NCBI RefSeq assembly: GCF_004403515.1
Contig: NZ_SOHH01000068.1
Location: 1 to 64,000 of the forward strand
DNA from: Cryobacterium fucosi
Lineage (GTDB): Bacteria; Actinomycetota; Actinomycetes; Actinomycetales; Microbacteriaceae
Reading direction: 5' to 3'
DNA length: 64,000 nt
The notes below the pieces were generated by a model. That model saw only the letters and a list, made by a program, of their open reading frames with translations, did no database searches and was not told where the DNA came from. Positions 1 to 64,000 of the stretch are shown in pieces; within the stretch, counting starts at the first letter, position 1, and every line of letters starts with the position of its first letter. The translations under genes and the position numbers were made by a program.

Positions 1-1625
1 CCTGGCTGGCCGCCGAGGCTGCGCGGGCCGCGCCGGGCGCCGCCGACCCGGTGGCCGCGCCGCCGGAGGGCTTCGTCGACTACCCGGCCGGGAGCCTCGG
101 CACCGTCGTCGCCGAGCGGAAACGCCTCTGCGTCGCGGCCGTGCCGACCCTGATGCCCCTGCCGGGCGGACCGACCATCGGGCGCTGGGCGCACACCATG
201 GCCGAGCTCGCCGTGACCGCCCTCTCCGCCGGGAGGAGCAGCATCCTCGTCGTCCCCGACTACCGGGACCAGGATCAGGTGCAGGCAGCACTCGACCTCC
301 TCGCCCCCGCCGGCACGGTCAGCCGGGTCGACGCCCGCCAGCCGAACGCCGACCGGTACCGGGCATTCCTCGCCTGTCTGGCACCCGCGCCGCGAATCGT
401 CCTGGGCAACCGCTCCGCCGTATACGCCCCGGCGCACGAGCTGGGCCTGATCGCGCTCTGGGACGACGGCGACCCCCTGCACGGCGAACCGCTGAGTCCC
501 TACGTGCACGCGAGGGACGCCGCCCTGGTCAGGCAGGGCCAGGCCGACTGTGCTCTCGTCTTCCTCGGGCACACCCGCACGGTGGAGGTGCAACGCCTCG
601 TCGAACTCGGTTGGCTGGGCGAGGTGCGCCCCGCCAGGAGCCAGCACCCCCGGGTCATCCCTACCGACTTCCAGGCCGCCTCCGACCAGCAGGCCCGCGC
701 CGCGCGGATTCCCTCGGCCGCCTGGCAGGCCGCCAGGGACGCCCTTCAGGACGGGCCGGTGCTCGTGCAGGTGGCCAGCCCCGGCTACGCGCCGATGCTC
801 GCCTGCCAGACCTGCAAGAAGGCGGCCCGCTGCACAGCCTGCCAGGGCCCGCTCGGCCTGGCCTCGGCGGCGTCGCTGCCGTCCTGCCGCTGGTGCGGCG
901 CCCTCGCTGCCGACTGGAGCTGCGCGCACTGCGAGGGCCGCAAACTCCGGGTCGTCAGCCTGGGCACCGGCCGCACCGCCGAGGAACTCGGCCGGGCCTT
1001 CCCCGGGGCCAGGGTCATCATCGCCGACGGTGACCACCAGGTGCAACAGCTCGGCGCCGCACCTGCCCTCGTCATCGCCACCCGCGGTGCCGAGCCGATC
1101 CCGGTCGGCGGCTACCGGGCCATCCTGCTGCTCGACGGGGAACGGATGCTCGCCCGCGAATCCCTCCGCGTCGGGGACGACGGCCTCCGCGCCTGGTGCA
1201 ACACGGCGGCCCTGGCCGCTCCCGGGGCGCCCGTGATGCTCGTCGGAGTCGGCGGCACCCTCGCCCGAGCGCTGAACGCGTGGCAACCCGAGGTGCACGC
1301 GGCCTCCGAGCTGGCCGACCGGCGGCAGCTGCGGTTCCCGCCCGCCGTGCGGGTTGCGTCCGTCACCGGCGCCGCAGAAGACGTGGCGGCGGCTCTTGTC
1401 GACCTCGATCAGGTTCCCGGGCTCGACGTCCTCGGCCCGGTGGCGACCGACCCGCCCCTCGTGCGCGCCATCGTGCGCTTCCCCTACGGGAGCGGCGACG
1501 AGGCCGCCCGCCTGCTCAAGGCCGCCATCGTGCGGAACGCGGCCAGGCGGCGGCGGCCGAAGGGCGCTCCCTTCCGAGCGGCACCTACACTCAAAGTACG
1601 ATTCGACGACCCGGAGTTGCTCTAA
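1..1625 (+). CDS. priA: Primosomal protein N' (PriA), actinobacterial type, 5' end outside window
   Basis: The reading frame is open from the left edge, so the true start lies upstream; 540 residues are visible up to TAA. In other bacteria PriA recognises stalled forks and reloads the replisome. Here the zinc-binding part is clear (CQTCKK, CTACQG, CRWCGA, CAHCEG at about 783-945). The helicase part is degenerate: the usual P-loop is replaced by GGPTIGRW and the DEAH box by DDGD at about 460, as is usual for actinobacterial PriA homologues, so ATP-driven unwinding is doubtful. The stop directly abuts fmt, a common bacterial pairing. The substitutions are seen directly; the loss of helicase activity is inference. 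Confidence 0.88.
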   Translation, partial: WLAAEAARAAPGAADPVAAPPEGFVDYPAGSLGTVVAERKRLCVAAVPTLMPLPGGPTIGRWAHTMAELAVTALSAGRSSILVVPDYRDQDQVQAALDLLAPAGTVSRVDARQPNADRYRAFLACLAPAPRIVLGNRSAVYAPAHELGLIALWDDGDPLHGEPLSPYVHARDAALVRQGQADCALVFLGHTRTVEVQRLVELGWLGEVRPARSQHPRVIPTDFQAASDQQARAARIPSAAWQAARDALQDGPVLVQVASPGYAPMLACQTCKKAARCTACQGPLGLASAASLPSCRWCGALAADWSCAHCEGRKLRVVSLGTGRTAEELGRAFPGARVIIADGDHQVQQLGAAPALVIATRGAEPIPVGGYRAILLLDGERMLARESLRVGDDGLRAWCNTAALAAPGAPVMLVGVGGTLARALNAWQPEVHAASELADRRQLRFPPAVRVASVTGAAEDVAAALVDLDQVPGLDVLGPVATDPPLVRAIVRFPYGSGDEAARLLKAAIVRNAARRRRPKGAPFRAAPTLKVRFDDPELL

Positions 1626-2552
1626 ATGAAAATCGTCTTCGCGGGCACTCCCCAGGCGGCAGTGCCCAGCCTGGCGCTGCTGGCCGACTCCCCGCACGAC
1701 CTCGTCGCCGTGGTGACCCGTACCGATGCGCCGCTCGGCCGCAAGCGCACCCTCACCCCGTCCCCGGTCGGGCAGGCCGCCGCGGACCGCGACCTCCGCC
1801 TGCTCAAGACCAACCGCCTCGACGAGGCCGCCACCGCCGCCACCGCCGAGATCGCGGACCTCGCGCCCGACCTGGGCGTGATCGTCGCCTACGGCGGACT
1901 CGTCAGGGATCCCCTGCTCTCCGTGCCGCGCCTCGGCTGGATCAACCTGCACTTCTCCCTGCTTCCCCGCTGGCGCGGCGCCGCACCGGTGCAGCGTGCC
2001 CTGATCGCCGGCGACGCGCGCACCGGCGCCGCGGTCTTCCAACTGGTGCCCGAACTGGACGCCGGCGCGGTCTTCGCCGTGCAGTCAGAGCCGATCGGCC
2101 GACACGCGACCGCGGGCACCCTGCTCTCCGGACTGAGCGAGAGCGGTGCGCGGCTGCTGCTCGGCGTGGTCGACGACCTCGAGGCCGGTCGGGCAACCGC
2201 GGTCGACCAGTCCGGGGAGGTCACCCTCGCCCCCAAACTCACCCTCGCCGACGCCCGGATCGACTGGTCAGCCCCGGCGGAGACCGTCCACAACCGGATT
2301 CGCGGCGTCACCCCAGAGCCCGGCGCGTTCACCACGGTGAATGACGTTCGCCTCAAACTCCTCGATGTCGCCCCGACCCATGGGGCCCTGCCGCACCCGG
2401 CAGGCGTGATTCGAGAGATCGACAAGAAAGTGCTGATTGGAACCGGGACCGAGCCCCTCGAGCTCGTCACGGTGCAACCGGCGGGAAAGACGACAATGAG
2501 GGCAGCGGACTGGTGGCGTGGACTGGCGGCGACGGAGGTGGTCGCCTCATGA
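1626..2552 (+). CDS. fmt: Methionyl-tRNA formyltransferase
   Basis: Transfers the formyl group of 10-formyltetrahydrofolate to initiator Met-tRNA. The 308-residue product begins MKIVFAGTPQ and carries the catalytic trio of the family: Asn107 and His109 in NLHFSLLP, and Asp145 in LDAG. The C-terminal OB-like tRNA-binding domain covers roughly residues 205-305. Length is normal. The ATG follows the priA stop with no gap, and the last bases overlap rsmB as ATGA at 2549-2552, so the three genes probably form one transcript with coupled translation. Confidence 0.96.
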   Translation: MKIVFAGTPQAAVPSLALLADSPHDLVAVVTRTDAPLGRKRTLTPSPVGQAAADRDLRLLKTNRLDEAATAATAEIADLAPDLGVIVAYGGLVRDPLLSVPRLGWINLHFSLLPRWRGAAPVQRALIAGDARTGAAVFQLVPELDAGAVFAVQSEPIGRHATAGTLLSGLSESGARLLLGVVDDLEAGRATAVDQSGEVTLAPKLTLADARIDWSAPAETVHNRIRGVTPEPGAFTTVNDVRLKLLDVAPTHGALPHPAGVIREIDKKVLIGTGTEPLELVTVQPAGKTTMRAADWWRGLAATEVVAS

Positions 2553-3979
2553 GCGACGAGCGAGGCCGGGGCCGGAAGCAGGAACGCCCGCGCACGCAAC
2601 ACGATTTCGTCCAGCCGGCCAGGCGGGTCGCCTATGAGGTGATCGCGGCCGTGCGCGAATCCGATGCGTACGCCAACCTGCTGCTGCCCACCCGCATCAA
2701 ACGGGCCGCCCTGAACACGGCGGATGCCGCCCTGGCCACCGAGCTGACCTACGGCACCCTGCGGATGCAGGGGTTCTACGACCGGGTCATCGCCGAAGCG
2801 GCCGGCCGGCCGGTCTCCGCGATCGACCCCGCCATCCTCGACGTGCTGCGACTCGGCGCCCACCAGCTCCTCGCGACCCGGGTCGCGACCCACGCCGCGG
2901 TGAACGAATCGGTCGAGCTGGCCAGGCAGGTCGGCTCGCGGGCCGCCACCGGCTTCACCAACGGGGTCCTGCGCACCATCTCCCGGTCCAGCACCGAGGA
3001 ATGGCGCGAGCGGATCCTCGCCGACGCCACCGGCGACGACGACCGTCTCGCAATCGAACACTCCCACCCGGTGTGGGTCGTCCGCGCCTTCCGGCAGTCC
3101 CTCCGGATCGAGGGGCGCGAAGCCGAACTCGATGACCTGCTGATCGCCGACAACGCGGCGCCACGGGTGAACATGGTCGCCCTCCCCGGACTCGTCCCCG
3201 CGGGGGAGACGGCAGGCCTCGGCGAGGCCAACACGTTCTCACCGACCGGTTTCGTGCTTGCCGGCGGAGACCCGGTGCACCTCATGCACGACCACAACGG
3301 CCGGATCCGCGTGCAGGACGAGGGCTCGCAGCTGGCGGCCCTGGCCCTGAGCCGGGCCCGCCCGGCCGAAAAGGGGGAACGCTGGCTCGACCTCTGCGCC
3401 GGCCCGGGCGGCAAGGCGGCGCTGCTCGCCGCCGAGGCCCTCGCCGTGGGCGCCGAGCTCGTGGCCAACGAACTCGTCCCCGCCCGGGCCACGCTTGTGC
3501 GCAAGGCGCTGGCCGCCGTTCCGGCCGCGGTCCCGGTCTGGGAGGAGGACGGCACGACCTTCGGCGACGCCCACCCCGAGGCCTTCGACCGGATCCTCCT
3601 CGACGCGCCCTGCACCGGCCTCGGCGCCCTGCGCCGCCGCCCGGAGGCGCGCTGGCGCAAACTGCCCCGGGATGTCGCCGAGCTCAGCGACCTGCAGTCC
3701 GGCCTGATCGACGCCGCCCTCGGCGCGCTCAAGCCCGGCGGCATCCTCGCCTACGTCACCTGCTCGCCGCACATCGCCGAAACCAGGGGCATCGTGGCCA
3801 CGGCGCTGAAGAAGTGGGGCGGCGCTGTTCGCACCCTCGACACCGCGGGCGTCCTACAGGGCCTCGCGAGCTCCCCGCTCGACCTGCCCGGCGACGGCGG
3901 CAGCGGCAGCGTACAACTCTGGCCGCACCGGCACGGCACGGACGCGATGTTCATCACCCTGCTCGAACGCACCGCCTAG
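2549..3979 (+). CDS. rsmB: 16S rRNA (cytosine-C5)-methyltransferase RsmB
   Basis: Methylates C967 of 16S rRNA (E. coli numbering) using S-adenosylmethionine. The 476-residue protein has an N-terminal NusB-like RNA-binding domain (about 20-150) and a C-terminal Rossmann methyltransferase. The SAM loop reads DLCAGPGGK, and the two catalytic cysteines are Cys355 in APCTGLG and Cys405 in VTCSPH. I chose the ATG at 2549 because it overlaps the fmt stop; an in-frame start at 2513 would lie deep inside fmt. The C-terminus is complete, and the gene is followed by a 164-bp intergenic region. Confidence 0.94.
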   Translation: MSDERGRGRKQERPRTQHDFVQPARRVAYEVIAAVRESDAYANLLLPTRIKRAALNTADAALATELTYGTLRMQGFYDRVIAEAAGRPVSAIDPAILDVLRLGAHQLLATRVATHAAVNESVELARQVGSRAATGFTNGVLRTISRSSTEEWRERILADATGDDDRLAIEHSHPVWVVRAFRQSLRIEGREAELDDLLIADNAAPRVNMVALPGLVPAGETAGLGEANTFSPTGFVLAGGDPVHLMHDHNGRIRVQDEGSQLAALALSRARPAEKGERWLDLCAGPGGKAALLAAEALAVGAELVANELVPARATLVRKALAAVPAAVPVWEEDGTTFGDAHPEAFDRILLDAPCTGLGALRRRPEARWRKLPRDVAELSDLQSGLIDAALGALKPGGILAYVTCSPHIAETRGIVATALKKWGGAVRTLDTAGVLQGLASSPLDLPGDGGSGSVQLWPHRHGTDAMFITLLERTA

Positions 3980-3983
3980 CCCG

Positions 3984-4071
3984 CGTCGAATTCGACGGAG
4001 TTTTTGACCTTCCGGGCATATAAGTGCTCGATTTGGGCGATTTCGGCGCAAATCTCCGTCGAATTCGACGG
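3984..4071. repeat. Twin-palindrome intergenic element
   Basis: Two copies of the 14-bp palindrome CGTCGAATTCGACG lie at 3984-3997 and 4057-4070. Extended, the left copy ends in GGAG and the right begins with CTCC, so the outer sequence CTCCGTCGAATTCGACG forms a 17-bp inverted repeat. The segment between them (about 60 bp) is visibly richer in A and T than the neighbouring genes. It looks like a small mobile-derived or REP-like element, or a paired operator; the sequence alone does not decide. No coding sequence is visible in it. Confidence 0.7.
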
Positions 4072-4131
4072 GTAGTTCGCGGGGCGGGTGCGGGCAGCGG
4101 GCTGCGGGAACGGTGGGCGGATGCCACGGGT

Positions 4132-4137
4132 TAGGGT
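4132..4137 (+). promoter_or_regulatory. -10 hexamer TAGGGT, leaderless rpe
   Basis: TAGGGT ends six bases before the rpe ATG, so transcription would begin at or next to the start codon. No Shine-Dalgarno sequence precedes this ATG and no clear -35 box is seen. Confidence 0.55.
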
Positions 4138-4143
4138 GAAGTC

Positions 4144-4812
4144 ATGCCCTCCAGGATCAACCCGAGCATTCTCGCCGCCGACTTCGCCAACCTCGAACAG
4201 GAACTGGGGCGCATCCGCACCGCCGACCTCGTGCACGTGGACATCATGGACAACCATTTCGTGCCGAACCTCACGTTCGGCCCGCCCGTCGTCTCCCGCC
4301 TGGCCCAGGTCTCGCCACTGCCGTTCGACGTGCACCTGATGATCGACAACCCCGAGCGGTGGGCGCCCGGCTACGCGGAGGCCGGGGCCTTCTCGGTGAC
4401 CTTCCACGCCGAGGCCACCACCAACCCGGTCGGCCTGGCGCGGAAGCTGCGCTCGATCGGCGCGCGCGCGGGCATCGCCCTCAAGCCGGGCACCGCGGTC
4501 GAGCCCTACCTCGAACTCCTGCCCGAATTCGACCAGGTCCTGGTGATGACCGTCGAGCCGGGCTTCGGTGGGCAGAGCTTCATGCCGTCGACCATGCGCA
4601 AGCTGAAGACGCTCTCCGAGAACGTCCGCAAGGGCGGCCTCGACGTCTGGCTGCAGGTCGACGGCGGCATCACCGAGGACACCATCGTGATCGCCGCCGA
4701 GGCCGGCGCCGACACGTTCGTCGCCGGTTCGAGCGTGTTCAACGCCGCCGATCCCGCCGCCCAGATCGCCCGGCTGCGCGCCGCCGCGGACGAACACCGG
4801 CACGCGCACTAG
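4144..4812 (+). CDS. rpe: Ribulose-phosphate 3-epimerase
   Basis: Interconverts ribulose 5-phosphate and xylulose 5-phosphate in the pentose phosphate pathway. The 222-residue TIM barrel has family signatures: INPSILAADFANL at the N-terminus, VHVDIMDNHFVPN with metal/acid-base Asp33, the MTVEPGFGGQ loop, and QVDGGI with Asp173. Its neighbours are hisE downstream, and the other pentose phosphate genes are about 43 kb away on the other strand. The start has no upstream ribosome-binding site but sits six bases after a -10-like hexamer, so the mRNA is probably leaderless. Confidence 0.96.
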   Translation: MPSRINPSILAADFANLEQELGRIRTADLVHVDIMDNHFVPNLTFGPPVVSRLAQVSPLPFDVHLMIDNPERWAPGYAEAGAFSVTFHAEATTNPVGLARKLRSIGARAGIALKPGTAVEPYLELLPEFDQVLVMTVEPGFGGQSFMPSTMRKLKTLSENVRKGGLDVWLQVDGGITEDTIVIAAEAGADTFVAGSSVFNAADPAAQIARLRAAADEHRHAH

Positions 4813-4818
4813 TAACCT
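4813..4818 (+). promoter_or_regulatory. -10 hexamer TAACCT, leaderless hisE
   Basis: TAACCT begins directly after the rpe stop codon and ends six bases before the hisE GTG. The spacing matches the other leaderless genes of this window. Confidence 0.5.
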
Positions 4819-4824
4819 AGGGGA

Positions 4825-5088
4825 GTGAAGACATTCGACGACCTCTTCGCTGAGCTGAGCGACAAAGCACGAACCAGGCCTGAGGGCTCTGGAACAGTGC
4901 GTGAGCTTGATGCCGGCGTGCACGCCATCGGCAAGAAGATCGTTGAGGAAGCCGCAGAAGTCTGGATGGCGGCCGAATTCCAAAGCGACGAGGAGACGGC
5001 GGCCGAGATGTCGCAGCTCATCTACCACGTGCAGGTGCTCATGCTGGCGAAGGGGCTCACCCCGGCCGACGTGTACCGGCATCTGTGA
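4825..5088 (+). CDS. hisE: Phosphoribosyl-ATP pyrophosphatase
   Basis: Second step of histidine synthesis: hydrolyses phosphoribosyl-ATP to phosphoribosyl-AMP and pyrophosphate. The 87-residue all-alpha protein has the MazG-like acidic motif [15 protein letters not shown] and ends with the usual DVYRHL-type tail. The start is GTG at 4825, 12 bases after the rpe stop. HisE and HisI are separate genes here, as usual in actinobacteria, rather than one fused HisIE. Confidence 0.95.
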
Positions 5089-5148
5089 CGGCCCGGCCAC
5101 CGGCCGACTCCGTCCACCTCCGCAAACGTTGAACGCTGAAAGAACACC

Positions 5149-5988
5149 ATGTTGAGAATCGCCGTGCCCAACAAGGGCTCGTTGTCCGAAACCGCCGCGC
5201 AGATGCTGTCCGAGGCCGGGTACACCGGTCGTCGCGATCCGCGCGACCTCGTCGTCGCGGACCCGCGCAACGACGTCGAGTTCTTCTACCTCCGACCCCG
5301 TGACATCGCCACCTACGTCGGTTCCGGAGCCCTCGACGTGGGAATCACCGGCCGGGACCTGCTGCTCGACTCCCGCTCCCCGGCCCACGAGATCGCCAGC
5401 CTCGACTTCGGCGACTCCACCTTCCGCTTCGCCGGCCCCGCCGGCAGGTTCACCGAACTCTCCGACCTGTCGGGCCTGCGCGTCGCGACCAGCTACCCCG
5501 GCCTGGTCGAGGCCTTCCTGGCCGAGCACAGCGTGACGGTCACCCTCGTCACCCTCGACGGCGCCGTCGAATCGGCGGTCCAGCTCGGGGTCGCGGATGC
5601 CGTCGCCGACGTCGTGTCCACCGGCTCCACCCTGCGCAAGGCCGGCCTGGACATCTTCGGCCCGGTCATCCTCCAGTCGACGGCCGTGCTGATCACCTCC
5701 GAGAACGAGAAGCCCGGAATCGCGACACTCCTGCGCCGCCTCCAGGGCGTGCTCGTGGCCCGCCAGTACGTGCTGATGGACTACGACATCCCGGCGGCCC
5801 TGCTCGACGACGCCTGCCTGCTCGCGCCCGGGATCGAGTCGCCCACGGTGTCCTCGCTGCACGACCCGGAATGGGTCGCCGTGCGCGTGATGATCCCGCG
5901 CCTGGACACCAACCACGTCATGGACGCGCTCTACGAACTGGGCGCCAGGGCGATCCTGATCAGCTCCATCCACAACGCCCGACTGTAA
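5149..5988 (+). CDS. hisG: ATP phosphoribosyltransferase, long form
   Basis: First committed step of histidine synthesis: condenses ATP and PRPP. At 279 residues it is the long form, with two periplasmic-binding-protein-like catalytic lobes and a C-terminal ACT-like domain (about 205-279) that binds histidine for feedback inhibition. The PRPP-binding stretch [21 protein letters not shown] is at about 143-163, and the N-terminus reads [13 protein letters not shown]. The gene follows hisE after 60 bp and is followed by hisF after 38 bp. Confidence 0.96.
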
Positions 5989-6026
5989 CCTGCTGTGTTC
6001 CGAGAAGAATCGTCACGGAGGAAATC

Positions 6027-6788
6027 GTGAGTCTTGCTGTGCGGGTGATTCCCTGTCTCGACGTGGCCAATGGCCGCGTGGTGAAGGGCGTGAACTTCCA
6101 GAACCTGCGCGACGCGGGCGACCCGGTCGAGCTCGCCCGCCGCTACTACGAGCAGGGTGCCGACGAACTCACCTTCCTCGACGTCACCGCGACCGTCGAC
6201 AACCGCTCCACCACCTACGACGTCGTGCGCGCCACCGCGGAGCAGGTGTTCATCCCGCTGACCGTCGGCGGTGGAATCCGCAGTGTGGAGGACGTCTCCC
6301 GGCTGCAGGCCAGCGGCGCGGACAAGGTCGGCGTCAACAGCGCGGCGATCGCCCGCCCGGCCCTGATCGGGGAGATCGCCGACCGCTTCGGCTCCCAGGT
6401 CCTCGTGCTCTCGCTCGACGTGAAACGCAGCGACCGGACCGAATCGGGTTTCATCGTCACCACCCACGGCGGCCGCACCGAGACCAGCCTGGATGCCGTG
6501 GCCTGGGCCGCCACCGCGATCGAGCTGGGCGTCGGCGAACTCCTCGTGAACTCCATCGACGCCGACGGAACCAAGACCGGCTTCGACCTCGAGCTCATCG
6601 CGATCATGCGTGAACTCAGTCCCGTGCCGGTGATCGCCTCCGGGGGCGCCGGGCGGGCCCTTGACTTCCCGCCGGCGATCGCGGCCGGCGCGGACGCGGT
6701 GCTCGCGGCATCCGTCTTCCACAACGGCGAGCTGACCATCAACGATGTGAAGCGGGAGCTCCGCGCCGCCGGGATGCCGGTGCGCTGA
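6027..6788 (+). CDS. hisF: Imidazole glycerol phosphate synthase, cyclase subunit
   Basis: The HisF subunit uses ammonia from the HisH glutaminase to form imidazole glycerol phosphate and AICAR. The 253-residue TIM barrel carries both catalytic aspartates: Asp12 in IPCLDVANG and Asp131 in LSLDVKR. I chose the GTG at 6027 because GGAGGAA sits five bases upstream and the protein then begins at the family's usual point; upstream in-frame starts lie inside hisG. HisH and HisA are not in this window, so the his genes are split in the genome. Confidence 0.95.
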
Positions 6789-6841
6789 TGAACCCCGACC
6801 GACCGACGAATGCCGAACGACCGATGAACCCCGAACGAGAA
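6788..6841 (+). repeat. Three imperfect 18-bp tandem units before hisI
   Basis: Three consecutive 18-bp units share the pattern AnGAAnnCCGAnCGACCG, starting at 6788, 6806 and 6824. They fill the space between the hisF stop and the hisI ribosome-binding site, and they remain in frame with hisI. Confidence 0.6.
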
Positions 6842-6850
6842 GGCGCCACC

Positions 6851-7246
6851 ATGAATGACCAGGCACGCTCATCCGTCGACGCCGGCCTGACCCTGGCCGC
6901 ATTCAACTCCGACGGCCTGCTGCCGGCGGTGATCCAGCAGTGGGACACCGGCGAGGTGCTCATGCTCGGCTGGATGGACCGGGAGGCGCTGCGGCGCACC
7001 CTCACCGAGGGCCGCGTCACCTTCTGGTCCCGCAGCCGCCAGGAATACTGGCGCAAGGGCGACACCTCCGGGCACGGGCAATACGTGAAGTCCGCCGCGC
7101 TCGACTGCGACGCCGACACCCTCCTCGTGCGGGTCGACCAGGTCGGCTCCGCCTGCCACACCGGCACGCGCGCCTGCTTCGACGGGCGGGGAATCGACGT
7201 CGCCACCGGCACCCGCCCCGCCGCGCCCGCCGACGCGGTGAACTGA
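6851..7246 (+). CDS. hisI: Phosphoribosyl-AMP cyclohydrolase
   Basis: Third step of histidine synthesis: opens the adenine ring of phosphoribosyl-AMP. The product carries the zinc cysteines in ALDCDAD and [12 protein letters not shown], and the [13 protein letters not shown] substrate motif. I chose the ATG at 6851 (131 residues) because GAGAAGG lies upstream. An alternative ATG at 6788 overlaps the hisF stop and would add a 21-residue repetitive, Pro/Arg-rich tail that other HisI proteins would not be expected to have. The enzyme identity is secure; the start is not. It is followed after two bases by trpE. Confidence 0.93.
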
Positions 7247-7248
7247 CC

Positions 7249-8787
7249 ATGGCCGTCGACGAGACCACGGCCGGGACGACCACAGCCGAACAGTTCGCGG
7301 CGCTCGGCCCGGAGCACCGCGTCATCCCGGTCATCCGTGAACTGTTCGCCGACGGCGAGACCCCGGTCGGCATCTACCGCAAGCTCGCCGCGGGGGCGCC
7401 GGGCAGTTTCCTCCTCGAGTCGGCCGAACAGGGCGGGATCTGGTCGCGGTTCTCCTTCGTCGGGGTGTCCTCCTTCGGCGTGCTGACCCAGCAGGGCGAT
7501 GCCACCCGGTGGATCGACTACGGCGTGGACGCCGACCGCGCGCTCGGCGCCGCCGCCGGTCTCGGCCCGCTGGCGGCTCTCTCCGCCCTGTTCGAGCGCT
7601 GGCAGACGCCGTGCCTGACCGGGCACCCGCCGCTGACCGGCGGGCTGGTCGGCTTCATCGGCTGGGAGGCCATCCGTCAGATCGAGCGACTGCCGGACCG
7701 GCCCCTGGCCGACTACGACGTGCCGGGCCAGGCGTTCAGCTTCGTCGCCGACCTCGTGGCGATCGACCACAAGTTCGGCACGGTGCAGCTGATCGCGAAC
7801 GTGCTGAACGACGGAACGGACACCCCGGCGGACCTCTGGGCGAGCGCCCAGGCCCGCCTCGACTCCCTCCAGGCCCGGCTCGCCGCGCCGTCGGAGGCCT
7901 GGCTGGCCGAGGTCGACCTGTCGACCGCGCCCGATCCCGTGATGCGCACCACCCGCGCCGACTTCGTCGCCTCGGTCGAGGTCGCCAAGCAGCGCATCGT
8001 CGACGGTGACATCTTCCAGGTCGTCATCTCGCAACGATTCGACCAGGCCTGCACCGCCGACCCGATCGACGTCTACCGGGTGCTCCGCAGCCTGAACCCG
8101 AGCCCGTACATGTACCTCTTGAGCCTCGAGTCCACGTCGGGTGAACCGTACTGGATCGTCGGCTCCTCGCCGGAGGCCCTCGTCAAGGTGCAGCAGGACC
8201 GGGTCTTCACCCACCCGATCGCCGGGTCGAAGCCGCGCGGGACCACCCCGGAAACCGACGCCGACTTCGAAACGGAACTCGCCGGCGACCCGAAGGAGCG
8301 AGCCGAGCACCTCATGCTCGTCGACCTTGCCCGGAACGACCTGCTCAAGGTGTGCGCGGCCGGATCGGTGGAGGTCACCGAATTCATGCGGATCGAACGG
8401 TTCAGCCACATCATGCACCTCGTCTCGTCGGTGGAGGGCAACCTGCTGCCCGGCCGGACCGCCATCGACGTTTTCCGGGCGACCTTCCCGGCCGGAACCC
8501 TGTCCGGCGCGCCGAAGCCCAGTGCCCTGGCGATCATCGACGAACTGGAACCCACCCAGCGCGGAGTCTACGGGGGAGTGGTCGGCTACTTCGGCTTCGC
8601 CGGGGACGCGGACCTCGCCATCGCCATCCGCACGGCCACCATCATGAACGGCGTCGCCAGGGTGCAGTCGGGCGGCGGCCTCGTCGCCGACTCCGATCCG
8701 GCATCCGAATACCAGGAGTCGCAGAACAAGGCGGCCGCCCCGCTGCGCGCCGTGGCCGTGGCCAACGCCATGAAGCGGGTGCGCTGA
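7249..8787 (+). CDS. trpE: Anthranilate synthase component I
   Basis: Makes anthranilate from chorismate with ammonia from a TrpG glutaminase, which is not in this window. The 512-residue protein has the N-terminal regulatory region with the LLES tryptophan-binding motif (about residue 57) and the chorismate-binding C-terminal domain: VISQRF, IAGSKPRGTTPE, LVDLARNDLLKV, FPAGTLSGAPKP and GGVVGYFGF. The ATG at 7249 is two bases after the hisI stop, so histidine and tryptophan genes may share a transcript. No leader peptide or attenuator fits in the two-base gap. Confidence 0.96.
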   Translation: MAVDETTAGTTTAEQFAALGPEHRVIPVIRELFADGETPVGIYRKLAAGAPGSFLLESAEQGGIWSRFSFVGVSSFGVLTQQGDATRWIDYGVDADRALGAAAGLGPLAALSALFERWQTPCLTGHPPLTGGLVGFIGWEAIRQIERLPDRPLADYDVPGQAFSFVADLVAIDHKFGTVQLIANVLNDGTDTPADLWASAQARLDSLQARLAAPSEAWLAEVDLSTAPDPVMRTTRADFVASVEVAKQRIVDGDIFQVVISQRFDQACTADPIDVYRVLRSLNPSPYMYLLSLESTSGEPYWIVGSSPEALVKVQQDRVFTHPIAGSKPRGTTPETDADFETELAGDPKERAEHLMLVDLARNDLLKVCAAGSVEVTEFMRIERFSHIMHLVSSVEGNLLPGRTAIDVFRATFPAGTLSGAPKPSALAIIDELEPTQRGVYGGVVGYFGFAGDADLAIAIRTATIMNGVARVQSGGGLVADSDPASEYQESQNKAAAPLRAVAVANAMKRVR

Positions 8788-9438
8788 GTGTCCGCTCGCC
8801 GCCTCAAGCTCGCCGTGATCCTGCTGGTGCTCGCCGCCAGCGCCCTCGCCCTGCTGGCCTGGACCCAGGTCTGGATCACCGCCGACGCCCCGCAGCCCGG
8901 CACGGCCCCGAAGGCCCTCGAGGTCACCGGTTCGACCGCCGCGCCCGGACTGACCGCCCTCGCCCTGGCCGGGGTGGCCCTCGCCGGCGCGCTCACCATC
9001 GCCGGCCCGGTCATCCGCGTCGTCCTCGGCCTGCTCGAAATCCTGCTCGGTTTCTCGGTCGGCCTCGCCGCGGCGCTGGCGCTGGGCGACCCGGCGGGGG
9101 CCAGTTCGGCCCTCATCACCGCCGCCACCGGGATTGCCGGCAGCAAGTCCGTCACCGACGGGGTCGTCGCCTCAGTCTCCACGCCGTGGCCCTACCTGGC
9201 CCTCGTCGCCGGCGTCGCGATGGCCGCGGCCGGCCTCACCGTACTCGTGACGGCCCGCCGCTGGCCGGGCCCCGGTTCGAGATACCAGGCCGTGCGGTTC
9301 GAAGCAGCGGATGCCGCCGACGGCGCCGGCCGCCCGGCGGCCGGCGCTTCCGGCGACCCCGCCACCGACCCGTCCAGCGACGCCGTTGACGACTGGGACG
9401 GCCTCACCCGCGGCGAGGACCCCACGGCTCCTCGCTGA
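8788..9438 (+). CDS. Trp biosynthesis-associated membrane protein (TIGR02234-like)
   Basis: A 216-residue protein with four predicted hydrophobic segments: about 7-26, 50-70, 75-95 and 130-152, followed by a polar Ala/Asp/Gly-rich tail. The N-terminus SARRLKLAVILLVLA and position between trpE and trpC match the conserved actinobacterial 'Trp biosynthesis associated membrane protein' family, which has no known biochemical function. GTG at 8788 follows the trpE TGA directly. Membership is by recognition of sequence pattern and context; a role in tryptophan metabolism or transport is inference only. Confidence 0.82.
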   Translation: MSARRLKLAVILLVLAASALALLAWTQVWITADAPQPGTAPKALEVTGSTAAPGLTALALAGVALAGALTIAGPVIRVVLGLLEILLGFSVGLAAALALGDPAGASSALITAATGIAGSKSVTDGVVASVSTPWPYLALVAGVAMAAAGLTVLVTARRWPGPGSRYQAVRFEAADAADGAGRPAAGASGDPATDPSSDAVDDWDGLTRGEDPTAPR

Positions 9439-9459
9439 AGACGGCCACCGTCAGGCCGC

Positions 9460-9465
9460 TAGACT
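9460..9465 (+). promoter_or_regulatory. -10 hexamer TAGACT inside trp cluster
   Basis: TAGACT lies 22 bp after the membrane-protein stop and 32 bp before the next start, which also has a good ribosome-binding site. It may give a secondary promoter for the small membrane protein and trpCBA. No -35 is evident. Confidence 0.4.
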
Positions 9466-9497
9466 TGGTCCGCACGTCAACGCACAAAAGGAGATCA

Positions 9498-9725
9498 ATG
9501 AGCTTCGAGTCGGTAGACCCTGGCGAAGGCCATTCCATTGCGGCCTGGACCGCCGTGACCATCATGCTGGTGGCCATCACCATCGGCACCGTGGCGTTCT
9601 TCCTCGCGCTGGCCTGGCTCGTCTGGGCTTCGGCGGCGCTGCTCGTCGTCGGTCTCGTCGTCGGCTGGGCGCTTTCCAAGGTGGGCTACGGCGTAGCCGA
9701 CGCCCAGACTCACGAAGGCCACTAG
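9498..9725 (+). CDS. Small membrane protein, HGxxPAAW-like family
   Basis: A 75-residue protein with two hydrophobic segments (about 17-37 and 40-60) and a short polar N-terminus. The sequence EGHSIAAW aligns with the HGxxPAAW motif of a small actinobacterial membrane family of unknown function (I recall it as DUF6704), with the first His and the Pro replaced. AAAAGGAG at 9486-9493 sets the ATG at 9498; the in-frame upstream alternative lacks such a site. Its conserved place between trpE and trpC hints at a link to tryptophan synthesis, untested. Confidence 0.78.
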   Translation: MSFESVDPGEGHSIAAWTAVTIMLVAITIGTVAFFLALAWLVWASAALLVVGLVVGWALSKVGYGVADAQTHEGH

Positions 9726-9729
9726 CCGA

Positions 9730-10500
9730 GTGCTTTCCGAGCTGCTAGCCGGGGCGATCGCCGACGCGGAGCTCCGCCGCCAGGATCGCCCGTACTCCGT
9801 CGTCGAGGCGGCCGCCCTTGCGCGCCCGGCGGCCATCGACGCCCTGTCCGCCCTCGCCCCGGCCGAGCGGGTGAAGATCATCGCCGAGGTGAAGCGGGCG
9901 AGCCCGTCCCGGGGCACGCTCGCCGAGATCCGCGACCCGGCCGCCCTGGCCGTGTCCTACGAGTTCGGCGGCGCCAGCGCCATCAGCGTGCTGACCGAGG
10001 GGCGGCGGTTCCTCGGCTCGCTGGCCGACCTCGAACAGGTCCGCTCCGCCGTGTCGGTGCCCGTGCTGCGGAAGGACTTCATCGGCGACCCGTACCAGGT
10101 GCTCGAGGCCCGCGCGGCAGGCGCCGACCTGGTGCTGCTCATCGTCGCCGCCCTCGACCAGGCCACCCTGGTCTCGCTGCACGATCTCGTGCGCGAACTC
10201 GGCATGACCGCCCTCGTCGAAACGCACAGCGCCGACGAGGTCGACCGTGCCCTCGACCTCGGGGCCGGCCTCGTCGGGGTCAACGCCCGGGACCTCTCCA
10301 CCTTCGACCTCGACCAGGACCTGTTCGGCCGGCTGGCCGACCGGATCCCGTCCGGAGTGGTCCGGGTCGCCGAATCCGCCGTCAAGTCGGCGGCGGATGT
10401 CGCACACTACCGTGCCGCCGGAGCCGACGTCGTGCTCGTCGGCGAAGCTCTCGTCACGAGCGACCCCATCCGCACCCTCACCGAATTCCTGGCGGTATAG
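9730..10500 (+). CDS. trpC: Indole-3-glycerol phosphate synthase
   Basis: Closes the indole ring of CdRP to give indole-3-glycerol phosphate. The 256-residue TIM barrel shows the expected lysines and acids: [47 protein letters not shown] and [12 protein letters not shown]. The start is GTG at 9730, four bases after the previous stop. No TrpF domain is fused; actinobacteria usually use PriA(HisA) for both reactions, which is not in this window. Confidence 0.95.
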
Positions 10501-10502
10501 AC

Positions 10503-11714
10503 ATGTCACTCAAAGCAGAAGCAGGCCCGTACTTCGGGGATTTCGGCGGACGATTCGTCCCGGAGTCCCTCGTGGCGGCGCTCGACGAACTCACCAACGA
10601 GTACGCCCTCGCCCGATCCGACCCGGCCTTCGCCGCTGAGCTGATGGAACTGCACCGCACCTACACGGGTCGTCCGTCCATCATCACCGAGGTGCCCAGG
10701 TTCGCCGCGCACGCCGGCGGCGCCCGCGTCATCCTGAAACGCGAAGACCTCAACCACACCGGGTCGCACAAGATCAACAATGTGCTCGGCCAGGCCCTGC
10801 TCACCAAACGCATCGGCAAGACCAGGGTGATCGCGGAGACCGGAGCCGGCCAGCACGGCGTGGCCACGGCGACCGCCGCCGCCCTGTTCGGGCTGGACTG
10901 CGTCGTATACATGGGCGAGGTAGACACCGAACGCCAGGCCCTCAACGTTGCCAGGATGCGGCTGCTCGGCGCGGAGGTCGTGCCGGTCACGACCGGCTCC
11001 CGCACGCTCAAGGACGCCATCAACGACGCCATGCGCGACTGGGTCACCAACGTGGAGAACACCAACTACATCTTCGGAACGGTCGCCGGCCCGCACCCGT
11101 TCCCGGCGATGGTGCGCGACTTCCAGAAGATCATCGGCGAGGAGGCCCGCCAGCAGGTCCTCGACCTGACCGGGCGCCTCCCCGACGCCGTCACGGCCTG
11201 CGTGGGCGGCGGCTCCAACGCGATGGGCATCTTCCACGCGTTCCTCGACGACGCCGACGTGGCCCTGTACGGCTACGAGGCCGGCGGCGACGGCGCGGAG
11301 ACCCTCCGCCACGCGGCGACGATCACCAAGGGACGCCCCGGCATCCTGCACGGCGCCCGCAGCTTCCTGCTCCAGGACGAAGACGGCCAGACCGTCGAGT
11401 CACACTCGATCTCCGCCGGCCTCGACTACCCCGGCGTCGGACCCGAGCACTCCTGGCTGGCCAGCATCGGCCGGGCGACCTACCTTCCGATCACCGACGC
11501 GGAGGCGATGAACGCCCTGCGGCTGCTCAGCCGCACCGAGGGAATCATCCCCGCCATCGAGTCGGCACACGCCCTCGCAGGCACCCTCGACCTGGGCAAG
11601 CGGCTCGGGCCGGACTCCACCATCCTGGTGAACCTCTCCGGCCGCGGCGACAAGGACATGGAAACCGCGGGCCGTTACTTCGACCTGCTCGACAAGGGCG
11701 CGGCACAGCTATGA
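10503..11714 (+). CDS. trpB: Tryptophan synthase beta chain
   Basis: PLP enzyme joining indole and serine to make tryptophan, as an alpha2beta2 complex with TrpA. The 403-residue protein has the PLP lysine Lys90 in HTGSHKINN, the GAGQHG substrate loop, the phosphate-binding [10 protein letters not shown] and the C-terminal NLSGRGDKD. The ATG at 10503 is two bases after the trpC stop, and the stop overlaps trpA as ATGA. Confidence 0.97.
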
Positions 11715-12520
11715 CGACAACGACAAGTACGGTCGAATCCACCATCGCCTCGCGGCGGCAACAGGGCGGCGGCGCCCTGATCGGCTACCTGCCGGTCGGT
11801 TTCCCAACACTGTCCGAGAGCATCGACGCAGCGGTCGCCCTGGTCGCCGGCGGCGTGGACATCCTCGAACTGGGCCTGCCGTATTCGGACCCGGTCATGG
11901 ACGGCCCCGTGATCCAGGCCGCCACCCAGCAGGCCCTGGCCAACGGCTTCCGGCTGCGCCACGGCATCGAGGCCGTCGCGGCGATCACCGCCCAGGTGGA
12001 TGCCCCGGTGCTGGTGATGACCTACTGGAACCCGATCGTGCAGTACGGCGTCGACCGGTTCGCCGACGACCTCCACTCCGCCGGCGGCGCCGGGCTGATC
12101 ACCCCCGACCTGATCCCCGACGACGCGGCGGCCTGGTTCGCGGCCAGCGACCGCACGGGCCTCGACCGGGTCTTCCTCGCCGCGCCGTCCTCGTCCGACG
12201 CCCGGCTGGCGCAGGCGGTCCAGGCGAGCCGCGGTTTCGTCTACGCCGTGTCCACCATGGGGATCACCGGTGCCCGCAGCGACGTCGATTCGGCGGCCCG
12301 GGTTCTCATCGACCGCCTGCGCGCGGTCGGGTCGACGAGCGCCTGTGTCGGGCTCGGCATCTCCACCCCCAGCCAGGTGCGGGAAATCCTCGGCTACGCC
12401 GACGGCGCCATCGTCGGCTCCGCGCTCGTGAAGGCCCTCGCCGAAGGGGGACTCCCTCTCCTCGCGGTCCTCGCCCGCGACCTCGCCGCCGGTGCCAGGG
12501 ACATCCGCCCCGCAGTCTGA
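11711..12520 (+). CDS. trpA: Tryptophan synthase alpha chain
   Basis: Cleaves indole-3-glycerol phosphate to indole, which is channelled to TrpB. The 269-residue TIM barrel has catalytic Glu53 in [10 protein letters not shown] and Asp64 in VMDGPVIQ, and the phosphate loop motifs [10 protein letters not shown] and [10 protein letters not shown]. It overlaps trpB by four bases, so equal synthesis of the subunits by translational coupling is likely. It is the last trp gene of the cluster; trpD and trpG are not present. Confidence 0.96.
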
Positions 12521-12522
12521 GG

Positions 12523-12528
12523 TATGTT
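12523..12528 (+). promoter_or_regulatory. -10-like TATGTT upstream of lgt
   Basis: TATGTT lies just after the trpA stop and about 95 bp before the lgt GTG. The intervening leader contains several GGCC/CGGCC blocks able to pair but no clear riboswitch or terminator. Weak evidence only. Confidence 0.25.
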
Positions 12529-12624
12529 GACCGAGGCGGTCGTTCGGCCCCTCGACAGTTTTTCGGCCGGCCCGGCTTGTCGGCCAACCCGGAGTGACCC
12601 CGTCACGATGAAAGGTAATACCTG

Positions 12625-13602
12625 GTGTCTTTTCTGCTGAGCATCCCGAGCCCCGGCCCGGAGTGGAGCTTCTTCGACGTCGGACCGTTCCGGGTCCACG
12701 CCTACGCCCTCTGCATCCTGGCCGGGATCATCGCCGCTACCGTGTTGACCTCCCGCCGGCTGACCAGCCGCGGCGGCGAACCGGGCGTCGTGCTCGACAT
12801 CATCCTGTGGGCCGTGCCGCTCGGCATCGTCGGGGCACGGATCTACCACGTGCTCACCCACCCGGGGGACTACTTCTTCCCGGGCGCCGACCTGCTCCGC
12901 ACCCTGTACATCTGGGAGGGCGGCAACGCCATCTTCGGGGCGCTGCTCGGCGGTGCCGTGGGCGCGTACATCGGCTGCCGCATGTCCGGCATCCGGTTCT
13001 GGGCCTTCGCGGACGCCCTGGCTCCCGGCATGCTCGTCGCCCAGGCGATGGGCCGGCTCGGCAATTGGTTCAACCACGAGCTGTTCGGCCTGCCGACCAC
13101 CCTGCCGTGGGGTCTCCAGATCGAAACGACCAACCCGGCCTACCCGGTCGGCCTGCCCGCCGGCACCCTGTTCCACCCCACCTTCCTCTACGAGATGATC
13201 TGGAATGTGATCGGCGTGGCCGTGATCCTCCTGCTCGAACGTCGGCTCACCCTGCGCTGGGGCAAGGCCTTCGGCGTGTACCTGATCTGGTACGGCCTCG
13301 GGCGCAGCTTCTTCGAGTCGATCCGGGTCGACCCGAGCGAGATCTACTTCGGGATCCGCACCAACGTCTGGGCCGCCTACGCCGCGATCCTGATCGGTCT
13401 GGTCATCCTCATCGTGCAGAGCCGACGCCACACCGGGATCCCGGTGAGCGCCTACCAGCCCGGCCGCGAATGGAAGGGACCGGATGCTGAGGTAGAATCT
13501 GAAGAGTTTGATCCGGAATCCGAGGATCACGGTGATGACGCCGTCGAACCCGCCGGGTCAGGCGATGTTGCAGCCACAAGCACCGACAACACGCGCCTTT
13601 AG
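12625..13602 (+). CDS. lgt: Prolipoprotein diacylglyceryl transferase
   Basis: Integral membrane enzyme that attaches diacylglycerol to the lipobox cysteine of prolipoproteins. The 325-residue protein has about seven hydrophobic segments and the family signature GRLGNWFNHELFG (about residues 148-160), plus HPTFLYEM and the N-terminal GPFRVHAYAL. The last 50 or so residues form an acidic, low-complexity cytoplasmic tail longer than in the E. coli protein, as often seen in actinobacteria. AAAGG at 12611-12615 supports the GTG at 12625. Placement after trpA is common in actinobacteria. Confidence 0.94.
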   Translation: MSFLLSIPSPGPEWSFFDVGPFRVHAYALCILAGIIAATVLTSRRLTSRGGEPGVVLDIILWAVPLGIVGARIYHVLTHPGDYFFPGADLLRTLYIWEGGNAIFGALLGGAVGAYIGCRMSGIRFWAFADALAPGMLVAQAMGRLGNWFNHELFGLPTTLPWGLQIETTNPAYPVGLPAGTLFHPTFLYEMIWNVIGVAVILLLERRLTLRWGKAFGVYLIWYGLGRSFFESIRVDPSEIYFGIRTNVWAAYAAILIGLVILIVQSRRHTGIPVSAYQPGREWKGPDAEVESEEFDPESEDHGDDAVEPAGSGDVAATSTDNTRL

Positions 13603-13718
13603 CCCCAGGGAAAACCCGCGACGGCTTGTCACCCGGTATCACGGGCCGCCGCGCACAAGACCACTTTCAGCGGGCCAGCGTCGTCCCCACTTGCCAGTCA
13701 CTTCGTGAGGACGGTCCC

Positions 13719-16700
13719 ATGCCGCAAACACCTCTCTTCTCGCGCTTCAGCAGTGTGCCGAAGCCCCAGGGGTTGTACAACCCAGCCGACGAACGGGACG
13801 CCTGCGGGCTCGCCATGGTCGCCACCCTGCGCGGCACTGCCGGGCACGACATCATCACGCTCGCCCTGGACGCGCTCCGCAACCTCGAACACCGCGGCGC
13901 GGTGGGCTCGGATGCCGGAACCGGCGACGGCGCCGGCATCATCACCCAGATCCCCGACGACTTCCTCCGCTCCGTCACGGACTTCACCCTCCCCGAGGTC
14001 GGCCGGTACGCGGTGGGAAACGTTTTCCTGCCGACCGACCCGACCGCGCGCAGCACGATCAAACGTGAGATCGCCCGGATCGTGCGCGAAGAGGGCCTCA
14101 CGATCCTCGGCTGGCGCGAGGTCCCCGTGCGGCCCGACGAGGTCGGAAACCTGGCCAGGGCCGCCATGCCCGCCATCCAGCAGCTCTTCGTGCAGAGCGA
14201 CCGGACCGACGACGCCGGGCTGTCCCTCGGCGACATCGCCCTGGACCGCCAGGCGGTCCGTCTGCGCAAGCGCGCCGAACGCGAACTGGAGATCTACTTC
14301 GCCTCGCTGTCCTGCCGCACCATGGTCTACAAGGGCATGGTCACCACCCTGCAGCTGGAGCCGTTCTACCCCGACCTCTCCGACCCGCGGTTCGTCTCCA
14401 GGCTCGCGCTGGTGCACTCCCGGTACTCCACCAACACGTTCCCGTCCTGGCCGCTGGCGCAGCCGTTCCGGATGATCGCGCACAACGGCGAGATCAACAC
14501 CGTTCAGGGCAACCGCAACTGGATGCAGGCACGCCAGTCCCAACTCGAATCCGAGCTGCTCGGCGACCTGGCCCCGCTACTGCCGATCGTCACCCCGGGC
14601 GGCAGCGACTCCGCCTCGTTCGACGAGGTCGTCGAACTCCTCAGCCTGTCCGGCCGCTCCCTCCCGCACGCGGTCATGATGATGGTGCCGGAGGCCTGGG
14701 AGAACCAGACCGACCTCGACGAGGAACGCCGCGCGTTCTACGAGTACCACTCGATGTTGATGGAACCGTGGGACGGACCCGCCGCAATCGTCTTCACCGA
14801 CGGTTCCCTCGTCGGCGCCACCCTCGACCGCAACGGGCTCCGACCCGGCCGCTACCTGATCACCGACGACGGACTCGTCGTGCTGGCCAGCGAGATCGGT
14901 GTGCTCGACATCGACCCGAGCCGCATCGTGCGCAAGGGCAGGCTTCGTCCCGGCAAGATGTTCCTCGTCGACACCGTCGCCGGCCGCCTGATCGAGGACG
15001 ACGAGATCAAGGCCGACCTGGCCGCCAGCGAGCCGTGGGGAACCTGGCTTGACGCGGGCCGGATCAACCTCAAGGACCTTCCCGACCGGGAGCACATCGT
15101 GCACCCGCCGGCATCCGTCGTGCGTCGACAGCGCACCTTCGGCTACACCGAGGAAGAGGTGCGGGTGCTGCTCGCCCCGATGGCACGCACCGGCGGGGAA
15201 CCGCTCGGCGCGATGGGCTCAGACACCCCGATCGCCGTGCTCAGCGACCGTCCGCGGCTCATCTTCGACTACTTCACCCAGCAGTTCGCGCAGGTGACCA
15301 ACCCGCCGCTCGACTCGATCCGCGAAGAGGTCGTCACCTCGCTCAAGCTCGGGCTCGGCCCGGAGCGCAACCTGCTCTCGGCCGGACCGGAGCACGCCCG
15401 GCAGGTGGTCCTCGACTTCCCCGTGATCGACAACGACGAGCTGGCCAAGATCCAGCACATCGACACCGCCCCCGGCAGCCGCACGACCACCACCATCCGC
15501 GGGCTCTACCGGTTCGACGACGGGCCGGACGCCCTGTCCGCCCGCATCGCCGAGATGTGCCTGGAGGCGGACGCGGCGATCGAGGCCGGGGCGATGTTCA
15601 TCGTCTTGTCCGACCGCGACTCCAACAAGGACTTCGCGCCGATCCCGTCCCTGCTGATGATCGCCGCCGTGCACCACCACCTGATCCGAACCGAGAACCG
15701 GATGAAGGTCGGCATCGTGGTCGAGGCCGGCGATGTTCGCGAGGTGCACCACGTGGCCCTCCTGATCGGCTACGGCGCCTCCGCGATCAACCCGTACCTC
15801 GCGATGGAAACCTGCGAAGACCTCGTGCGCAGCGGCTACCTGACCTCGGGCACGCCGGAACAGGCCGTGCGCAACGTGATCAAGGCCCTCGGCAAGGGCG
15901 TGCTCAAGATCATGTCGAAGATGGGGATCTCCACCGTCTCCTCCTATGCGGGCGCCCAGACCTTCGAGGCCGTCGGCCTCAGCCAGGAGTTCATCGACCA
16001 GTACTTCACCGGCACCACCAGCAAGCTCGGCGGGGTCGGGATCGACGTCATCGCCGCGGAGAACGAGGCCCGCCACGCCTCCGCGTACCCGGAGGATGCC
16101 GCCGTCACCGCCCACGAACGCCTGAACACGGGCGGCGAGTACCAGTGGCGCCGGGACGGCTCACCGCACCTGTTCAACCCGGAGACGATCTTCCGGCTCC
16201 AGCACTCCACCCGCACCCGCCGTTACGACATCTTCCGCGAGTACACGAAACTCGTCGACGACCAGGCCGAGAGCCTGATGACGCTGCGCGGCATGTTCAC
16301 CTTCGACACCGGCAAGCGCCACCCCGTTCCCCTGGACGAGGTCGAGTCGGTCGAGTCGATCGTGAAGCGCTTCGCCACCGGTGCGATGAGCTACGGCTCC
16401 ATCTCGCCTGAGGCCCACGAGACGCTCGCCATCGCGATGAACCGCCTCGGGGGCAAGTCCAACACGGGCGAGGGCGGCGAGGACCTCGACCGGTTGATCG
16501 ACCCGGAGCGGCGCAGCGCCGTGAAGCAGGTCGCGTCCGGCCGGTTCGGCGTGACCAGCATGTACCTCTCCCACGCCGACGACATCCAGATCAAGCTCGC
16601 CCAGGGCGCCAAGCCGGGGGAGGGCGGCCAGCTGCCGCCGACGAAGGTGTACCCGTGGATCGCCCGCACCCGGCACGCGACCGCGGGAGTCGGCCTGATC

Positions 16701-18296
16701 TCGCCGCCGCCGCACCACGACATCTACTCGATCGAAGACCTCAAGCAGCTGATCTTCGACCTCAAGCGGGCCAACCCCCAGGCGCGGATCCACACCAAAC
16801 TGGTCAGCCAGTCCGGGATCGGCGCGGTCGCGGCGGGTGTCGCCAAGGCGCTGTCCGACGTGATCCTGATCTCCGGCCACGACGGCGGCACGGGTGCCAG
16901 CCCGCTGAACTCGCTCAAGCACGCCGGAACGCCCTGGGAACTCGGGCTCGCCGAGACCCAGCAGACACTCATGCTCAACGGCATGCGTGACCGGGTGGTG
17001 CTGCAGGTCGACGGACAGCTCAAGACCGGCAGGGACGTCGTGATCGGCGCGCTGCTCGGCGCCGAGGAGTTCGGCTTCGCCACCGCGCCCCTGATCGTCG
17101 AGGGCTGCGTCATGATGCGCGTCTGCCACCTCGACACCTGCCCGGTCGGAGTGGCCACCCAGAACCCGGAGCTGCGGAAACGGTTCACCGGCAAGGCCGA
17201 ATACGTGATCAACTTCTTCGAGTTCATCGCCCAGGAGGTGCGCGAATACCTTGCCGGCCTCGGTTTCCGCAGCCTCGAAGAGGCGATCGGACACCGGGAG
17301 ATCCTCAACGTCGACGGCGCACTCACGCACTGGAAGGCATCCGGCCTCGACCTGTCGCCGATCCTGGTCGGACCGGACTTCTCCGCCGGCGAGCCGAGGC
17401 AATCCGGCCGTCCGCAGGAGCACGAGCTGGAACTGCACTTCGACAACGAGCTCATCCGCCGGAGCGCCAGCGTGCTTGACCACGGCGGCACGATCGCCAT
17501 CGAGCTGCCCATCCGCAACACCGAACGGGCCGTCGGAACGATGCTCGGCCACGAGGTGACCGTGCGCCACGGCGAACAGGGTCTCCCGGCCGGTTCGATC
17601 GACGTCACCCTCACCGGATCGGCCGGCCAGTCCTTCGGCGCGTTCCTGCCCAGCGGCATCACCCTGCGGCTCGAGGGCGACTCGAACGACTACGTCGGGA
17701 AGGGCCTCTCCGGCGGGCAGATCATCGTGCGCCCCGACCGGCGCAGCCTCTTCCCCGCCGAGCAGAACGTGATCGCCGGCAACGTGATCGGCTACGGCGC
17801 GACCCAGGGCAGCATGTTCATCCGCGGAATCGTGGGGGAACGGTTCCTGGTGCGCAACTCCGGCGCGACCGCCGTCGTCGAAGGCGTCGGCGACCACGCC
17901 CTCGAATACATGACCGGCGGGCTCGCGGTGATCCTCGGCGAGACGGGGCGCAACCTGGGGGCCGGAATGAGCGGCGGAACGGCGTACATCTTCGACCTCA
18001 AGAGCGACAACGTCAACTTCCAGGCCCTCCAATCGGGGGAGCTGACCATGTCTCCGCTGGGCAGCGCCGATCGGGAGATCGTACGCGACCTGCTCGAACA
18101 GCACCGCGAGTACACCGATTCACCGCTCGCGGCCCGGCTGCTCGCCGACCTCGAAACCACCATGTCCACATTCGTCAAGGTGCTGCCGCGGGACTACGCG
18201 GCCGTGCTGGCAACCAGGCAGAATGCCGTCGCCGAGGGTCTCGACCCCGACGGCGACGTCGTCTGGAACCGCATTCTGGAGGTAACCAATGGCTGA
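13719..18296 (+). CDS. gltB: Glutamate synthase (NADPH), large subunit
   Basis: Makes two glutamates from glutamine and 2-oxoglutarate. At 1525 residues it has the full domain set: class II glutaminase with the catalytic Cys29 exposed after removal of a 28-residue propeptide (ERDACGLAMV), central domain, FMN-binding TIM barrel with GEGGQLPPTKVYPW and the 3Fe-4S cysteines CVMMRVCHLDTCPVG, and the C-terminal beta-helix rich in glycine. I chose the ATG at 13719 because GTGAGG precedes it and the N-terminus then matches the family; the frame is open further upstream. It overlaps gltD by eight bases. Confidence 0.96.
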   Translation: MPQTPLFSRFSSVPKPQGLYNPADERDACGLAMVATLRGTAGHDIITLALDALRNLEHRGAVGSDAGTGDGAGIITQIPDDFLRSVTDFTLPEVGRYAVGNVFLPTDPTARSTIKREIARIVREEGLTILGWREVPVRPDEVGNLARAAMPAIQQLFVQSDRTDDAGLSLGDIALDRQAVRLRKRAERELEIYFASLSCRTMVYKGMVTTLQLEPFYPDLSDPRFVSRLALVHSRYSTNTFPSWPLAQPFRMIAHNGEINTVQGNRNWMQARQSQLESELLGDLAPLLPIVTPGGSDSASFDEVVELLSLSGRSLPHAVMMMVPEAWENQTDLDEERRAFYEYHSMLMEPWDGPAAIVFTDGSLVGATLDRNGLRPGRYLITDDGLVVLASEIGVLDIDPSRIVRKGRLRPGKMFLVDTVAGRLIEDDEIKADLAASEPWGTWLDAGRINLKDLPDREHIVHPPASVVRRQRTFGYTEEEVRVLLAPMARTGGEPLGAMGSDTPIAVLSDRPRLIFDYFTQQFAQVTNPPLDSIREEVVTSLKLGLGPERNLLSAGPEHARQVVLDFPVIDNDELAKIQHIDTAPGSRTTTTIRGLYRFDDGPDALSARIAEMCLEADAAIEAGAMFIVLSDRDSNKDFAPIPSLLMIAAVHHHLIRTENRMKVGIVVEAGDVREVHHVALLIGYGASAINPYLAMETCEDLVRSGYLTSGTPEQAVRNVIKALGKGVLKIMSKMGISTVSSYAGAQTFEAVGLSQEFIDQYFTGTTSKLGGVGIDVIAAENEARHASAYPEDAAVTAHERLNTGGEYQWRRDGSPHLFNPETIFRLQHSTRTRRYDIFREYTKLVDDQAESLMTLRGMFTFDTGKRHPVPLDEVESVESIVKRFATGAMSYGSISPEAHETLAIAMNRLGGKSNTGEGGEDLDRLIDPERRSAVKQVASGRFGVTSMYLSHADDIQIKLAQGAKPGEGGQLPPTKVYPWIARTRHATAGVGLISPPPHHDIYSIEDLKQLIFDLKRANPQARIHTKLVSQSGIGAVAAGVAKALSDVILISGHDGGTGASPLNSLKHAGTPWELGLAETQQTLMLNGMRDRVVLQVDGQLKTGRDVVIGALLGAEEFGFATAPLIVEGCVMMRVCHLDTCPVGVATQNPELRKRFTGKAEYVINFFEFIAQEVREYLAGLGFRSLEEAIGHREILNVDGALTHWKASGLDLSPILVGPDFSAGEPRQSGRPQEHELELHFDNELIRRSASVLDHGGTIAIELPIRNTERAVGTMLGHEVTVRHGEQGLPAGSIDVTLTGSAGQSFGAFLPSGITLRLEGDSNDYVGKGLSGGQIIVRPDRRSLFPAEQNVIAGNVIGYGATQGSMFIRGIVGERFLVRNSGATAVVEGVGDHALEYMTGGLAVILGETGRNLGAGMSGGTAYIFDLKSDNVNFQALQSGELTMSPLGSADREIVRDLLEQHREYTDSPLAARLLADLETTMSTFVKVLPRDYAAVLATRQNAVAEGLDPDGDVVWNRILEVTNG

Positions 18297-19746
18297 TCCG
18301 AAGGGCTTCCTCAAGACCACGGAGCGTGAAACCCCGGCCCGCCGTCCCGTGTCCGTTCGCCTGATGGACTGGAAAGAGGTCTACGAGCAGGGCGACGCGG
18401 CGCAGTTGAAACGCCAGGCCGGCCGCTGCATGGACTGTGGCGTGCCGTTCTGCCACCAGGGCTGCCCCCTGGGCAACCTGATCCCCGAGTGGAACGACCT
18501 CACCTGGCGGGATGAGGGGAGGCAGGCGATCGAACGTCTCCACTCCACGAACAACTTCCCCGAGTTCACCGGCCGGCTCTGCCCGGCGCCCTGCGAATCC
18601 GCCTGCGTCCTGGCCATCAGCCAGCCCGCCGTCACGATCAAGCAGGTGGAGGTGTCCATCATCGACCAGGCGTTCGCCAACGGCTGGGTGCAGCCGCAGC
18701 CGCCGGGGCGGCTCACCGGAAAGACCGTCGCCGTCGTCGGTTCCGGCCCGGCCGGCCTCGCGGCGGCGCAGCAGCTCACCCGCGCCGGGCATACCGTCGC
18801 CGTCTTCGAACGAGACGACCGGATCGGCGGGCTGCTCCGTTACGGCATCCCCGACTTCAAGATGGAGAAGAAGCACCTCGAGTCGCGGCTGGCGCAGATG
18901 ACGGCGGAGGGAACCCGGTTCCGGGCCGGCGTCAACATCGGCGTCGACATCACCTGGGACGCCCTGCGCGCCAGGTACGACGCCGTGGTCATCGCCACCG
19001 GCGCGATGGTGCCCCGCGATCTCCCGATCCCCGGGCGGGACCTGCCCGGCGTGCACTTCGCGATGAAATACCTGGTCCAGCAGAACAGGGTCGGCGCGGG
19101 CGACACCGTCGACCAGCAGATCACGGCGGAAGGCAGGCACGTGGTCGTGCTCGGCGGCGGCGACACCGGCGCCGACTGCATCGGCACCGCGCACCGTCAG
19201 CTGGCGGCATCCGTCACCAACCTCGCAATCGGCACGCGGCCGGGCACGAGCCGCCCGGAGCACCAGCCGTGGCCGCTCTCGCCGACGCTGTTCGAGGTGT
19301 CGAGCGCCCACGAAGAGGGCGGCAGCCGGCAGTACCTCGCGTCGACGATCGAGTTCCTGGCGAACGACGCCGGCGAGGTGCGCGCGATCCGGGTCGCCGA
19401 GACCGAGTACCGGGGCGGGCGCCGCGTGCCCAAGGCGGGCACCGAGCGGGAGATCCCCGCGGATCTCGTGCTTCTGTCCCTCGGATTCACCGGGCCGGAA
19501 TCCCGCGACCTCACCGCGCAGCTGCAATTGCCGGTCGACGACCGGAGTAATGTCGAACGTGACGGCAACTACCAGACCAGTCACGAAGGAGTCTTCGTTG
19601 CCGGAGACGCCGGTCGCGGCCAGTCGCTCATCGTATGGGCGATCGCCGAGGGCCGGGCTGCGGCAGCCGCCGTCGATCGTTACCTCGAAGGTGAGACCCT
19701 ACTGCCTGCTCCGGTCAAACCGACCGACCATGCCTTCGCAATCTGA
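18289..19746 (+). CDS. gltD: Glutamate synthase, small subunit
   Basis: Feeds electrons from NADPH through FAD and Fe-S clusters to GltB. The 485-residue protein carries an N-terminal cysteine domain (CMDCGVPFCHQGCPLGN and CPAPCESACV), an FAD motif VVGSGPAGLAAAQQL, an NADPH motif VVLGGGDTGADCIGTA, and the C-terminal FAD-contact FVAGDAGRGQSL. Its ATG lies inside the end of gltB, so the two subunits are translationally coupled. Confidence 0.96.
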   Translation: MADPKGFLKTTERETPARRPVSVRLMDWKEVYEQGDAAQLKRQAGRCMDCGVPFCHQGCPLGNLIPEWNDLTWRDEGRQAIERLHSTNNFPEFTGRLCPAPCESACVLAISQPAVTIKQVEVSIIDQAFANGWVQPQPPGRLTGKTVAVVGSGPAGLAAAQQLTRAGHTVAVFERDDRIGGLLRYGIPDFKMEKKHLESRLAQMTAEGTRFRAGVNIGVDITWDALRARYDAVVIATGAMVPRDLPIPGRDLPGVHFAMKYLVQQNRVGAGDTVDQQITAEGRHVVVLGGGDTGADCIGTAHRQLAASVTNLAIGTRPGTSRPEHQPWPLSPTLFEVSSAHEEGGSRQYLASTIEFLANDAGEVRAIRVAETEYRGGRRVPKAGTEREIPADLVLLSLGFTGPESRDLTAQLQLPVDDRSNVERDGNYQTSHEGVFVAGDAGRGQSLIVWAIAEGRAAAAAVDRYLEGETLLPAPVKPTDHAFAI

Positions 19747-19856
19747 TTGGTCCGTTACCAAGTGATCACCACCGAAGAGACCCACCACCCCGTGGTCTCT
19801 GCCCCCACGAAAGCACCACAGCGCCAAAGAAGCGCGGAAACCGGAGAATTTTCAGT

Positions 19857-21302
19857 ATGAGACGCGCCAAAATCGTTGCCACCCTCGGGCCGGCGGCATC
19901 CAGCTACGAACAAATTCGAGCGCTCATCGATGCGGGCGTCGATGTCTGCCGGATGAACCTCAGCCATGGGGACTATCAGGTCCACGAAGGCGTTTACGCG
20001 AATGTTCGCAAGGCCGCGAATGACTCCGGCCGTGCGGTCGCCGTCATGGTCGACCTGCAGGGGCCGAAGATCCGTCTCGGCAAGTTCGAAGGCGGCCCTT
20101 ACGAACTGGCCGTCGGCGACATCTTTAAGATCACCACCGAAGAGGTCGTCGGCACGCGGGAACTCTCCGGCACCACGTACAAGGGCCTTCCCCAGGACGT
20201 CAAGGCCGGCGACTTCCTCCTCATCGACGACGGCAAGGTCAAGGTCGAGGTTGTGGTCACGAACGGCACCGTCGTGACCACCAAGGTAGTCGTCGCGGGC
20301 CCCGTCTCGAACAACAAGGGCATCAACCTGCCCGGAGTCGCCGTCAACGTGCCGGCCCTGTCCGAAAAGGACGAGGCTGACCTGCGCTGGGGTCTCCGGC
20401 TCGGAACGGACCTGATCGCGCTGTCGTTCGTGCGCGACGCCGCCGACATCACCCGCGTGCACGAGATCATGGCTGAGGAAGGCCGTCGCGTCCCCGTGAT
20501 CGCGAAGATCGAGAAGCCGCAGGCCGTCGAGAACCTCGAAGGCATCGTCGACGCGTTCGACGCCATCATGGTCGCCCGTGGCGACCTGGGCGTGGAGCTG
20601 CCGCTGGAGGCCGTGCCGATCGTGCAGAAGCATGCGGTCGAGCTCGCTCGTCGCATGGCCAAGCCGGTCATCGTGGCGACCCAGATGCTGGAATCCATGA
20701 TCCACAGCCCGGTGCCGACGCGCGCGGAAACGTCCGACGTGGCCAACGCCGTGCTCGACGGTGCTGACGCGGTCATGCTCAGTGGCGAGACCAGCGTCGG
20801 GGAGTACCCCGTCGTCACGGTCCAGACCATGGCGCGCATCGTGGCCTCGACGGAGGACCACGGCCTGGAGCGCATTGCTCCGCTGACGAACAAGCCGCGC
20901 ACCCAGGGCGGGGCGATCACCCTGGCCGCCATCGAGGTTGCCGAGTTCGTCGAGGCGAAGTACCTCTGCATCTTCACCGAGTCCGGTGACTCGGCCAGGC
21001 GGATGTCCCGCCTGCGTTCGAAGATCCCGATGCTGGCCTTCACCCCGGAGCCCGGCATCCGTCGTCGCCTTGCCCTCAGCTGGGGCATCCAGACGTACCT
21101 GGTCGAGCGGGTCACCCACACCGACGCCATGTTCGGCCAGGTGGACGACATTCTGCTCAGCCAGGGTCTGGCCCAGCTCGGCGACAAGGTCGTCGTGATC
21201 AGCGGATCCCCTCCCGGAATCGCCGGCTCCACGAACGACATCCGTGTGCACCGCGTCGGCGATGCGCACAACGAGGTTCACCCGGCCTACGCCAAGAACT
21301 GA
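19857..21302 (+). CDS. pyk: Pyruvate kinase
   Basis: Last step of glycolysis, phosphoenolpyruvate plus ADP to pyruvate plus ATP. The 481-residue protein shows MRRAKIVATLGPAA, the MNLSHG phosphate motif, the active-site IAKIEKPQAVEN and the VARGDLGVELP Mg2+ site, and MLSGETSVGEYP. The C-terminal domain (about 345-481) is the allosteric region. CGGAG at 19838-19843 precedes the ATG by about 13 bases. It follows gltD after 110 bp that hold a modest hairpin (AGAGACC...GGTCTCT near 19776-19800) and no gene. Confidence 0.96.
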   Translation: MRRAKIVATLGPAASSYEQIRALIDAGVDVCRMNLSHGDYQVHEGVYANVRKAANDSGRAVAVMVDLQGPKIRLGKFEGGPYELAVGDIFKITTEEVVGTRELSGTTYKGLPQDVKAGDFLLIDDGKVKVEVVVTNGTVVTTKVVVAGPVSNNKGINLPGVAVNVPALSEKDEADLRWGLRLGTDLIALSFVRDAADITRVHEIMAEEGRRVPVIAKIEKPQAVENLEGIVDAFDAIMVARGDLGVELPLEAVPIVQKHAVELARRMAKPVIVATQMLESMIHSPVPTRAETSDVANAVLDGADAVMLSGETSVGEYPVVTVQTMARIVASTEDHGLERIAPLTNKPRTQGGAITLAAIEVAEFVEAKYLCIFTESGDSARRMSRLRSKIPMLAFTPEPGIRRRLALSWGIQTYLVERVTHTDAMFGQVDDILLSQGLAQLGDKVVVISGSPPGIAGSTNDIRVHRVGDAHNEVHPAYAKN

Positions 21303-21316
21303 CCCCGAACGAGAAA

Positions 21317-21349
21317 CCCCGCCCCGTGTCCGCACGCGGCGGGGCTTTT
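21317..21349 (+). terminator. Rho-independent terminator of pyk
   Basis: CCCCGCC at 21317-21323 pairs with GGCGGGG at 21338-21344, with an inner CGTG/CACG pairing, followed by CTTTTC. It lies 15 bp after the pyk stop. Confidence 0.85.
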
Positions 21350-21462
21350 CGCGCCCTGAAGGGATCGTTTGGCACGGCGGGAGGGCTTCGATGGGGGGCT
21401 GATTCGGCGACGCCGCGGAAGGGCGCACGACACTTCCGCGGTGGAAACAGCCTGGGTGTCGG

Positions 21463-21545
21463 TACCGGTGGTGGGACTCGAACCCACACGTCCTCTCGAA
21501 CAAAGCATTTTGAGTGCTCCGCGTCTGCCATTCCGCCACACCGGC
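21463..21545 (-). tRNA. tRNA-Leu (anticodon CAA)
   Basis: Read on the minus strand, 83 nt from G at 21545 to discriminator A at 21463. Acceptor GCCGGTG pairs with CACCGGT (first pair G-U). The anticodon stem GAGCA/TGCTT encloses the loop CTCAAAA, giving anticodon CAA, which reads UUG. The long variable arm before the T arm (GTGGG TTCGAGT CCCAC) marks a class II tRNA and fits leucine. The 3' CCA is not encoded: after A73 the sequence is CCG. Confidence 0.95.
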
Positions 21546-21561
21546 TCACAACACCTGGATC

Positions 21562-21567
21562 AGAATA
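21562..21567 (-). promoter_or_regulatory. -10 hexamer TATTCT for tRNA-Leu
   Basis: TATTCT on the minus strand ends 16 bp before the mature tRNA 5' end. It lies back to back with the -10 of the ANTAR regulator at 21571-21576, so the two promoters overlap. Confidence 0.45.
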
Positions 21568-21570
21568 CCG

Positions 21571-21576
21571 TAGGCT
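21571..21576 (+). promoter_or_regulatory. -10 hexamer TAGGCT, leaderless ANTAR regulator
   Basis: TAGGCT ends seven bases before the GTG at 21584, and no ribosome-binding site is present, so the mRNA is probably leaderless. Confidence 0.55.
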
Positions 21577-21583
21577 TTGACCC

Positions 21584-22189
21584 GTGACCGACCAAGATTC
21601 CACTCCAGTTCCTCCTCGCCGCGTCGTCGTGGCCGAGGACGAGTCCCTCATCCGCCTCGACATCGTCGAAATCCTCCGCGACGCCGGATTCGAAGTGGTC
21701 GGCGAAGCCGGCGACGGCGAAACCGCCGTGGCCCTCGCCACCGAGCTGCGGCCCGACCTGGTGATCATGGACGTCAAGATGCCTCACCTTGACGGCATCT
21801 CCGCCGCCGAACGCATCACCAAGGCGCACATCGCCCCGGTCGTGCTGCTCACCGCGTTCAGCCAGAAGGAACTGGTCGAGCGGGCCACGGAGGCCGGCGC
21901 GCTGGCGTACGTCGTCAAGCCGTTCACGCCCAACGACCTGCTCCCGGCGATCGAGATCGCCCTGTCCCGCTACAGCCAGATCATCACGCTCGAGGCCGAG
22001 GTCGCCGACCTGGTCGAGCGGTTCGAGACCCGCAAGCTCGTCGACCGGGCCAAGGGCCTGCTCAACGAGAAGATGGGCCTCTCCGAGCCGGAGTCGTTCC
22101 GCTGGATCCAGAAGGCATCCATGGACCGCCGCCTGACCATGCACGACGTCGCCCAGGCGATCATCGAGCAGCTCTCCGCAAAAAAATAG
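21584..22189 (+). CDS. ANTAR-domain response regulator (PdtaR-like)
   Basis: The 201-residue protein joins an N-terminal receiver domain, with phosphoacceptor Asp63 in VIMDVKMPHLDG, acidic pair Glu/Asp in VVAEDES, and Lys in YVVKPF, to a C-terminal ANTAR RNA-binding domain (about 140-195) with LVDRAKGLLNEKMGLSEPESFRWIQKASM split by the usual helices. ANTAR regulators act on RNA hairpins to prevent termination. The mycobacterial homologue PdtaR is controlled by the kinase PdtaS; no kinase gene is adjacent here. Its position near polA matches that of PdtaR in mycobacteria, from memory. Confidence 0.9.
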   Translation: MTDQDSTPVPPRRVVVAEDESLIRLDIVEILRDAGFEVVGEAGDGETAVALATELRPDLVIMDVKMPHLDGISAAERITKAHIAPVVLLTAFSQKELVERATEAGALAYVVKPFTPNDLLPAIEIALSRYSQIITLEAEVADLVERFETRKLVDRAKGLLNEKMGLSEPESFRWIQKASMDRRLTMHDVAQAIIEQLSAKK

Positions 22190-22216
22190 GCGGCGCTCTC
22201 GACTCAGGAAAAGACA

Positions 22217-22258
22217 CGCAGGCAAACCGTGGGTGGACGGGTTGCCTGCGTTTCTTCT
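22217..22258. terminator. Bidirectional terminator between convergent genes
   Basis: CGCAGGCAAACCG at 22217-22229 pairs with CGGGTTGCCTGCG at 22238-22250 (one mismatch), followed by TTTCTTCT; on the other strand the stem is preceded by TCTTTTCC. It separates the ANTAR gene and the thioesterase gene, which converge. Confidence 0.85.
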
Positions 22259-22682
22259 ATGCCAGCGCCGGCAGGTCCTTGATCAGGTTGGTGATCCGGA
22301 TCGTCGAACAGCGTCGGCCCTGATCATCGGTGACGACGATCTCATGCGTCGTCAGGGTTCGCCCCAGGTGGAGCGGCGTGCACACTCCCGTGACATGGCC
22401 GGATGTCGCCGACCGGGTGTGCGTGGCATTGATCTCGATGCCGACCGCGAGGCGCCCCGGGCCGGCGTGCAGGTTCGCCGCCATCGACCCGAGCGATTCG
22501 CCCAGCACAACATAGGCGCCGCCGTGCAGCAACATGGCCGGCTGGGTGTTGCCCGCGACCGGCATCCGCGCGACCGCCCGTTCGATCGTGAACTGGACGA
22601 ACTCGATGCCCATCTTCTCGGCCAGGCTGCCTGCCCCGCGTTCCTGAACCCAGGCCAGCGCGTCTGCGGTCTTCTCGATCAT
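22257..22682 (-). CDS. PaaI-type hotdog-fold thioesterase
   Basis: A 141-residue single-domain protein of the 4-hydroxybenzoyl-CoA/phenylacetyl-CoA thioesterase family (acyl-CoA hydrolysis). Family features are LAEKMGIEFVQF at the start of the fold, LHGGAYVVLGESLGSMAA (HGG motif with catalytic His/Asn-type helix and Glu), and GRTLTTHEIVVTDDQGR. AAAGGTG lies upstream of the ATG at 22682. Longer in-frame starts would run into polA on the other strand. The substrate is not predictable from sequence. The gene is divergent from polA. Confidence 0.85.
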   Translation of the reverse strand: MIEKTADALAWVQERGAGSLAEKMGIEFVQFTIERAVARMPVAGNTQPAMLLHGGAYVVLGESLGSMAANLHAGPGRLAVGIEINATHTRSATSGHVTGVCTPLHLGRTLTTHEIVVTDDQGRRCSTIRITNLIKDLPALA

Positions 22683-22727
22683 GATCACCTTTGGTCGCTG
22701 CACCCTGCCCGCGTCTGACGACGCTTG

Positions 22728-22733
22728 TAGGCT
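22728..22733 (+). promoter_or_regulatory. -10 hexamer TAGGCT, leaderless polA
   Basis: TAGGCT ends six bases before the GTG at 22740; there is no Shine-Dalgarno sequence in the 57-bp divergent gap. Confidence 0.55.
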
Positions 22734-22739
22734 GTCTCT

Positions 22740-25427
22740 GTGTTGGATTCCGAAAAGCCTACCCTGATGATCATCGACGGCCATTCCCTGGCCTACCGGG
22801 CGTTCCATGCCCTCCCGGTCGACAGTTTCCAGACCCGGGACGGGCAGCACACCAACGCCATCCACGGGTTCATCTCGATGCTGCTGAGCCTGCTGCGCAA
22901 CGAGAAGCCCACCCACATCGCGGTGGCCTTCGACATCTCCCGGTTCTCGTTCCGCACCCGCGAGTACCCCGACTACAAGGGGACCAGGGCCAGCACGCCC
23001 AGCGAGTTCATCGGGCAGGTCCCGCTGCTCCAGGACGCCCTCGCAGCGATGAACATCACGACCCTGACCAAGGAAGATTTCGAGGCCGACGACATCCTCG
23101 CGACCCTGTCCGTGCGCGGCACCAACGAGGGCTACCACGTCCTCGTCGTCTCCGGCGACCGCGACACCATCCAGCTCGTCAACGAGAACGTCACCCTGCT
23201 CTACCCGGCCAGCCAGGGTGTGTCCGCGCTGACCCGGTACGACCCCGAGCGCGTGATGGAGAAATACGGCATCCGGCCTGCGCAGTACCCGGATGTCGCG
23301 GCGCTGGTCGGCGAGACCAGCGACAACCTGATCGGCATCTCCAAGGTCGGGGAGAAGACGGCCGTGAAATGGCTGGGGCTCTACGGCAGCCTCGACGGGA
23401 TCCTCGAACACGCGGACGAGATCACGGGCGTGGTCGGTAACAACCTGCGCGAGCAGAAGGAGAACGCGATCCGCAACCGGCGGCTGAACCGGCTGGTGAC
23501 CGACCTCGACCTGCCCGTGCAGATCACCGACCTGGCCCGCGGCGCGATCAACGAACCGGCCGTGCGCGACGTCTTCGGCCGGCTCGAATTCAAGACTCTG
23601 CTCGACCGGGTGATCAAGCTCGAGGGCGGCGCGGCCGGCGTCGACGGCGACGCCGCCGCGGCGCCGTCCCCCGCTGTGGAGGCCGTCCCCGCTCCCTCGG
23701 CCCCTACCGCCCAGGACCTGCTCGACGAGGAACTCGGCGCCTGGATCAGCCGGGCGGTGGCCGGATCACCGGTTGGAATCGGCCTGTGCGTCGAGGTGCA
23801 GGACGGCAAGGCGATCGGCTTCGGACTGGCCGGCCCCACCGAGACCGTCAACCTGCCCTGGCAGCCCGGACGCACCGACTACCTCCCGCTCGAGGAATGG
23901 CTCGCGAGCGACTCGCCCAAGATCATGCACGACGCCAAGCACCAGATCAAGGCGCTGCGCCGCAGCAACCTGGCCTTCACCGGGCTGGCCACCGACACCC
24001 TCGTCGCCGGCTGGCTGCTGCGTCCGGGCGGCCCGGACAAGACCCTCACCGACCTGGTCACCCGTTACCTCGACGAGACACTGCCCGTGCACGACCCGAA
24101 CCAGCTCGTGCCGGACGAGGACGAGGCCGGGGGAGTCCCCATGCAGGCGTGGTACACCTACCGCCTCGCCCAGGTCCTGGCCGCGCAGCTCGACGCGGGC
24201 TCGCGGCGCGTGCTGACCGGCATCGAGATGCCCACCCTGATCGCGCTCGTGGACATGGAGCTCGCCGGGGTCGCCGTCTCGCACGACGAGCTGGCGGCCC
24301 TGTCCGCCCAGCTCGGCGAACGCTCCGCAGCCCTGGCCGCGGGCGCCTACGCCGAGATCGGCCGTGAGGTCAACCTCGGATCGCCCAAGCAGCTCCAGGA
24401 GGTGCTCTTCGAGCAACTCGGCATGCCCAAGACCCGCGCGAACAAGACCGGGTACTCCACGGATGCCGGCGCCCTCGCCGACCTGCAGGCCAGCAATCCG
24501 CACCCCTTCCTCGACCTGCTCCTGCAGCACCGCGACGCGACCAAGCTGCGCCAGATCGTGGAGACCCTCGACAAGGCCATCGACGGGACCGGCCGCATCC
24601 ACACCAACTACGTGCAGATCGGCACGGCCACCGGGCGCATCTCGTCGACGGACCCCAATCTGCAGAACATCCCCGTGCGCACGGAGGAGGGTCGCCGCAT
24701 CCGCGCCGCCTTCCACGCCGGGCCCGGCAGCGAGTGCCTGCTCACCGCGGACTACTCCCAGATCGAGATGCGCATCATGGCGCACCTCTCCGCGGACGCC
24801 GGCCTGATCGAAGCCTTCAACGCCGGAGAGGACCTGCACCGGTTCGTCGGCGCCAGCGTGTTCGGCGTCGCCCCGGCAGACGTCACTCCCGAAATGCGCA
24901 GCAAGGTCAAGGCCATGTCCTACGGCCTCGCCTACGGGCTGAGCGCCTTCGGGCTGTCGCGCCAGCTTCGGATCGACACGAAGGAAGCCAAACAGCTGAT
25001 CGGCGACTACTTCGCCCGGTTCGGGGCGGTGCGCGACTATCTCAGGCACGTCGTCGAACAGGCCAAGCTCGACGGCTACACCGCCACCATCTTCGGCCGT
25101 CGCCGTCCCTTCCCCGAGCTGCACAGCGCCAACCGGGTGCTCCGCGAGAACGCGGAACGCGCTGCCCTCAACGCCCCGATCCAGGGTTCAGCCGCCGACA
25201 TCATGAAGATCGCCATGAACGGCATCGCCGACGACCTGGCCGAGGGCGCGCTCGAGTCCCGGATGATGCTCCAGGTGCACGACGAACTGATCTTCGAGGT
25301 GGCACCGGGAGAGTGGGATGCCCTCCGCGCCGTCGTCACGCACCGGATGGAGAGGGCGGCCGACCTGCTCGTGCCGCTCGAGGTCCAGGTCGGCCGGGGC
25401 GCGAACTGGGACGCCGCCGCGCACTGA
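22740..25427 (+). CDS. polA: DNA polymerase I
   Basis: Repair and Okazaki-fragment polymerase, 895 residues. The N-terminal 5'-3' exonuclease/flap domain (about 1-290) has LMIIDGHSLAYRAF, FDISRFSFR and ADDILATL...SGDRDTIQLV. The polymerase domain has DYSQIEMRIMAHLS (motif A), the RSKVKAMSYGLAYGL O-helix region and QVHDELIFEV (motif C). The middle domain lacks proofreading residues: where E. coli has DTE there is CVE, and the other two metal aspartates are also replaced. This is usual for actinobacterial PolA. The start is GTG at 22740. Confidence 0.97.
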   Translation: MLDSEKPTLMIIDGHSLAYRAFHALPVDSFQTRDGQHTNAIHGFISMLLSLLRNEKPTHIAVAFDISRFSFRTREYPDYKGTRASTPSEFIGQVPLLQDALAAMNITTLTKEDFEADDILATLSVRGTNEGYHVLVVSGDRDTIQLVNENVTLLYPASQGVSALTRYDPERVMEKYGIRPAQYPDVAALVGETSDNLIGISKVGEKTAVKWLGLYGSLDGILEHADEITGVVGNNLREQKENAIRNRRLNRLVTDLDLPVQITDLARGAINEPAVRDVFGRLEFKTLLDRVIKLEGGAAGVDGDAAAAPSPAVEAVPAPSAPTAQDLLDEELGAWISRAVAGSPVGIGLCVEVQDGKAIGFGLAGPTETVNLPWQPGRTDYLPLEEWLASDSPKIMHDAKHQIKALRRSNLAFTGLATDTLVAGWLLRPGGPDKTLTDLVTRYLDETLPVHDPNQLVPDEDEAGGVPMQAWYTYRLAQVLAAQLDAGSRRVLTGIEMPTLIALVDMELAGVAVSHDELAALSAQLGERSAALAAGAYAEIGREVNLGSPKQLQEVLFEQLGMPKTRANKTGYSTDAGALADLQASNPHPFLDLLLQHRDATKLRQIVETLDKAIDGTGRIHTNYVQIGTATGRISSTDPNLQNIPVRTEEGRRIRAAFHAGPGSECLLTADYSQIEMRIMAHLSADAGLIEAFNAGEDLHRFVGASVFGVAPADVTPEMRSKVKAMSYGLAYGLSAFGLSRQLRIDTKEAKQLIGDYFARFGAVRDYLRHVVEQAKLDGYTATIFGRRRPFPELHSANRVLRENAERAALNAPIQGSAADIMKIAMNGIADDLAEGALESRMMLQVHDELIFEVAPGEWDALRAVVTHRMERAADLLVPLEVQVGRGANWDAAAH

Positions 25428-25435
25428 CCCCGGTT

Positions 25436-25480
25436 CTGAACCCACCCTGAACGACCCCGAACCGTTCAGGGTGGATTCAG
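25436..25480. promoter_or_regulatory. Candidate OmpR-family operator of four phased half-sites
   Basis: CTGAA occurs at 25436 and 25447, and TTCAG at 25465 and 25476. Each pair is spaced exactly 11 bp, and the pairs are inverted about a centre near 25458. The inner part, CCACCCTGAACG (25442-25453) and CGTTCAGGGTGG (25463-25474), is a perfect 12-bp inverted repeat. Two boxes 11 bp apart are the usual site of OmpR/PhoB-type regulators, and such a regulator is encoded two genes downstream. The same inverted repeat could also serve as the polA terminator, but no T-run follows. Confidence 0.6.
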
Positions 25481-25491
25481 CGGCCGTCCCC

Positions 25492-25497
25492 TACCGT
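25492..25497 (+). promoter_or_regulatory. Possible -10 TACCGT of the PepSY gene
   Basis: TACCGT lies 11 bp after the last TTCAG box, which would place that box over the -35 region, as at activator-dependent promoters of OmpR-type regulators. Assignment is tentative. Confidence 0.35.
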
Positions 25498-25547
25498 GAC
25501 GAGGACCGGGCCAAGCGCGCTCGGAAGCGAGATCCAAGGAGAACACA

Positions 25548-25868
25548 ATGAAGAAGACAGGCAAGGCGGCCGCCGCCGGACTGGCCGCCCTGGTCGGCGT
25601 CGGCACGGTGGGCGGCCTTCCGGCCGCGAACGCCGAGGGATCCGGCCAGAGCGACTCCGAGACGGCCATCACCGGCCCGGCGCTCGCCCAGGCGAGTGCC
25701 GCGGCCCTGGCCGCGACCGGGCAGGGCCGGGTCACCGACACCGAGGTCGGCGACGAGGAGAGCTACTATGAGGTCGAAGTGACCTTCGACGACGGCACAG
25801 AGGTCGATGTGCAGCTTGACCGGGCATTCCAGGTCGTCGCTGAGCCTAAGGGCGGCGCCGACGGCTGA
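25548..25868 (+). CDS. Secreted PepSY-domain protein
   Basis: A 106-residue protein with a Sec-type signal peptide: KK at the N-terminus, an Ala/Gly/Val-rich core (about 8-24) and a likely cleavage after AANA (about residue 29). There is no lipobox cysteine. The rest is one PepSY domain (about 40-98) with the pattern TGPALAQASAAALAATG, YYEVEVTFDDGTEVDVQLD and the closing QVV. PepSY domains are thought to inhibit proteases or sense the envelope. AAGGAG at 25535-25540 precedes the ATG. It stands directly before a two-component pair and behind a phased operator, so it is probably a target of that system. Confidence 0.85.
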   Translation: MKKTGKAAAAGLAALVGVGTVGGLPAANAEGSGQSDSETAITGPALAQASAAALAATGQGRVTDTEVGDEESYYEVEVTFDDGTEVDVQLDRAFQVVAEPKGGADG

Positions 25869-25884
25869 TCGGGCACGGCGAGGT

Positions 25885-25923
25885 ACCGGTCGGCCGCACC
25901 GGTCGGCCGCACCGGCCGACCGG
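25885..25923. repeat. 13-bp tandem repeat with 11-bp hairpin
   Basis: ACCGGTCGGCCGC is repeated at 25885-25897 and 25898-25910. The second copy forms a hairpin with the following sequence: CCGGTCGGCCG (25899-25909) and CGGCCGACCGG (25913-25923), with a three-base loop. It fills most of the gap between the PepSY gene and the response regulator and could attenuate or protect the mRNA. Confidence 0.65.
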
Positions 25924-25952
25924 GCGGGAGTCACCGGCAGGAAGGGTGTGCC

Positions 25953-26651
25953 ATGAAAGTGCTCCTGGTGGACGACGACGAGAAGATCACGGCCGCCCTC
26001 GGGCGCGGCCTCCGCGCAGAGGGCTTCACCGTGGACGTCGAGCGCAACGGAATTGACGGGCTCTGGCGAGCCGGCGAGGGCTGCTACGACGTCATCGTCC
26101 TGGACATCATGATGCCGGGCCGGAACGGGTTCCTGGTCTGCGCCGATCTCCGCGCGGCCGAGAACTGGACGCCCATCCTGATGCTGACCGCGAAGGACGG
26201 TGACCTCGACGAGGCGGAGGCGCTGGACACCGGCGCGGATGACTACCTGGTGAAGCCGTTTTCCTTCCCGGTTCTCGTGGCACGCCTGTACGCCCTGATC
26301 CGCCGGAGCAATTCGGCGACGCCGCCGCCGAGCGGGGTGGCCGACCTCCGGATCGACCCGCTCCACCACCGGGTGTGGGTCGGTGAGGCGGAACTCACCG
26401 TCACCTCCCGGGAGTTCGACGTCCTGCACTACCTGGTCCACCGCACCGGACAGGTGCTGTCCAAGCAGCACATCCTCGACGGCGTCTGGAGCGGAGACTT
26501 CGACGGCGACCCGAATATCGTCGAGGTGTACGTCGCCAGGCTGCGCCGCAAGCTCGAGCAGCACGATTGCCACGCCTCGATCGACACCGTACGCGGCGCG
26601 GGCTATCGGCTGGCGGCACGAACGGTGCCGGGCAGCCCCGGGCCTCGGTAG
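25953..26651 (+). CDS. OmpR-family response regulator
   Basis: A 232-residue transcription factor. The receiver domain (1-115) has DDDEK at the N-terminus, phosphoacceptor Asp51 in VLDIMMPGRNG and the Lys of LVKPFSF. The winged-helix DNA-binding domain (about 130-225) has ELTVTSREFDVLHYLVHR, the recognition region GDPNIVEVYVARLRRKL and the wing DTVRGAGYRL. It is followed by a histidine kinase after 11 bp. Its likely target is the phased operator at 25436-25480. The signal sensed is unknown. Confidence 0.94.
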   Translation: MKVLLVDDDEKITAALGRGLRAEGFTVDVERNGIDGLWRAGEGCYDVIVLDIMMPGRNGFLVCADLRAAENWTPILMLTAKDGDLDEAEALDTGADDYLVKPFSFPVLVARLYALIRRSNSATPPPSGVADLRIDPLHHRVWVGEAELTVTSREFDVLHYLVHRTGQVLSKQHILDGVWSGDFDGDPNIVEVYVARLRRKLEQHDCHASIDTVRGAGYRLAARTVPGSPGPR

Positions 26652-26662
26652 AGTCGGCTGCC

Positions 26663-28024
26663 GTGCGGGCGACCTGGCTGATGGGAAGTGTGCGCTGGCG
26701 GATCACCGCCGCCGCGACGCTGGCCGTGCTCATCGTCCTGGCCGTCACCGGCGGAGCCCTCGTCGCCGCCCAACGGTCGGTGTTGACCGACAACGTCGAT
26801 GAGGTCCTGCATCGACACAGCACAGCGATCATCGCCGCACTCGACGCCGGAACGTTGCCGGCCGTCATCTCCGGGCAGGGCGACGACGAATCCTTCGCCC
26901 GGGTGACGGATGTGGCGGGCCGGGAGATCGCCGCCACCGCCCGCTCCCTCGCCGACGCGCGCCTGGCCGGCAGCCTGGACTCCGGTGACGGACTCCAGAC
27001 CATCCGGTCGATTCCCGGCCCGGAGTTCCGGGTTCTGTCCACGACCCGGAGCGGCCTCCGCGTGCTCGTCGGCACCCCGTTGGACGACGTCCAGGACAGC
27101 GTCGACGCCCTCCTCGCGGGCCTGTTCGTCGCGGTCCCCGCAGCGTCGCTGCTCCTGGCGGCTGTCGTCTGGCTGCTGGTCGGACGGGTGCTGCGGCCGG
27201 TCGAAGCCATCCGCAGCCGGGTGGCCGCCATGTCCGGCTCCACCCTGGACCGGCGGGTGCCCGAACCGAACACCCGGGATGAGATCGCCAGGCTCGCGCG
27301 CACCATGAATGACATGCTCGAGCGTGTGGAGACGGCCGGCGCCAGGCAGCGTCGATTCGTGGCGGATGCCTCGCACGAGTTGCGCACGCCGCTGGCCCGG
27401 ATCCGTGCCCAGCTCGAGGTCGATCGCGCCCACCCCGAGGCGGCGGACGTCGCCGCCACCCAGCGGAGCGTGCTCGACGAGGCCGACACCCTGCAACGGC
27501 TCATCGACGATCTCCTCCTCCTCGCCCGGGCCGACAGCGTCCGCGAACCGCGCCAGGACGAGCCGGTCGACCTCGACGACGTCGTCATGGACGAAGCGCG
27601 CCGGGTGCGCGGCACCCGACCGGTCTCGGTCGACGCCGGCAGGGTGTCCGGCGCGCAGCTCCGTGGCGACCGGGACCGGCTCGCACGGGTCGTGCGCAAC
27701 CTGCTCGACAATGCGGTGCAGCACGGCGGCCCGCACATCGTGATCAGCCTGAGAGAGGTCGACGGGCAGGCCGAACTGACCGTCGCGGACGACGGGGCCG
27801 GAATCCCGGCGGACCAGCACGACCGGGTCTTCGAACGGTTCGCCCGGGTCGACGAGTCCCGTACCCGTGACGCCGGCGGCAGCGGCCTCGGCCTGGCGAT
27901 CGCCCGGGAAATCGTCGCCGCCCACGGCGGGTCGATCGTGATCGACCCGCTCCACCGGCCGGGTGTGCGGTTCGTCGTGACCCTTCCGACCGGGGGGAAG
28001 ACGCCGCCGCCGCCGGTGTCTTAG
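26663..28024 (+). CDS. Sensor histidine kinase with HAMP domain
   Basis: A membrane kinase of 453 residues. Two membrane segments (about 14-36 and 150-173) flank an extracytoplasmic sensor of about 110 residues. HAMP follows, then HisKA with phosphoacceptor His238 in DASHELRTPLAR, and the ATPase domain with NLLDNAVQHG, VADDGAGIP, FERFAR and GGSGLGLAIARE. I took the GTG at 26663; an ATG at 26681 is possible, and neither has a strong ribosome-binding site. It pairs with the preceding regulator. The stop codon TAG is also the first half of the next gene's -10 hexamer. Confidence 0.92.
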   Translation: MRATWLMGSVRWRITAAATLAVLIVLAVTGGALVAAQRSVLTDNVDEVLHRHSTAIIAALDAGTLPAVISGQGDDESFARVTDVAGREIAATARSLADARLAGSLDSGDGLQTIRSIPGPEFRVLSTTRSGLRVLVGTPLDDVQDSVDALLAGLFVAVPAASLLLAAVVWLLVGRVLRPVEAIRSRVAAMSGSTLDRRVPEPNTRDEIARLARTMNDMLERVETAGARQRRFVADASHELRTPLARIRAQLEVDRAHPEAADVAATQRSVLDEADTLQRLIDDLLLLARADSVREPRQDEPVDLDDVVMDEARRVRGTRPVSVDAGRVSGAQLRGDRDRLARVVRNLLDNAVQHGGPHIVISLREVDGQAELTVADDGAGIPADQHDRVFERFARVDESRTRDAGGSGLGLAIAREIVAAHGGSIVIDPLHRPGVRFVVTLPTGGKTPPPPVS

Positions 28025-28027
28025 GCT
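28022..28027 (+). promoter_or_regulatory. -10 hexamer TAGGCT, leaderless DUF885 gene
   Basis: TAGGCT starts with the kinase stop codon and ends six bases before the ATG at 28034. No Shine-Dalgarno sequence is present. Confidence 0.55.
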
Positions 28028-28033
28028 CGTGCC

Positions 28034-29710
28034 ATGACAATCGACACTCAGCGCACTCCGACGGCGATCGACAGGATCGCCGAGGACTGGGTCGACACCC
28101 TCGTCGACCTCGACCCGACGGTGGGAACATACATCGGCCGCACCGAGGGCGACGGCCGCTTCGGGGACTATTCGCCGGCCGGGGACGAACGCCGCCAGCT
28201 CGAGGCGAAGAAGGTCATCGCCCTCCTGGACGCGGCGCCGCCCGCCGACGACGTCGACGTCGTCACCCGCACCGACCTGCGCAGCGCCCTCGCCCTCGAT
28301 GTGGAGAGCCACGAGGCCGGGCTGGCGCTGCGGGACCTGAACGTGATCGCGTCGCCGGCCCAGGGCATCCGCGAAATTTTCGACCTCATGCCCACCACAA
28401 CCGTCGGCGACTGGGAGAACATCGCCGCCCGCCTCGGCAGTGTCCCCGCGGCCATGGACGGCTATCTGCAGACCCTCCGGGAGGGAATGCGGCAGGGCAT
28501 CATGCCGGCCAGGCGCCAGGTGCGGGAGGTCGCCACCCAGGCGAAGCGCCACGCCGCGAATGGGGGGTTCTTCGCGCGGTTCGCCGCCGAGGCCAGCCTC
28601 GAATCCGGCAGCCTGCCGGCCACCCTGGCCACCGCTCTCGCCACGGGCGCGCGCGCCGCCGCCGCCGCCTACGGCACCCTCGCCGAGTTCCTCGGCGGCA
28701 CCCTCGAGGGTGCGGCGCCCGAGAAGGACGCGATCGGCCGCGAGTTGTACGCGCTCCATTCCCGCCGGTTCCTCGGCGCCACGATCGACCTCGACGAGAC
28801 CTACGAGTGGGGCGTCGAGGAACTGTCCCGGATGGTCGCCGAGCAGGAAAGCGTGGCCGACCAGATCAAGCCGGGCGCGAGCGTGCTCGAGGCGATCGCG
28901 CACCTCGACACCGACCAGAGCCGCAAGCTGCACGGCACGGCGGCGCTGCAACAGTGGATGCAGGAGACCAGCGACCGCGCCGTGGCCGAGCTGTCCGGCA
29001 CCCAGTTCGACATCCCCGACGAGATCAAGAGCCTCGAGTGCCTGATCGCCCCCACCCAGGAGGGCGGGATCTACTACACCGGGCCCACCGACGACTTCTC
29101 CCGCCCCGGCCGGATGTGGTGGTCCGTCCCCGTCGGCGTCACCGAATTCGACACCTGGCGCGAACTCACGACCGTCTACCACGAGGGAATACCCGGGCAC
29201 CACCTGCAGATCGGCCAGGCCGTCCACAACCGGGCCAAGCTGAACACCTGGCGCCGCCAGCTGGCCGGCACCTCGGGCCACGCCGAGGGCTGGGCCCTCT
29301 ACGCCGAACGCCTGATGGAGCAGCTCGGCTACCTCGACGACCCGGCCGACCGCCTCGGCATGCTCGACGGGCAGCGGATGCGCGCCGCCCGCGTCGTGCT
29401 CGACATCGGGGTCCACCTGGAAAAGCAGCTGCCGGACGGCTCCGGACCGTGGACGGCCGACTACGCATTCGACTTCCTCCGGCGGAACGTGAACATGAAC
29501 GACGGCTTCGTGAAGTTCGAGGTCAACCGCTACCTCGGCTGGCCCGGCCAGGCACCCTCGTACAAGGTCGGCCAGCGGATCTGGGAAGAACTGCGCGACA
29601 CCTACCGCGAGAAGGAGGGCGCGGCGTTTTCGATCAAGGACTTCCACCGCAAGGCCCTGGACCTCGGCGGGGTCGGCCTCGACACGCTCCGTTCGGCGAT
29701 GCTCGGTTAG
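28034..29710 (+). CDS. DUF885-family putative metallopeptidase
   Basis: A 558-residue cytoplasmic protein without a signal peptide. The segment TTVYHEGIPGHHLQIGQ (about residues 380-396) has an HExxxHH arrangement typical of DUF885, and EGWALYAERLMEQLG supplies a further glutamate, as expected for a zinc peptidase fold related to the M3/M32 clans. The C-terminal part has QRMRAARVVLDIGVHLE and a PGQAPSYKVGQ motif characteristic of the family. Substrate unknown. The start is ATG at 28034. Confidence 0.87.
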   Translation: MTIDTQRTPTAIDRIAEDWVDTLVDLDPTVGTYIGRTEGDGRFGDYSPAGDERRQLEAKKVIALLDAAPPADDVDVVTRTDLRSALALDVESHEAGLALRDLNVIASPAQGIREIFDLMPTTTVGDWENIAARLGSVPAAMDGYLQTLREGMRQGIMPARRQVREVATQAKRHAANGGFFARFAAEASLESGSLPATLATALATGARAAAAAYGTLAEFLGGTLEGAAPEKDAIGRELYALHSRRFLGATIDLDETYEWGVEELSRMVAEQESVADQIKPGASVLEAIAHLDTDQSRKLHGTAALQQWMQETSDRAVAELSGTQFDIPDEIKSLECLIAPTQEGGIYYTGPTDDFSRPGRMWWSVPVGVTEFDTWRELTTVYHEGIPGHHLQIGQAVHNRAKLNTWRRQLAGTSGHAEGWALYAERLMEQLGYLDDPADRLGMLDGQRMRAARVVLDIGVHLEKQLPDGSGPWTADYAFDFLRRNVNMNDGFVKFEVNRYLGWPGQAPSYKVGQRIWEELRDTYREKEGAAFSIKDFHRKALDLGGVGLDTLRSAMLG

Positions 29711-29717
29711 GCGCGCC

Positions 29718-30356
29718 GTGCCGGGGGAAGCACGATCGCCCTACCAGACTGCGCTCGGCGACGACCTCGCCGGACTGCACCCGCGCCTCCGCGCCTACTT
29801 CGCGGCGATCCCGGCCGGGTGCGTCGGCGCCGGTGAAGGCACCTTCAGCACGGTCGGAACGCCCCGGCGGTGGCTGTGGCCCCCGCTCTGGCTCCTCGGC
29901 CGCCTGGGGGTGCTCTTCCCCGTCTGGGAACGAGACGTGCCCTTCACCGTGTTGAACACGCCCACGCTCGACGCCGCCGGCCATGGCGGCGTCGCCGCAG
30001 TGCGCACATTCCGGTTCCGGGCGGGGGAGCGGCGCATGGTGGACGCCATCACGGCCGGGCCCTCCGGGCTGGTCGACCGTCTGGGCACCCTCGGCCTGCT
30101 CGAAACCCGGCTCAACGCCCGCATCGTCGACGGCACGCTCCGATTGGACTCCGCCCGGGTGCTGCTGCGCCTGGCCGGCCTTCGCCTCGTCCTGCCCGCC
30201 TTCCTCGCACCGACCGTCTCGCTGACCGAACGATTCGACGACGACACGGACAGCCAGCACGTGCGGGTCATCGTCAGCGCACCCTGGCTCGGCAGACTGT
30301 ACGAATACGCCGGGTGGTTCCACTACTCGGTGCAAGAGAGGGAGCGCCAGACATGA
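29718..30356 (+). CDS. DUF4166-domain protein
   Basis: A 212-residue protein beginning at GTG 29718, seven bases after the previous stop. The pattern SPYQTALGDDLAGLHPRLRAYF, ...VPFTVLNTP, RTFRF, and the C-terminal GWFHYSV fits DUF4166, a domain of unknown function sometimes fused behind dehydrogenases of the saccharopine type. A hydrophobic stretch WLWPPLWLLGRLGVLFPVW (about 52-70) may associate with membrane. The stop overlaps the next gene by four bases, so it probably works with the epimerase. Confidence 0.75.
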   Translation: MPGEARSPYQTALGDDLAGLHPRLRAYFAAIPAGCVGAGEGTFSTVGTPRRWLWPPLWLLGRLGVLFPVWERDVPFTVLNTPTLDAAGHGGVAAVRTFRFRAGERRMVDAITAGPSGLVDRLGTLGLLETRLNARIVDGTLRLDSARVLLRLAGLRLVLPAFLAPTVSLTERFDDDTDSQHVRVIVSAPWLGRLYEYAGWFHYSVQERERQT

Positions 30357-31345
30357 GTCGACGGATCGTCATCGCCGGGGCCTCCGGTTTTATCGGGAGG
30401 TACCTGGTCGAGGCCTACCGGGCCGACGGCTGGAACGTCGCCCGGATCGGGCGAACGGGCGACGCGGTCTGGGGCGACTCTCCGGCGCTGACCCGGCTCC
30501 TGGACGGAGCCGAGGTACTCGTCAACCTCGCCGGCAAGAGCGTCAATTGCCGCTACACGGAGGCGAACCGGGCCCAGATCCTCCGGTCCCGGGTCGACAC
30601 GACGCGGGAACTCGCGGCGGCCGTGCAAGCCTGCGAAACGCCGCCGCCCCTGTGGGTGAACGCCTCGACCGCGACGATCTACCGTCACGCCGAGGACCGG
30701 CCGATGACCGAAGCGACAGGCGAGCTCGGTGAGGGGTTCTCGGTGGGTATCGCGACAGCGTGGGAACGCGCGCTCTTCGATGGCGACCTGCCGGGCACTC
30801 GCCGGGTCGCCCTGAGGATGGCGATCGTACTCGGCGACGGCAGCGCCCTGAGCCCGCTCCTGACGCTGACCCGGCTCGGACTCGGCGGCCCGCAGCGGGA
30901 CGGACGGTGGTGGCCAACGCGTGACCGCCTCGCGGCCGGCACCTGGCATGAGGCTCGAGCGCAGGGCGGCAGGCAGAAGTTCAGCTGGATCCACATTGCC
31001 GACGTGCTGGGCATCATCCGTTTCCTCACCGACCGGCCGGACCTTGCGGGGATCGTCAACGCGTCCTCGCCGAACCCGTCCGACAACGCCACCGTGATGG
31101 GCGTGCTCCGGGAGGTCCTCGGGATGCCGTTCGGACTGGCGCTGCCGCGGTGGGTGCTGGAGCTGGGCGCCGTGGCCATCCGCACTGAAACCGAGCTCGT
31201 GCTGAAGAGCCGCTGGGTCATTCCCGAACGGCTCGTGGACGCCGGCTACGTCTTTTCCTATCCCGAGCTCGAGCCCGCGATCCGCCAGATTGCGGCACCG
31301 GGGCCGGTTCGGGCGAAGTTGCCGCGCCCGTCCGCAAACAGCTAA
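30353..31345 (+). CDS. NAD-dependent epimerase, TIGR01777/SDR39U1-like
   Basis: A 330-residue extended short-chain dehydrogenase. The N-terminal Rossmann motif is GASGFIGRYLVEA, followed by NLAGKSVNCRY, the substrate helix RSRVDTTRELAAAV, and a C-terminal DUF1731 region (about 275-330: PRWVLELGAVAIRTETELVLKS split by the motif, then RLVDAGYVFSYP). The usual Tyr-x-x-x-Lys site is not obvious, as in the rest of this family. The ATG at 30353 overlaps the DUF4166 stop. Substrate unknown. Confidence 0.87.
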   Translation: MSRRIVIAGASGFIGRYLVEAYRADGWNVARIGRTGDAVWGDSPALTRLLDGAEVLVNLAGKSVNCRYTEANRAQILRSRVDTTRELAAAVQACETPPPLWVNASTATIYRHAEDRPMTEATGELGEGFSVGIATAWERALFDGDLPGTRRVALRMAIVLGDGSALSPLLTLTRLGLGGPQRDGRWWPTRDRLAAGTWHEARAQGGRQKFSWIHIADVLGIIRFLTDRPDLAGIVNASSPNPSDNATVMGVLREVLGMPFGLALPRWVLELGAVAIRTETELVLKSRWVIPERLVDAGYVFSYPELEPAIRQIAAPGPVRAKLPRPSANS

Positions 31346-31347
31346 GC

Positions 31348-31376
31348 TTGACTGTCACGTTTGTGACGAACTATCC
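31348..31376 (+). promoter_or_regulatory. Candidate rpsA promoter with internal palindrome
   Basis: TTGACT at 31348-31353 resembles a -35 box and CTATCC at 31371-31376 a weak -10, 17 bp apart. The spacer holds the palindrome GTCAC-GTTT-GTGAC (31354-31367), which could be an operator. The remaining leader to the ATG is about 75 nt and shows no evident structure. Confidence 0.4.
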
Positions 31377-31454
31377 GCTGCCATGCGCGGTGCGCGATCC
31401 TGAAATCCTTTCTGCGTGTGGCCCGATCTATGTCCATCCTGGAGCAACTACTAC

Positions 31455-32912
31455 ATGACAATCGCAACGACCGAACGGGCACCCAAGCAGGTCGCCATCA
31501 ACGACATTGGATCTGCTGAAGACTTTCTTGCCGCGGTCGAAAAGACTCTGAAATTCTTCAACGACGGCGACCTCATCGAAGGAACCGTAGTGAAGATCGA
31601 CCGCGACGAGGTTCTCCTCGACGTGGGCTACAAGACCGAGGGTGTCATCCCCTCCCGCGAACTCTCCATCAAGCACGACGTCGACCCCTCTGAGGTCGTC
31701 AAGGTCGGCGACCTGGTTGAGGCCCTCGTTCTTCAGAAGGAAGACAAGGAAGGCCGTCTCATCCTGTCCAAGAAGCGCGCTCAGTACGAGCGTGCCTGGG
31801 GCGACGTGGAGAAGATCAAGGACGAAGACGGCGTTGTCACCGGTTCGGTCATCGAGGTCGTCAAGGGTGGCCTCATCGTGGACATCGGCCTGCGCGGCTT
31901 CCTCCCGGCCTCGCTCATCGAGCTGCGGCGCGTTCGCGACCTGACCCCGTACCTGGGCCAGGAGATCGAGGCCAAGATCCTCGAACTCGACAAGAACCGC
32001 AACAACGTCGTGCTGTCCCGTCGTGCCCTGCTCGAGCAGACGCAGTCCGAGAGCCGCACCACGTTCCTCAACAACCTCCAGAAGGGACAGGTCCGCAAGG
32101 GCGTCGTCTCGTCGATCGTCAACTTCGGTGCGTTCGTCGACCTGGGCGGCGTTGACGGTCTGGTTCACGTCTCCGAACTCAGCTGGAAGCACATCGAGCA
32201 CGCCAGCGAGGTCGTCGAGGTCGGCCAGGAAGTCACCGTCGAGATCCTCGAGGTCGACCTCGAGCGCGAGCGCGTGTCGCTGTCGCTCAAGGCCACCCAG
32301 GAAGACCCGTGGCAGGTCTTCGCCCGCACCCACGCCATCGGCCAGGTTGCACCGGGCAAGGTCACCAAGCTCGTCCCGTTCGGTGCGTTCGTTCGCGTCG
32401 CCGAGGGCATCGAGGGCCTGGTCCACATCTCCGAGCTCTCCGGCAAGCACGTTGAGCTCGCCGAACAGGTCGTCGCCGTCGGCGACGAGGTCTTCGTCAA
32501 GGTCATCGACATCGACCTCGAGCGTCGCCGCATCTCGCTGAGCCTCAAGCAGGCCAACGAGGGTGTCGACCCGGAGGGCACCGAGTTCGACCCGGCACTC
32601 TACGGAATGCTCACCGAGTACGACGACCAGGGCAACTACAAGTACCCTGAGGGCTTCGACCCGGAGACCAACGAGTGGCGCGAAGGCTTCGAAACCCAGC
32701 GCGAGAAGTGGGAGCAGGACTACGCTGCAGCCCAGGCTCGCTGGGAAGCCCACAAGAAGCAGGTTGCCTCCGCGAACGACGAGATCATCGCCCCCGGCGA
32801 TGTCCCCTCCGCCGCGGGCTCCTCCTTCTCCAGCGAGACGGCCGGCGCCGGCACCCTCGCGGACGACGAGGCCCTCGCAGCTCTGCGCGAGAAGCTCTCC
32901 AGCTCCAACTAG
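31455..32912 (+). CDS. rpsA: 30S ribosomal protein S1
   Basis: Binds mRNA on the small subunit and helps initiation. The 485-residue protein has four S1 domains (about residues 34-105, 123-190, 208-278, 295-365), fewer than the six of E. coli, as usual for actinobacteria; examples are GTVVKIDRDEVLLDVGYKTEG, VSSIVNFGAFVDLGGVDGLVH and VTKLVPFGAFVRVAEGIEGLVH shortened here to their cores. The tail is acidic and Ala/Ser-rich. I chose ATG 31455 (MTIATTERAP), the family start, with GGAG 10 bases upstream; the frame is open further up. Confidence 0.95.
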   Translation: MTIATTERAPKQVAINDIGSAEDFLAAVEKTLKFFNDGDLIEGTVVKIDRDEVLLDVGYKTEGVIPSRELSIKHDVDPSEVVKVGDLVEALVLQKEDKEGRLILSKKRAQYERAWGDVEKIKDEDGVVTGSVIEVVKGGLIVDIGLRGFLPASLIELRRVRDLTPYLGQEIEAKILELDKNRNNVVLSRRALLEQTQSESRTTFLNNLQKGQVRKGVVSSIVNFGAFVDLGGVDGLVHVSELSWKHIEHASEVVEVGQEVTVEILEVDLERERVSLSLKATQEDPWQVFARTHAIGQVAPGKVTKLVPFGAFVRVAEGIEGLVHISELSGKHVELAEQVVAVGDEVFVKVIDIDLERRRISLSLKQANEGVDPEGTEFDPALYGMLTEYDDQGNYKYPEGFDPETNEWREGFETQREKWEQDYAAAQARWEAHKKQVASANDEIIAPGDVPSAAGSSFSSETAGAGTLADDEALAALREKLSSSN

Positions 32913-32932
32913 GGGCGCGATTCCACCTGGCT

Positions 32933-32999
32933 CGCCGGCACCGACACGGTGCCGGCGCGCTGAGACAGGCCGGCCCCTTCGGGGTCCGGCCTGTTTTTT
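32933..32999 (+). terminator. rpsA terminator, double hairpin
   Basis: Two consecutive hairpins follow rpsA. The first, CGCCGGCACCG (32933-32943) with CGGTGCCGGCG (32947-32957), has no T-run. The second pairs ACAGGCCGG (32965-32973) with CCGGCCTGT (32985-32993), contains a CCCC-TTC-GGGG top, and ends in TTTTTT, a standard intrinsic terminator. Confidence 0.9.
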
Positions 33000-33061
33000 C
33001 GTGCGGGCCTGCCGTCGACGACCAGCACGAACACCGTGGCGCTGAGGGCGCCGCGGGAGGT

Positions 33062-33067
33062 TAGCAT
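33062..33067 (+). promoter_or_regulatory. -10 hexamer TAGCAT, leaderless coaE
   Basis: TAGCAT ends seven bases before the GTG at 33075 and explains why that start lacks a well-placed ribosome-binding site. Confidence 0.5.
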
Positions 33068-33074
33068 TGCACGG

Positions 33075-33701
33075 GTGTACCTGATTGGACTGACCGGCGG
33101 GATCGCATCCGGAAAAAGCACCGTGGCGCGCAGGCTCGACGAACTCGGCGCCGTGCACATCGACGCCGACCACCTCGCCCGGGTCGCGGTGGAACCCGGC
33201 ACGGCGGCGTTCAACCAGATCTCCCGCTCGTTCGGCCCGTCCGTGATCGGGCCGGACGGCAGCCTCGACCGACCGGCACTGGGGGCCCTCGTCTTCGCCG
33301 ACTCAGCGGCCCTCACCCTGCTCAACGCGATCGTGCACCCGGCCGTGCGATCCCTCTCGAACCTGGTGATCAGCGAGGCCGCCGAGCGGGACCCGCACGC
33401 GGTCGTCGTCTACGACGTTCCGTTGCTGGTGGAGGCCGGCGTCGACCACCCGTTCGACCTGATCGTGGTCACCCACGCCGACGAGGCAACCCGGGTGCGG
33501 CGGATGGTCGAGCTGCGCGGGATGACGGAGGCCGAGGCCCTGCGCCGGATCCGGTCCCAGGCCAGCGACGACGAGCGCCTGGCCGTCGCGGACGTGGTCA
33601 TCGACACCGCCGGCAGCCTCACCCGCACGCTGGCCCAGGTCGACGACCTCTGGCGGCGCGTGCGGGTCGCCGCCGAGACGACTGTCAGGGGTGCTCCGTA
33701 G
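33075..33701 (+). CDS. coaE: Dephospho-CoA kinase
   Basis: Last step of coenzyme A synthesis: phosphorylates the 3'-hydroxyl of dephospho-CoA. The 208-residue protein has the P-loop GLTGGIASGKST, DADHLAR, the family motif HPAVR, VYDVPLLVEAG and RMVELRGMTEAEALRRI. I chose GTG 33075 (MYLIGLTGG), which matches the family N-terminus and lies just after a -10-like hexamer; an in-frame GTG at 33036 would add 13 residues. The TAG stop forms the beginning of the uvrB -10. Confidence 0.94.
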   Translation: MYLIGLTGGIASGKSTVARRLDELGAVHIDADHLARVAVEPGTAAFNQISRSFGPSVIGPDGSLDRPALGALVFADSAALTLLNAIVHPAVRSLSNLVISEAAERDPHAVVVYDVPLLVEAGVDHPFDLIVVTHADEATRVRRMVELRGMTEAEALRRIRSQASDDERLAVADVVIDTAGSLTRTLAQVDDLWRRVRVAAETTVRGAP

Positions 33702-33704
33702 ACT
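33699..33704 (+). promoter_or_regulatory. -10 hexamer TAGACT, leaderless uvrB
   Basis: TAGACT begins with the coaE stop codon and ends six bases before the uvrB ATG at 33711. Confidence 0.55.
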
Positions 33705-33710
33705 GGAGCC

Positions 33711-35774
33711 ATGGAACCCACGCGCTCTGTACATCCGTTCGAGGTCGTGAGCGAGTACACCCCGAGCGGTGACCAGCCGACCGCGATCGCCGAGCTGGCC
33801 GGCCGGATCAACGCCGGCGAGACCGACATCGTGCTGCTCGGCGCCACCGGAACCGGAAAATCGGCGACGACCGCCTGGCTGATCGAGCAGGTGCAACGCC
33901 CCACCCTGGTGCTCGCCCACAACAAGACCCTGGCCGCACAGCTGGTGAACGAGTTCCGTGAGCTGATGCCCAACAACGCCGTCGAGTACTTCGTCTCCTA
34001 CTACGACTACTACCAGCCTGAGGCCTACGTGCCGCAGACCGACACCTTCATCGAGAAGGACTCCTCGATCAACGCGGAGGTGGAGCGGTTGCGGCACTCC
34101 ACCACCAACTCGCTGCTGAGCCGGCGCGACGTGATCGTCGTGTCCACCGTCTCGTGCATCTACGGCCTCGGCACCCCGGAGGGCTACCTGGAGGCCATGA
34201 TCGCCCTCCAGGTCGGCCAGAAGGTCAGCCGGGACTGGCTCGTCCGCCGGTTCGTCGCGATGCAGTACCAGCGCAACGACGTCGACTTCTCCCGAGGCCA
34301 CTTCCGGGTGCGGGGCGACACCATCGAGATCATCCCGATGTACGAGGAATTGGCGATCCGGATCGAGATGTTTGGCGACGAGATCGAGGCGCTGTACAGC
34401 CTGCACCCGCTGACCGGCGACATCGTGCGCAGGCTCGACTCCGTCTCCGTCTTCCCCGGGTCGCACTACGTCGCCAGCACCGAGGTCATGCAGCGCGCCA
34501 TCGGCACCATCCAGGAGGAACTGGCCGAACGCCTCGAACAGCTCGAACGGGGCGGCAAGCTGCTGGAGGCTCAGCGCCTGCGGATGCGCACCACCTTCGA
34601 CCTGGAGATGATGGAGCAGATCGGGTTCTGCTCGGGGATCGAGAACTACTCCCGGCACATCGACGCCCGGCAACCGGGGGAGGCGCCGCACTGCCTGCTC
34701 GACTACTTCCCCGACGACTTCCTGATGGTCATCGACGAGTCGCACGTCACCGTGCCCCAGATCGGCGCCATGTACGAGGGCGACTCCTCCCGCAAGCGCA
34801 CCCTCGTCGAGCATGGCTTCCGGCTCCCCAGCGCGCTGGACAACCGGCCCCTCAAGTTCAGTGAGTTCAAGGGCAGGGTCGGCCAGACCGTCTACCTGTC
34901 CGCGACACCGGGCAAGTACGAGATGGGCATCGCCGACGGCGTCGTGGAGCAGATCATCCGCCCGACCGGGCTGATCGACCCGCAAATCGTCGTGAAACCC
35001 AGCAAGGGGCAGATCGACGATCTCCTCGAGGAGATCCACACGAGGGTCGAACGCAACGAACGGGTGCTCGTCACGACGCTGACCAAGAAGATGGCCGAGG
35101 AACTCACCGACTTCCTCACCGAGGCAGGGGTGCGGGTGCGCTACCTGCACTCCGACGTCGACACCCTGCGCCGGGTGGAACTGCTCACGGAGCTCCGCGC
35201 GGGCGTGTACGACGTGCTCGTCGGAATCAACCTGCTGCGGGAAGGCCTCGACCTGCCCGAGGTGTCGCTCGTCGCCATCCTCGACGCCGACAAGGAAGGG
35301 TTCCTCCGCTCGGCCACCTCGCTCATCCAGACCATCGGGCGCGCTGCCCGCAACGTCTCGGGCGAGGTGCACATGTACGCCGACCGGCTCACGGCGTCGA
35401 TGGAACGCGCCATCGACGAAACCGACCGCCGCCGCGAGAAGCAGGTGGCCTACAACACCCTGCACGGGATCGACCCGACCCCGCTCCGCAAGCGGATCGC
35501 GGACATCACCGAGGTGCTCGCCCGGGAGGAGGCCGACACCGCCGAGCTCCTGGCCGGCCGCACCGAGCGGCGCAAGGGACTCGCGCCGACCCCTCGCCGC
35601 CAGGGCCTGGCCGCCAACGGGGCCAACGACCTGGAGTCGATCATCGCGGACCTGAACGGCCAGATGCTCGAGGCCGCCGGGGAACTCAAGTTCGAACTCG
35701 CGGCGCGGCTGCGTGACGAGGTTTCCGAATTGAAACGGGAACTGCGCCAGATGGAGAAGGCGGGTCACATCTGA
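33711..35774 (+). CDS. uvrB: Excinuclease ABC subunit B
   Basis: Damage-verification helicase-like subunit of nucleotide excision repair. The 687-residue protein has the P-loop [13 protein letters not shown], the DNA-clamping beta-hairpin [16 protein letters not shown], the DEAD-like box [11 protein letters not shown], the helicase motif [12 protein letters not shown] and QTIGRAARN, and a C-terminal UVR domain (about 645-680) for UvrC binding. It is encoded next to uvrA and uvrC with separate leaderless-type promoters, which allows individual regulation; no LexA box of the actinobacterial GAACnnnnGTTC type was recognised upstream. Confidence 0.97.
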
Positions 35775-35865
35775 CCCGGCCGCGCCACAACCCACCGGCC
35801 TCACTTTCGAACATCTGTTCGCTCAGGGCGTGTTGATCTCGCACCGGAGTGTCGGCCGCACTGCA

Positions 35866-35871
35866 TAGACT
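35866..35871 (+). promoter_or_regulatory. -10 hexamer TAGACT, leaderless uvrA
   Basis: TAGACT ends six bases before the GTG at 35878. The 103-bp gap after uvrB holds no other recognisable element. Confidence 0.55.
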
Positions 35872-35877
35872 CGAACG

Positions 35878-38745
<2,868 letters not shown>

Positions 38746-38764
38746 GCGCAGACCAGGGGAATTC

Positions 38765-40633
38765 ATGTCCGACGTGCTGAGTTACCGCCCCAAGGCGGGC
38801 GAGATCCCGACCCGCCCGGGCGTGTACCGGTTCCGTGACGAAACCGGACGCGTGCTCTACGTGGGCAAGGCGAAGAACCTCCGGGCCCGGCTGAGCAACT
38901 ACTTCGCGCCCCTCGGGAGCCTGCACGAGCGCACCAGGCGCATGGTCACCACGGCCAATTCCGTGGAGTGGACCGTCGTCGGCACCGAGGTCGAGGCGTT
39001 GCAGCTCGAGTGGACCTGGATCAACGAGTTCGACCCTCCCTTCAACGTCAAGTTCAAGGACGACAAGTCGTACCCCTACCTGGCGGTGACCCTGGCCGAT
39101 GAGGCGCCCCGTGCCCTCGTCACCCGCACCACCGGCATCCGCGGGGCCCGCTATTTCGGGCCGTACCCGAAGGTCTGGGCGGTGCACGAGACCATCGAGC
39201 TGATGCTCAAGGCCTTCCCGATCCGCACCTGCAACAACGCCAACTACAAGCGGGCGATGCAGTCGGGCAAGCCCTGCTTCGCCGGTCAGATCGGGCGGTG
39301 CTTCGGACCGTGCGCCGGCACGGTGAGTCTCGAGGAACACCGCGTCATCGTCAACGAATTCGTCGGCTTCATGGGCAGCCAGGACCGCAAGCTGATCAAC
39401 CGGCTCACCGCGGAGATGAAGGTCGCCGCGGCCGACCAGGAATACGAAACCGCCGCCAAACGGCGCGACCAGATCCGCGCCCTGGACGCGGTGCTCGAGA
39501 AGAGCGCCGTGGTCCTGCGAGACAATGTCGACATCGACCTGTTCGCCTTCGACGAGGACGAGCTGGCGGCCGCGGTGCAGCTGTTCATCGTGCGCGGCGG
39601 CCGGATCCGGGGCGTCCGCGGCTGGATGGTCGACAAGGAACTCGACCTGACCACCAGCGAACTCATCGACACGATCATGCAGACCGCCTACGGCGGGGAT
39701 GCCGTGCCGCCGCGGGAAATCGTGATTCCCGAATTGCCCGATGACGCCGAGGCCCTCGAGGACTGGCTCGCCGGGATCGCCGGGCGCAAGGTTCGCATCC
39801 AGGCCGCCCAGCGCGGAGAGAAGGCGGCCCTGCTGGCAACGGCGACCCAGAACGCGAAACACGCCCTGATGCTCTACAAGACCCGGCGAAGTTCGGACTT
39901 CGTTGCGCGCTCCAAGGCTCTGGAAGACATCCAGGAGGCCCTGGGGATGCCGTCTGCGCCGCTGCGGATGGAGTGTTACGACGTGTCGCACCTCAGCGGC
40001 ACGAACATCGTCGCCTCGATGGTGGTCTTCGAGGACGGGCTGCCCCGCACCGACGAATACCGCCGGTTCGGTATCCCGGAATCGACGGATGACACCGACT
40101 CCATCTTCCGCACCCTGACCCGACGCCTCGCCTACCTGGTCCCCGACGACGAACCGGAGTCGCCCGACGACGACGGTGCACCGGCCAGGAGGCGCAAGTT
40201 CCGTTACCGGCCCAACCTGCTCATCGTCGACGGCGGGCAGCCGCAGGTCGCCGCCGCCGCCCGCGCGCTGCGGGAGTCCGGCGTCACCGGCATCACGCTC
40301 TGCGGCATCGCCAAGCGACTCGAGGAGATCTGGTTGCCGGACTCCGACTACCCGGTGATCCTGCCCAGGAACAGCGACGCGTTGTTCCTGATCCAGCGGA
40401 TCAGGGACGAGGCGCACCGGTTCGCGATCACCCACCAACGTGCCAGGCGCAAACGGGACATCTCCACGGTCCTCGGCGAGATCCCGGGTCTCGGCCCCGC
40501 GAGAGTCAAGGTTCTCCTGCAGCATTTCGGCTCCGTGGCGCGGCTGAGGGAGGCCACGGCGGAGTCGATCGCCGAGGTTCGGGGGATCGGCCCCGGCCTC
40601 GCGGGCACCATCCATCAGCACTTGCGCGCCTGA
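38765..40633 (+). CDS. uvrC: Excinuclease ABC subunit C
   Basis: Dual-incision nuclease of nucleotide excision repair, 622 residues. The N-terminal GIY-YIG domain ([20 protein letters not shown]) makes the 3' cut. It is followed by a cysteine-containing region, a UVR domain (about 205-240) that contacts UvrB, the RNase H-like domain for the 5' cut ([43 protein letters not shown]) and C-terminal helix-hairpin-helix motifs ([25 protein letters not shown]). The start is ATG at 38765, with GGGGAATTC upstream. Confidence 0.97.
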
Positions 40634-40650
40634 ACCCTTCGGCCGGTCGG

Positions 40651-40656
40651 TAGGCT
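40651..40656 (+). promoter_or_regulatory. -10 hexamer TAGGCT upstream of rapZ
   Basis: TAGGCT lies 42 bp before the rapZ ATG, which has a purine-rich sequence upstream, so this transcript would carry a short leader. Confidence 0.4.
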
Positions 40657-40698
40657 GGACACGCGATATCCACCACAACCGAAGGCGCGAGAGCGAAT

Positions 40699-41574
40699 AT
40701 GACAACGGAGAACGACAAGCAGGAGATGCTTATCGTGACGGGGATGTCCGGTGCGGGACGCTCGACCGTGGCCAATGCGCTGGAGGATCTCGGCTGGTAC
40801 GTCGTCGACAACCTCCCGCCGCAGATGCTGCGGCCGCTGGTGGAACTGGTCAGCCGGGCCGGCACCAGCCTTCCGAAGATCGCCGCGGTCGTCGACATCC
40901 GCGGCCGGGGCTTCTTCACCGATTTCCAGGAGATCGTCCAGTCCCTGCGCAAGAGCGCCCGCGTGCGCGTGATCTTCCTCGAGGCCAGGGACGACGTGCT
41001 CGTGCGCCGGTTCGAGTCCGTGCGCAGGCCGCATCCGCTCCAGGGCGACGGAACCATCCTCGACGGGATCTCGGCCGAGCGCAGCAAACTCAGTGCCGTG
41101 CGGGAGTCCTGCGACCTCGTCATCGACACCTCGGACCTGAACATCCACCAACTGGCCACGACGATCACCGACCGTTTCGCGGCCGCTGACACGGCCGGGG
41201 TCAACGTCACCCTGATGAGCTTCGGTTTCAAGTACGGCCTGCCCACGGATGTCGACATGGTCGCCGACGTGCGCTTCCTGCCGAATCCCTTCTGGATCCC
41301 CGAGCTGCGCGCGCACACCGGGCAGGACTCAGAGGTCAGGGACTTCGTACTCGCCCAGACCGGCGCGGTGGAGTTCCTGGACAACTACGCGGCGGCACTG
41401 GGGCCGGTCCTCGCCGGCTACCAGCGGGAGAACAAGCGCCACGTGACGATCGCGGTCGGCTGTACCGGAGGCAAGCACCGTTCGGTGGCCATGTCGGCCG
41501 AAATCGCGCGCCGGATCAAGGACTTTCCCGGGGTGGCGGTCAGCCTCAAGAACCGCGACCTCGGACGAGAATAG
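40699..41574 (+). CDS. rapZ: RNase adapter RapZ / YvcJ-like nucleotide-binding protein
   Basis: A 291-residue P-loop protein: GMSGAGRSTVANALEDLGW, VDNLPP, and a C-terminal domain with SFGFKYGLPTDVD, VRFLPNPFW and the IAVGCTGGKHRSV motif typical of RapZ. In E. coli RapZ controls glmS through small RNAs; in Gram-positives YvcJ hydrolyses GTP and its role is less clear. Here it lies between uvrC and whiA. Many relatives have yvcK between it and whiA; this window does not. Confidence 0.93.
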   Translation: MTTENDKQEMLIVTGMSGAGRSTVANALEDLGWYVVDNLPPQMLRPLVELVSRAGTSLPKIAAVVDIRGRGFFTDFQEIVQSLRKSARVRVIFLEARDDVLVRRFESVRRPHPLQGDGTILDGISAERSKLSAVRESCDLVIDTSDLNIHQLATTITDRFAAADTAGVNVTLMSFGFKYGLPTDVDMVADVRFLPNPFWIPELRAHTGQDSEVRDFVLAQTGAVEFLDNYAAALGPVLAGYQRENKRHVTIAVGCTGGKHRSVAMSAEIARRIKDFPGVAVSLKNRDLGRE

Positions 41575-41652
41575 CCACGGCCGAGGGTGCCTGGAAACAG
41601 CCACCGGGCCAGCCAGAACAACTCCCGGCCGGGACAAGGCCAGGACAACAGA

Positions 41653-42645
41653 ATGGACAAGCGATTGGCACTCACCGCCGACGTTAAAGACGAACTCGCT
41701 CGCGTGGAGGTTTCGAAGACCACGGTTCGGGCCGCGGAACTGGCCACCATCCTCCGGTTCTCCGGCGGACTGCACATGATCTCCAGCCGGATCGCCATCG
41801 AATCCGAGCTCGACACTGCGCTGCTCGCCCGCCGCGTCCGCAAGGCCCTGGCCGAGCTCTACGGGGTGCGCAGCGACGTCTCCGTGATCGCGGCCTCCGG
41901 GCTGCGCCGGACCAGCCACTTCCTCGTGCGCGTTCTCGACGGGGGCGAGACCCTGGCCAGGCAGACCGGGCTCCTCGACGCCAGGCGACGTCCGATCCGC
42001 GGGCTGCCGAACCGGTTGACCACGGGGTCGAAGGAAGAGATCGCCGCCGTGTGGCGGGGGGCGTTCCTGGCCCACGGCTCATTGACCGACCCCGGGCGCT
42101 CCGCCGCGCTCGAGATCACCTGCCCGGGCAACGAAGCGGCCATGGCCCTCGTCGGAGCGGCCGGCCGCCTCGGCGTCGTCGCCAAGGCCAGGGAGGTGCG
42201 CGGCGTGCACCGGGTGGTCATCCGCGACGGCGACGCCATCGGCGCGATGCTCGTGCACATGGGCGCCCATGACACCGTGCTCAACTGGGAGGCCCTCCGC
42301 CAGCGCCGCGAGGTGCGGGCAACCGCCAACCGGCTCGTCAACTTCGACGACGCCAACCTCCGTCGCTCCGCGCAGGCCGCCGTCGCCGCCTGCGCGCGGG
42401 TCCAGCGAGCCATGGAGATCCTCGGGGCCGATATTCCGGAGCACCTGCGCTACGCCGGTGAGCTGCGCCTGTCCTTCCGGGATTCGAGCCTCGACGAGCT
42501 CGGTCACCACGCAGACCCGCCGATGACCAAGGACGCCGTCGCCGGCAGGATCCGCCGGCTGCTCGCGATGGCGGACAAGAAGGCCGCAGACCAGGGAATC
42601 CCCGGAACCGACGCGGATCTGCCCTCCGACCTCGACGAGGTCTGA
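41653..42645 (+). CDS. whiA: Sporulation/cell division regulator WhiA
   Basis: A 330-residue transcription factor with an N-terminal domain related to LAGLIDADG homing endonucleases ([27 protein letters not shown]) and a C-terminal helix-turn-helix ([25 protein letters not shown], shortened in meaning to the DNA-binding DELG...PPMTKDA motif). In Streptomyces WhiA acts with WhiB; in non-sporulating actinobacteria it probably controls division genes. I chose ATG 41653 ([15 protein letters not shown]), the family's point of start; an in-frame GTG at 41587 would add 22 residues. Confidence 0.93.
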
Positions 42646-42680
42646 TCCCGCTGCTCGTCACGCGGCCAGCGCGACCTGAG

Positions 42681-42686
42681 TAGACT
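42681..42686 (+). promoter_or_regulatory. -10 hexamer TAGACT upstream of sodA
   Basis: TAGACT lies 64 bp before the sodA start. The transcript would have a leader of about 58 nt ending in GAGGAG. Confidence 0.45.
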
Positions 42687-42750
42687 GGATAGGTCGCTCA
42701 CAAACTGGTGGCGGAGCATTTCCCGCCGACAAATACAGAGGAGATACACA

Positions 42751-43377
42751 TTGGCTGAATACACACTCCCGGCCCTCGCCTATGACTACTCGGCGCTCGC
42801 GCCGAGCATCAGCGGCACCATCATGGAACTCCACCACGGCAAGCACCACCAGGCCTACGTAACCGGGGCCAACACGGCCCTCGCCCAGCTGGCCGAAGCC
42901 CGTGACTCCGGACAGCTGACCTACGTCAACAAGCTCGAGAAGGACCTCGCCTTCAACCTGGGCGGGCACGTCAACCACTCGATCTTCTGGACCAACCTCT
43001 CCCCGGACGGCGGCGACAAGCCCACCGGCGACCTCGCGAGCGCGATCGACGATCACTTCGGCTCCTTCGACAAGTTCCAGGCCCACTTCGCGGCCACCGC
43101 GCTCGGCGTGCAGGGCTCAGGCTGGGCAGTGCTCGCCTGGGACTCGATCGGCCAGCGCCTGATCATCCAGCAGTTCTTCGACCAGCAGGCGAACTTTGCC
43201 GCCGGCACGATCCCCGTGCTGATGCTCGACGTCTGGGAGCACGCCTACTACCTCGACTACCGCAACGTGCGTGCGGACTACGTGAAGGCGTTCTGGAACA
43301 TCGTCAACTGGGCGAACGTCCAGGAACGCTTCACCATCGCACGCGAAAAGACCAACGGGCTGCTCCTGCTCTCATAG
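42751..43377 (+). CDS. sodA: Superoxide dismutase, Mn/Fe type
   Basis: Converts superoxide to oxygen and hydrogen peroxide. The 208-residue protein has all four metal ligands: His28 in [12 protein letters not shown], His76 in GHVNHSIFW, Asp160 and His164 in [10 protein letters not shown]. Position 145 is Gln (FFDQQANF) where the mycobacterial iron enzyme has His, which resembles manganese or cambialistic enzymes, but metal choice cannot be settled from sequence. The start is the rare TTG at 42751, preceded by GAGGAG at 42738-42743 and giving the family N-terminus MAEYTLPAL. Confidence 0.95.
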
Positions 43378-43382
43378 CAGGA

Positions 43383-43404
43383 CCGGCCCCCTCGCCGGGG
43401 CCGG
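43383..43404 (+). terminator. Hairpin after sodA
   Basis: CCGGCCCC at 43383-43390 pairs perfectly with GGGGCCGG at 43397-43404. There is no T-run, so it may terminate weakly or only stabilise mRNA ends. Confidence 0.5.
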
Positions 43405-43454
43405 CACCTCGTCCAGTTCACCCACAAGAAACGCGCTTCGGCGCACAAGATTAG

Positions 43455-44468
<1,014 letters not shown>

Positions 44469-44480
44469 CCGAGGCCCACG

Positions 44481-45695
44481 GTGACACTTCGAACAGTCGA
44501 ATCACTGGGGCAGCTCCACGGCAAGCGCGTCATCGTCCGTTGCGATCTGAATGTCCCGTTGAAAGACGGAGAGATCACGGACGATGGTCGCGTTCGCGCG
44601 TCTCTGCCCACCATCAAGGCGCTGCTCGTGCAGGGCGCCCGAGTCGTGATCGTCTCGCACCTCGGCCGGCCGAAGGGTGCGCCGGAGGACAGGTACAGCC
44701 TGGCTCCGGTCGCCACCCGTCTGGCTGAGCTGCTGGGCAGCGACGTCGCGTTCGCCACCGACACCGTCGGCGAGTCCGCGACTGCTGCCGTTTCGGCTCT
44801 GGCCGACGGCGAGGTCGTCGTGCTGGAGAACCTCCGGTTCAACCCGGGGGAGACCAGCAAGGTGGACGACGAGCGCGTTGCGTTCGCCAACGAGCTCGCG
44901 GCCCTCGGCGACGTCCTCGTCTCGGACGGCTTCGGTGTCGTCCACCGCAAGCAGGCCAGCGTGTTCGACCTTGCAGCGATCCTCCCGAGCGCCGCCGGTC
45001 TGCTGATCGCCGCGGAGCTCGAGGTTCTCGATCGCCTCACCGAGAAGCCGGAGGCACCCTACACGGTCATCCTCGGAGGCTCGAAGGTGTCGGACAAGCT
45101 CGGCGTCATCGGCCACCTGCTGCCGCGAGTCAACTCGCTGCTCATCGGCGGGGGAATGCTCTTCACGTTCCTCGCCGCACAGGGCCACAAGGTGGGTGCA
45201 AGCCTGCTCGAGGCCGACCAGATCGAGACTGTGCGCGGGTACCTGGCGGAAGCAGAGCGCCTCGGCGTCAAGATCGTGCTGCCGACGGATATCGTCGTGG
45301 CATCGAAGTTCGGGGCGGACGCGGAACACGTGATCACCCCGGCCAACGCGATCGAAGACACCCCATTCGGTGCCTCGGGCCTCGGCCTTGACATCGGTCC
45401 CGACACGGCGGCTGCGTTCGCCGAGATCATCCGGTCTTCCAGGACGGTCTTCTGGAACGGCCCCATGGGCGTGTTCGAGCTGGCTCCGTTCGCGGAAGGC
45501 ACCCGGACGGTTGCCGGCGCACTGACCGAGGTCGACGGCCTGAGCGTGGTCGGTGGTGGCGATTCTGCCGCCGCCGTGCGCATCCTCGGCTTCACCGATG
45601 ACCAGTTCGGTCACATTTCAACCGGCGGTGGCGCCAGCCTCGAATTCCTCGAGGGCAAGCGCCTACCAGGACTGGAGGTCCTCGGATGGCAGTAA
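44481..45695 (+). CDS. pgk: Phosphoglycerate kinase
   Basis: Makes ATP from 1,3-bisphosphoglycerate. The 404-residue protein shows RVIVRCDLNVPL, SHLGRPKG, ENLRFNPGE, the nucleotide motif ILGGSKVSDKLGVI and the C-terminal VGGGDSAAAV and STGGGASLEFLEG. The start is GTG at 44481, 12 bases after gap. Its last ten bases overlap tpiA. Confidence 0.97.
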   Translation: MTLRTVESLGQLHGKRVIVRCDLNVPLKDGEITDDGRVRASLPTIKALLVQGARVVIVSHLGRPKGAPEDRYSLAPVATRLAELLGSDVAFATDTVGESATAAVSALADGEVVVLENLRFNPGETSKVDDERVAFANELAALGDVLVSDGFGVVHRKQASVFDLAAILPSAAGLLIAAELEVLDRLTEKPEAPYTVILGGSKVSDKLGVIGHLLPRVNSLLIGGGMLFTFLAAQGHKVGASLLEADQIETVRGYLAEAERLGVKIVLPTDIVVASKFGADAEHVITPANAIEDTPFGASGLGLDIGPDTAAAFAEIIRSSRTVFWNGPMGVFELAPFAEGTRTVAGALTEVDGLSVVGGGDSAAAVRILGFTDDQFGHISTGGGASLEFLEGKRLPGLEVLGWQ

Positions 45696-46486
45696 ACGAC
45701 AACCCGCGGCGCACCCCGCTGATCGCGGGCAACTGGAAGATGAACCTGGACCACCTCCAGGCCATCGCGTTCGTGCAGAAGCTGGCATGGAACCTCAAGG
45801 ATGCGAAGCATGACTTCTCAGCCGTCGAGGTTGCCGTGTTCCCGCCGTTCACCGATCTCCGCTCGGTGCAGACGCTCGTGTCCGCCGACAAGCTCCCGCT
45901 CGCCTACGGCGCGCAGGACCTGTCGGCGCAGGACTCCGGCGCCTACACCGGTGAGATCTCCGGTGGGTTCCTGTCCCAGCTGGAGTGCCAGTACGTTCTG
46001 ATCGGGCACTCCGAGCGGCGCACGCTGCACGGGGAAGACGACGAGCAGGTCGCGGCGAAGGTCAAGGCCGCGCTCAAGCACAACTTGGTTCCGATCATCT
46101 GCGTCGGCGAGACCGCCGCGGACCTGGAACTGCACGGTCCCAGCGCCGTGCCGGTTGCTCAGTTGAAGGCGGCCCTGTCCGGCGTCTCCAACGCCGCGGA
46201 CATCGTCGTGGCCTACGAGCCCGTCTGGGCGATCGGGTCCGGCCAGGCCGCCACTCCGGAACAGGCCGAGCAGGTTGCGGCCCAGCTGCGCAACGTGCTG
46301 AAGGACACCCTCGGGGAGGATGTGGCCGCCAGGACGCGCATCCTCTACGGCGGTTCCGTGAAGGGCGTCAACATCGCCGGCTACATGCGCGAGCCCAATC
46401 TGGATGGCGCCCTCGTCGGCGGAGCAAGCCTGGACATCGACGAGTTCTCCAGCATCGTGCGTTTTCAGAAGCACGTTGGCCTGTAG
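45686..46486 (+). CDS. tpiA: Triosephosphate isomerase
   Basis: Interconverts dihydroxyacetone phosphate and glyceraldehyde 3-phosphate. The 266-residue TIM barrel has the active-site lysine in AGNWKMNLD, catalytic His108 in IGHSERR and Glu178 in AYEPVWAIGSG, and the phosphate loop YGGSVKG. ATG 45686 lies inside the end of pgk, so the genes are translationally coupled. Confidence 0.97.
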   Translation: MAVNDNPRRTPLIAGNWKMNLDHLQAIAFVQKLAWNLKDAKHDFSAVEVAVFPPFTDLRSVQTLVSADKLPLAYGAQDLSAQDSGAYTGEISGGFLSQLECQYVLIGHSERRTLHGEDDEQVAAKVKAALKHNLVPIICVGETAADLELHGPSAVPVAQLKAALSGVSNAADIVVAYEPVWAIGSGQAATPEQAEQVAAQLRNVLKDTLGEDVAARTRILYGGSVKGVNIAGYMREPNLDGALVGGASLDIDEFSSIVRFQKHVGL

Positions 46487-46507
46487 CACCGGTCAGACCG
46501 TTTGAGG

Positions 46508-46544
46508 CAACCCGCTGTCCCCCGAACCGGGGGACGGCGGGTTG
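46508..46544 (+). terminator. Hairpin between tpiA and secG
   Basis: CAACCCGC-T-GTCCCCCG pairs with CGGGGGAC-G-GCGGGTTG across a three-base loop, with a single mismatch. There is no T-run; it may reduce read-through into secG or protect the tpiA mRNA end. Confidence 0.55.
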
Positions 46545-46578
46545 TGACGTGAGTCAGGCTATGATTATCACTGATCTT

Positions 46579-46598
46579 GGTGGGGCAAGTGCCCCACC
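46579..46598 (+). promoter_or_regulatory. secG leader hairpin
   Basis: GGTGGGGC at 46579-46586 pairs with GCCCCACC at 46591-46598 (loop AAGT). It ends 19 bases before the secG start, and a TATGAT -10-like sequence lies just upstream at 46560-46565, so the hairpin would be near the 5' end of the secG mRNA. Confidence 0.4.
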
Positions 46599-46617
46599 GC
46601 ACTGTGAAAGGTTTCGC

Positions 46618-46869
46618 GTGGGTATTCTCCAGGTAGTGCTGCAGGTGTTGCTCGGCATTACGAGCCTCCTGCTCACCATGCTCATTCTGTTGCACAAGGG
46701 GCGTGGCGGAGGCCTGTCGGACATGTTCGGCGGCGGTGTGACCTCGAACCTCGGCGCCTCCGGTGTCGCCGAACGAAACCTCAACCGCATCACCGTCATC
46801 CTCGGACTCCTGTGGATCTCGTGCATCGTCGTCCTCGGCCTGATCACGAAGTTCGACGCAGGCCTGTAA
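46618..46869 (+). CDS. secG: Preprotein translocase subunit SecG
   Basis: Small SecYEG subunit in the cytoplasmic membrane. The 83-residue protein has two membrane helices (about 3-23 and 55-77) around a glycine-rich loop with the family signature LLHKGRGGGLSDMFGGG. The start is GTG at 46618, preceded by GAAAGG. The conserved place behind tpiA supports the assignment. Confidence 0.94.
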   Translation: MGILQVVLQVLLGITSLLLTMLILLHKGRGGGLSDMFGGGVTSNLGASGVAERNLNRITVILGLLWISCIVVLGLITKFDAGL

Positions 46870-46879
46870 TTCTCGTCGC

Positions 46880-46904
46880 CCGGCCGGGGCTGATTCCCGG
46901 CCGG
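46880..46904 (+). terminator. Hairpin after secG
   Basis: CCGGCCGGG at 46880-46888 pairs with CCCGGCCGG at 46896-46904, 10 bp after the secG stop. No T-run follows. Confidence 0.5.
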
Positions 46905-46987
46905 ATGAGCTCGGCACGACCCGTTCAAGTCAACATTGGCTCAAGCGGCCAATCAGCTTCAACGCCCCTTTCTAGCGGAGGAACATC

Positions 46988-47356
46988 ATGGCATCTGGTG
47001 GCAGCGCAATTCGTGGCTCGCGTGTAGGAGCCGGCCCCATGGGCGAGCAGGACCGCGGTTTTCACGCGGACCGGATCAAGGTCTCGTACTGGGACGCCCT
47101 CGGGAATGAGACCGTCCGGTACTTCGCCGCGAACCTCCCGGACGATGAGATCCCGGCGACCATAGATTGCCCGTCGTCCGGCCTGCCTGCCGGACGTGAC
47201 AAGGAGAACCCGCCGTCGGTGGTGAAGCTCGAGCCGTACAAGACGCACCTCGCCTACGTGAAGGAGCGTCGAACGGAGGAAGAGGCCGAGTCGCTCCTTG
47301 AAGAGGCGCTGCAGCAGCTTCGGGTACGTCGCGGGAAGCTCGCCGCCACGAACTAG
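46988..47356 (+). CDS. rbpA: RNA polymerase-binding protein RbpA
   Basis: Actinobacteria-specific protein that binds RNA polymerase and the principal sigma factor and helps open promoters. The 122-residue protein has the basic N-terminal tail (AIRGSRVGAGPMGEQDRG), a central beta core (KVSYWDALGNETVRYFA...CPSSGLPAG) and a C-terminal sigma-interacting helical part (THLAYVKERRTEEEAESLLEEALQ shortened to its helix). GCGGAGGAA lies seven bases before the ATG. Confidence 0.95.
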   Translation: MASGGSAIRGSRVGAGPMGEQDRGFHADRIKVSYWDALGNETVRYFAANLPDDEIPATIDCPSSGLPAGRDKENPPSVVKLEPYKTHLAYVKERRTEEEAESLLEEALQQLRVRRGKLAATN

Positions 47357-47428
47357 CCACACCGTTGACACAGACAAGAGCGGGTCCCGATTGATCGGGA
47401 CCCGCTCTTTTCTGTCTACGGTGTGGCT
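47355..47428. terminator. Bidirectional terminator rbpA/pgl
   Basis: The core AAGAGCGGGTCCCGA (47376-47390) pairs perfectly with TCGGGACCCGCTCTT (47395-47409) and is flanked by a T-run on each strand. An outer pair, AGCCACACCGT (47355-47365) with ACGGTGTGGCT (47418-47428), extends the structure over the rbpA stop codon. It serves the convergent rbpA and pgl. Confidence 0.92.
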
Positions 47429-47450
47429 TGTCGGCCGCGCCTCAGCCGGA

Positions 47451-48221
47451 TCAGAAGGTCGACGCCGTGAGATTCTCCGGAACCTCAGCGGCGGCCTCCC
47501 GGTCAACGAAGAAGTTCGTGTACCGGCGTCCCTTGATGCCGGCCACGGGCACCTCGTCGCGGCTCGCGCCCGCGAGGGCCAGGCCGAGGGCGGATGCCTT
47601 GTCTGGTCCGGCCAGGACCATCCAGATGCAGCGGGAGGAGTTGAGGGCCGGTCGGCTCAGGCTGAGACGTTCCGCCGGGGGCTTGGGGGAGTCCCGGACG
47701 GCGAGTACGCTCGCGTCCGATTCCCTGATGCCGGGCTGGTGGGGGAACAGCGAGGCGACGTGCCCGTCCGGTCCGACGCCGAGGAACGTGATGTCGAATC
47801 GCGGAAGCGCCGTGCCGTCTATCGACGCGGCCTCCAGCCGGGCGGCATAGTCCGCAGCCGCGGAATCCAGGTCCGTGCCCTCGTCCGAGGCCGCGAACGG
47901 ATGCACGTTCGCCGCGGGGACCGCGATGTGGTCGAGGAGAGCGGTCCGAGCCTGCAGCTCGTTGCGTTCCGGATCGTTCTTGGCCACCCAGCGCTCGTCG
48001 CCCCACCAGAAGTTGACCAGGTCCCAATCGATGGTGTCCCTGGCCGCAGATGCGTTGATCGCCTCGAGCACCTCGGTGGCGACGGAGCCGCCGGCGAGGA
48101 CCACATTGATCTCGCCCTGCTCGTGCAGGATGTCCACGGTCGTGGTGATGAATCGAGCCGCCACCGACGCCGCGAGGGCGGCCCGGTCCGGGTGTACGAG
48201 TACGCGTCGTTCGTTGGTCAC
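47451..48221 (-). CDS. pgl: 6-phosphogluconolactonase
   Basis: Hydrolyses 6-phosphogluconolactone in the oxidative pentose phosphate pathway. The 256-residue protein is of the DevB/SOL type with VVLAGGSVATEVL, NFWWGDERWV and LGVGPDGHVASLFPH. The start is GTG at 48221, overlapping the opcA stop by four bases. It is the last gene of a six-gene minus-strand operon. Confidence 0.95.
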   Translation of the reverse strand: MTNERRVLVHPDRAALAASVAARFITTTVDILHEQGEINVVLAGGSVATEVLEAINASAARDTIDWDLVNFWWGDERWVAKNDPERNELQARTALLDHIAVPAANVHPFAASDEGTDLDSAAADYAARLEAASIDGTALPRFDITFLGVGPDGHVASLFPHQPGIRESDASVLAVRDSPKPPAERLSLSRPALNSSRCIWMVLAGPDKASALGLALAGASRDEVPVAGIKGRRYTNFFVDREAAAEVPENLTASTF

Positions 48222-49186
48222 GGTCGTCCTTCGGTTTGATCTGCGACCACATCGTCAAGGTGCGGGAGGCCGCGCGTGATGACCTCACCATACAACTCAT
48301 CCGGGTCGAGCCGGCGCAGCTCGTCGCTGAGGCAGTCGCGCAGGCTGCGCCGTTTGAGGGTGAGGTCCTGCACCGGCTGTCCCGGCTGGGTGAGGGTCGC
48401 GATGCCGGGCACCTCACGTTCGAGCGAGATCACCCCTGCCGCACGGGTGAGGTGAACACCGCGGATTCCGCTGGACATGGGGCCGGTGGTGAACTCGTAG
48501 CTGACCGGAACCTGCAGTTGCAACTGCAGCCAAGCGGCCAGCAACGCGGTCGACGGGGAGTCTGCCGCACCGGACACCTCGACGGCCGTGACGGGCAGGT
48601 AGGGCGGCTGGTCGAGGACCGCTGCGAGCTGGGCGCGCCACAGGGTCAGCCGAGTCCAGGCGAAGTCGGTGTCGCCCGGGCGGTAAGAGCTGCAGAGATG
48701 GTGAAGCGCGGCCTGCGGGTCCGGCTGCGCGGACGCATCCGTGATCCGGCGGTAGGCAATGCGACCGAGCGGGGACTCGGCGGGCACGGCAGGGGCCACG
48801 CCGGGCCACCAGGCCACGACGGGCGCATCCGGCAGCAGGAGGCCGGTGACGAGGCTCTCCGGGTCGCTGGCGGCCTCGCCGTAGGCGCGGAGCACGATCA
48901 CCTCGCTCGCTCCGGCGTCGCCGCCGACCCGGATCTCCGCGTCGATCCGCGGTGTCGTGGCCAGGCCCCCGTCGTCGAGGGCCTGCGTCGACACGACGAT
49001 GACGCGCATCGGGTGCTCGCGGGAGGCATCGTTCGCGGCCTCGATGGCCTCCTCCTCGTGGCCCATCGTCGACGCGATGATCAGGGTGAGGACCCGTCCC
49101 AGTGCGACGGCGCCGCCTTCCTCGCGGATCCTGACAAGGGCCTTGGATATCTTGGACGTGGTGGTGTCGGGAAGATCGACGATCAT
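48218..49186 (-). CDS. opcA: Glucose-6-phosphate dehydrogenase assembly protein OpcA
   Basis: A 322-residue protein found in actinobacteria and cyanobacteria and needed for activity or oligomerisation of Zwf. Recognised by the N-terminal MIVDLPDTTTSKISKALVRI, the PVVAWWPGVAP segment and by its invariable place between zwf and pgl. It overlaps both neighbours by four bases, so the three proteins are probably made in fixed proportion. Confidence 0.95.
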   Translation of the reverse strand: MIVDLPDTTTSKISKALVRIREEGGAVALGRVLTLIIASTMGHEEEAIEAANDASREHPMRVIVVSTQALDDGGLATTPRIDAEIRVGGDAGASEVIVLRAYGEAASDPESLVTGLLLPDAPVVAWWPGVAPAVPAESPLGRIAYRRITDASAQPDPQAALHHLCSSYRPGDTDFAWTRLTLWRAQLAAVLDQPPYLPVTAVEVSGAADSPSTALLAAWLQLQLQVPVSYEFTTGPMSSGIRGVHLTRAAGVISLEREVPGIATLTQPGQPVQDLTLKRRSLRDCLSDELRRLDPDELYGEVITRGLPHLDDVVADQTEGRP

Positions 49187-50724
49187 GGGCGTCTCCAGTG
49201 TCGGCCGTCGCGAGACAGCAGTTCATCGGCTGAGGCCGGGCCCCAGGTTCCCGGGCGGTACTGTTCCGGTTGGCCCTGCTCGGCCCAGAACTGCTCGATC
49301 GGGTCGAGTATCTTCCAGGACAATTCCACCTCTTCGTGCCGGGGAAACAGGGGAGGATCGCCGAGGAGCACGTCGAGGATCAGGCGTTCGTAGGCCTCCG
49401 GGCTGGCCTCGGTGAAGGCGTGGCCGTAGCCGAAGTCCATCGTGACGTCGCGCACCTGCATGCCGACGCCGGGGACCTTGGAGCCGAACCGGATGGTGAC
49501 ACCCTCATCGGGCTGCACCCGGATCACCAGCGCGTTCTGGCCGAGGGCCGCGGTGTTGCCCTTCGCGAAGAGGTGCTGGGGGGCGCGCTTGAACACGACG
49601 GCGATCTCGGTGACGCGGCGGCCGAGGCGCTTTCCCGCCCGGAGGTAGAACGGGACCCCCGACCAGCGGCGGGTGTCGATGGTGAGGCGCAGCGCCGCGT
49701 ACGTCTCGGTGACCGACTCGGGGTCCATGCCGTCCTCTTCGAGGAAGCCGAGGACCTTCTCGCCGCCCTGCCAGCCGCCCGCGTACTGGCCCCTGGCCGT
49801 GCCGGTGGCGAGGTCCTCCGGTAGGCGAATCGACGCCAGCACCTTCTCCTTCTCGGTGCGGAGGTCGGCCGCGTCGAAGGAGATGGGCTCCTCCATCGCG
49901 GTGAGGGCCAGGAGCTGGAGCAGGTGGTTCTGGATGACGTCCCTGGCCGCGCCGATGCCGTCGTAGTAGCCGGCCCGGCCACCGACGCCGATGTCCTCGG
50001 CCATCGTGATCTGCACGTGATCGACGTGGTTGGCGTTCCAGATCGGTTCGTACAACTGGTTCGCGAAACGCAACGCCAGGATGTTCTGGACCGTCTCCTT
50101 GCCCAGATAGTGGTCGATCCGGAACACGGAGTCTGGCGGGAAGACCGACTCAACGACATCGTTCAGCTCGCGCGCGGTCTGCAGGTCACTGCCGAACGGC
50201 TTCTCGATGACGACCCGTCGCCACTGCCCGTCCTTCTGCTCCGCCAGCCCGGACCGCCGCAACTGCTCGGTCACCTGCGGGAAGGCCTTCGGCGGGATCG
50301 ACAGGTAGAACGCGTGGTTGCCCATCGTTCCGCGTTCCTCGTCGAGCAGCGCGATCGTCTCCTTGAGACGTTCGAACGACTCGTCGTCGTCGAACGTCCC
50401 GGGGACGAAACGGATGCCTTCGGCCAGCTGCGCCCAGACATCCTCATGGAAATCGGTGCGCGCGTACTCCTTGACGGAGTCGTGCACCACCTGCATGAAG
50501 TCCTCGTTGTCCCAGTCGCGCCGGGCGAAACCGACCAGGGCGAATCCGGGAGGCAACAGGCCCCGGTTGGCCAGGTCGTAGACGGCCGGCATGAGTTTCT
50601 TCCGTGAGAGGTCACCGGTAACGCCGAAAATGACGAGGCTGCTGGGCCCCGCGATTCGATTCAGGCGGTAGTCGGAGGGCGATCGCAGGGGATTGAACTC
50701 CGGGGTGATTTCCACCGGGGACAT
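49183..50724 (-). CDS. zwf: Glucose-6-phosphate 1-dehydrogenase
   Basis: First step of the oxidative pentose phosphate pathway. The 513-residue protein has the coenzyme motif VIFGVTGDLSRKKL, the substrate/catalytic segment RIDHYLGKETVQN and the EKPFGSDL motif. ATG at 50724 has AAGGAG nearby on the coding strand. It lies downstream of pgi after 61 bp and overlaps opcA. Confidence 0.96.
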   Translation of the reverse strand: MSPVEITPEFNPLRSPSDYRLNRIAGPSSLVIFGVTGDLSRKKLMPAVYDLANRGLLPPGFALVGFARRDWDNEDFMQVVHDSVKEYARTDFHEDVWAQLAEGIRFVPGTFDDDESFERLKETIALLDEERGTMGNHAFYLSIPPKAFPQVTEQLRRSGLAEQKDGQWRRVVIEKPFGSDLQTARELNDVVESVFPPDSVFRIDHYLGKETVQNILALRFANQLYEPIWNANHVDHVQITMAEDIGVGGRAGYYDGIGAARDVIQNHLLQLLALTAMEEPISFDAADLRTEKEKVLASIRLPEDLATGTARGQYAGGWQGGEKVLGFLEEDGMDPESVTETYAALRLTIDTRRWSGVPFYLRAGKRLGRRVTEIAVVFKRAPQHLFAKGNTAALGQNALVIRVQPDEGVTIRFGSKVPGVGMQVRDVTMDFGYGHAFTEASPEAYERLILDVLLGDPPLFPRHEEVELSWKILDPIEQFWAEQGQPEQYRPGTWGPASADELLSRDGRHWRRP

Positions 50725-50785
50725 GCAGCTCCTTCAGGGTGTGGACGGACAGCGTGGCCGGGGCGGCCGGGGTGACGCGTGGCGG

Positions 50786-52393
50786 CTAGCGCAGGGCCGC
50801 GAACAGGGTCGCGACGTTCGCTTCCGGCTGGGTCAGCGTGAGCGTGAGCACCGGGCGGCCGTGGTCGGCCAGGACGATCGCGTCGCCGCTGGCCTGCGCC
50901 TGGATGAGCTCCCCGAAGGTGAACGGGCGCTCCGGGATGTCCAGGTCGACGGGGGCAGTGGCGAGGATCTGCAGGAAGACGCCGGTGGCCGGGCCGCCCT
51001 TGTGGAGCTGGCCGGTCGAGTGCAGGAACCGAGGTCCCCAGCCGAACGTGACCGGGCGCCTGGAGAGTGCCGCGAGCAGGTCGCGGATCTCGGCGAGCTG
51101 CGGCAGGGCCAGGCGGTTGACGTAAGCCTGCACGGACAGATAACCGTCCGGGCCGAGCTCCTCCAGGAGAGCGTCGATGGCCGACGCCAGGTCGCTGGCG
51201 GCCCCGATGACGTGTGCGGTGCCCCTGACCTCGATTCCGTCCGAGATGAACGCCGCCGGAACGGGCTCCGGGCGGGCGTCGAGCAGGCCGCGGGTGGCGT
51301 TTTTGGCCGCCTCCACGTCGGGCTGGTCGAATGGGTTGATGCCGAGCAGGCGTCCGGCGATGACGGTGGCATACTCCCAGACCAGGAACTGCGCCCCGAG
51401 GGTGCCGCTGACCCGGATCTCGTCCGCGCCGTCGTTGTCGGAGAAGACCTCGACGCCGGCGTCGGCGACGAGGCGCACGACCTGGACGTCAGGCAGGTTC
51501 TCCGACAGCTCGGGAGCACCCCGGTCGAGGACGACCGGGAGGATGCCCGTGCCCTGCTTGCCGGTTGACTCGGCGATGAGTTGCTCGGCCCAGTCAGCGA
51601 AACCGACGATGTGGGTGCCGTCGGACACGATTGCCAGCTTGTCCCGACGCGGCGTGGTCGCGGCGATGGCCGCACCGAGGATGAGCCCCGGGTTCTCCGG
51701 ACTGTCGACGGCGAGGGCGAGCGAGATAGCGTCGGCCTCGTCGAGCAACTCGGCGATATCGACCCCGGCGAGCCCTGACGGCACCAGGCCGAAGGCGGTG
51801 AGCACGGAGAAGCGCCCGCCGACCGTGGGGTCGGCGTTGAAGACGCGGTAGCCGGCGGCGCGCGCGGACGCGTCCAGCGGCGAACCAGGGTCGGTGACGA
51901 CGATGATGCGCTCGGCCGGGTCGATGCCGGCTTCGCGGAATGCCCGCTCGAACACGCGGCGCTGGCTGTCGGTCTCCGCGGTCGAACCCGACTTGGACGA
52001 GACGACGAGTGCGGTCGAAGCGAGGTGGTCGCCGAGCGCGGCGAGGACCTGGCCGGGGTCGGTCGAGTCGAGCACCGTCAGGGGCACTCCGGCGGTGCGG
52101 GTGATGACCTCCGGCGCGAGCGAGGAGCCGCCCATGCCGGCGAGGGCGATCCGGTTCACGCCCTTGGCGCGCAGCGAGTCGCGCAGCGCCAGGATCTCGG
52201 GGATCAGGGGCCGGGAGTCGGAAACCGACTCGGTCCAGCCGAGTCGCTTGCCGGCCTCGTCCTCGGCCTCCGGGCCCCAGAGGGCAGGGTCGAGCGCCGT
52301 GATGCCGGATGCGACGAGGTCGGCCACCAGGGTCGGGACCGTGCTGCGCACGGCGTCGGCGGCGGCGCCGCTGACCGAGATGCGGAAGCTCAC
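50786..52393 (-). CDS. pgi: Glucose-6-phosphate isomerase
   Basis: Interconverts glucose 6-phosphate and fructose 6-phosphate. The 535-residue protein shows the SIS sugar-phosphate motifs [14 protein letters not shown] and [15 protein letters not shown]. Its sequence style matches the isomerase half of the bifunctional transaldolase/isomerase fusions known in some bacteria rather than the E. coli enzyme. Its GTG start overlaps the tal stop as GTGA at 52390-52393. A mannose-type dual activity cannot be excluded. Confidence 0.9.
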
Positions 52394-53523
52394 AGTGCCG
52401 CCCCCGAGGTCGCCTTCGCGGTGTCGAGCGCGATGGAGACGGTCTCCAGGAGTTCGTTCCAGGACACGATGAACTTGGCAACACCCTCGGCCTCGAGGAC
52501 CTGGGTGACGTCGACGTAGGAGACGCCTTCGTTGGCGAGCGCGTCGAGCACGGCATTGGCCTCGTCGTACGCGCCGGTGACCGAGTCGGCGGGGATGACG
52601 CCGTGGTCGAGCGTCGCTTCGAGGGTCTTCTCCGGCATCGTGTTGACGACCTCCGGCGCGACGAGGTTGGTCACATAGAGCGTGTCCGGCAGGGTCGGGT
52701 CCTTGACGCCGGTGGACGCCCAGAGCGGGCGCTGCTTGTTGGCGCCGGCCTGGAGCAGGCCGAGGGCACGCTCGCTGGAGAAGGCCTGTTCGAAGACCTC
52801 GTAGGCCAGCTGGGCGTTGGCGACGCCGGCCTTGCTCTTGAGGGCGAGGGCAGCATCCGTGCCGATGGCTTCGAGGCGCTGGTTGATCTCCGTGTCGACG
52901 CGGGACACGAAGAACGAGGCGACGGAGTGGATCGTCGACAGGTCGAGGCCCGCCGAGCGGGCCTTCTCCAGGCCGGACAGGTACGCGTTGATGACCTGGC
53001 GGTGACGCTCGAGGCTGAAGATCAGGGTGACGTTGACGCTGATGCCCAGCGCGATGGTCGCGGTGATCGCATCGAGCCCTTCGACGGTCGCGGGGATCTT
53101 GATCATGGCGTTGGGTCGGTCCACCTTGGCCCAGAGTTCCTGCGCCTGGGCGACCGTGCCGGCCGCGTCGTGGGCGAGCCCGGGCTCGACCTCGATCGAG
53201 ACCCGGCCGTCGACGCCGCGGGTGCCGTCGTAGACCGGACGGAAGATGTCGCTCGCGGCGCGGACGTCGTCGGTGGTGATCTCGAAGACGGCCTCCTGCA
53301 CGCCGGCGCCGGCGGCGGCGAGGGCCGCCACCTGCTCCACGTAGGCCTCGCCCTTGCTCAGGGCGCCGGCGAAGATCGTCGGGTTGGTGGTCACGCCGAC
53401 GACGTTCTTCGTGTCGATCAGGGTCTGGAGGCCGCCGGAAACGATGCGTTCGCGGGACAGGTCATCGAGCCAGATGCTGACGCCGGCAGCGGAAAGCTGG
53501 GCGAGGGGAGTGTTCTCGGTCAT
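52390..53523 (-). CDS. tal: Transaldolase
   Basis: Transfers dihydroxyacetone units between sugar phosphates. The 377-residue protein is the long actinobacterial form, with [24 protein letters not shown], the Schiff-base lysine in [11 protein letters not shown] and [21 protein letters not shown] precedes the ATG at 53523. It lies 59 bp after tkt and overlaps pgi. Confidence 0.96.
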
Positions 53524-53582
53524 AGTGATTCTCCTAAATGAAGCGGGTTATTCAGGTGTGGGGATGCGCGCCGTTGACGAGG

Positions 53583-55676
53583 TCAGAGAGCGGCGAGTGA
53601 ATCCTTGGCGGCGGCGACAACGGCCTCCGTCGTGATGCCGAATTCACGGAACAGGGTCTTGTAGTCCGCAGACGCGCCGAAGTGCTCGATGGAAATGCTG
53701 CGGCCGCGGTCGCCGACGTAGCCATCCCAGGTCAACGCGATTCCCGCCTCGACCGATACCCGGGCCGTCACGGCCTTCGGAAGCACCGACTCGCGGTACT
53801 CCGCGGGCTGTTCCTGGAACCATTCGAGGCTCGGAGCCGACACGACGCGGGCATTGATGCCCTCCGCCTTCAGCGTGTCCCGGGCCGCCAGGGCGAGTTG
53901 AACCTCAGAGCCTGTTCCGATCAGGATGACGTCGGGCGTGCCGTTCGCCGCCTCCGCCAGGATGTACGCACCCTTGGCCACGTTCCGCGCCGAGGCGAGG
54001 ACATCGCCGACGGCTTCGCCCTCGCCACGGCTGAAGACGGGGATGTTCTGGCGGGTCAGCACGATTCCGGCCGGACCGTTGCGGCGTTCAAGGATCGTCT
54101 TCCAGGCCCAGGCGACCTCGTTGGCGTCGCCGGGGCGCACCACGTCGAGGCCGGGGATGGCCCGCAGGGTCGCGAGCTGCTCGATCGGCTGGTGGGTGGG
54201 ACCGTCCTCGCCCAGAGCGACGGAGTCGTGCGTCCAGACGAAGATCGACGGTGCCTTCATCAACGCGGCCAAGCGGACCGCGGGTCGCATGTAGTCGCTG
54301 AAGATCAGGAAGGTGCCGCCGAAGGGGCGGCTGTTGCCGTGCAGCACGATGCCGTTGAGGATGGCGGCCATCGCGTGCTCACGGATACCGAAGTGCAGGA
54401 CCCGGCCGTATTCGTTGCCGGTCCACTCGTGGGTCGAATGTTCGCCCGGGATGAACGAGGCGGCGCCGCCGATGGTGGTGTTGTTCGATTCGGCGAGGTC
54501 GGCCGAACCGCCCCAGAGTTCGGGGACGACGGCGCCGAGCGCGGTCAGAACCTTCCCGGATGCCGCGCGGGTCGACACCTCGGTGCCGCCCTCGAACACG
54601 GGGAGGGCCGCCTCGACGCCTTCGGGAAGCTCGCCGGACAGGACCCGGTCCAGCAGCGCCTTCCGCTCCGGATTGGCCTCCGCCCACACCGCGAATTCAG
54701 CGTCCCACTCGGCGTGCGCCGCGGCACCGCGGCCCTGCGCCTTGCGGGTGTGCTCGATGACCTCGTCGGCCACCTCGAAGGTCTGCTCCGGGTCGAAGCC
54801 GAGGATTGCCTTGACGGCGGCCAGTTCGTCGGCGCCGAGTGCCGAACCGTGGATCTTGCCGGTGTTCTGTTTCTTCGGGCTGGGCCAGCCGATGATGGTC
54901 TTCAGGATGATCAGGGACGGCTTGTCGCTGACGCCCTTGGCGGTCTCGATCGCGTCGTTGAGCGCCTGCACGTCTTCGACGTATGACCCTGTCTTCTTCC
55001 AGTCGACAGTCTGCACATGCCAGTGGTACGCCTCGTAGCGGGCCGCGACATCCTCGGTGAAGGCGATCTTCGTGTCGTCCTCGATCGAGATCTGGTTGCT
55101 GTCGTAGATCGCGATGAGGTTGCCGAGCTGCTGGTGGCCGGCCAGCGAGGACGCCTCGCTGGTGATGCCTTCCTGCAGGTCGCCGTCGCCGGCGATCACG
55201 TAGACGAAGTGGTCGAACGGGCTGGTGCCGGTCGCCGCCTCGGGGTCGAACATGCCGCGCTCGAAGCGGGAGGCGTAGGCGAAGCCGACGGCGGAGGCCA
55301 GGCCCTGGCCGAGCGGGCCCGTGGTGATCTCGACACCGTCGGTGTGGCCGTATTCGGGGTGGCCCGGGGTCTTCGAACCCCAGGTGCGAAGGGCCTTGAG
55401 GTCGTCGAGCTCGAGGCCGTAGCCGCCGAGGTACAACTGCACGTACTGCGTCAGGGAACTGTGGCCGACCGAGAGGATGAACCGGTCCCGGCCGATCCAC
55501 TCGTTGTCGGCAGGGTCGCGGCGCATGACCTTCTGGAACAGGAGGTAGGCGGCGGGAGCGAGGCTCATTGCGGTGCCCGGGTGCCCGTTCCCGACCTTCT
55601 CGACGGCGTCCGCCGCGAGGAGGCGTGCCGTGTCGACCGCCTTGTTGTCAATCGAATCCCACTGCAGTGCTGCCAC
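53583..55676 (-). CDS. tkt: Transketolase
   Basis: Thiamine-diphosphate enzyme moving two-carbon units between sugars. The 697-residue protein has [17 protein letters not shown], the ThDP motif [19 protein letters not shown] shortened to GDG...[16 protein letters not shown] and the C-terminal SIEHFGAS. I chose GTG at 55676 ([14 protein letters not shown]), the family start; a GTG at 55727 would add 17 residues of unusual composition, and both lack a strong ribosome-binding site. It leads the operon tkt-tal-pgi-zwf-opcA-pgl. Confidence 0.95.
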
Positions 55677-55832
55677 TTGGTCTTGACCCTTCGTAGACAA
55701 AGGGGGCAGGTTGTCGTGAACCCGCACCCATTGGATTGAGCGCGCCCGTGGACATCGACGTCATCCAGGCGTTGCGGCAGAGGCCCGACTTCGGTGGATC
55801 CGCGCATGCACCGAGATTGGCGAGCACCCCCC

Positions 55833-55838
55833 AGTATA
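55833..55838 (-). promoter_or_regulatory. -10 hexamer TATACT, candidate tkt promoter
   Basis: TATACT on the minus strand lies about 157 bp before the tkt start in the 282-bp divergent gap between tkt and ctaB. No matching -35 is clear. The rest of the gap holds no recognisable gene. Confidence 0.35.
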
Positions 55839-55943
55839 GGCAGTCGCCGAGAAACGGCCGAGCGATGTGACGGCGTATGGCGCCGCCCTCCCGGATGCCT
55901 CCGGGCCGGAACGTCCCTGCCTGCCCCGCACGTCCGGATCGCC

Positions 55944-55949
55944 TAGACT
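55944..55949 (+). promoter_or_regulatory. -10 hexamer TAGACT for ctaB
   Basis: TAGACT ends nine bases before the ATG at 55959, giving a leader of only two or three bases for that start, or about 23 bases for the ATG at 55980. Confidence 0.5.
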
Positions 55950-55958
55950 CGTCTCACA

Positions 55959-56900
55959 ATGCACAGCGTAAGAGGAGTCATGCCCGGACCCGTCTCCACC
56001 CCGACCGTGAGCGGAATCCGCTCGTTCCGGCGCACGTTCCTGGCCTACCTGTCGCTGACGAAACCGCGGGTCGTCGAACTGCTCCTCGTCGTGACCGCCC
56101 CGACGATGTTCCTGGCGCAGCAGGGCATCCCGAGCCTGTGGCTGGTCCTCGCGACCCTGGTCGGCGGTGCGTTCAGCGCCGGGTCCGCCGGGGCCTTCAA
56201 CTGCTACATCGACCGGGACATCGACCGGGTGATGGATCGCACGAAGAACCGGCCGCTGGTCACGGGGGAGCTGACCGACCGTCAGGCCCTTGTTTTCGCC
56301 TGGGTCCTCGGTGCCGTGTCCATCGTCTGGCTGTGGGCCTTCACCAACTGGCTGGCCGCCCTCCTCTCACTCGGCGCGATCCTGCTCTACGTGGTCTTCT
56401 ACACGCTCGTCCTCAAGCGGCGCACCGCCCAGAACATCGTCTGGGGCGGCATCGCCGGCTGCATGCCGGTGTTGATCGGTTGGGCCGCGGTCACCGGCGA
56501 CCTGTCCTGGCCGCCGTTCATCCTCTTCCTGATCATCTTCCTCTGGACCCCGCCGCACTACTGGCCGCTCTCGATGAAATACCGCAGCGAGTACCAGGCC
56601 GCCGGGGTGCCGATGCTCGCGGTCATCCGAGGCCGCAGCCAGGTCGGGCTCCAGGTCATCCTCTACGCCTGGGCGACGGTCGCCTGCTCCCTGCTGCTCA
56701 TCCCGATCGCCGACATGGGGCTCGTCTACACGGTCACGGCTCTGGTCACCGGCGGCTGGTTCATCTACGAGACGCACCGCCTGTACAGCCTCGCCATCCG
56801 GCACGAACACGTGTCGCCGATGCGGGTGTTCCACGGTTCGATCGTCTATCTGACGCTCTTGTTCGTCGCCGTCGGCGTCGACCCGCTTCTGCCGTTCTGA
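55959..56900 (+). CDS. ctaB: Heme O synthase (protoheme IX farnesyltransferase)
   Basis: UbiA-type membrane prenyltransferase that adds a farnesyl group to heme B for cytochrome oxidase. The 313-residue protein has about nine hydrophobic segments and the signatures [32 protein letters not shown] (first Asp-rich prenyl-diphosphate site) and a second site near [13 protein letters not shown]. The start is uncertain: ATG 55959 would be nearly leaderless, while ATG 55980 has AGAGG four bases upstream and gives a 306-residue protein. It converges with ctaA. Confidence 0.94.
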
Positions 56901-56904
56901 CGGG

Positions 56905-57846
56905 CTAGCGGGCGGCGGCGCTCTCCGCGAGCGGGCCGGACGCCGGCGCCGGCTCCGCTGACGGCGCCGTGAGGTTCAGGACGACCGCGGTCATCACCGC
57001 AACGAGCACGCAGGACAGCACCATGTGGATACCCACCAGAAAGGGCGGCAGGCCGATGTTGGCCTGGAGCAGGCCGACGCCGATCTGGCCGGCCTCGATG
57101 ATCAGCAGCAGCACGGCCCAGCCCCGCGGCGGGAGCGCGAGCGCGACGGATGCGATCACGAGGGCGAGGGTCAGGGCGAAGGTGGCATACGCCGGCCAGC
57201 TGTGCACGTGCTGGAGCAGCTCGGAGTCGAGGCCGTTGCGCGGGGCGTTCGCGTCGCCCGCGTGCGGGCCGGAGCCTGTGGTGACGATCCCGACGAGGAT
57301 GGTGACCAGGATGACGGCGCCCGTGGTGTAGGCCAGGAGCCGGAACCACCCGGGGACCGCCGGCATCCGCACCGGGTTGCCCGTGTACACGCGGTGCACG
57401 AAGACCGTGCAGAGCACGACGAGGGCGATGGAGATGACGAAGTGCAGCCCGACCACATACGGGTTGAGCCTCACGAGCACGCTCACCCCGCCGATGACCG
57501 CCTGCGCGGGAATGCCCAGGCCGGCCAGCAGCGCGAGCCGGAACAGGTCCGGCCGTGACCGGCGCAGTCGCACGACGGCCAGGAACGCGACGATCGCGAC
57601 GAGCCCCAGCACAACTCCGAGAAGTCGGTTGCCGAATTCGATCACCCCGTGGATGCCCATTTCGGGCGTGTTGACGAAGGAACCGTCCGTGCACCTGGGC
57701 CAGGTCGGGCACCCGAGGCCGGAGCCGGTGAGCCGTACCAGGCCTCCCGTGCCCACGAGAAGGATCTGGGCGGCGAGGTAGATCCAGGCAACCACTCGAA
57801 CCCGCTTGTCAACGCTCGTGGGCAACCATTCCGAAATCCGATTCAC
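56905..57846 (-). CDS. ctaA: Heme A synthase (COX15/CtaA)
   Basis: Oxidises the heme O methyl group to formyl to make heme A. The 313-residue membrane protein has about eight hydrophobic segments with heme-ligand-type histidines in EMGIHGVIEFGNR, GLHFVIS, HVHSWPAY and GIHMVLS, plus the cysteine pair around GCPTWPRC. I chose GTG 57846, which has AGGGAG upstream; ATG 57876 is possible. The stop is four bases from the ctaB end, and no terminator fits between. Confidence 0.93.
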   Translation of the reverse strand: MNRISEWLPTSVDKRVRVVAWIYLAAQILLVGTGGLVRLTGSGLGCPTWPRCTDGSFVNTPEMGIHGVIEFGNRLLGVVLGLVAIVAFLAVVRLRRSRPDLFRLALLAGLGIPAQAVIGGVSVLVRLNPYVVGLHFVISIALVVLCTVFVHRVYTGNPVRMPAVPGWFRLLAYTTGAVILVTILVGIVTTGSGPHAGDANAPRNGLDSELLQHVHSWPAYATFALTLALVIASVALALPPRGWAVLLLIIEAGQIGVGLLQANIGLPPFLVGIHMVLSCVLVAVMTAVVLNLTAPSAEPAPASGPLAESAAAR

Positions 57847-58037
57847 CGGTTCTGCTCCCTCTTTGCTCTGGCACATGTGAAAACGCCGGATCGCACTACC
57901 AATCACACAGCTAACCTGTAGAATTAGGTGTTTCCTGGGTGGCTCGACTGCGGCTGACACAACCGCGGCCGAGAACCACGTCGTCCTTGAACATCTTAGG
58001 TACGCAACGTAGCCGCCCACACAACCCGTTCCCTCGC

Positions 58038-58059
58038 CGGGTCTCCTTCGGAAGACCCG
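58038..58059. promoter_or_regulatory. Hairpin in the ctaA-sufB intergenic region
   Basis: CGGGTCT at 58038-58044 pairs with AGACCCG at 58053-58059 in the 268-bp divergent gap. A TAATAT -10-like sequence follows at 58077-58082. The gap holds no other gene; the hairpin could be an operator or a leader structure for suf. Confidence 0.35.
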
Positions 58060-58076
58060 TCCGGGAATGACCGGAC

Positions 58077-58082
58077 TAATAT
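58077..58082 (+). promoter_or_regulatory. Candidate suf operon -10 (TAATAT)
   Basis: TAATAT lies 32 bp before the sufB ATG and is flanked by CCGGA...TCCGG. No convincing -35 is present, as at other promoters of this window. Confidence 0.4.
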
Positions 58083-58114
58083 CCGGGTTGTCGTGGATGG
58101 GAGAAGAGGTATAT

Positions 58115-59533
58115 ATGTCTGACGTCCTGCTCGACCGCCCCGAACTCGCGGGCCTCGGTGTCTACGAATTCGGCTGGTCCGACTCCGACGCGGCCGGCGC
58201 ATCCGCCCGCCGTGGAATCTCACCGGAGGTCGTCACCGACATCTCCAAGCTCAAGAACGAGCCGGCCTGGATGCTGAAGCGTCGACTGAAGGCCCTCGAA
58301 CTGTTCGAGCGCAAGCCCATGCCGACCTGGGGCGCCGACCTCTCCGGCATCGACTTCGACAACATCAAGTACTTCGTCCGGTCCACGGAGAAGCAGGCCC
58401 AGACCTGGGAAGACCTGCCCGACGACATCAAGAACACCTACGAGAAGCTCGGCATCCCCGAGGCCGAGCGCCAGCGCCTCGTCTCCGGCGTTGCCGCCCA
58501 GTACGAGTCAGAGGTGGTCTACCACCAGATCAACGAGGAGCTCGAAGCCCAGGGAGTCATCTTCATGGACACCGACACGGCGCTCAAGGAGCACCCGGCG
58601 ATGTTCGAGGAGTACTTCGGCACCGTCATCCCCTCCGGCGACAACAAGTTCGCCGCGCTGAACACCTCGGTCTGGTCCGGCGGCTCCTTCGTCTACGTGC
58701 CGCCCGGCGTACACGTCGAGATCCCGCTTCAGGCCTATTTCCGGATCAACACCGAGAACATGGGCCAGTTCGAGCGGACCCTGATCATCGCCGACGAGGG
58801 CAGCTACGTGCACTACATCGAGGGCTGCACGGCACCGATCTACTCCTCCGACTCACTGCACTCCGCGGTCGTCGAGATCATCGTGAAGAAGAACGCCCGC
58901 GTTCGCTACACGACCATCCAGAACTGGTCGAACAACGTCTACAACCTCGTCACCAAGCGCGCCACGGCCGCCGAGGGCGCCACGATGGAATGGATCGACG
59001 GCAACATCGGCTCCAAGGTGACGATGAAGTACCCGTCGATCTACCTGATGGGCGAGCACGCCAAGGGCGAGACCCTCTCGGTCGCCTTCGCCGGCCCCGG
59101 CCAGCACCAGGACGCCGGCGCCAAGATGATCCACATGGCGCCCTACACCCAGTCGTCGATCGTCTCGAAGTCCATCGCCCGCGGCGGCGGCCGCTCCGGT
59201 TACCGCGGCGAGGTGCGGGTGGATGCCACCGCGCACCACTCCGCGAACACCGTGCGCTGCGACGCCCTCCTGGTCGACACCCAGTCGCGGTCGGACACCT
59301 ACCCGTCGATCGACATCCGTGTCGACGATGTGCAGCTCGGCCACGAGGCCACGGTCTCCCGGGTCAGCGAAGAGCAGCTGTTCTATCTGATGAGCCGCGG
59401 CATGCCCGAAGACGAGGCCATGGCCATGATCGTGCGCGGCTTCATCGAACCGATCGCCCGGGAACTCCCCATGGAGTACGCCCTCGAACTCAACAAGCTC
59501 ATTGAAATGGGCATGGAAGGATCCGTCGGCTAA
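58115..59533 (+). CDS. sufB: Fe-S cluster assembly protein SufB
   Basis: Scaffold subunit of the SufBCD complex. The 472-residue protein has the typical N-terminal region [56 protein letters not shown] with the key cysteine, and the C-terminal [17 protein letters not shown]. No intein interrupts it, unlike in mycobacteria. I chose ATG 58115 ([11 protein letters not shown]), with GAGAAGAGG upstream. It heads the suf operon. Confidence 0.96.
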
Positions 59534-60784
59534 ATGTCCGCCGCCCCCACACCTACACACGCCCCACCCACTCAAGAATCGGCAGTGACCCCCCCGGTGC
59601 CAACAACCGAAGCAATGCCCACCGCAGAGCAGCACGGAATCAAGGAACACTCGGACGGACGGTTCGGTTTCGTACCGGTCCAGACCCGGTCCGACCGGTT
59701 CAAGAGCGTCAACGTCGCGGATTTCGCGCCGGTGACCGGGCGCGAAGCCGTCTGGAAGCTCTCCCCGGTCGCCAAGTTCACCGACCTCACGGCCGGCGAA
59801 CTCGACGGCTCCGTCTACCCTGTGGAATCCACCCCGAACGCCGGCATCACCGTCGGCTGGGTCGACCGGGACGACTCCCGGATCGGCACCGCCGGAGCCC
59901 CGGAGGAACGCGCCGCAGCCAACGCCTGGTCGAGTTTCGACCAGGCCCTGGCGATCACCGTCAGTGGCGAGGAAGCCAAGGAGGTCACGGTCACCCGTGC
60001 CGGCCTGGGCTCCGCACCGCGTGGTGCGCACACCATCATCGACGCGTTGCCGTTCAGCCAGGCCGTGGTCATCCTCGAGAACACCGGGGACGCGCGGCTC
60101 ACCGAGAACGTCGAGATCATCCTCGGCGAATCCGCGAACCTCACCGTGGTGACCCTCCAGGAATGGAACGACGGCGCGGTGCACCTCGCGAACCACTTCG
60201 CTTCGATCGGACGCGACGCGCGCCTCAAGCACATCGTGGTCTCGCTCGGCGGCAGCATCGTTCGGGTGAACCCGTCCGTGCGGCTGGCCGGCCCCGGCTC
60301 GGAGGCCGAGCTCCTCGGCCTCTACTTCGCCGACGCCGGGCAGCACCTCGAACAGCAGGTCTACGTCAACCACGACGCACCGAACAGCCGCAGCCGGGTC
60401 ACCTACAAGGGCGCGCTGCAGGGCACGGGCGCACGCACCGTGTGGATCGGGGACGTGCTGATCGGCCGCAAGGCGGCCGGCACGGACAGCTACGAGCAGA
60501 ACCGCAACCTCGTGCTCACCAAAGGCACCCGCGCCGACTCGATCCCGAACCTGGAGATCGAGACCGGCGACATCAAGGGTGCCGGCCACGCCAGCGCGAC
60601 CGGGCGCTTCGACGACGAGCAGCTCTTCTACCTGCAGGCCAGAGGCATCACCGAGGAGGAGGCACGCCGACTCGTCGTGCGCGGCTTCCTCAGCGAAATC
60701 GTGCAGCAGATCGGCTCGGCACCGCTCGAGGACCGGCTCCAGGCAGCGATCGAAGCGGAACTCCGCGGAACAGAGGAAGAGTAA
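59534..60784 (+). CDS. sufD: Fe-S cluster assembly protein SufD
   Basis: Partner of SufB and SufC. The 416-residue protein has a Pro/Thr/Ala-rich N-terminal 30 residues of low complexity and then the SufBD beta-helix core, ending with DDEQLFYLQARGITEEEARRL and FLSEIV. Its ATG directly follows the sufB stop. An internal start near residue 28 is possible because of the unusual N-terminus. Confidence 0.94.
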   Translation: MSAAPTPTHAPPTQESAVTPPVPTTEAMPTAEQHGIKEHSDGRFGFVPVQTRSDRFKSVNVADFAPVTGREAVWKLSPVAKFTDLTAGELDGSVYPVESTPNAGITVGWVDRDDSRIGTAGAPEERAAANAWSSFDQALAITVSGEEAKEVTVTRAGLGSAPRGAHTIIDALPFSQAVVILENTGDARLTENVEIILGESANLTVVTLQEWNDGAVHLANHFASIGRDARLKHIVVSLGGSIVRVNPSVRLAGPGSEAELLGLYFADAGQHLEQQVYVNHDAPNSRSRVTYKGALQGTGARTVWIGDVLIGRKAAGTDSYEQNRNLVLTKGTRADSIPNLEIETGDIKGAGHASATGRFDDEQLFYLQARGITEEEARRLVVRGFLSEIVQQIGSAPLEDRLQAAIEAELRGTEEE

Positions 60785-60786
60785 CA

Positions 60787-61113
60787 ATGGCGTCCACAAA
60801 AATCTGCGCGTTCGACGAACTCGAACCGAATGAGGCAGTCAAGGTCGAAATCGACGGGGTGCCCATCGTCGTCGTTCGCGACGCGGCCGGCGACGTGTTC
60901 GCCATCGGCGACACCTGCACGCACGGGGACATCTCCCTGTCCGAGGGGTTCGTCGAGGACGACACCGTCGAATGCTGGGCTCACGGTTCCAAGTTCTCCC
61001 TGAAGACAGGCAAGCCCCTGAACCTACCGGCCTACGAGCCGGTACCGGTCTTCAAGGTCGAACTCATCGACGGCGACGTCTACATCGACCCATCCGTCAT
61101 CGTGCCCGTCTGA
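60787..61113 (+). CDS. Rieske [2Fe-2S] ferredoxin of the suf operon
   Basis: A 108-residue Rieske-type protein related to the ferredoxin subunits of non-heme iron oxygenases. The cluster ligands are Cys44-x-His46 in CTHGD and Cys63-x2-His66 in CWAHGS. It lies two bases after sufD and before sufC, a gene order seen in other actinobacteria, where it may give electrons for cluster assembly. That role is inference. Confidence 0.92.
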   Translation: MASTKICAFDELEPNEAVKVEIDGVPIVVVRDAAGDVFAIGDTCTHGDISLSEGFVEDDTVECWAHGSKFSLKTGKPLNLPAYEPVPVFKVELIDGDVYIDPSVIVPV

Positions 61114-61219
61114 CCTGGTCGGCAACGGACCCTCCGGCCTGGTCGGCAACCGACCCTCTGGCCCCCAGCCACCCAACGTACCGGCGCCAGCGCCGGAGAA
61201 TGAAAGAGATAGCGAATCC

Positions 61220-61984
61220 ATGTCTGTTCTTGAGATCAAAGGCCTGCACGTCAGCGTCGAGACCGACCAGGGCACCAAGCAGATCCTGCGCGGGGTCGAC
61301 CTGACCATCAACGAGGGCGAGATCCACGCCATCATGGGCCCGAACGGCTCCGGCAAGTCCACCCTCGCGTACACGATCGCCGGTCACCCCAAATACAAGG
61401 TCGACAGCGGCTCGATCCTGCTCGACGGCGAGGAGGTCACTACCATGACCGTGGACCAGCGCGCCAGGGCCGGACTGTTCCTGGCCATGCAGTACCCGGT
61501 CGAGATCCCCGGCGTCACCGTGACGAACTTCCTCCGAACCGCGAAGACCGCGATCGACGGCGAGGCTCCGGCCATCCGCACCTGGATCAAGGACGTCCGC
61601 GAGTCGATGGCGCGCCTCCGGATGGACAAGAGCTTCGCCGAGCGGAACGTCAACGAGGGTTTCTCGGGCGGCGAGAAGAAACGCAACGAGATCCTCCAGC
61701 TCGAACTGCTCAAGCCCAAGTTCGCCGTGCTCGACGAGACGGACTCCGGACTCGACGTCGACGCGCTCAAGATCGTGTCGGAGGGCGTGAACCGGGCCAA
61801 GGAGAACACCGGCCTCGGACTGCTCCTGATCACGCACTACACCCGTATCCTCCGCTACATCACGCCCGACTTCGTGCACGTGTTCGTTGACGGACGGATC
61901 GCCGAACAGGGCGGCCCCGAACTCGCCGACCGGCTCGAGGACGAGGGCTACGATCGCTTTCTGACCGAATCGAACGTAGGCTAA
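61220..61984 (+). CDS. sufC: Fe-S cluster assembly ATPase SufC
   Basis: ABC-type ATPase of the SufBCD complex. The 254-residue protein has the P-loop GPNGSGKST, the Q-loop MQYPVEIPG, the atypical signature FSGGEKKRNEI that marks SufC, and Walker B AVLDETDSGLD. GAAAGAGA precedes the ATG at 61220. The 106 bp before it contain a duplicated phrase, CTGGTCGGCAAC-GACCCTC, but no gene. Confidence 0.96.
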   Translation: MSVLEIKGLHVSVETDQGTKQILRGVDLTINEGEIHAIMGPNGSGKSTLAYTIAGHPKYKVDSGSILLDGEEVTTMTVDQRARAGLFLAMQYPVEIPGVTVTNFLRTAKTAIDGEAPAIRTWIKDVRESMARLRMDKSFAERNVNEGFSGGEKKRNEILQLELLKPKFAVLDETDSGLDVDALKIVSEGVNRAKENTGLGLLLITHYTRILRYITPDFVHVFVDGRIAEQGGPELADRLEDEGYDRFLTESNVG

Positions 61985-61988
61985 AAGC

Positions 61989-62318
61989 ATGGTTTCATCG
62001 CTGACACCGGCGCGATTCGACGAAATCGAAGAAGCGCTCAAAGACGTCATGGACCCCGAACTGGGCATCAACGTCGTCGACCTCGGTCTGATCTACGACC
62101 TGGGCTGGGACGACGAGAACGACGCCCTGATCATCCACATGACGCTGACCTCCGCGGGCTGCCCACTGACCGATGTGCTCGAGGAACAGACCGCAGAGGC
62201 CCTGGACGGCGTCGTCGACCAGTTCCGCATCAACTGGGTCTGGATGCCGCCGTGGGGCCCGGAGAAGATCACCGACGACGGCCGCGACATGATGCGCGCC
62301 CTCGGCTTCTCGATCTGA
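61989..62318 (+). CDS. SufT-like metal-sulfur cluster assembly factor (MIP18/DUF59)
   Basis: A 109-residue single DUF59 domain with LKDVMDPELGINVVDLGLIYDL, the conserved cysteine in TSAGCPLTDVLEEQ and WMPPWGPEKIT. Proteins of this family help insert Fe-S clusters into target proteins. It is the last gene of the suf operon, four bases after sufC. The cysteine desulfurase SufS and SufU are not found next to it. Confidence 0.9.
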   Translation: MVSSLTPARFDEIEEALKDVMDPELGINVVDLGLIYDLGWDDENDALIIHMTLTSAGCPLTDVLEEQTAEALDGVVDQFRINWVWMPPWGPEKITDDGRDMMRALGFSI

Positions 62319-62356
62319 GCCCCGACTTCCCGGCCCGGCCGGCTGGGTTCCTCTGC

Positions 62357-62404
62357 AGAAAGCGGATGCCCGCGCGGTCCTGACCGCGCGGGCATCCGCT
62401 TTCT
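62357..62404 (+). terminator. suf operon terminator
   Basis: A perfect 23-bp inverted repeat: AGAAAGCGGATGCCCGC... (62357-62379) with its reverse complement (62382-62404), the loop being at most four bases. The stem ends in CTTTCT on each strand, so it could stop transcription in either direction. It starts 38 bp after the sufT-like stop. Confidence 0.85.
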
Positions 62405-62476
62405 CGTCCGGGAGCCGAAGCAGCGTCTCAGTCGCGCCATCACGTGTGTGGAGGGTCGTTCCAGTGAGTGGAGCGG

Positions 62477-62482
62477 TATGCT
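62477..62482 (+). promoter_or_regulatory. -10 hexamer TATGCT, leaderless tetR-type gene
   Basis: TATGCT ends seven bases before the ATG at 62490, and no ribosome-binding site is present. Confidence 0.5.
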
Positions 62483-62489
62483 AACTGCC

Positions 62490-63116
62490 ATGGACGGAAC
62501 GCCTGAATCACCGGCAACGCGACGCACGACGCAGGCCGCGGCCACCCGAGAGGTGATCGTCGAGGCCGCACAGCGACTCATGCTCGAACGCGGGTACATC
62601 CCGACCTCGATCGCCGCCATCGCGGAGAACGCCGGCGTCGCCGTGCAGACCATCTACAACTCGATCGGCGGCAAGGCCGACGTGCTCGCCGCGGTGCTCG
62701 ACCGTACCAAGGCCCCGGGGCCCCCGGGCCCGGTCCGCGATGCCGGACGGGAACAGGGGTCGAGGGCCCGATCGGCGGGCGAGGTGATCCGGATGCTGGC
62801 GGCGGAGATCGTCGAGGTGAACGCTCGTACCGCCGGGGTTCACCGGATCATCACTCAGGCCGCGGGCGTCGACCAGGACGTGGCGAAGCTCGAACTGCGG
62901 CAGTCGTCACGGCGACTGTTCCAGTACGGCGAGGCCGCTTCGACCCTGCGCGGACTGCGCGGACTGCGAGCGGGCCTGAGCGACCACGAGGCGGCGGCCG
63001 CGATCTGGGCGATCGGGCATCCGCAGGCCTATCGGTCGTTGGTTTTCGACCTCGGCTGGTCGGTCGCGGCGTACCGGGAATGGGTCGAAAAGACGCTCTC
63101 CGGGGCGCTGTCCTAG
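62490..63116 (+). CDS. TetR/AcrR-family transcriptional regulator
   Basis: A 208-residue one-component regulator. The N-terminal helix-turn-helix (about 17-63) reads VIVEAAQRLMLERGY, SIAAIAENAGVAVQTIYNSIGGK. The C-terminal ligand domain is not recognisable. I chose ATG 62490; an in-frame GTG at 62448 would lie upstream of the -10 hexamer. The ligand and target are unknown; the following ABC-F gene is a candidate by position. Confidence 0.88.
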   Translation: MDGTPESPATRRTTQAAATREVIVEAAQRLMLERGYIPTSIAAIAENAGVAVQTIYNSIGGKADVLAAVLDRTKAPGPPGPVRDAGREQGSRARSAGEVIRMLAAEIVEVNARTAGVHRIITQAAGVDQDVAKLELRQSSRRLFQYGEAASTLRGLRGLRAGLSDHEAAAAIWAIGHPQAYRSLVFDLGWSVAAYREWVEKTLSGALS

Positions 63117-63147
63117 CTTCCCGCGCGCACGGACCCGAGCGAACAAA

Positions 63148-63153
63148 TATACT
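63148..63153 (+). promoter_or_regulatory. -10 hexamer TATACT upstream of the ABC-F gene
   Basis: TATACT would start transcription near 63160, leaving a leader of about 50 nt. That leader begins with the hairpin CGGCCCG (63161-63167) and CGGGCCG (63170-63176). Confidence 0.45.
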
Positions 63154-63210
63154 TGATAGTCGGCCCGGTCGGGCCGGAGACTCCCACAACCCCGTGAACG
63201 GACTATTGCT

Positions 63211-64000
63211 GTGCTCAGTGTGCAAAATCTCGAGATCCGAGTTGGGGCGCGCGTGCTCATGGAAGACGTCAGTTTCCGGGTCTCGGCCGGTGACAAGATC
63301 GGCCTGGTCGGCCGCAACGGCGCGGGCAAGACGACCCTGACGAAGACGTTGGCGGGGGAGACCGTGCCGACCAAGGGTGAGATCGACCGCACCGGTGAGA
63401 TCGGCTACCTGCCCCAGGACCCCCGCTCCGGCGACCCGGAGATGCTCGCCCGCACCCGCATCCTCGATGCGCGCGGCCTCGGCACAATTTCCCTGGGGCT
63501 CCACCAGGCCGGCCTCGACATGGGCAGCGCAGACCCCCGGATCGCAGCGAAGGCGATGCGCACCTATGGAACTCTGACCGACCAGTTCAACGCCCTCGGC
63601 GGGTACGCGGCGGAGGCGGAGGCGGCCTCGATCGCCAGCAACCTCAACCTCCCGGACCGCATCCTGGACCAGCAGCTGAAGACCCTCTCGGGTGGACAGC
63701 GCCGCAGGATCGAGCTCGCGCGCATCCTGTTCTCCGCCGCCGAGACGATGATCCTCGACGAGCCGACCAACCACCTCGACGCCGACTCCGTCGTCTGGCT
63801 GCGCGAGTTCGTCAAGAGCTACCGCGGTGGCTGCATCATCATCAGCCACGACATCGAACTGGTCGGCGACACCGTCAACCGGGTCTTCTACCTCGATGCC
63901 AACCGCATGGTCATCGACATCTACAACATGAACTGGAAGAACTACCAGCGCCAGCGGGTCGCGGATGCCGACCGCCGCAAGAAGGAACGCGCCAACGCCG
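63211..64000 (+). CDS. ABC-F family ATPase, 3' end outside window
   Basis: The frame is open to the right edge; 263 residues are visible. The first ABC module is complete: P-loop GRNGAGKTTLTKTLAG (about residue 36), signature LSGGQRRRIELARIL, Walker B ILDEPTNHLDADSVVWL and switch SHDIELV. The following helical part (NWKNYQRQRVADADRRKKER) is the start of the interdomain linker typical of ABC-F proteins, which act on the ribosome and are not transporters. Which subtype it is cannot be told without the rest. Start GTG 63211 (MLSVQNLEIRVG), with no clear ribosome-binding site. Confidence 0.92.
   Translation, partial: MLSVQNLEIRVGARVLMEDVSFRVSAGDKIGLVGRNGAGKTTLTKTLAGETVPTKGEIDRTGEIGYLPQDPRSGDPEMLARTRILDARGLGTISLGLHQAGLDMGSADPRIAAKAMRTYGTLTDQFNALGGYAAEAEAASIASNLNLPDRILDQQLKTLSGGQRRRIELARILFSAAETMILDEPTNHLDADSVVWLREFVKSYRGGCIIISHDIELVGDTVNRVFYLDANRMVIDIYNMNWKNYQRQRVADADRRKKERANA

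Follow-up and report, generated by a model that had tools for sequence, protein, structure and literature searches.

The two-component genes UipRS of Microbacterium, a genus of the same bacterial family, adjoin an exported PepSY gene, an arrangement shared with the window, that is, the whole 64-kb stretch of DNA that was analysed. According to a review, several Microbacterium species carry UipRS upstream of UipA, and no role of UipRS in sensing uranium had been demonstrated (PMC8963506). UipA spans the membrane once and has tandem PepSY domains, whereas the window encodes a single small PepSY protein. The window PepSY gene lies upstream of its two-component genes, unlike UipA. The window protein matched UipA by sequence in the PDB (7ath, E 0.007). 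Its best PDB matches were 2kgy and 2lra, named 'possible exported protein' (E 6e-8); 2kgy is presumably Rv0603 of M. tuberculosis, beside tcrA. The TcrA system of that organism (Rv0600c-Rv0603) has an exported PepSY protein, like that of the window.

In Vibrio cholerae, a small secreted PepSY protein, a regulator and a kinase (DbfQRS) are described as one positively autoregulated operon, with the PepSY protein acting on the sensory domain of the kinase (PMC12714742). The gene content resembles that of the window; the organism is distant and the likeness concerns the genes. MprA of Corynebacterium glutamicum is an actinobacterial envelope-stress regulator described as positively autoregulated (PMC12113857) and in this is comparable to the circuit proposed here, but its motif, TKTTAAGAAM, differs. 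PhoP of M. tuberculosis, an OmpR-family regulator, is described as a tandem dimer on TCACAGC direct repeats, in which a 7-bp motif and a 4-bp spacer give the same 11-bp period as in the window array (PMC4832192). The half-site sequence of PhoP differs from that in the window. The window regulator presumably also differs from PhoP at two base-contacting helix positions, Ser216 and Tyr220. A description of the operator presented below was not found in the literature searched, which comprised titles and abstract openings and covered few subscription papers.

The window encodes, all on the plus strand, polA (22740..25427), a secreted PepSY protein (25548..25868; NF051432, NCBIfam PepSY_MTB) of 106 aa with one PepSY stretch, an OmpR/PhoB-family response regulator (25953..26651) and a HAMP/HisKA/HATPase sensor histidine kinase (26663..28024, start codon uncertain). 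The regulator has a receiver and a Trans_reg_C domain with the recognition helix GDPNIVEVYVARLRRK. These identities agree with the original prediction. Between the PepSY and regulator genes, positions 25866-25945 fold into a strong hairpin (-44.1 kcal/mol, z -2.4), which might act as an attenuator of read-through into the regulator gene.

Upstream of the PepSY gene, the four boxes of the original prediction were confirmed at their exact positions: CTGAA at 25436 and 25447 and TTCAG at 25465 and 25476, in 11-bp phase. They are not a product of chance: allowing up to three mismatches, the four-box pattern matched once in the window against 0.00 expected from 100 shuffles. The right pair, TTCAGGGTGGATTCAG (25465..25480, plus strand), points toward the PepSY, regulator and kinase genes. 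The left pair reads TTCAGGGTGGGTTCAG on the minus strand (25436..25451). The end coordinate of the predicted feature, 25497, is the last base of a -10 hexamer, TACCGT (25492..25497, plus strand), located 11 nt 3' of the right pair. In its two half-sites, direct repeat and phase of about 11 bp, in the nearby regulator gene and in its constant placement relative to a -10, the right pair has the features of an operator of the OmpR/PhoB family. By comparison with related loci, the array is very probably an autoregulatory OmpR-family operator (right pair) next to the orphaned operator of a lost divergent gene (left pair).

Relatives were found with the window PepSY protein and form three sets: 29 loci from the family (the window not counted), 51 named loci taken from genome contigs (441,453 bases) and 26 new, held-out loci drawn from the class. 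The nearest named relatives belong to Cryobacterium. A perfect TTCAG-N6-TTCAG lies upstream of PepSY on the strand of the gene at 26 of the 29 family loci (exceptions L015, L021 and L037). With G or T as the first half-site base, KTCAG-N6-KTCAG occurs within 600 bp upstream at 38/51 named loci, at three more with one mismatch, and at 18 of the 26 held-out loci. The box is absent at 10/51 named and 8/26 held-out loci. All 36 perfect copies in the named loci face a PepSY (22), regulator (10) or lipoprotein gene (4) within 260 bp, as do 69 of the 73 copies with K, where 3.2% of strand positions would qualify. The spacing of six is unique; gaps of 1-5 and 7-13 give between none and three perfect copies each, and two facing copies in total. 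The right pair is thus a conserved predicted operator, KTCAG-N6-KTCAG, in front of PepSY genes across Actinobacteria. In Nocardioides szechwanensis, two PepSY genes separated by about 2.6 kb both have a perfect box of their own (L072, 2340 and 4932).

The tables described below include 64 box-bearing loci. Excluded were L017, L025, L030, L031, L034-L037 and L041, in which the window PepSY protein had no BLAST hit at 1e-5 and which all have a perfect box except L037, and also L019, L020 and L032, in which the perfect box and the domain matched by BLAST are over 600 bp apart. The window copies L002, L003 and L006 and the loci L038, L042 and L043 were also left out, and the duplicate genomes L044-L047 were counted once via L071, L073, L086 and L101.

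When the 64 loci were aligned on the box alone, a -10 motif, NANNNT, emerged unsearched 11 nt after the box, with A in 58/64 and T in 60/64. The same distance was found in all 18 box-bearing held-out loci; the background frequency of NANNNT is 2.4% per offset. The original prediction had placed the repeat at the -35 of the PepSY gene, and this is supported by the conservation of its sequence, its phase and its distance to the -10. With a spacer of 17 nt, the -35 would fall between the half-sites. At this position the window has GGGTGG, which does not resemble TTGACA; this speaks for activation rather than repression. The adjacent OmpR/PhoB-type regulator would bind the right pair, probably as a dimer in head-to-tail arrangement that covers the -35 region, and activate PepSY from TACCGT. 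Read-through from this promoter would then also activate the regulator and kinase genes themselves.

The left pair follows a different rule. Conservation of all four boxes in relatives had been proposed as a check; it holds for the right pair, which is general, and fails for the left pair, which tracks divergent neighbours. A left pair occurs at 13/64 boxed loci, at a distance of 19 to 43 bp from the right pair. Neighbour orientation was taken from homology calls, since a first, cruder gene caller was judged unreliable. Where a divergent neighbour was recognised (11 loci: 8 regulators and 3 lipoproteins), the left pair is always present and faces that gene. It is present at only 2 of 30 co-directional loci, the window and L052, the latter despite a co-directional kinase upstream. 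The Fisher test gave p 2.5e-8 for this difference, an optimistic value because the rule was formed on the same loci. The left pair is absent at all 23/64 loci without a neighbour named by homology. With the cruder gene caller, the link between left pair and divergence is weaker (10/22 vs 3/42, p 6e-4). NANNNT follows 10 or 11 nt after all 11 divergent left pairs and after neither of the other two. Among the held-out loci, L154 is the only divergent boxed locus; it fails the strict left pattern, fits it with one mismatch, and by eye has CACCGT 11 nt behind it.

The layout of a divergent bidirectional promoter, with genes on both sides reading away from the array, is found in L071, L073 and L101 and at the eight loci with a divergent regulator; in the window, polA is co-directional. 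The left pair is best described as a separate predicted operator of a divergently transcribed gene, not as half of a compound site. The mirrored layout, considered unusual in the original prediction, is then ordinary divergent-promoter architecture and needs no special four-site circuit. Its other statement, that the left pair faces polA, holds for the direction: the pair points at the 3' end of polA. The window has no NANNNT at +10 or +11 of the left pair and so no -10 toward polA, and an antisense promoter into polA was ruled out on this ground.

Cooperation of two regulator dimers on the mirrored repeats could instead form a compound operator for tight PepSY autoregulation. Both pairs are intact in the window and left pairs recur at the 13 loci, in agreement with such a site; their rarity at co-directional loci, the variable spacing between the pairs and the retention of the right pair alone in most relatives make it unlikely.

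The divergent gene that fits the separate operator was found in the nearest relative, L071 (Cryobacterium HLT2-28), whose PepSY protein is 84% identical to that of the window. There, a 274-aa lipoprotein gene (3935-4759, lipobox by eye) lies between polA and the array, reads away from the array and is faced by the same left-pair sequence as in the window. The alignment of the window with L071 starts at CGGTTCTGAAC and extends rightwards; the sequence to its left is missing, and polA directly adjoins the array. Only 8 bp (25428..25435), a presumed deletion scar, separate polA from the left pair, compared to about 927 bp with the lipoprotein gene in L071. The lipoprotein gene is absent from the window's own genome, which is 99.99% complete, and present in 5/57 genomes of the genus. 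In L073, a divergent lipoprotein gene in the same place (4020-4816) is split between two frames, possibly by a frameshift or an assembly error, and may be a sign of gene decay in Cryobacterium. L101 has the lipoprotein gene beside an array that is located elsewhere relative to polA.

Since the divergent lipoprotein gene was lost, the left pair is, as far as sequence can tell, the orphaned half of a divergent promoter. The gene would have been deleted up to the edge of its operator, so that what remains is an operator with no promoter, directed at the 3' end of polA; the deletion is known from one genome. The left pair may well be functionless now. Another Cryobacterium with a PepSY orthologue, L086, has the right pair and lacks the left pair. 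G199, taken as its genome because locus L046 has the same box in the same place, has no lipoprotein match. Together, these suggest that loss of the lipoprotein gene makes the left pair dispensable.

Homologues of the lipoprotein adjoin PepSY or two-component genes in many other loci, which indicates a real partner of the module. The two Cryobacterium copies belong to no Pfam or NCBIfam family, and five other homologues had no credible Pfam match. The AlphaFold model of the L071 lipoprotein is all beta (pLDDT 81.6). Foldseek gave weak matches to YmcC-like and DUF1849 proteins, with a TM by query length of 0.42 at best.

Autoregulation by the regulator at 25953, the model of the original prediction, is well supported on the sequence level by the conserved operator, its phase and its distance to the -10. 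The boxes could also be bound by another regulator encoded elsewhere: the box also occurs beside PepSY genes without two-component genes in the stretch examined (e.g., L072, L085 and L102). This is very unlikely, as the box tracks two-component adjacency. Within the genus, the box accompanies all 9 tandem-PepSY genes that have a kinase immediately upstream and none of the 16 that lack one. The regulator gene itself is faced by the box ten times. The box also covaries with the recognition helix of the adjacent regulator. Box-bearing loci beside their own regulator have the helix N(I/V)VEVY. At L094, L109, L117 and L121, the adjacent regulator is more distant (42-46% identity), the helix is SNVVDVY or a near variant, and no KTCAG box was found. 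These loci represent a related subfamily of PepSY two-component systems, probably with a different operator. We assume that the E-to-D difference in the helix aligns with the base-contacting Glu215 of PhoP from M. tuberculosis. The base contacts given for this PhoP are Asn212, Val213, Glu215, Ser216, Tyr217 and Tyr220 (PMC4832192). With four loci, the covariation of helix and box is supportive only.

The opposed pairs can form an RNA hairpin (25436..25480, plus strand). Together with the six spacer bases, which match almost fully as well, the arms make up an inverted repeat of 18 bp with a single mismatch, which folds with -35.1 kcal/mol (z -5.7). The hairpin potential arises because both arms copy one motif in opposite orientation. 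Most other mirrored arrays also fold strongly; L079 and L090 do not. Conservation of the inner inverted repeat alone, together with a T-run, had been named as the sign of a polA terminator; the right direct repeat was found to be conserved instead. An intrinsic terminator for polA is the least likely reading, although the strong hairpin directly follows the polA stop and no other terminator-like site is nearby on the plus strand, because a T-run is absent, the hairpin follows from the opposed motif copies and is missing in L079 and L090, the conserved element is the direct repeat, and in L071 the stops of polA and of the convergent lipoprotein gene are 16 bp apart and no array lies at this site. 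A minor role of the hairpin, perhaps as an incidental polA 3'-end structure, in ending polA transcripts is possible but unsupported.

In the 3.44-Mb genome, TTCAG-N6-TTCAG has only four copies, and two are the window array. By eye, one of the others is inside a uvrA-like gene and one upstream of a membrane-protein gene. The latter, TTCAGGTTGTCTTCAG (L039 4556-4571; C52:8555 in the own genome), has a third TTCAG further on and, by eye, no -10 at the expected spacing. The pattern of operator plus -10 had four matches in the own genome and a control pattern had one. The four are the window array, a site in coding sequence that by eye looks like rnc/fpg, and two sites that are repeated nearly identically in other genomes of the genus and were unplaced in genes. 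A wider regulon was rejected for this genome; the four matches support no target beyond the array. In genome G097 (L040 2850-2955), several CTGAA/TTCAG pairs are flanked by a divergent regulator of 39% identity and by the gene of a secreted protein, DUF5666-like by eye. The same box is apparently used there by a more distant two-component system.

A bolder interpretation, rather improbable at present, would make KTCAG-N6-KTCAG-N11-NANNNT an undescribed, phylum-wide operator code, through which UipRS/TcrA-type PepSY two-component systems would regulate both themselves and an uncharacterised beta-rich lipoprotein. The orphaned operator would then be reused as a regulator-dependent roadblock or as a hairpin against polA read-through. 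The surprise is moderate because neither the kind nor the mechanism departs from ordinary OmpR-family biology. The autoregulatory operator with its orphaned counterpart provides a testable operator sequence and promoter geometry for actinobacterial two-component systems linked to PepSY proteins. The box allows the prediction of target genes from sequence and points to a recurrent, unnamed lipoprotein partner. The window itself would be an example of an operator that outlived its gene.
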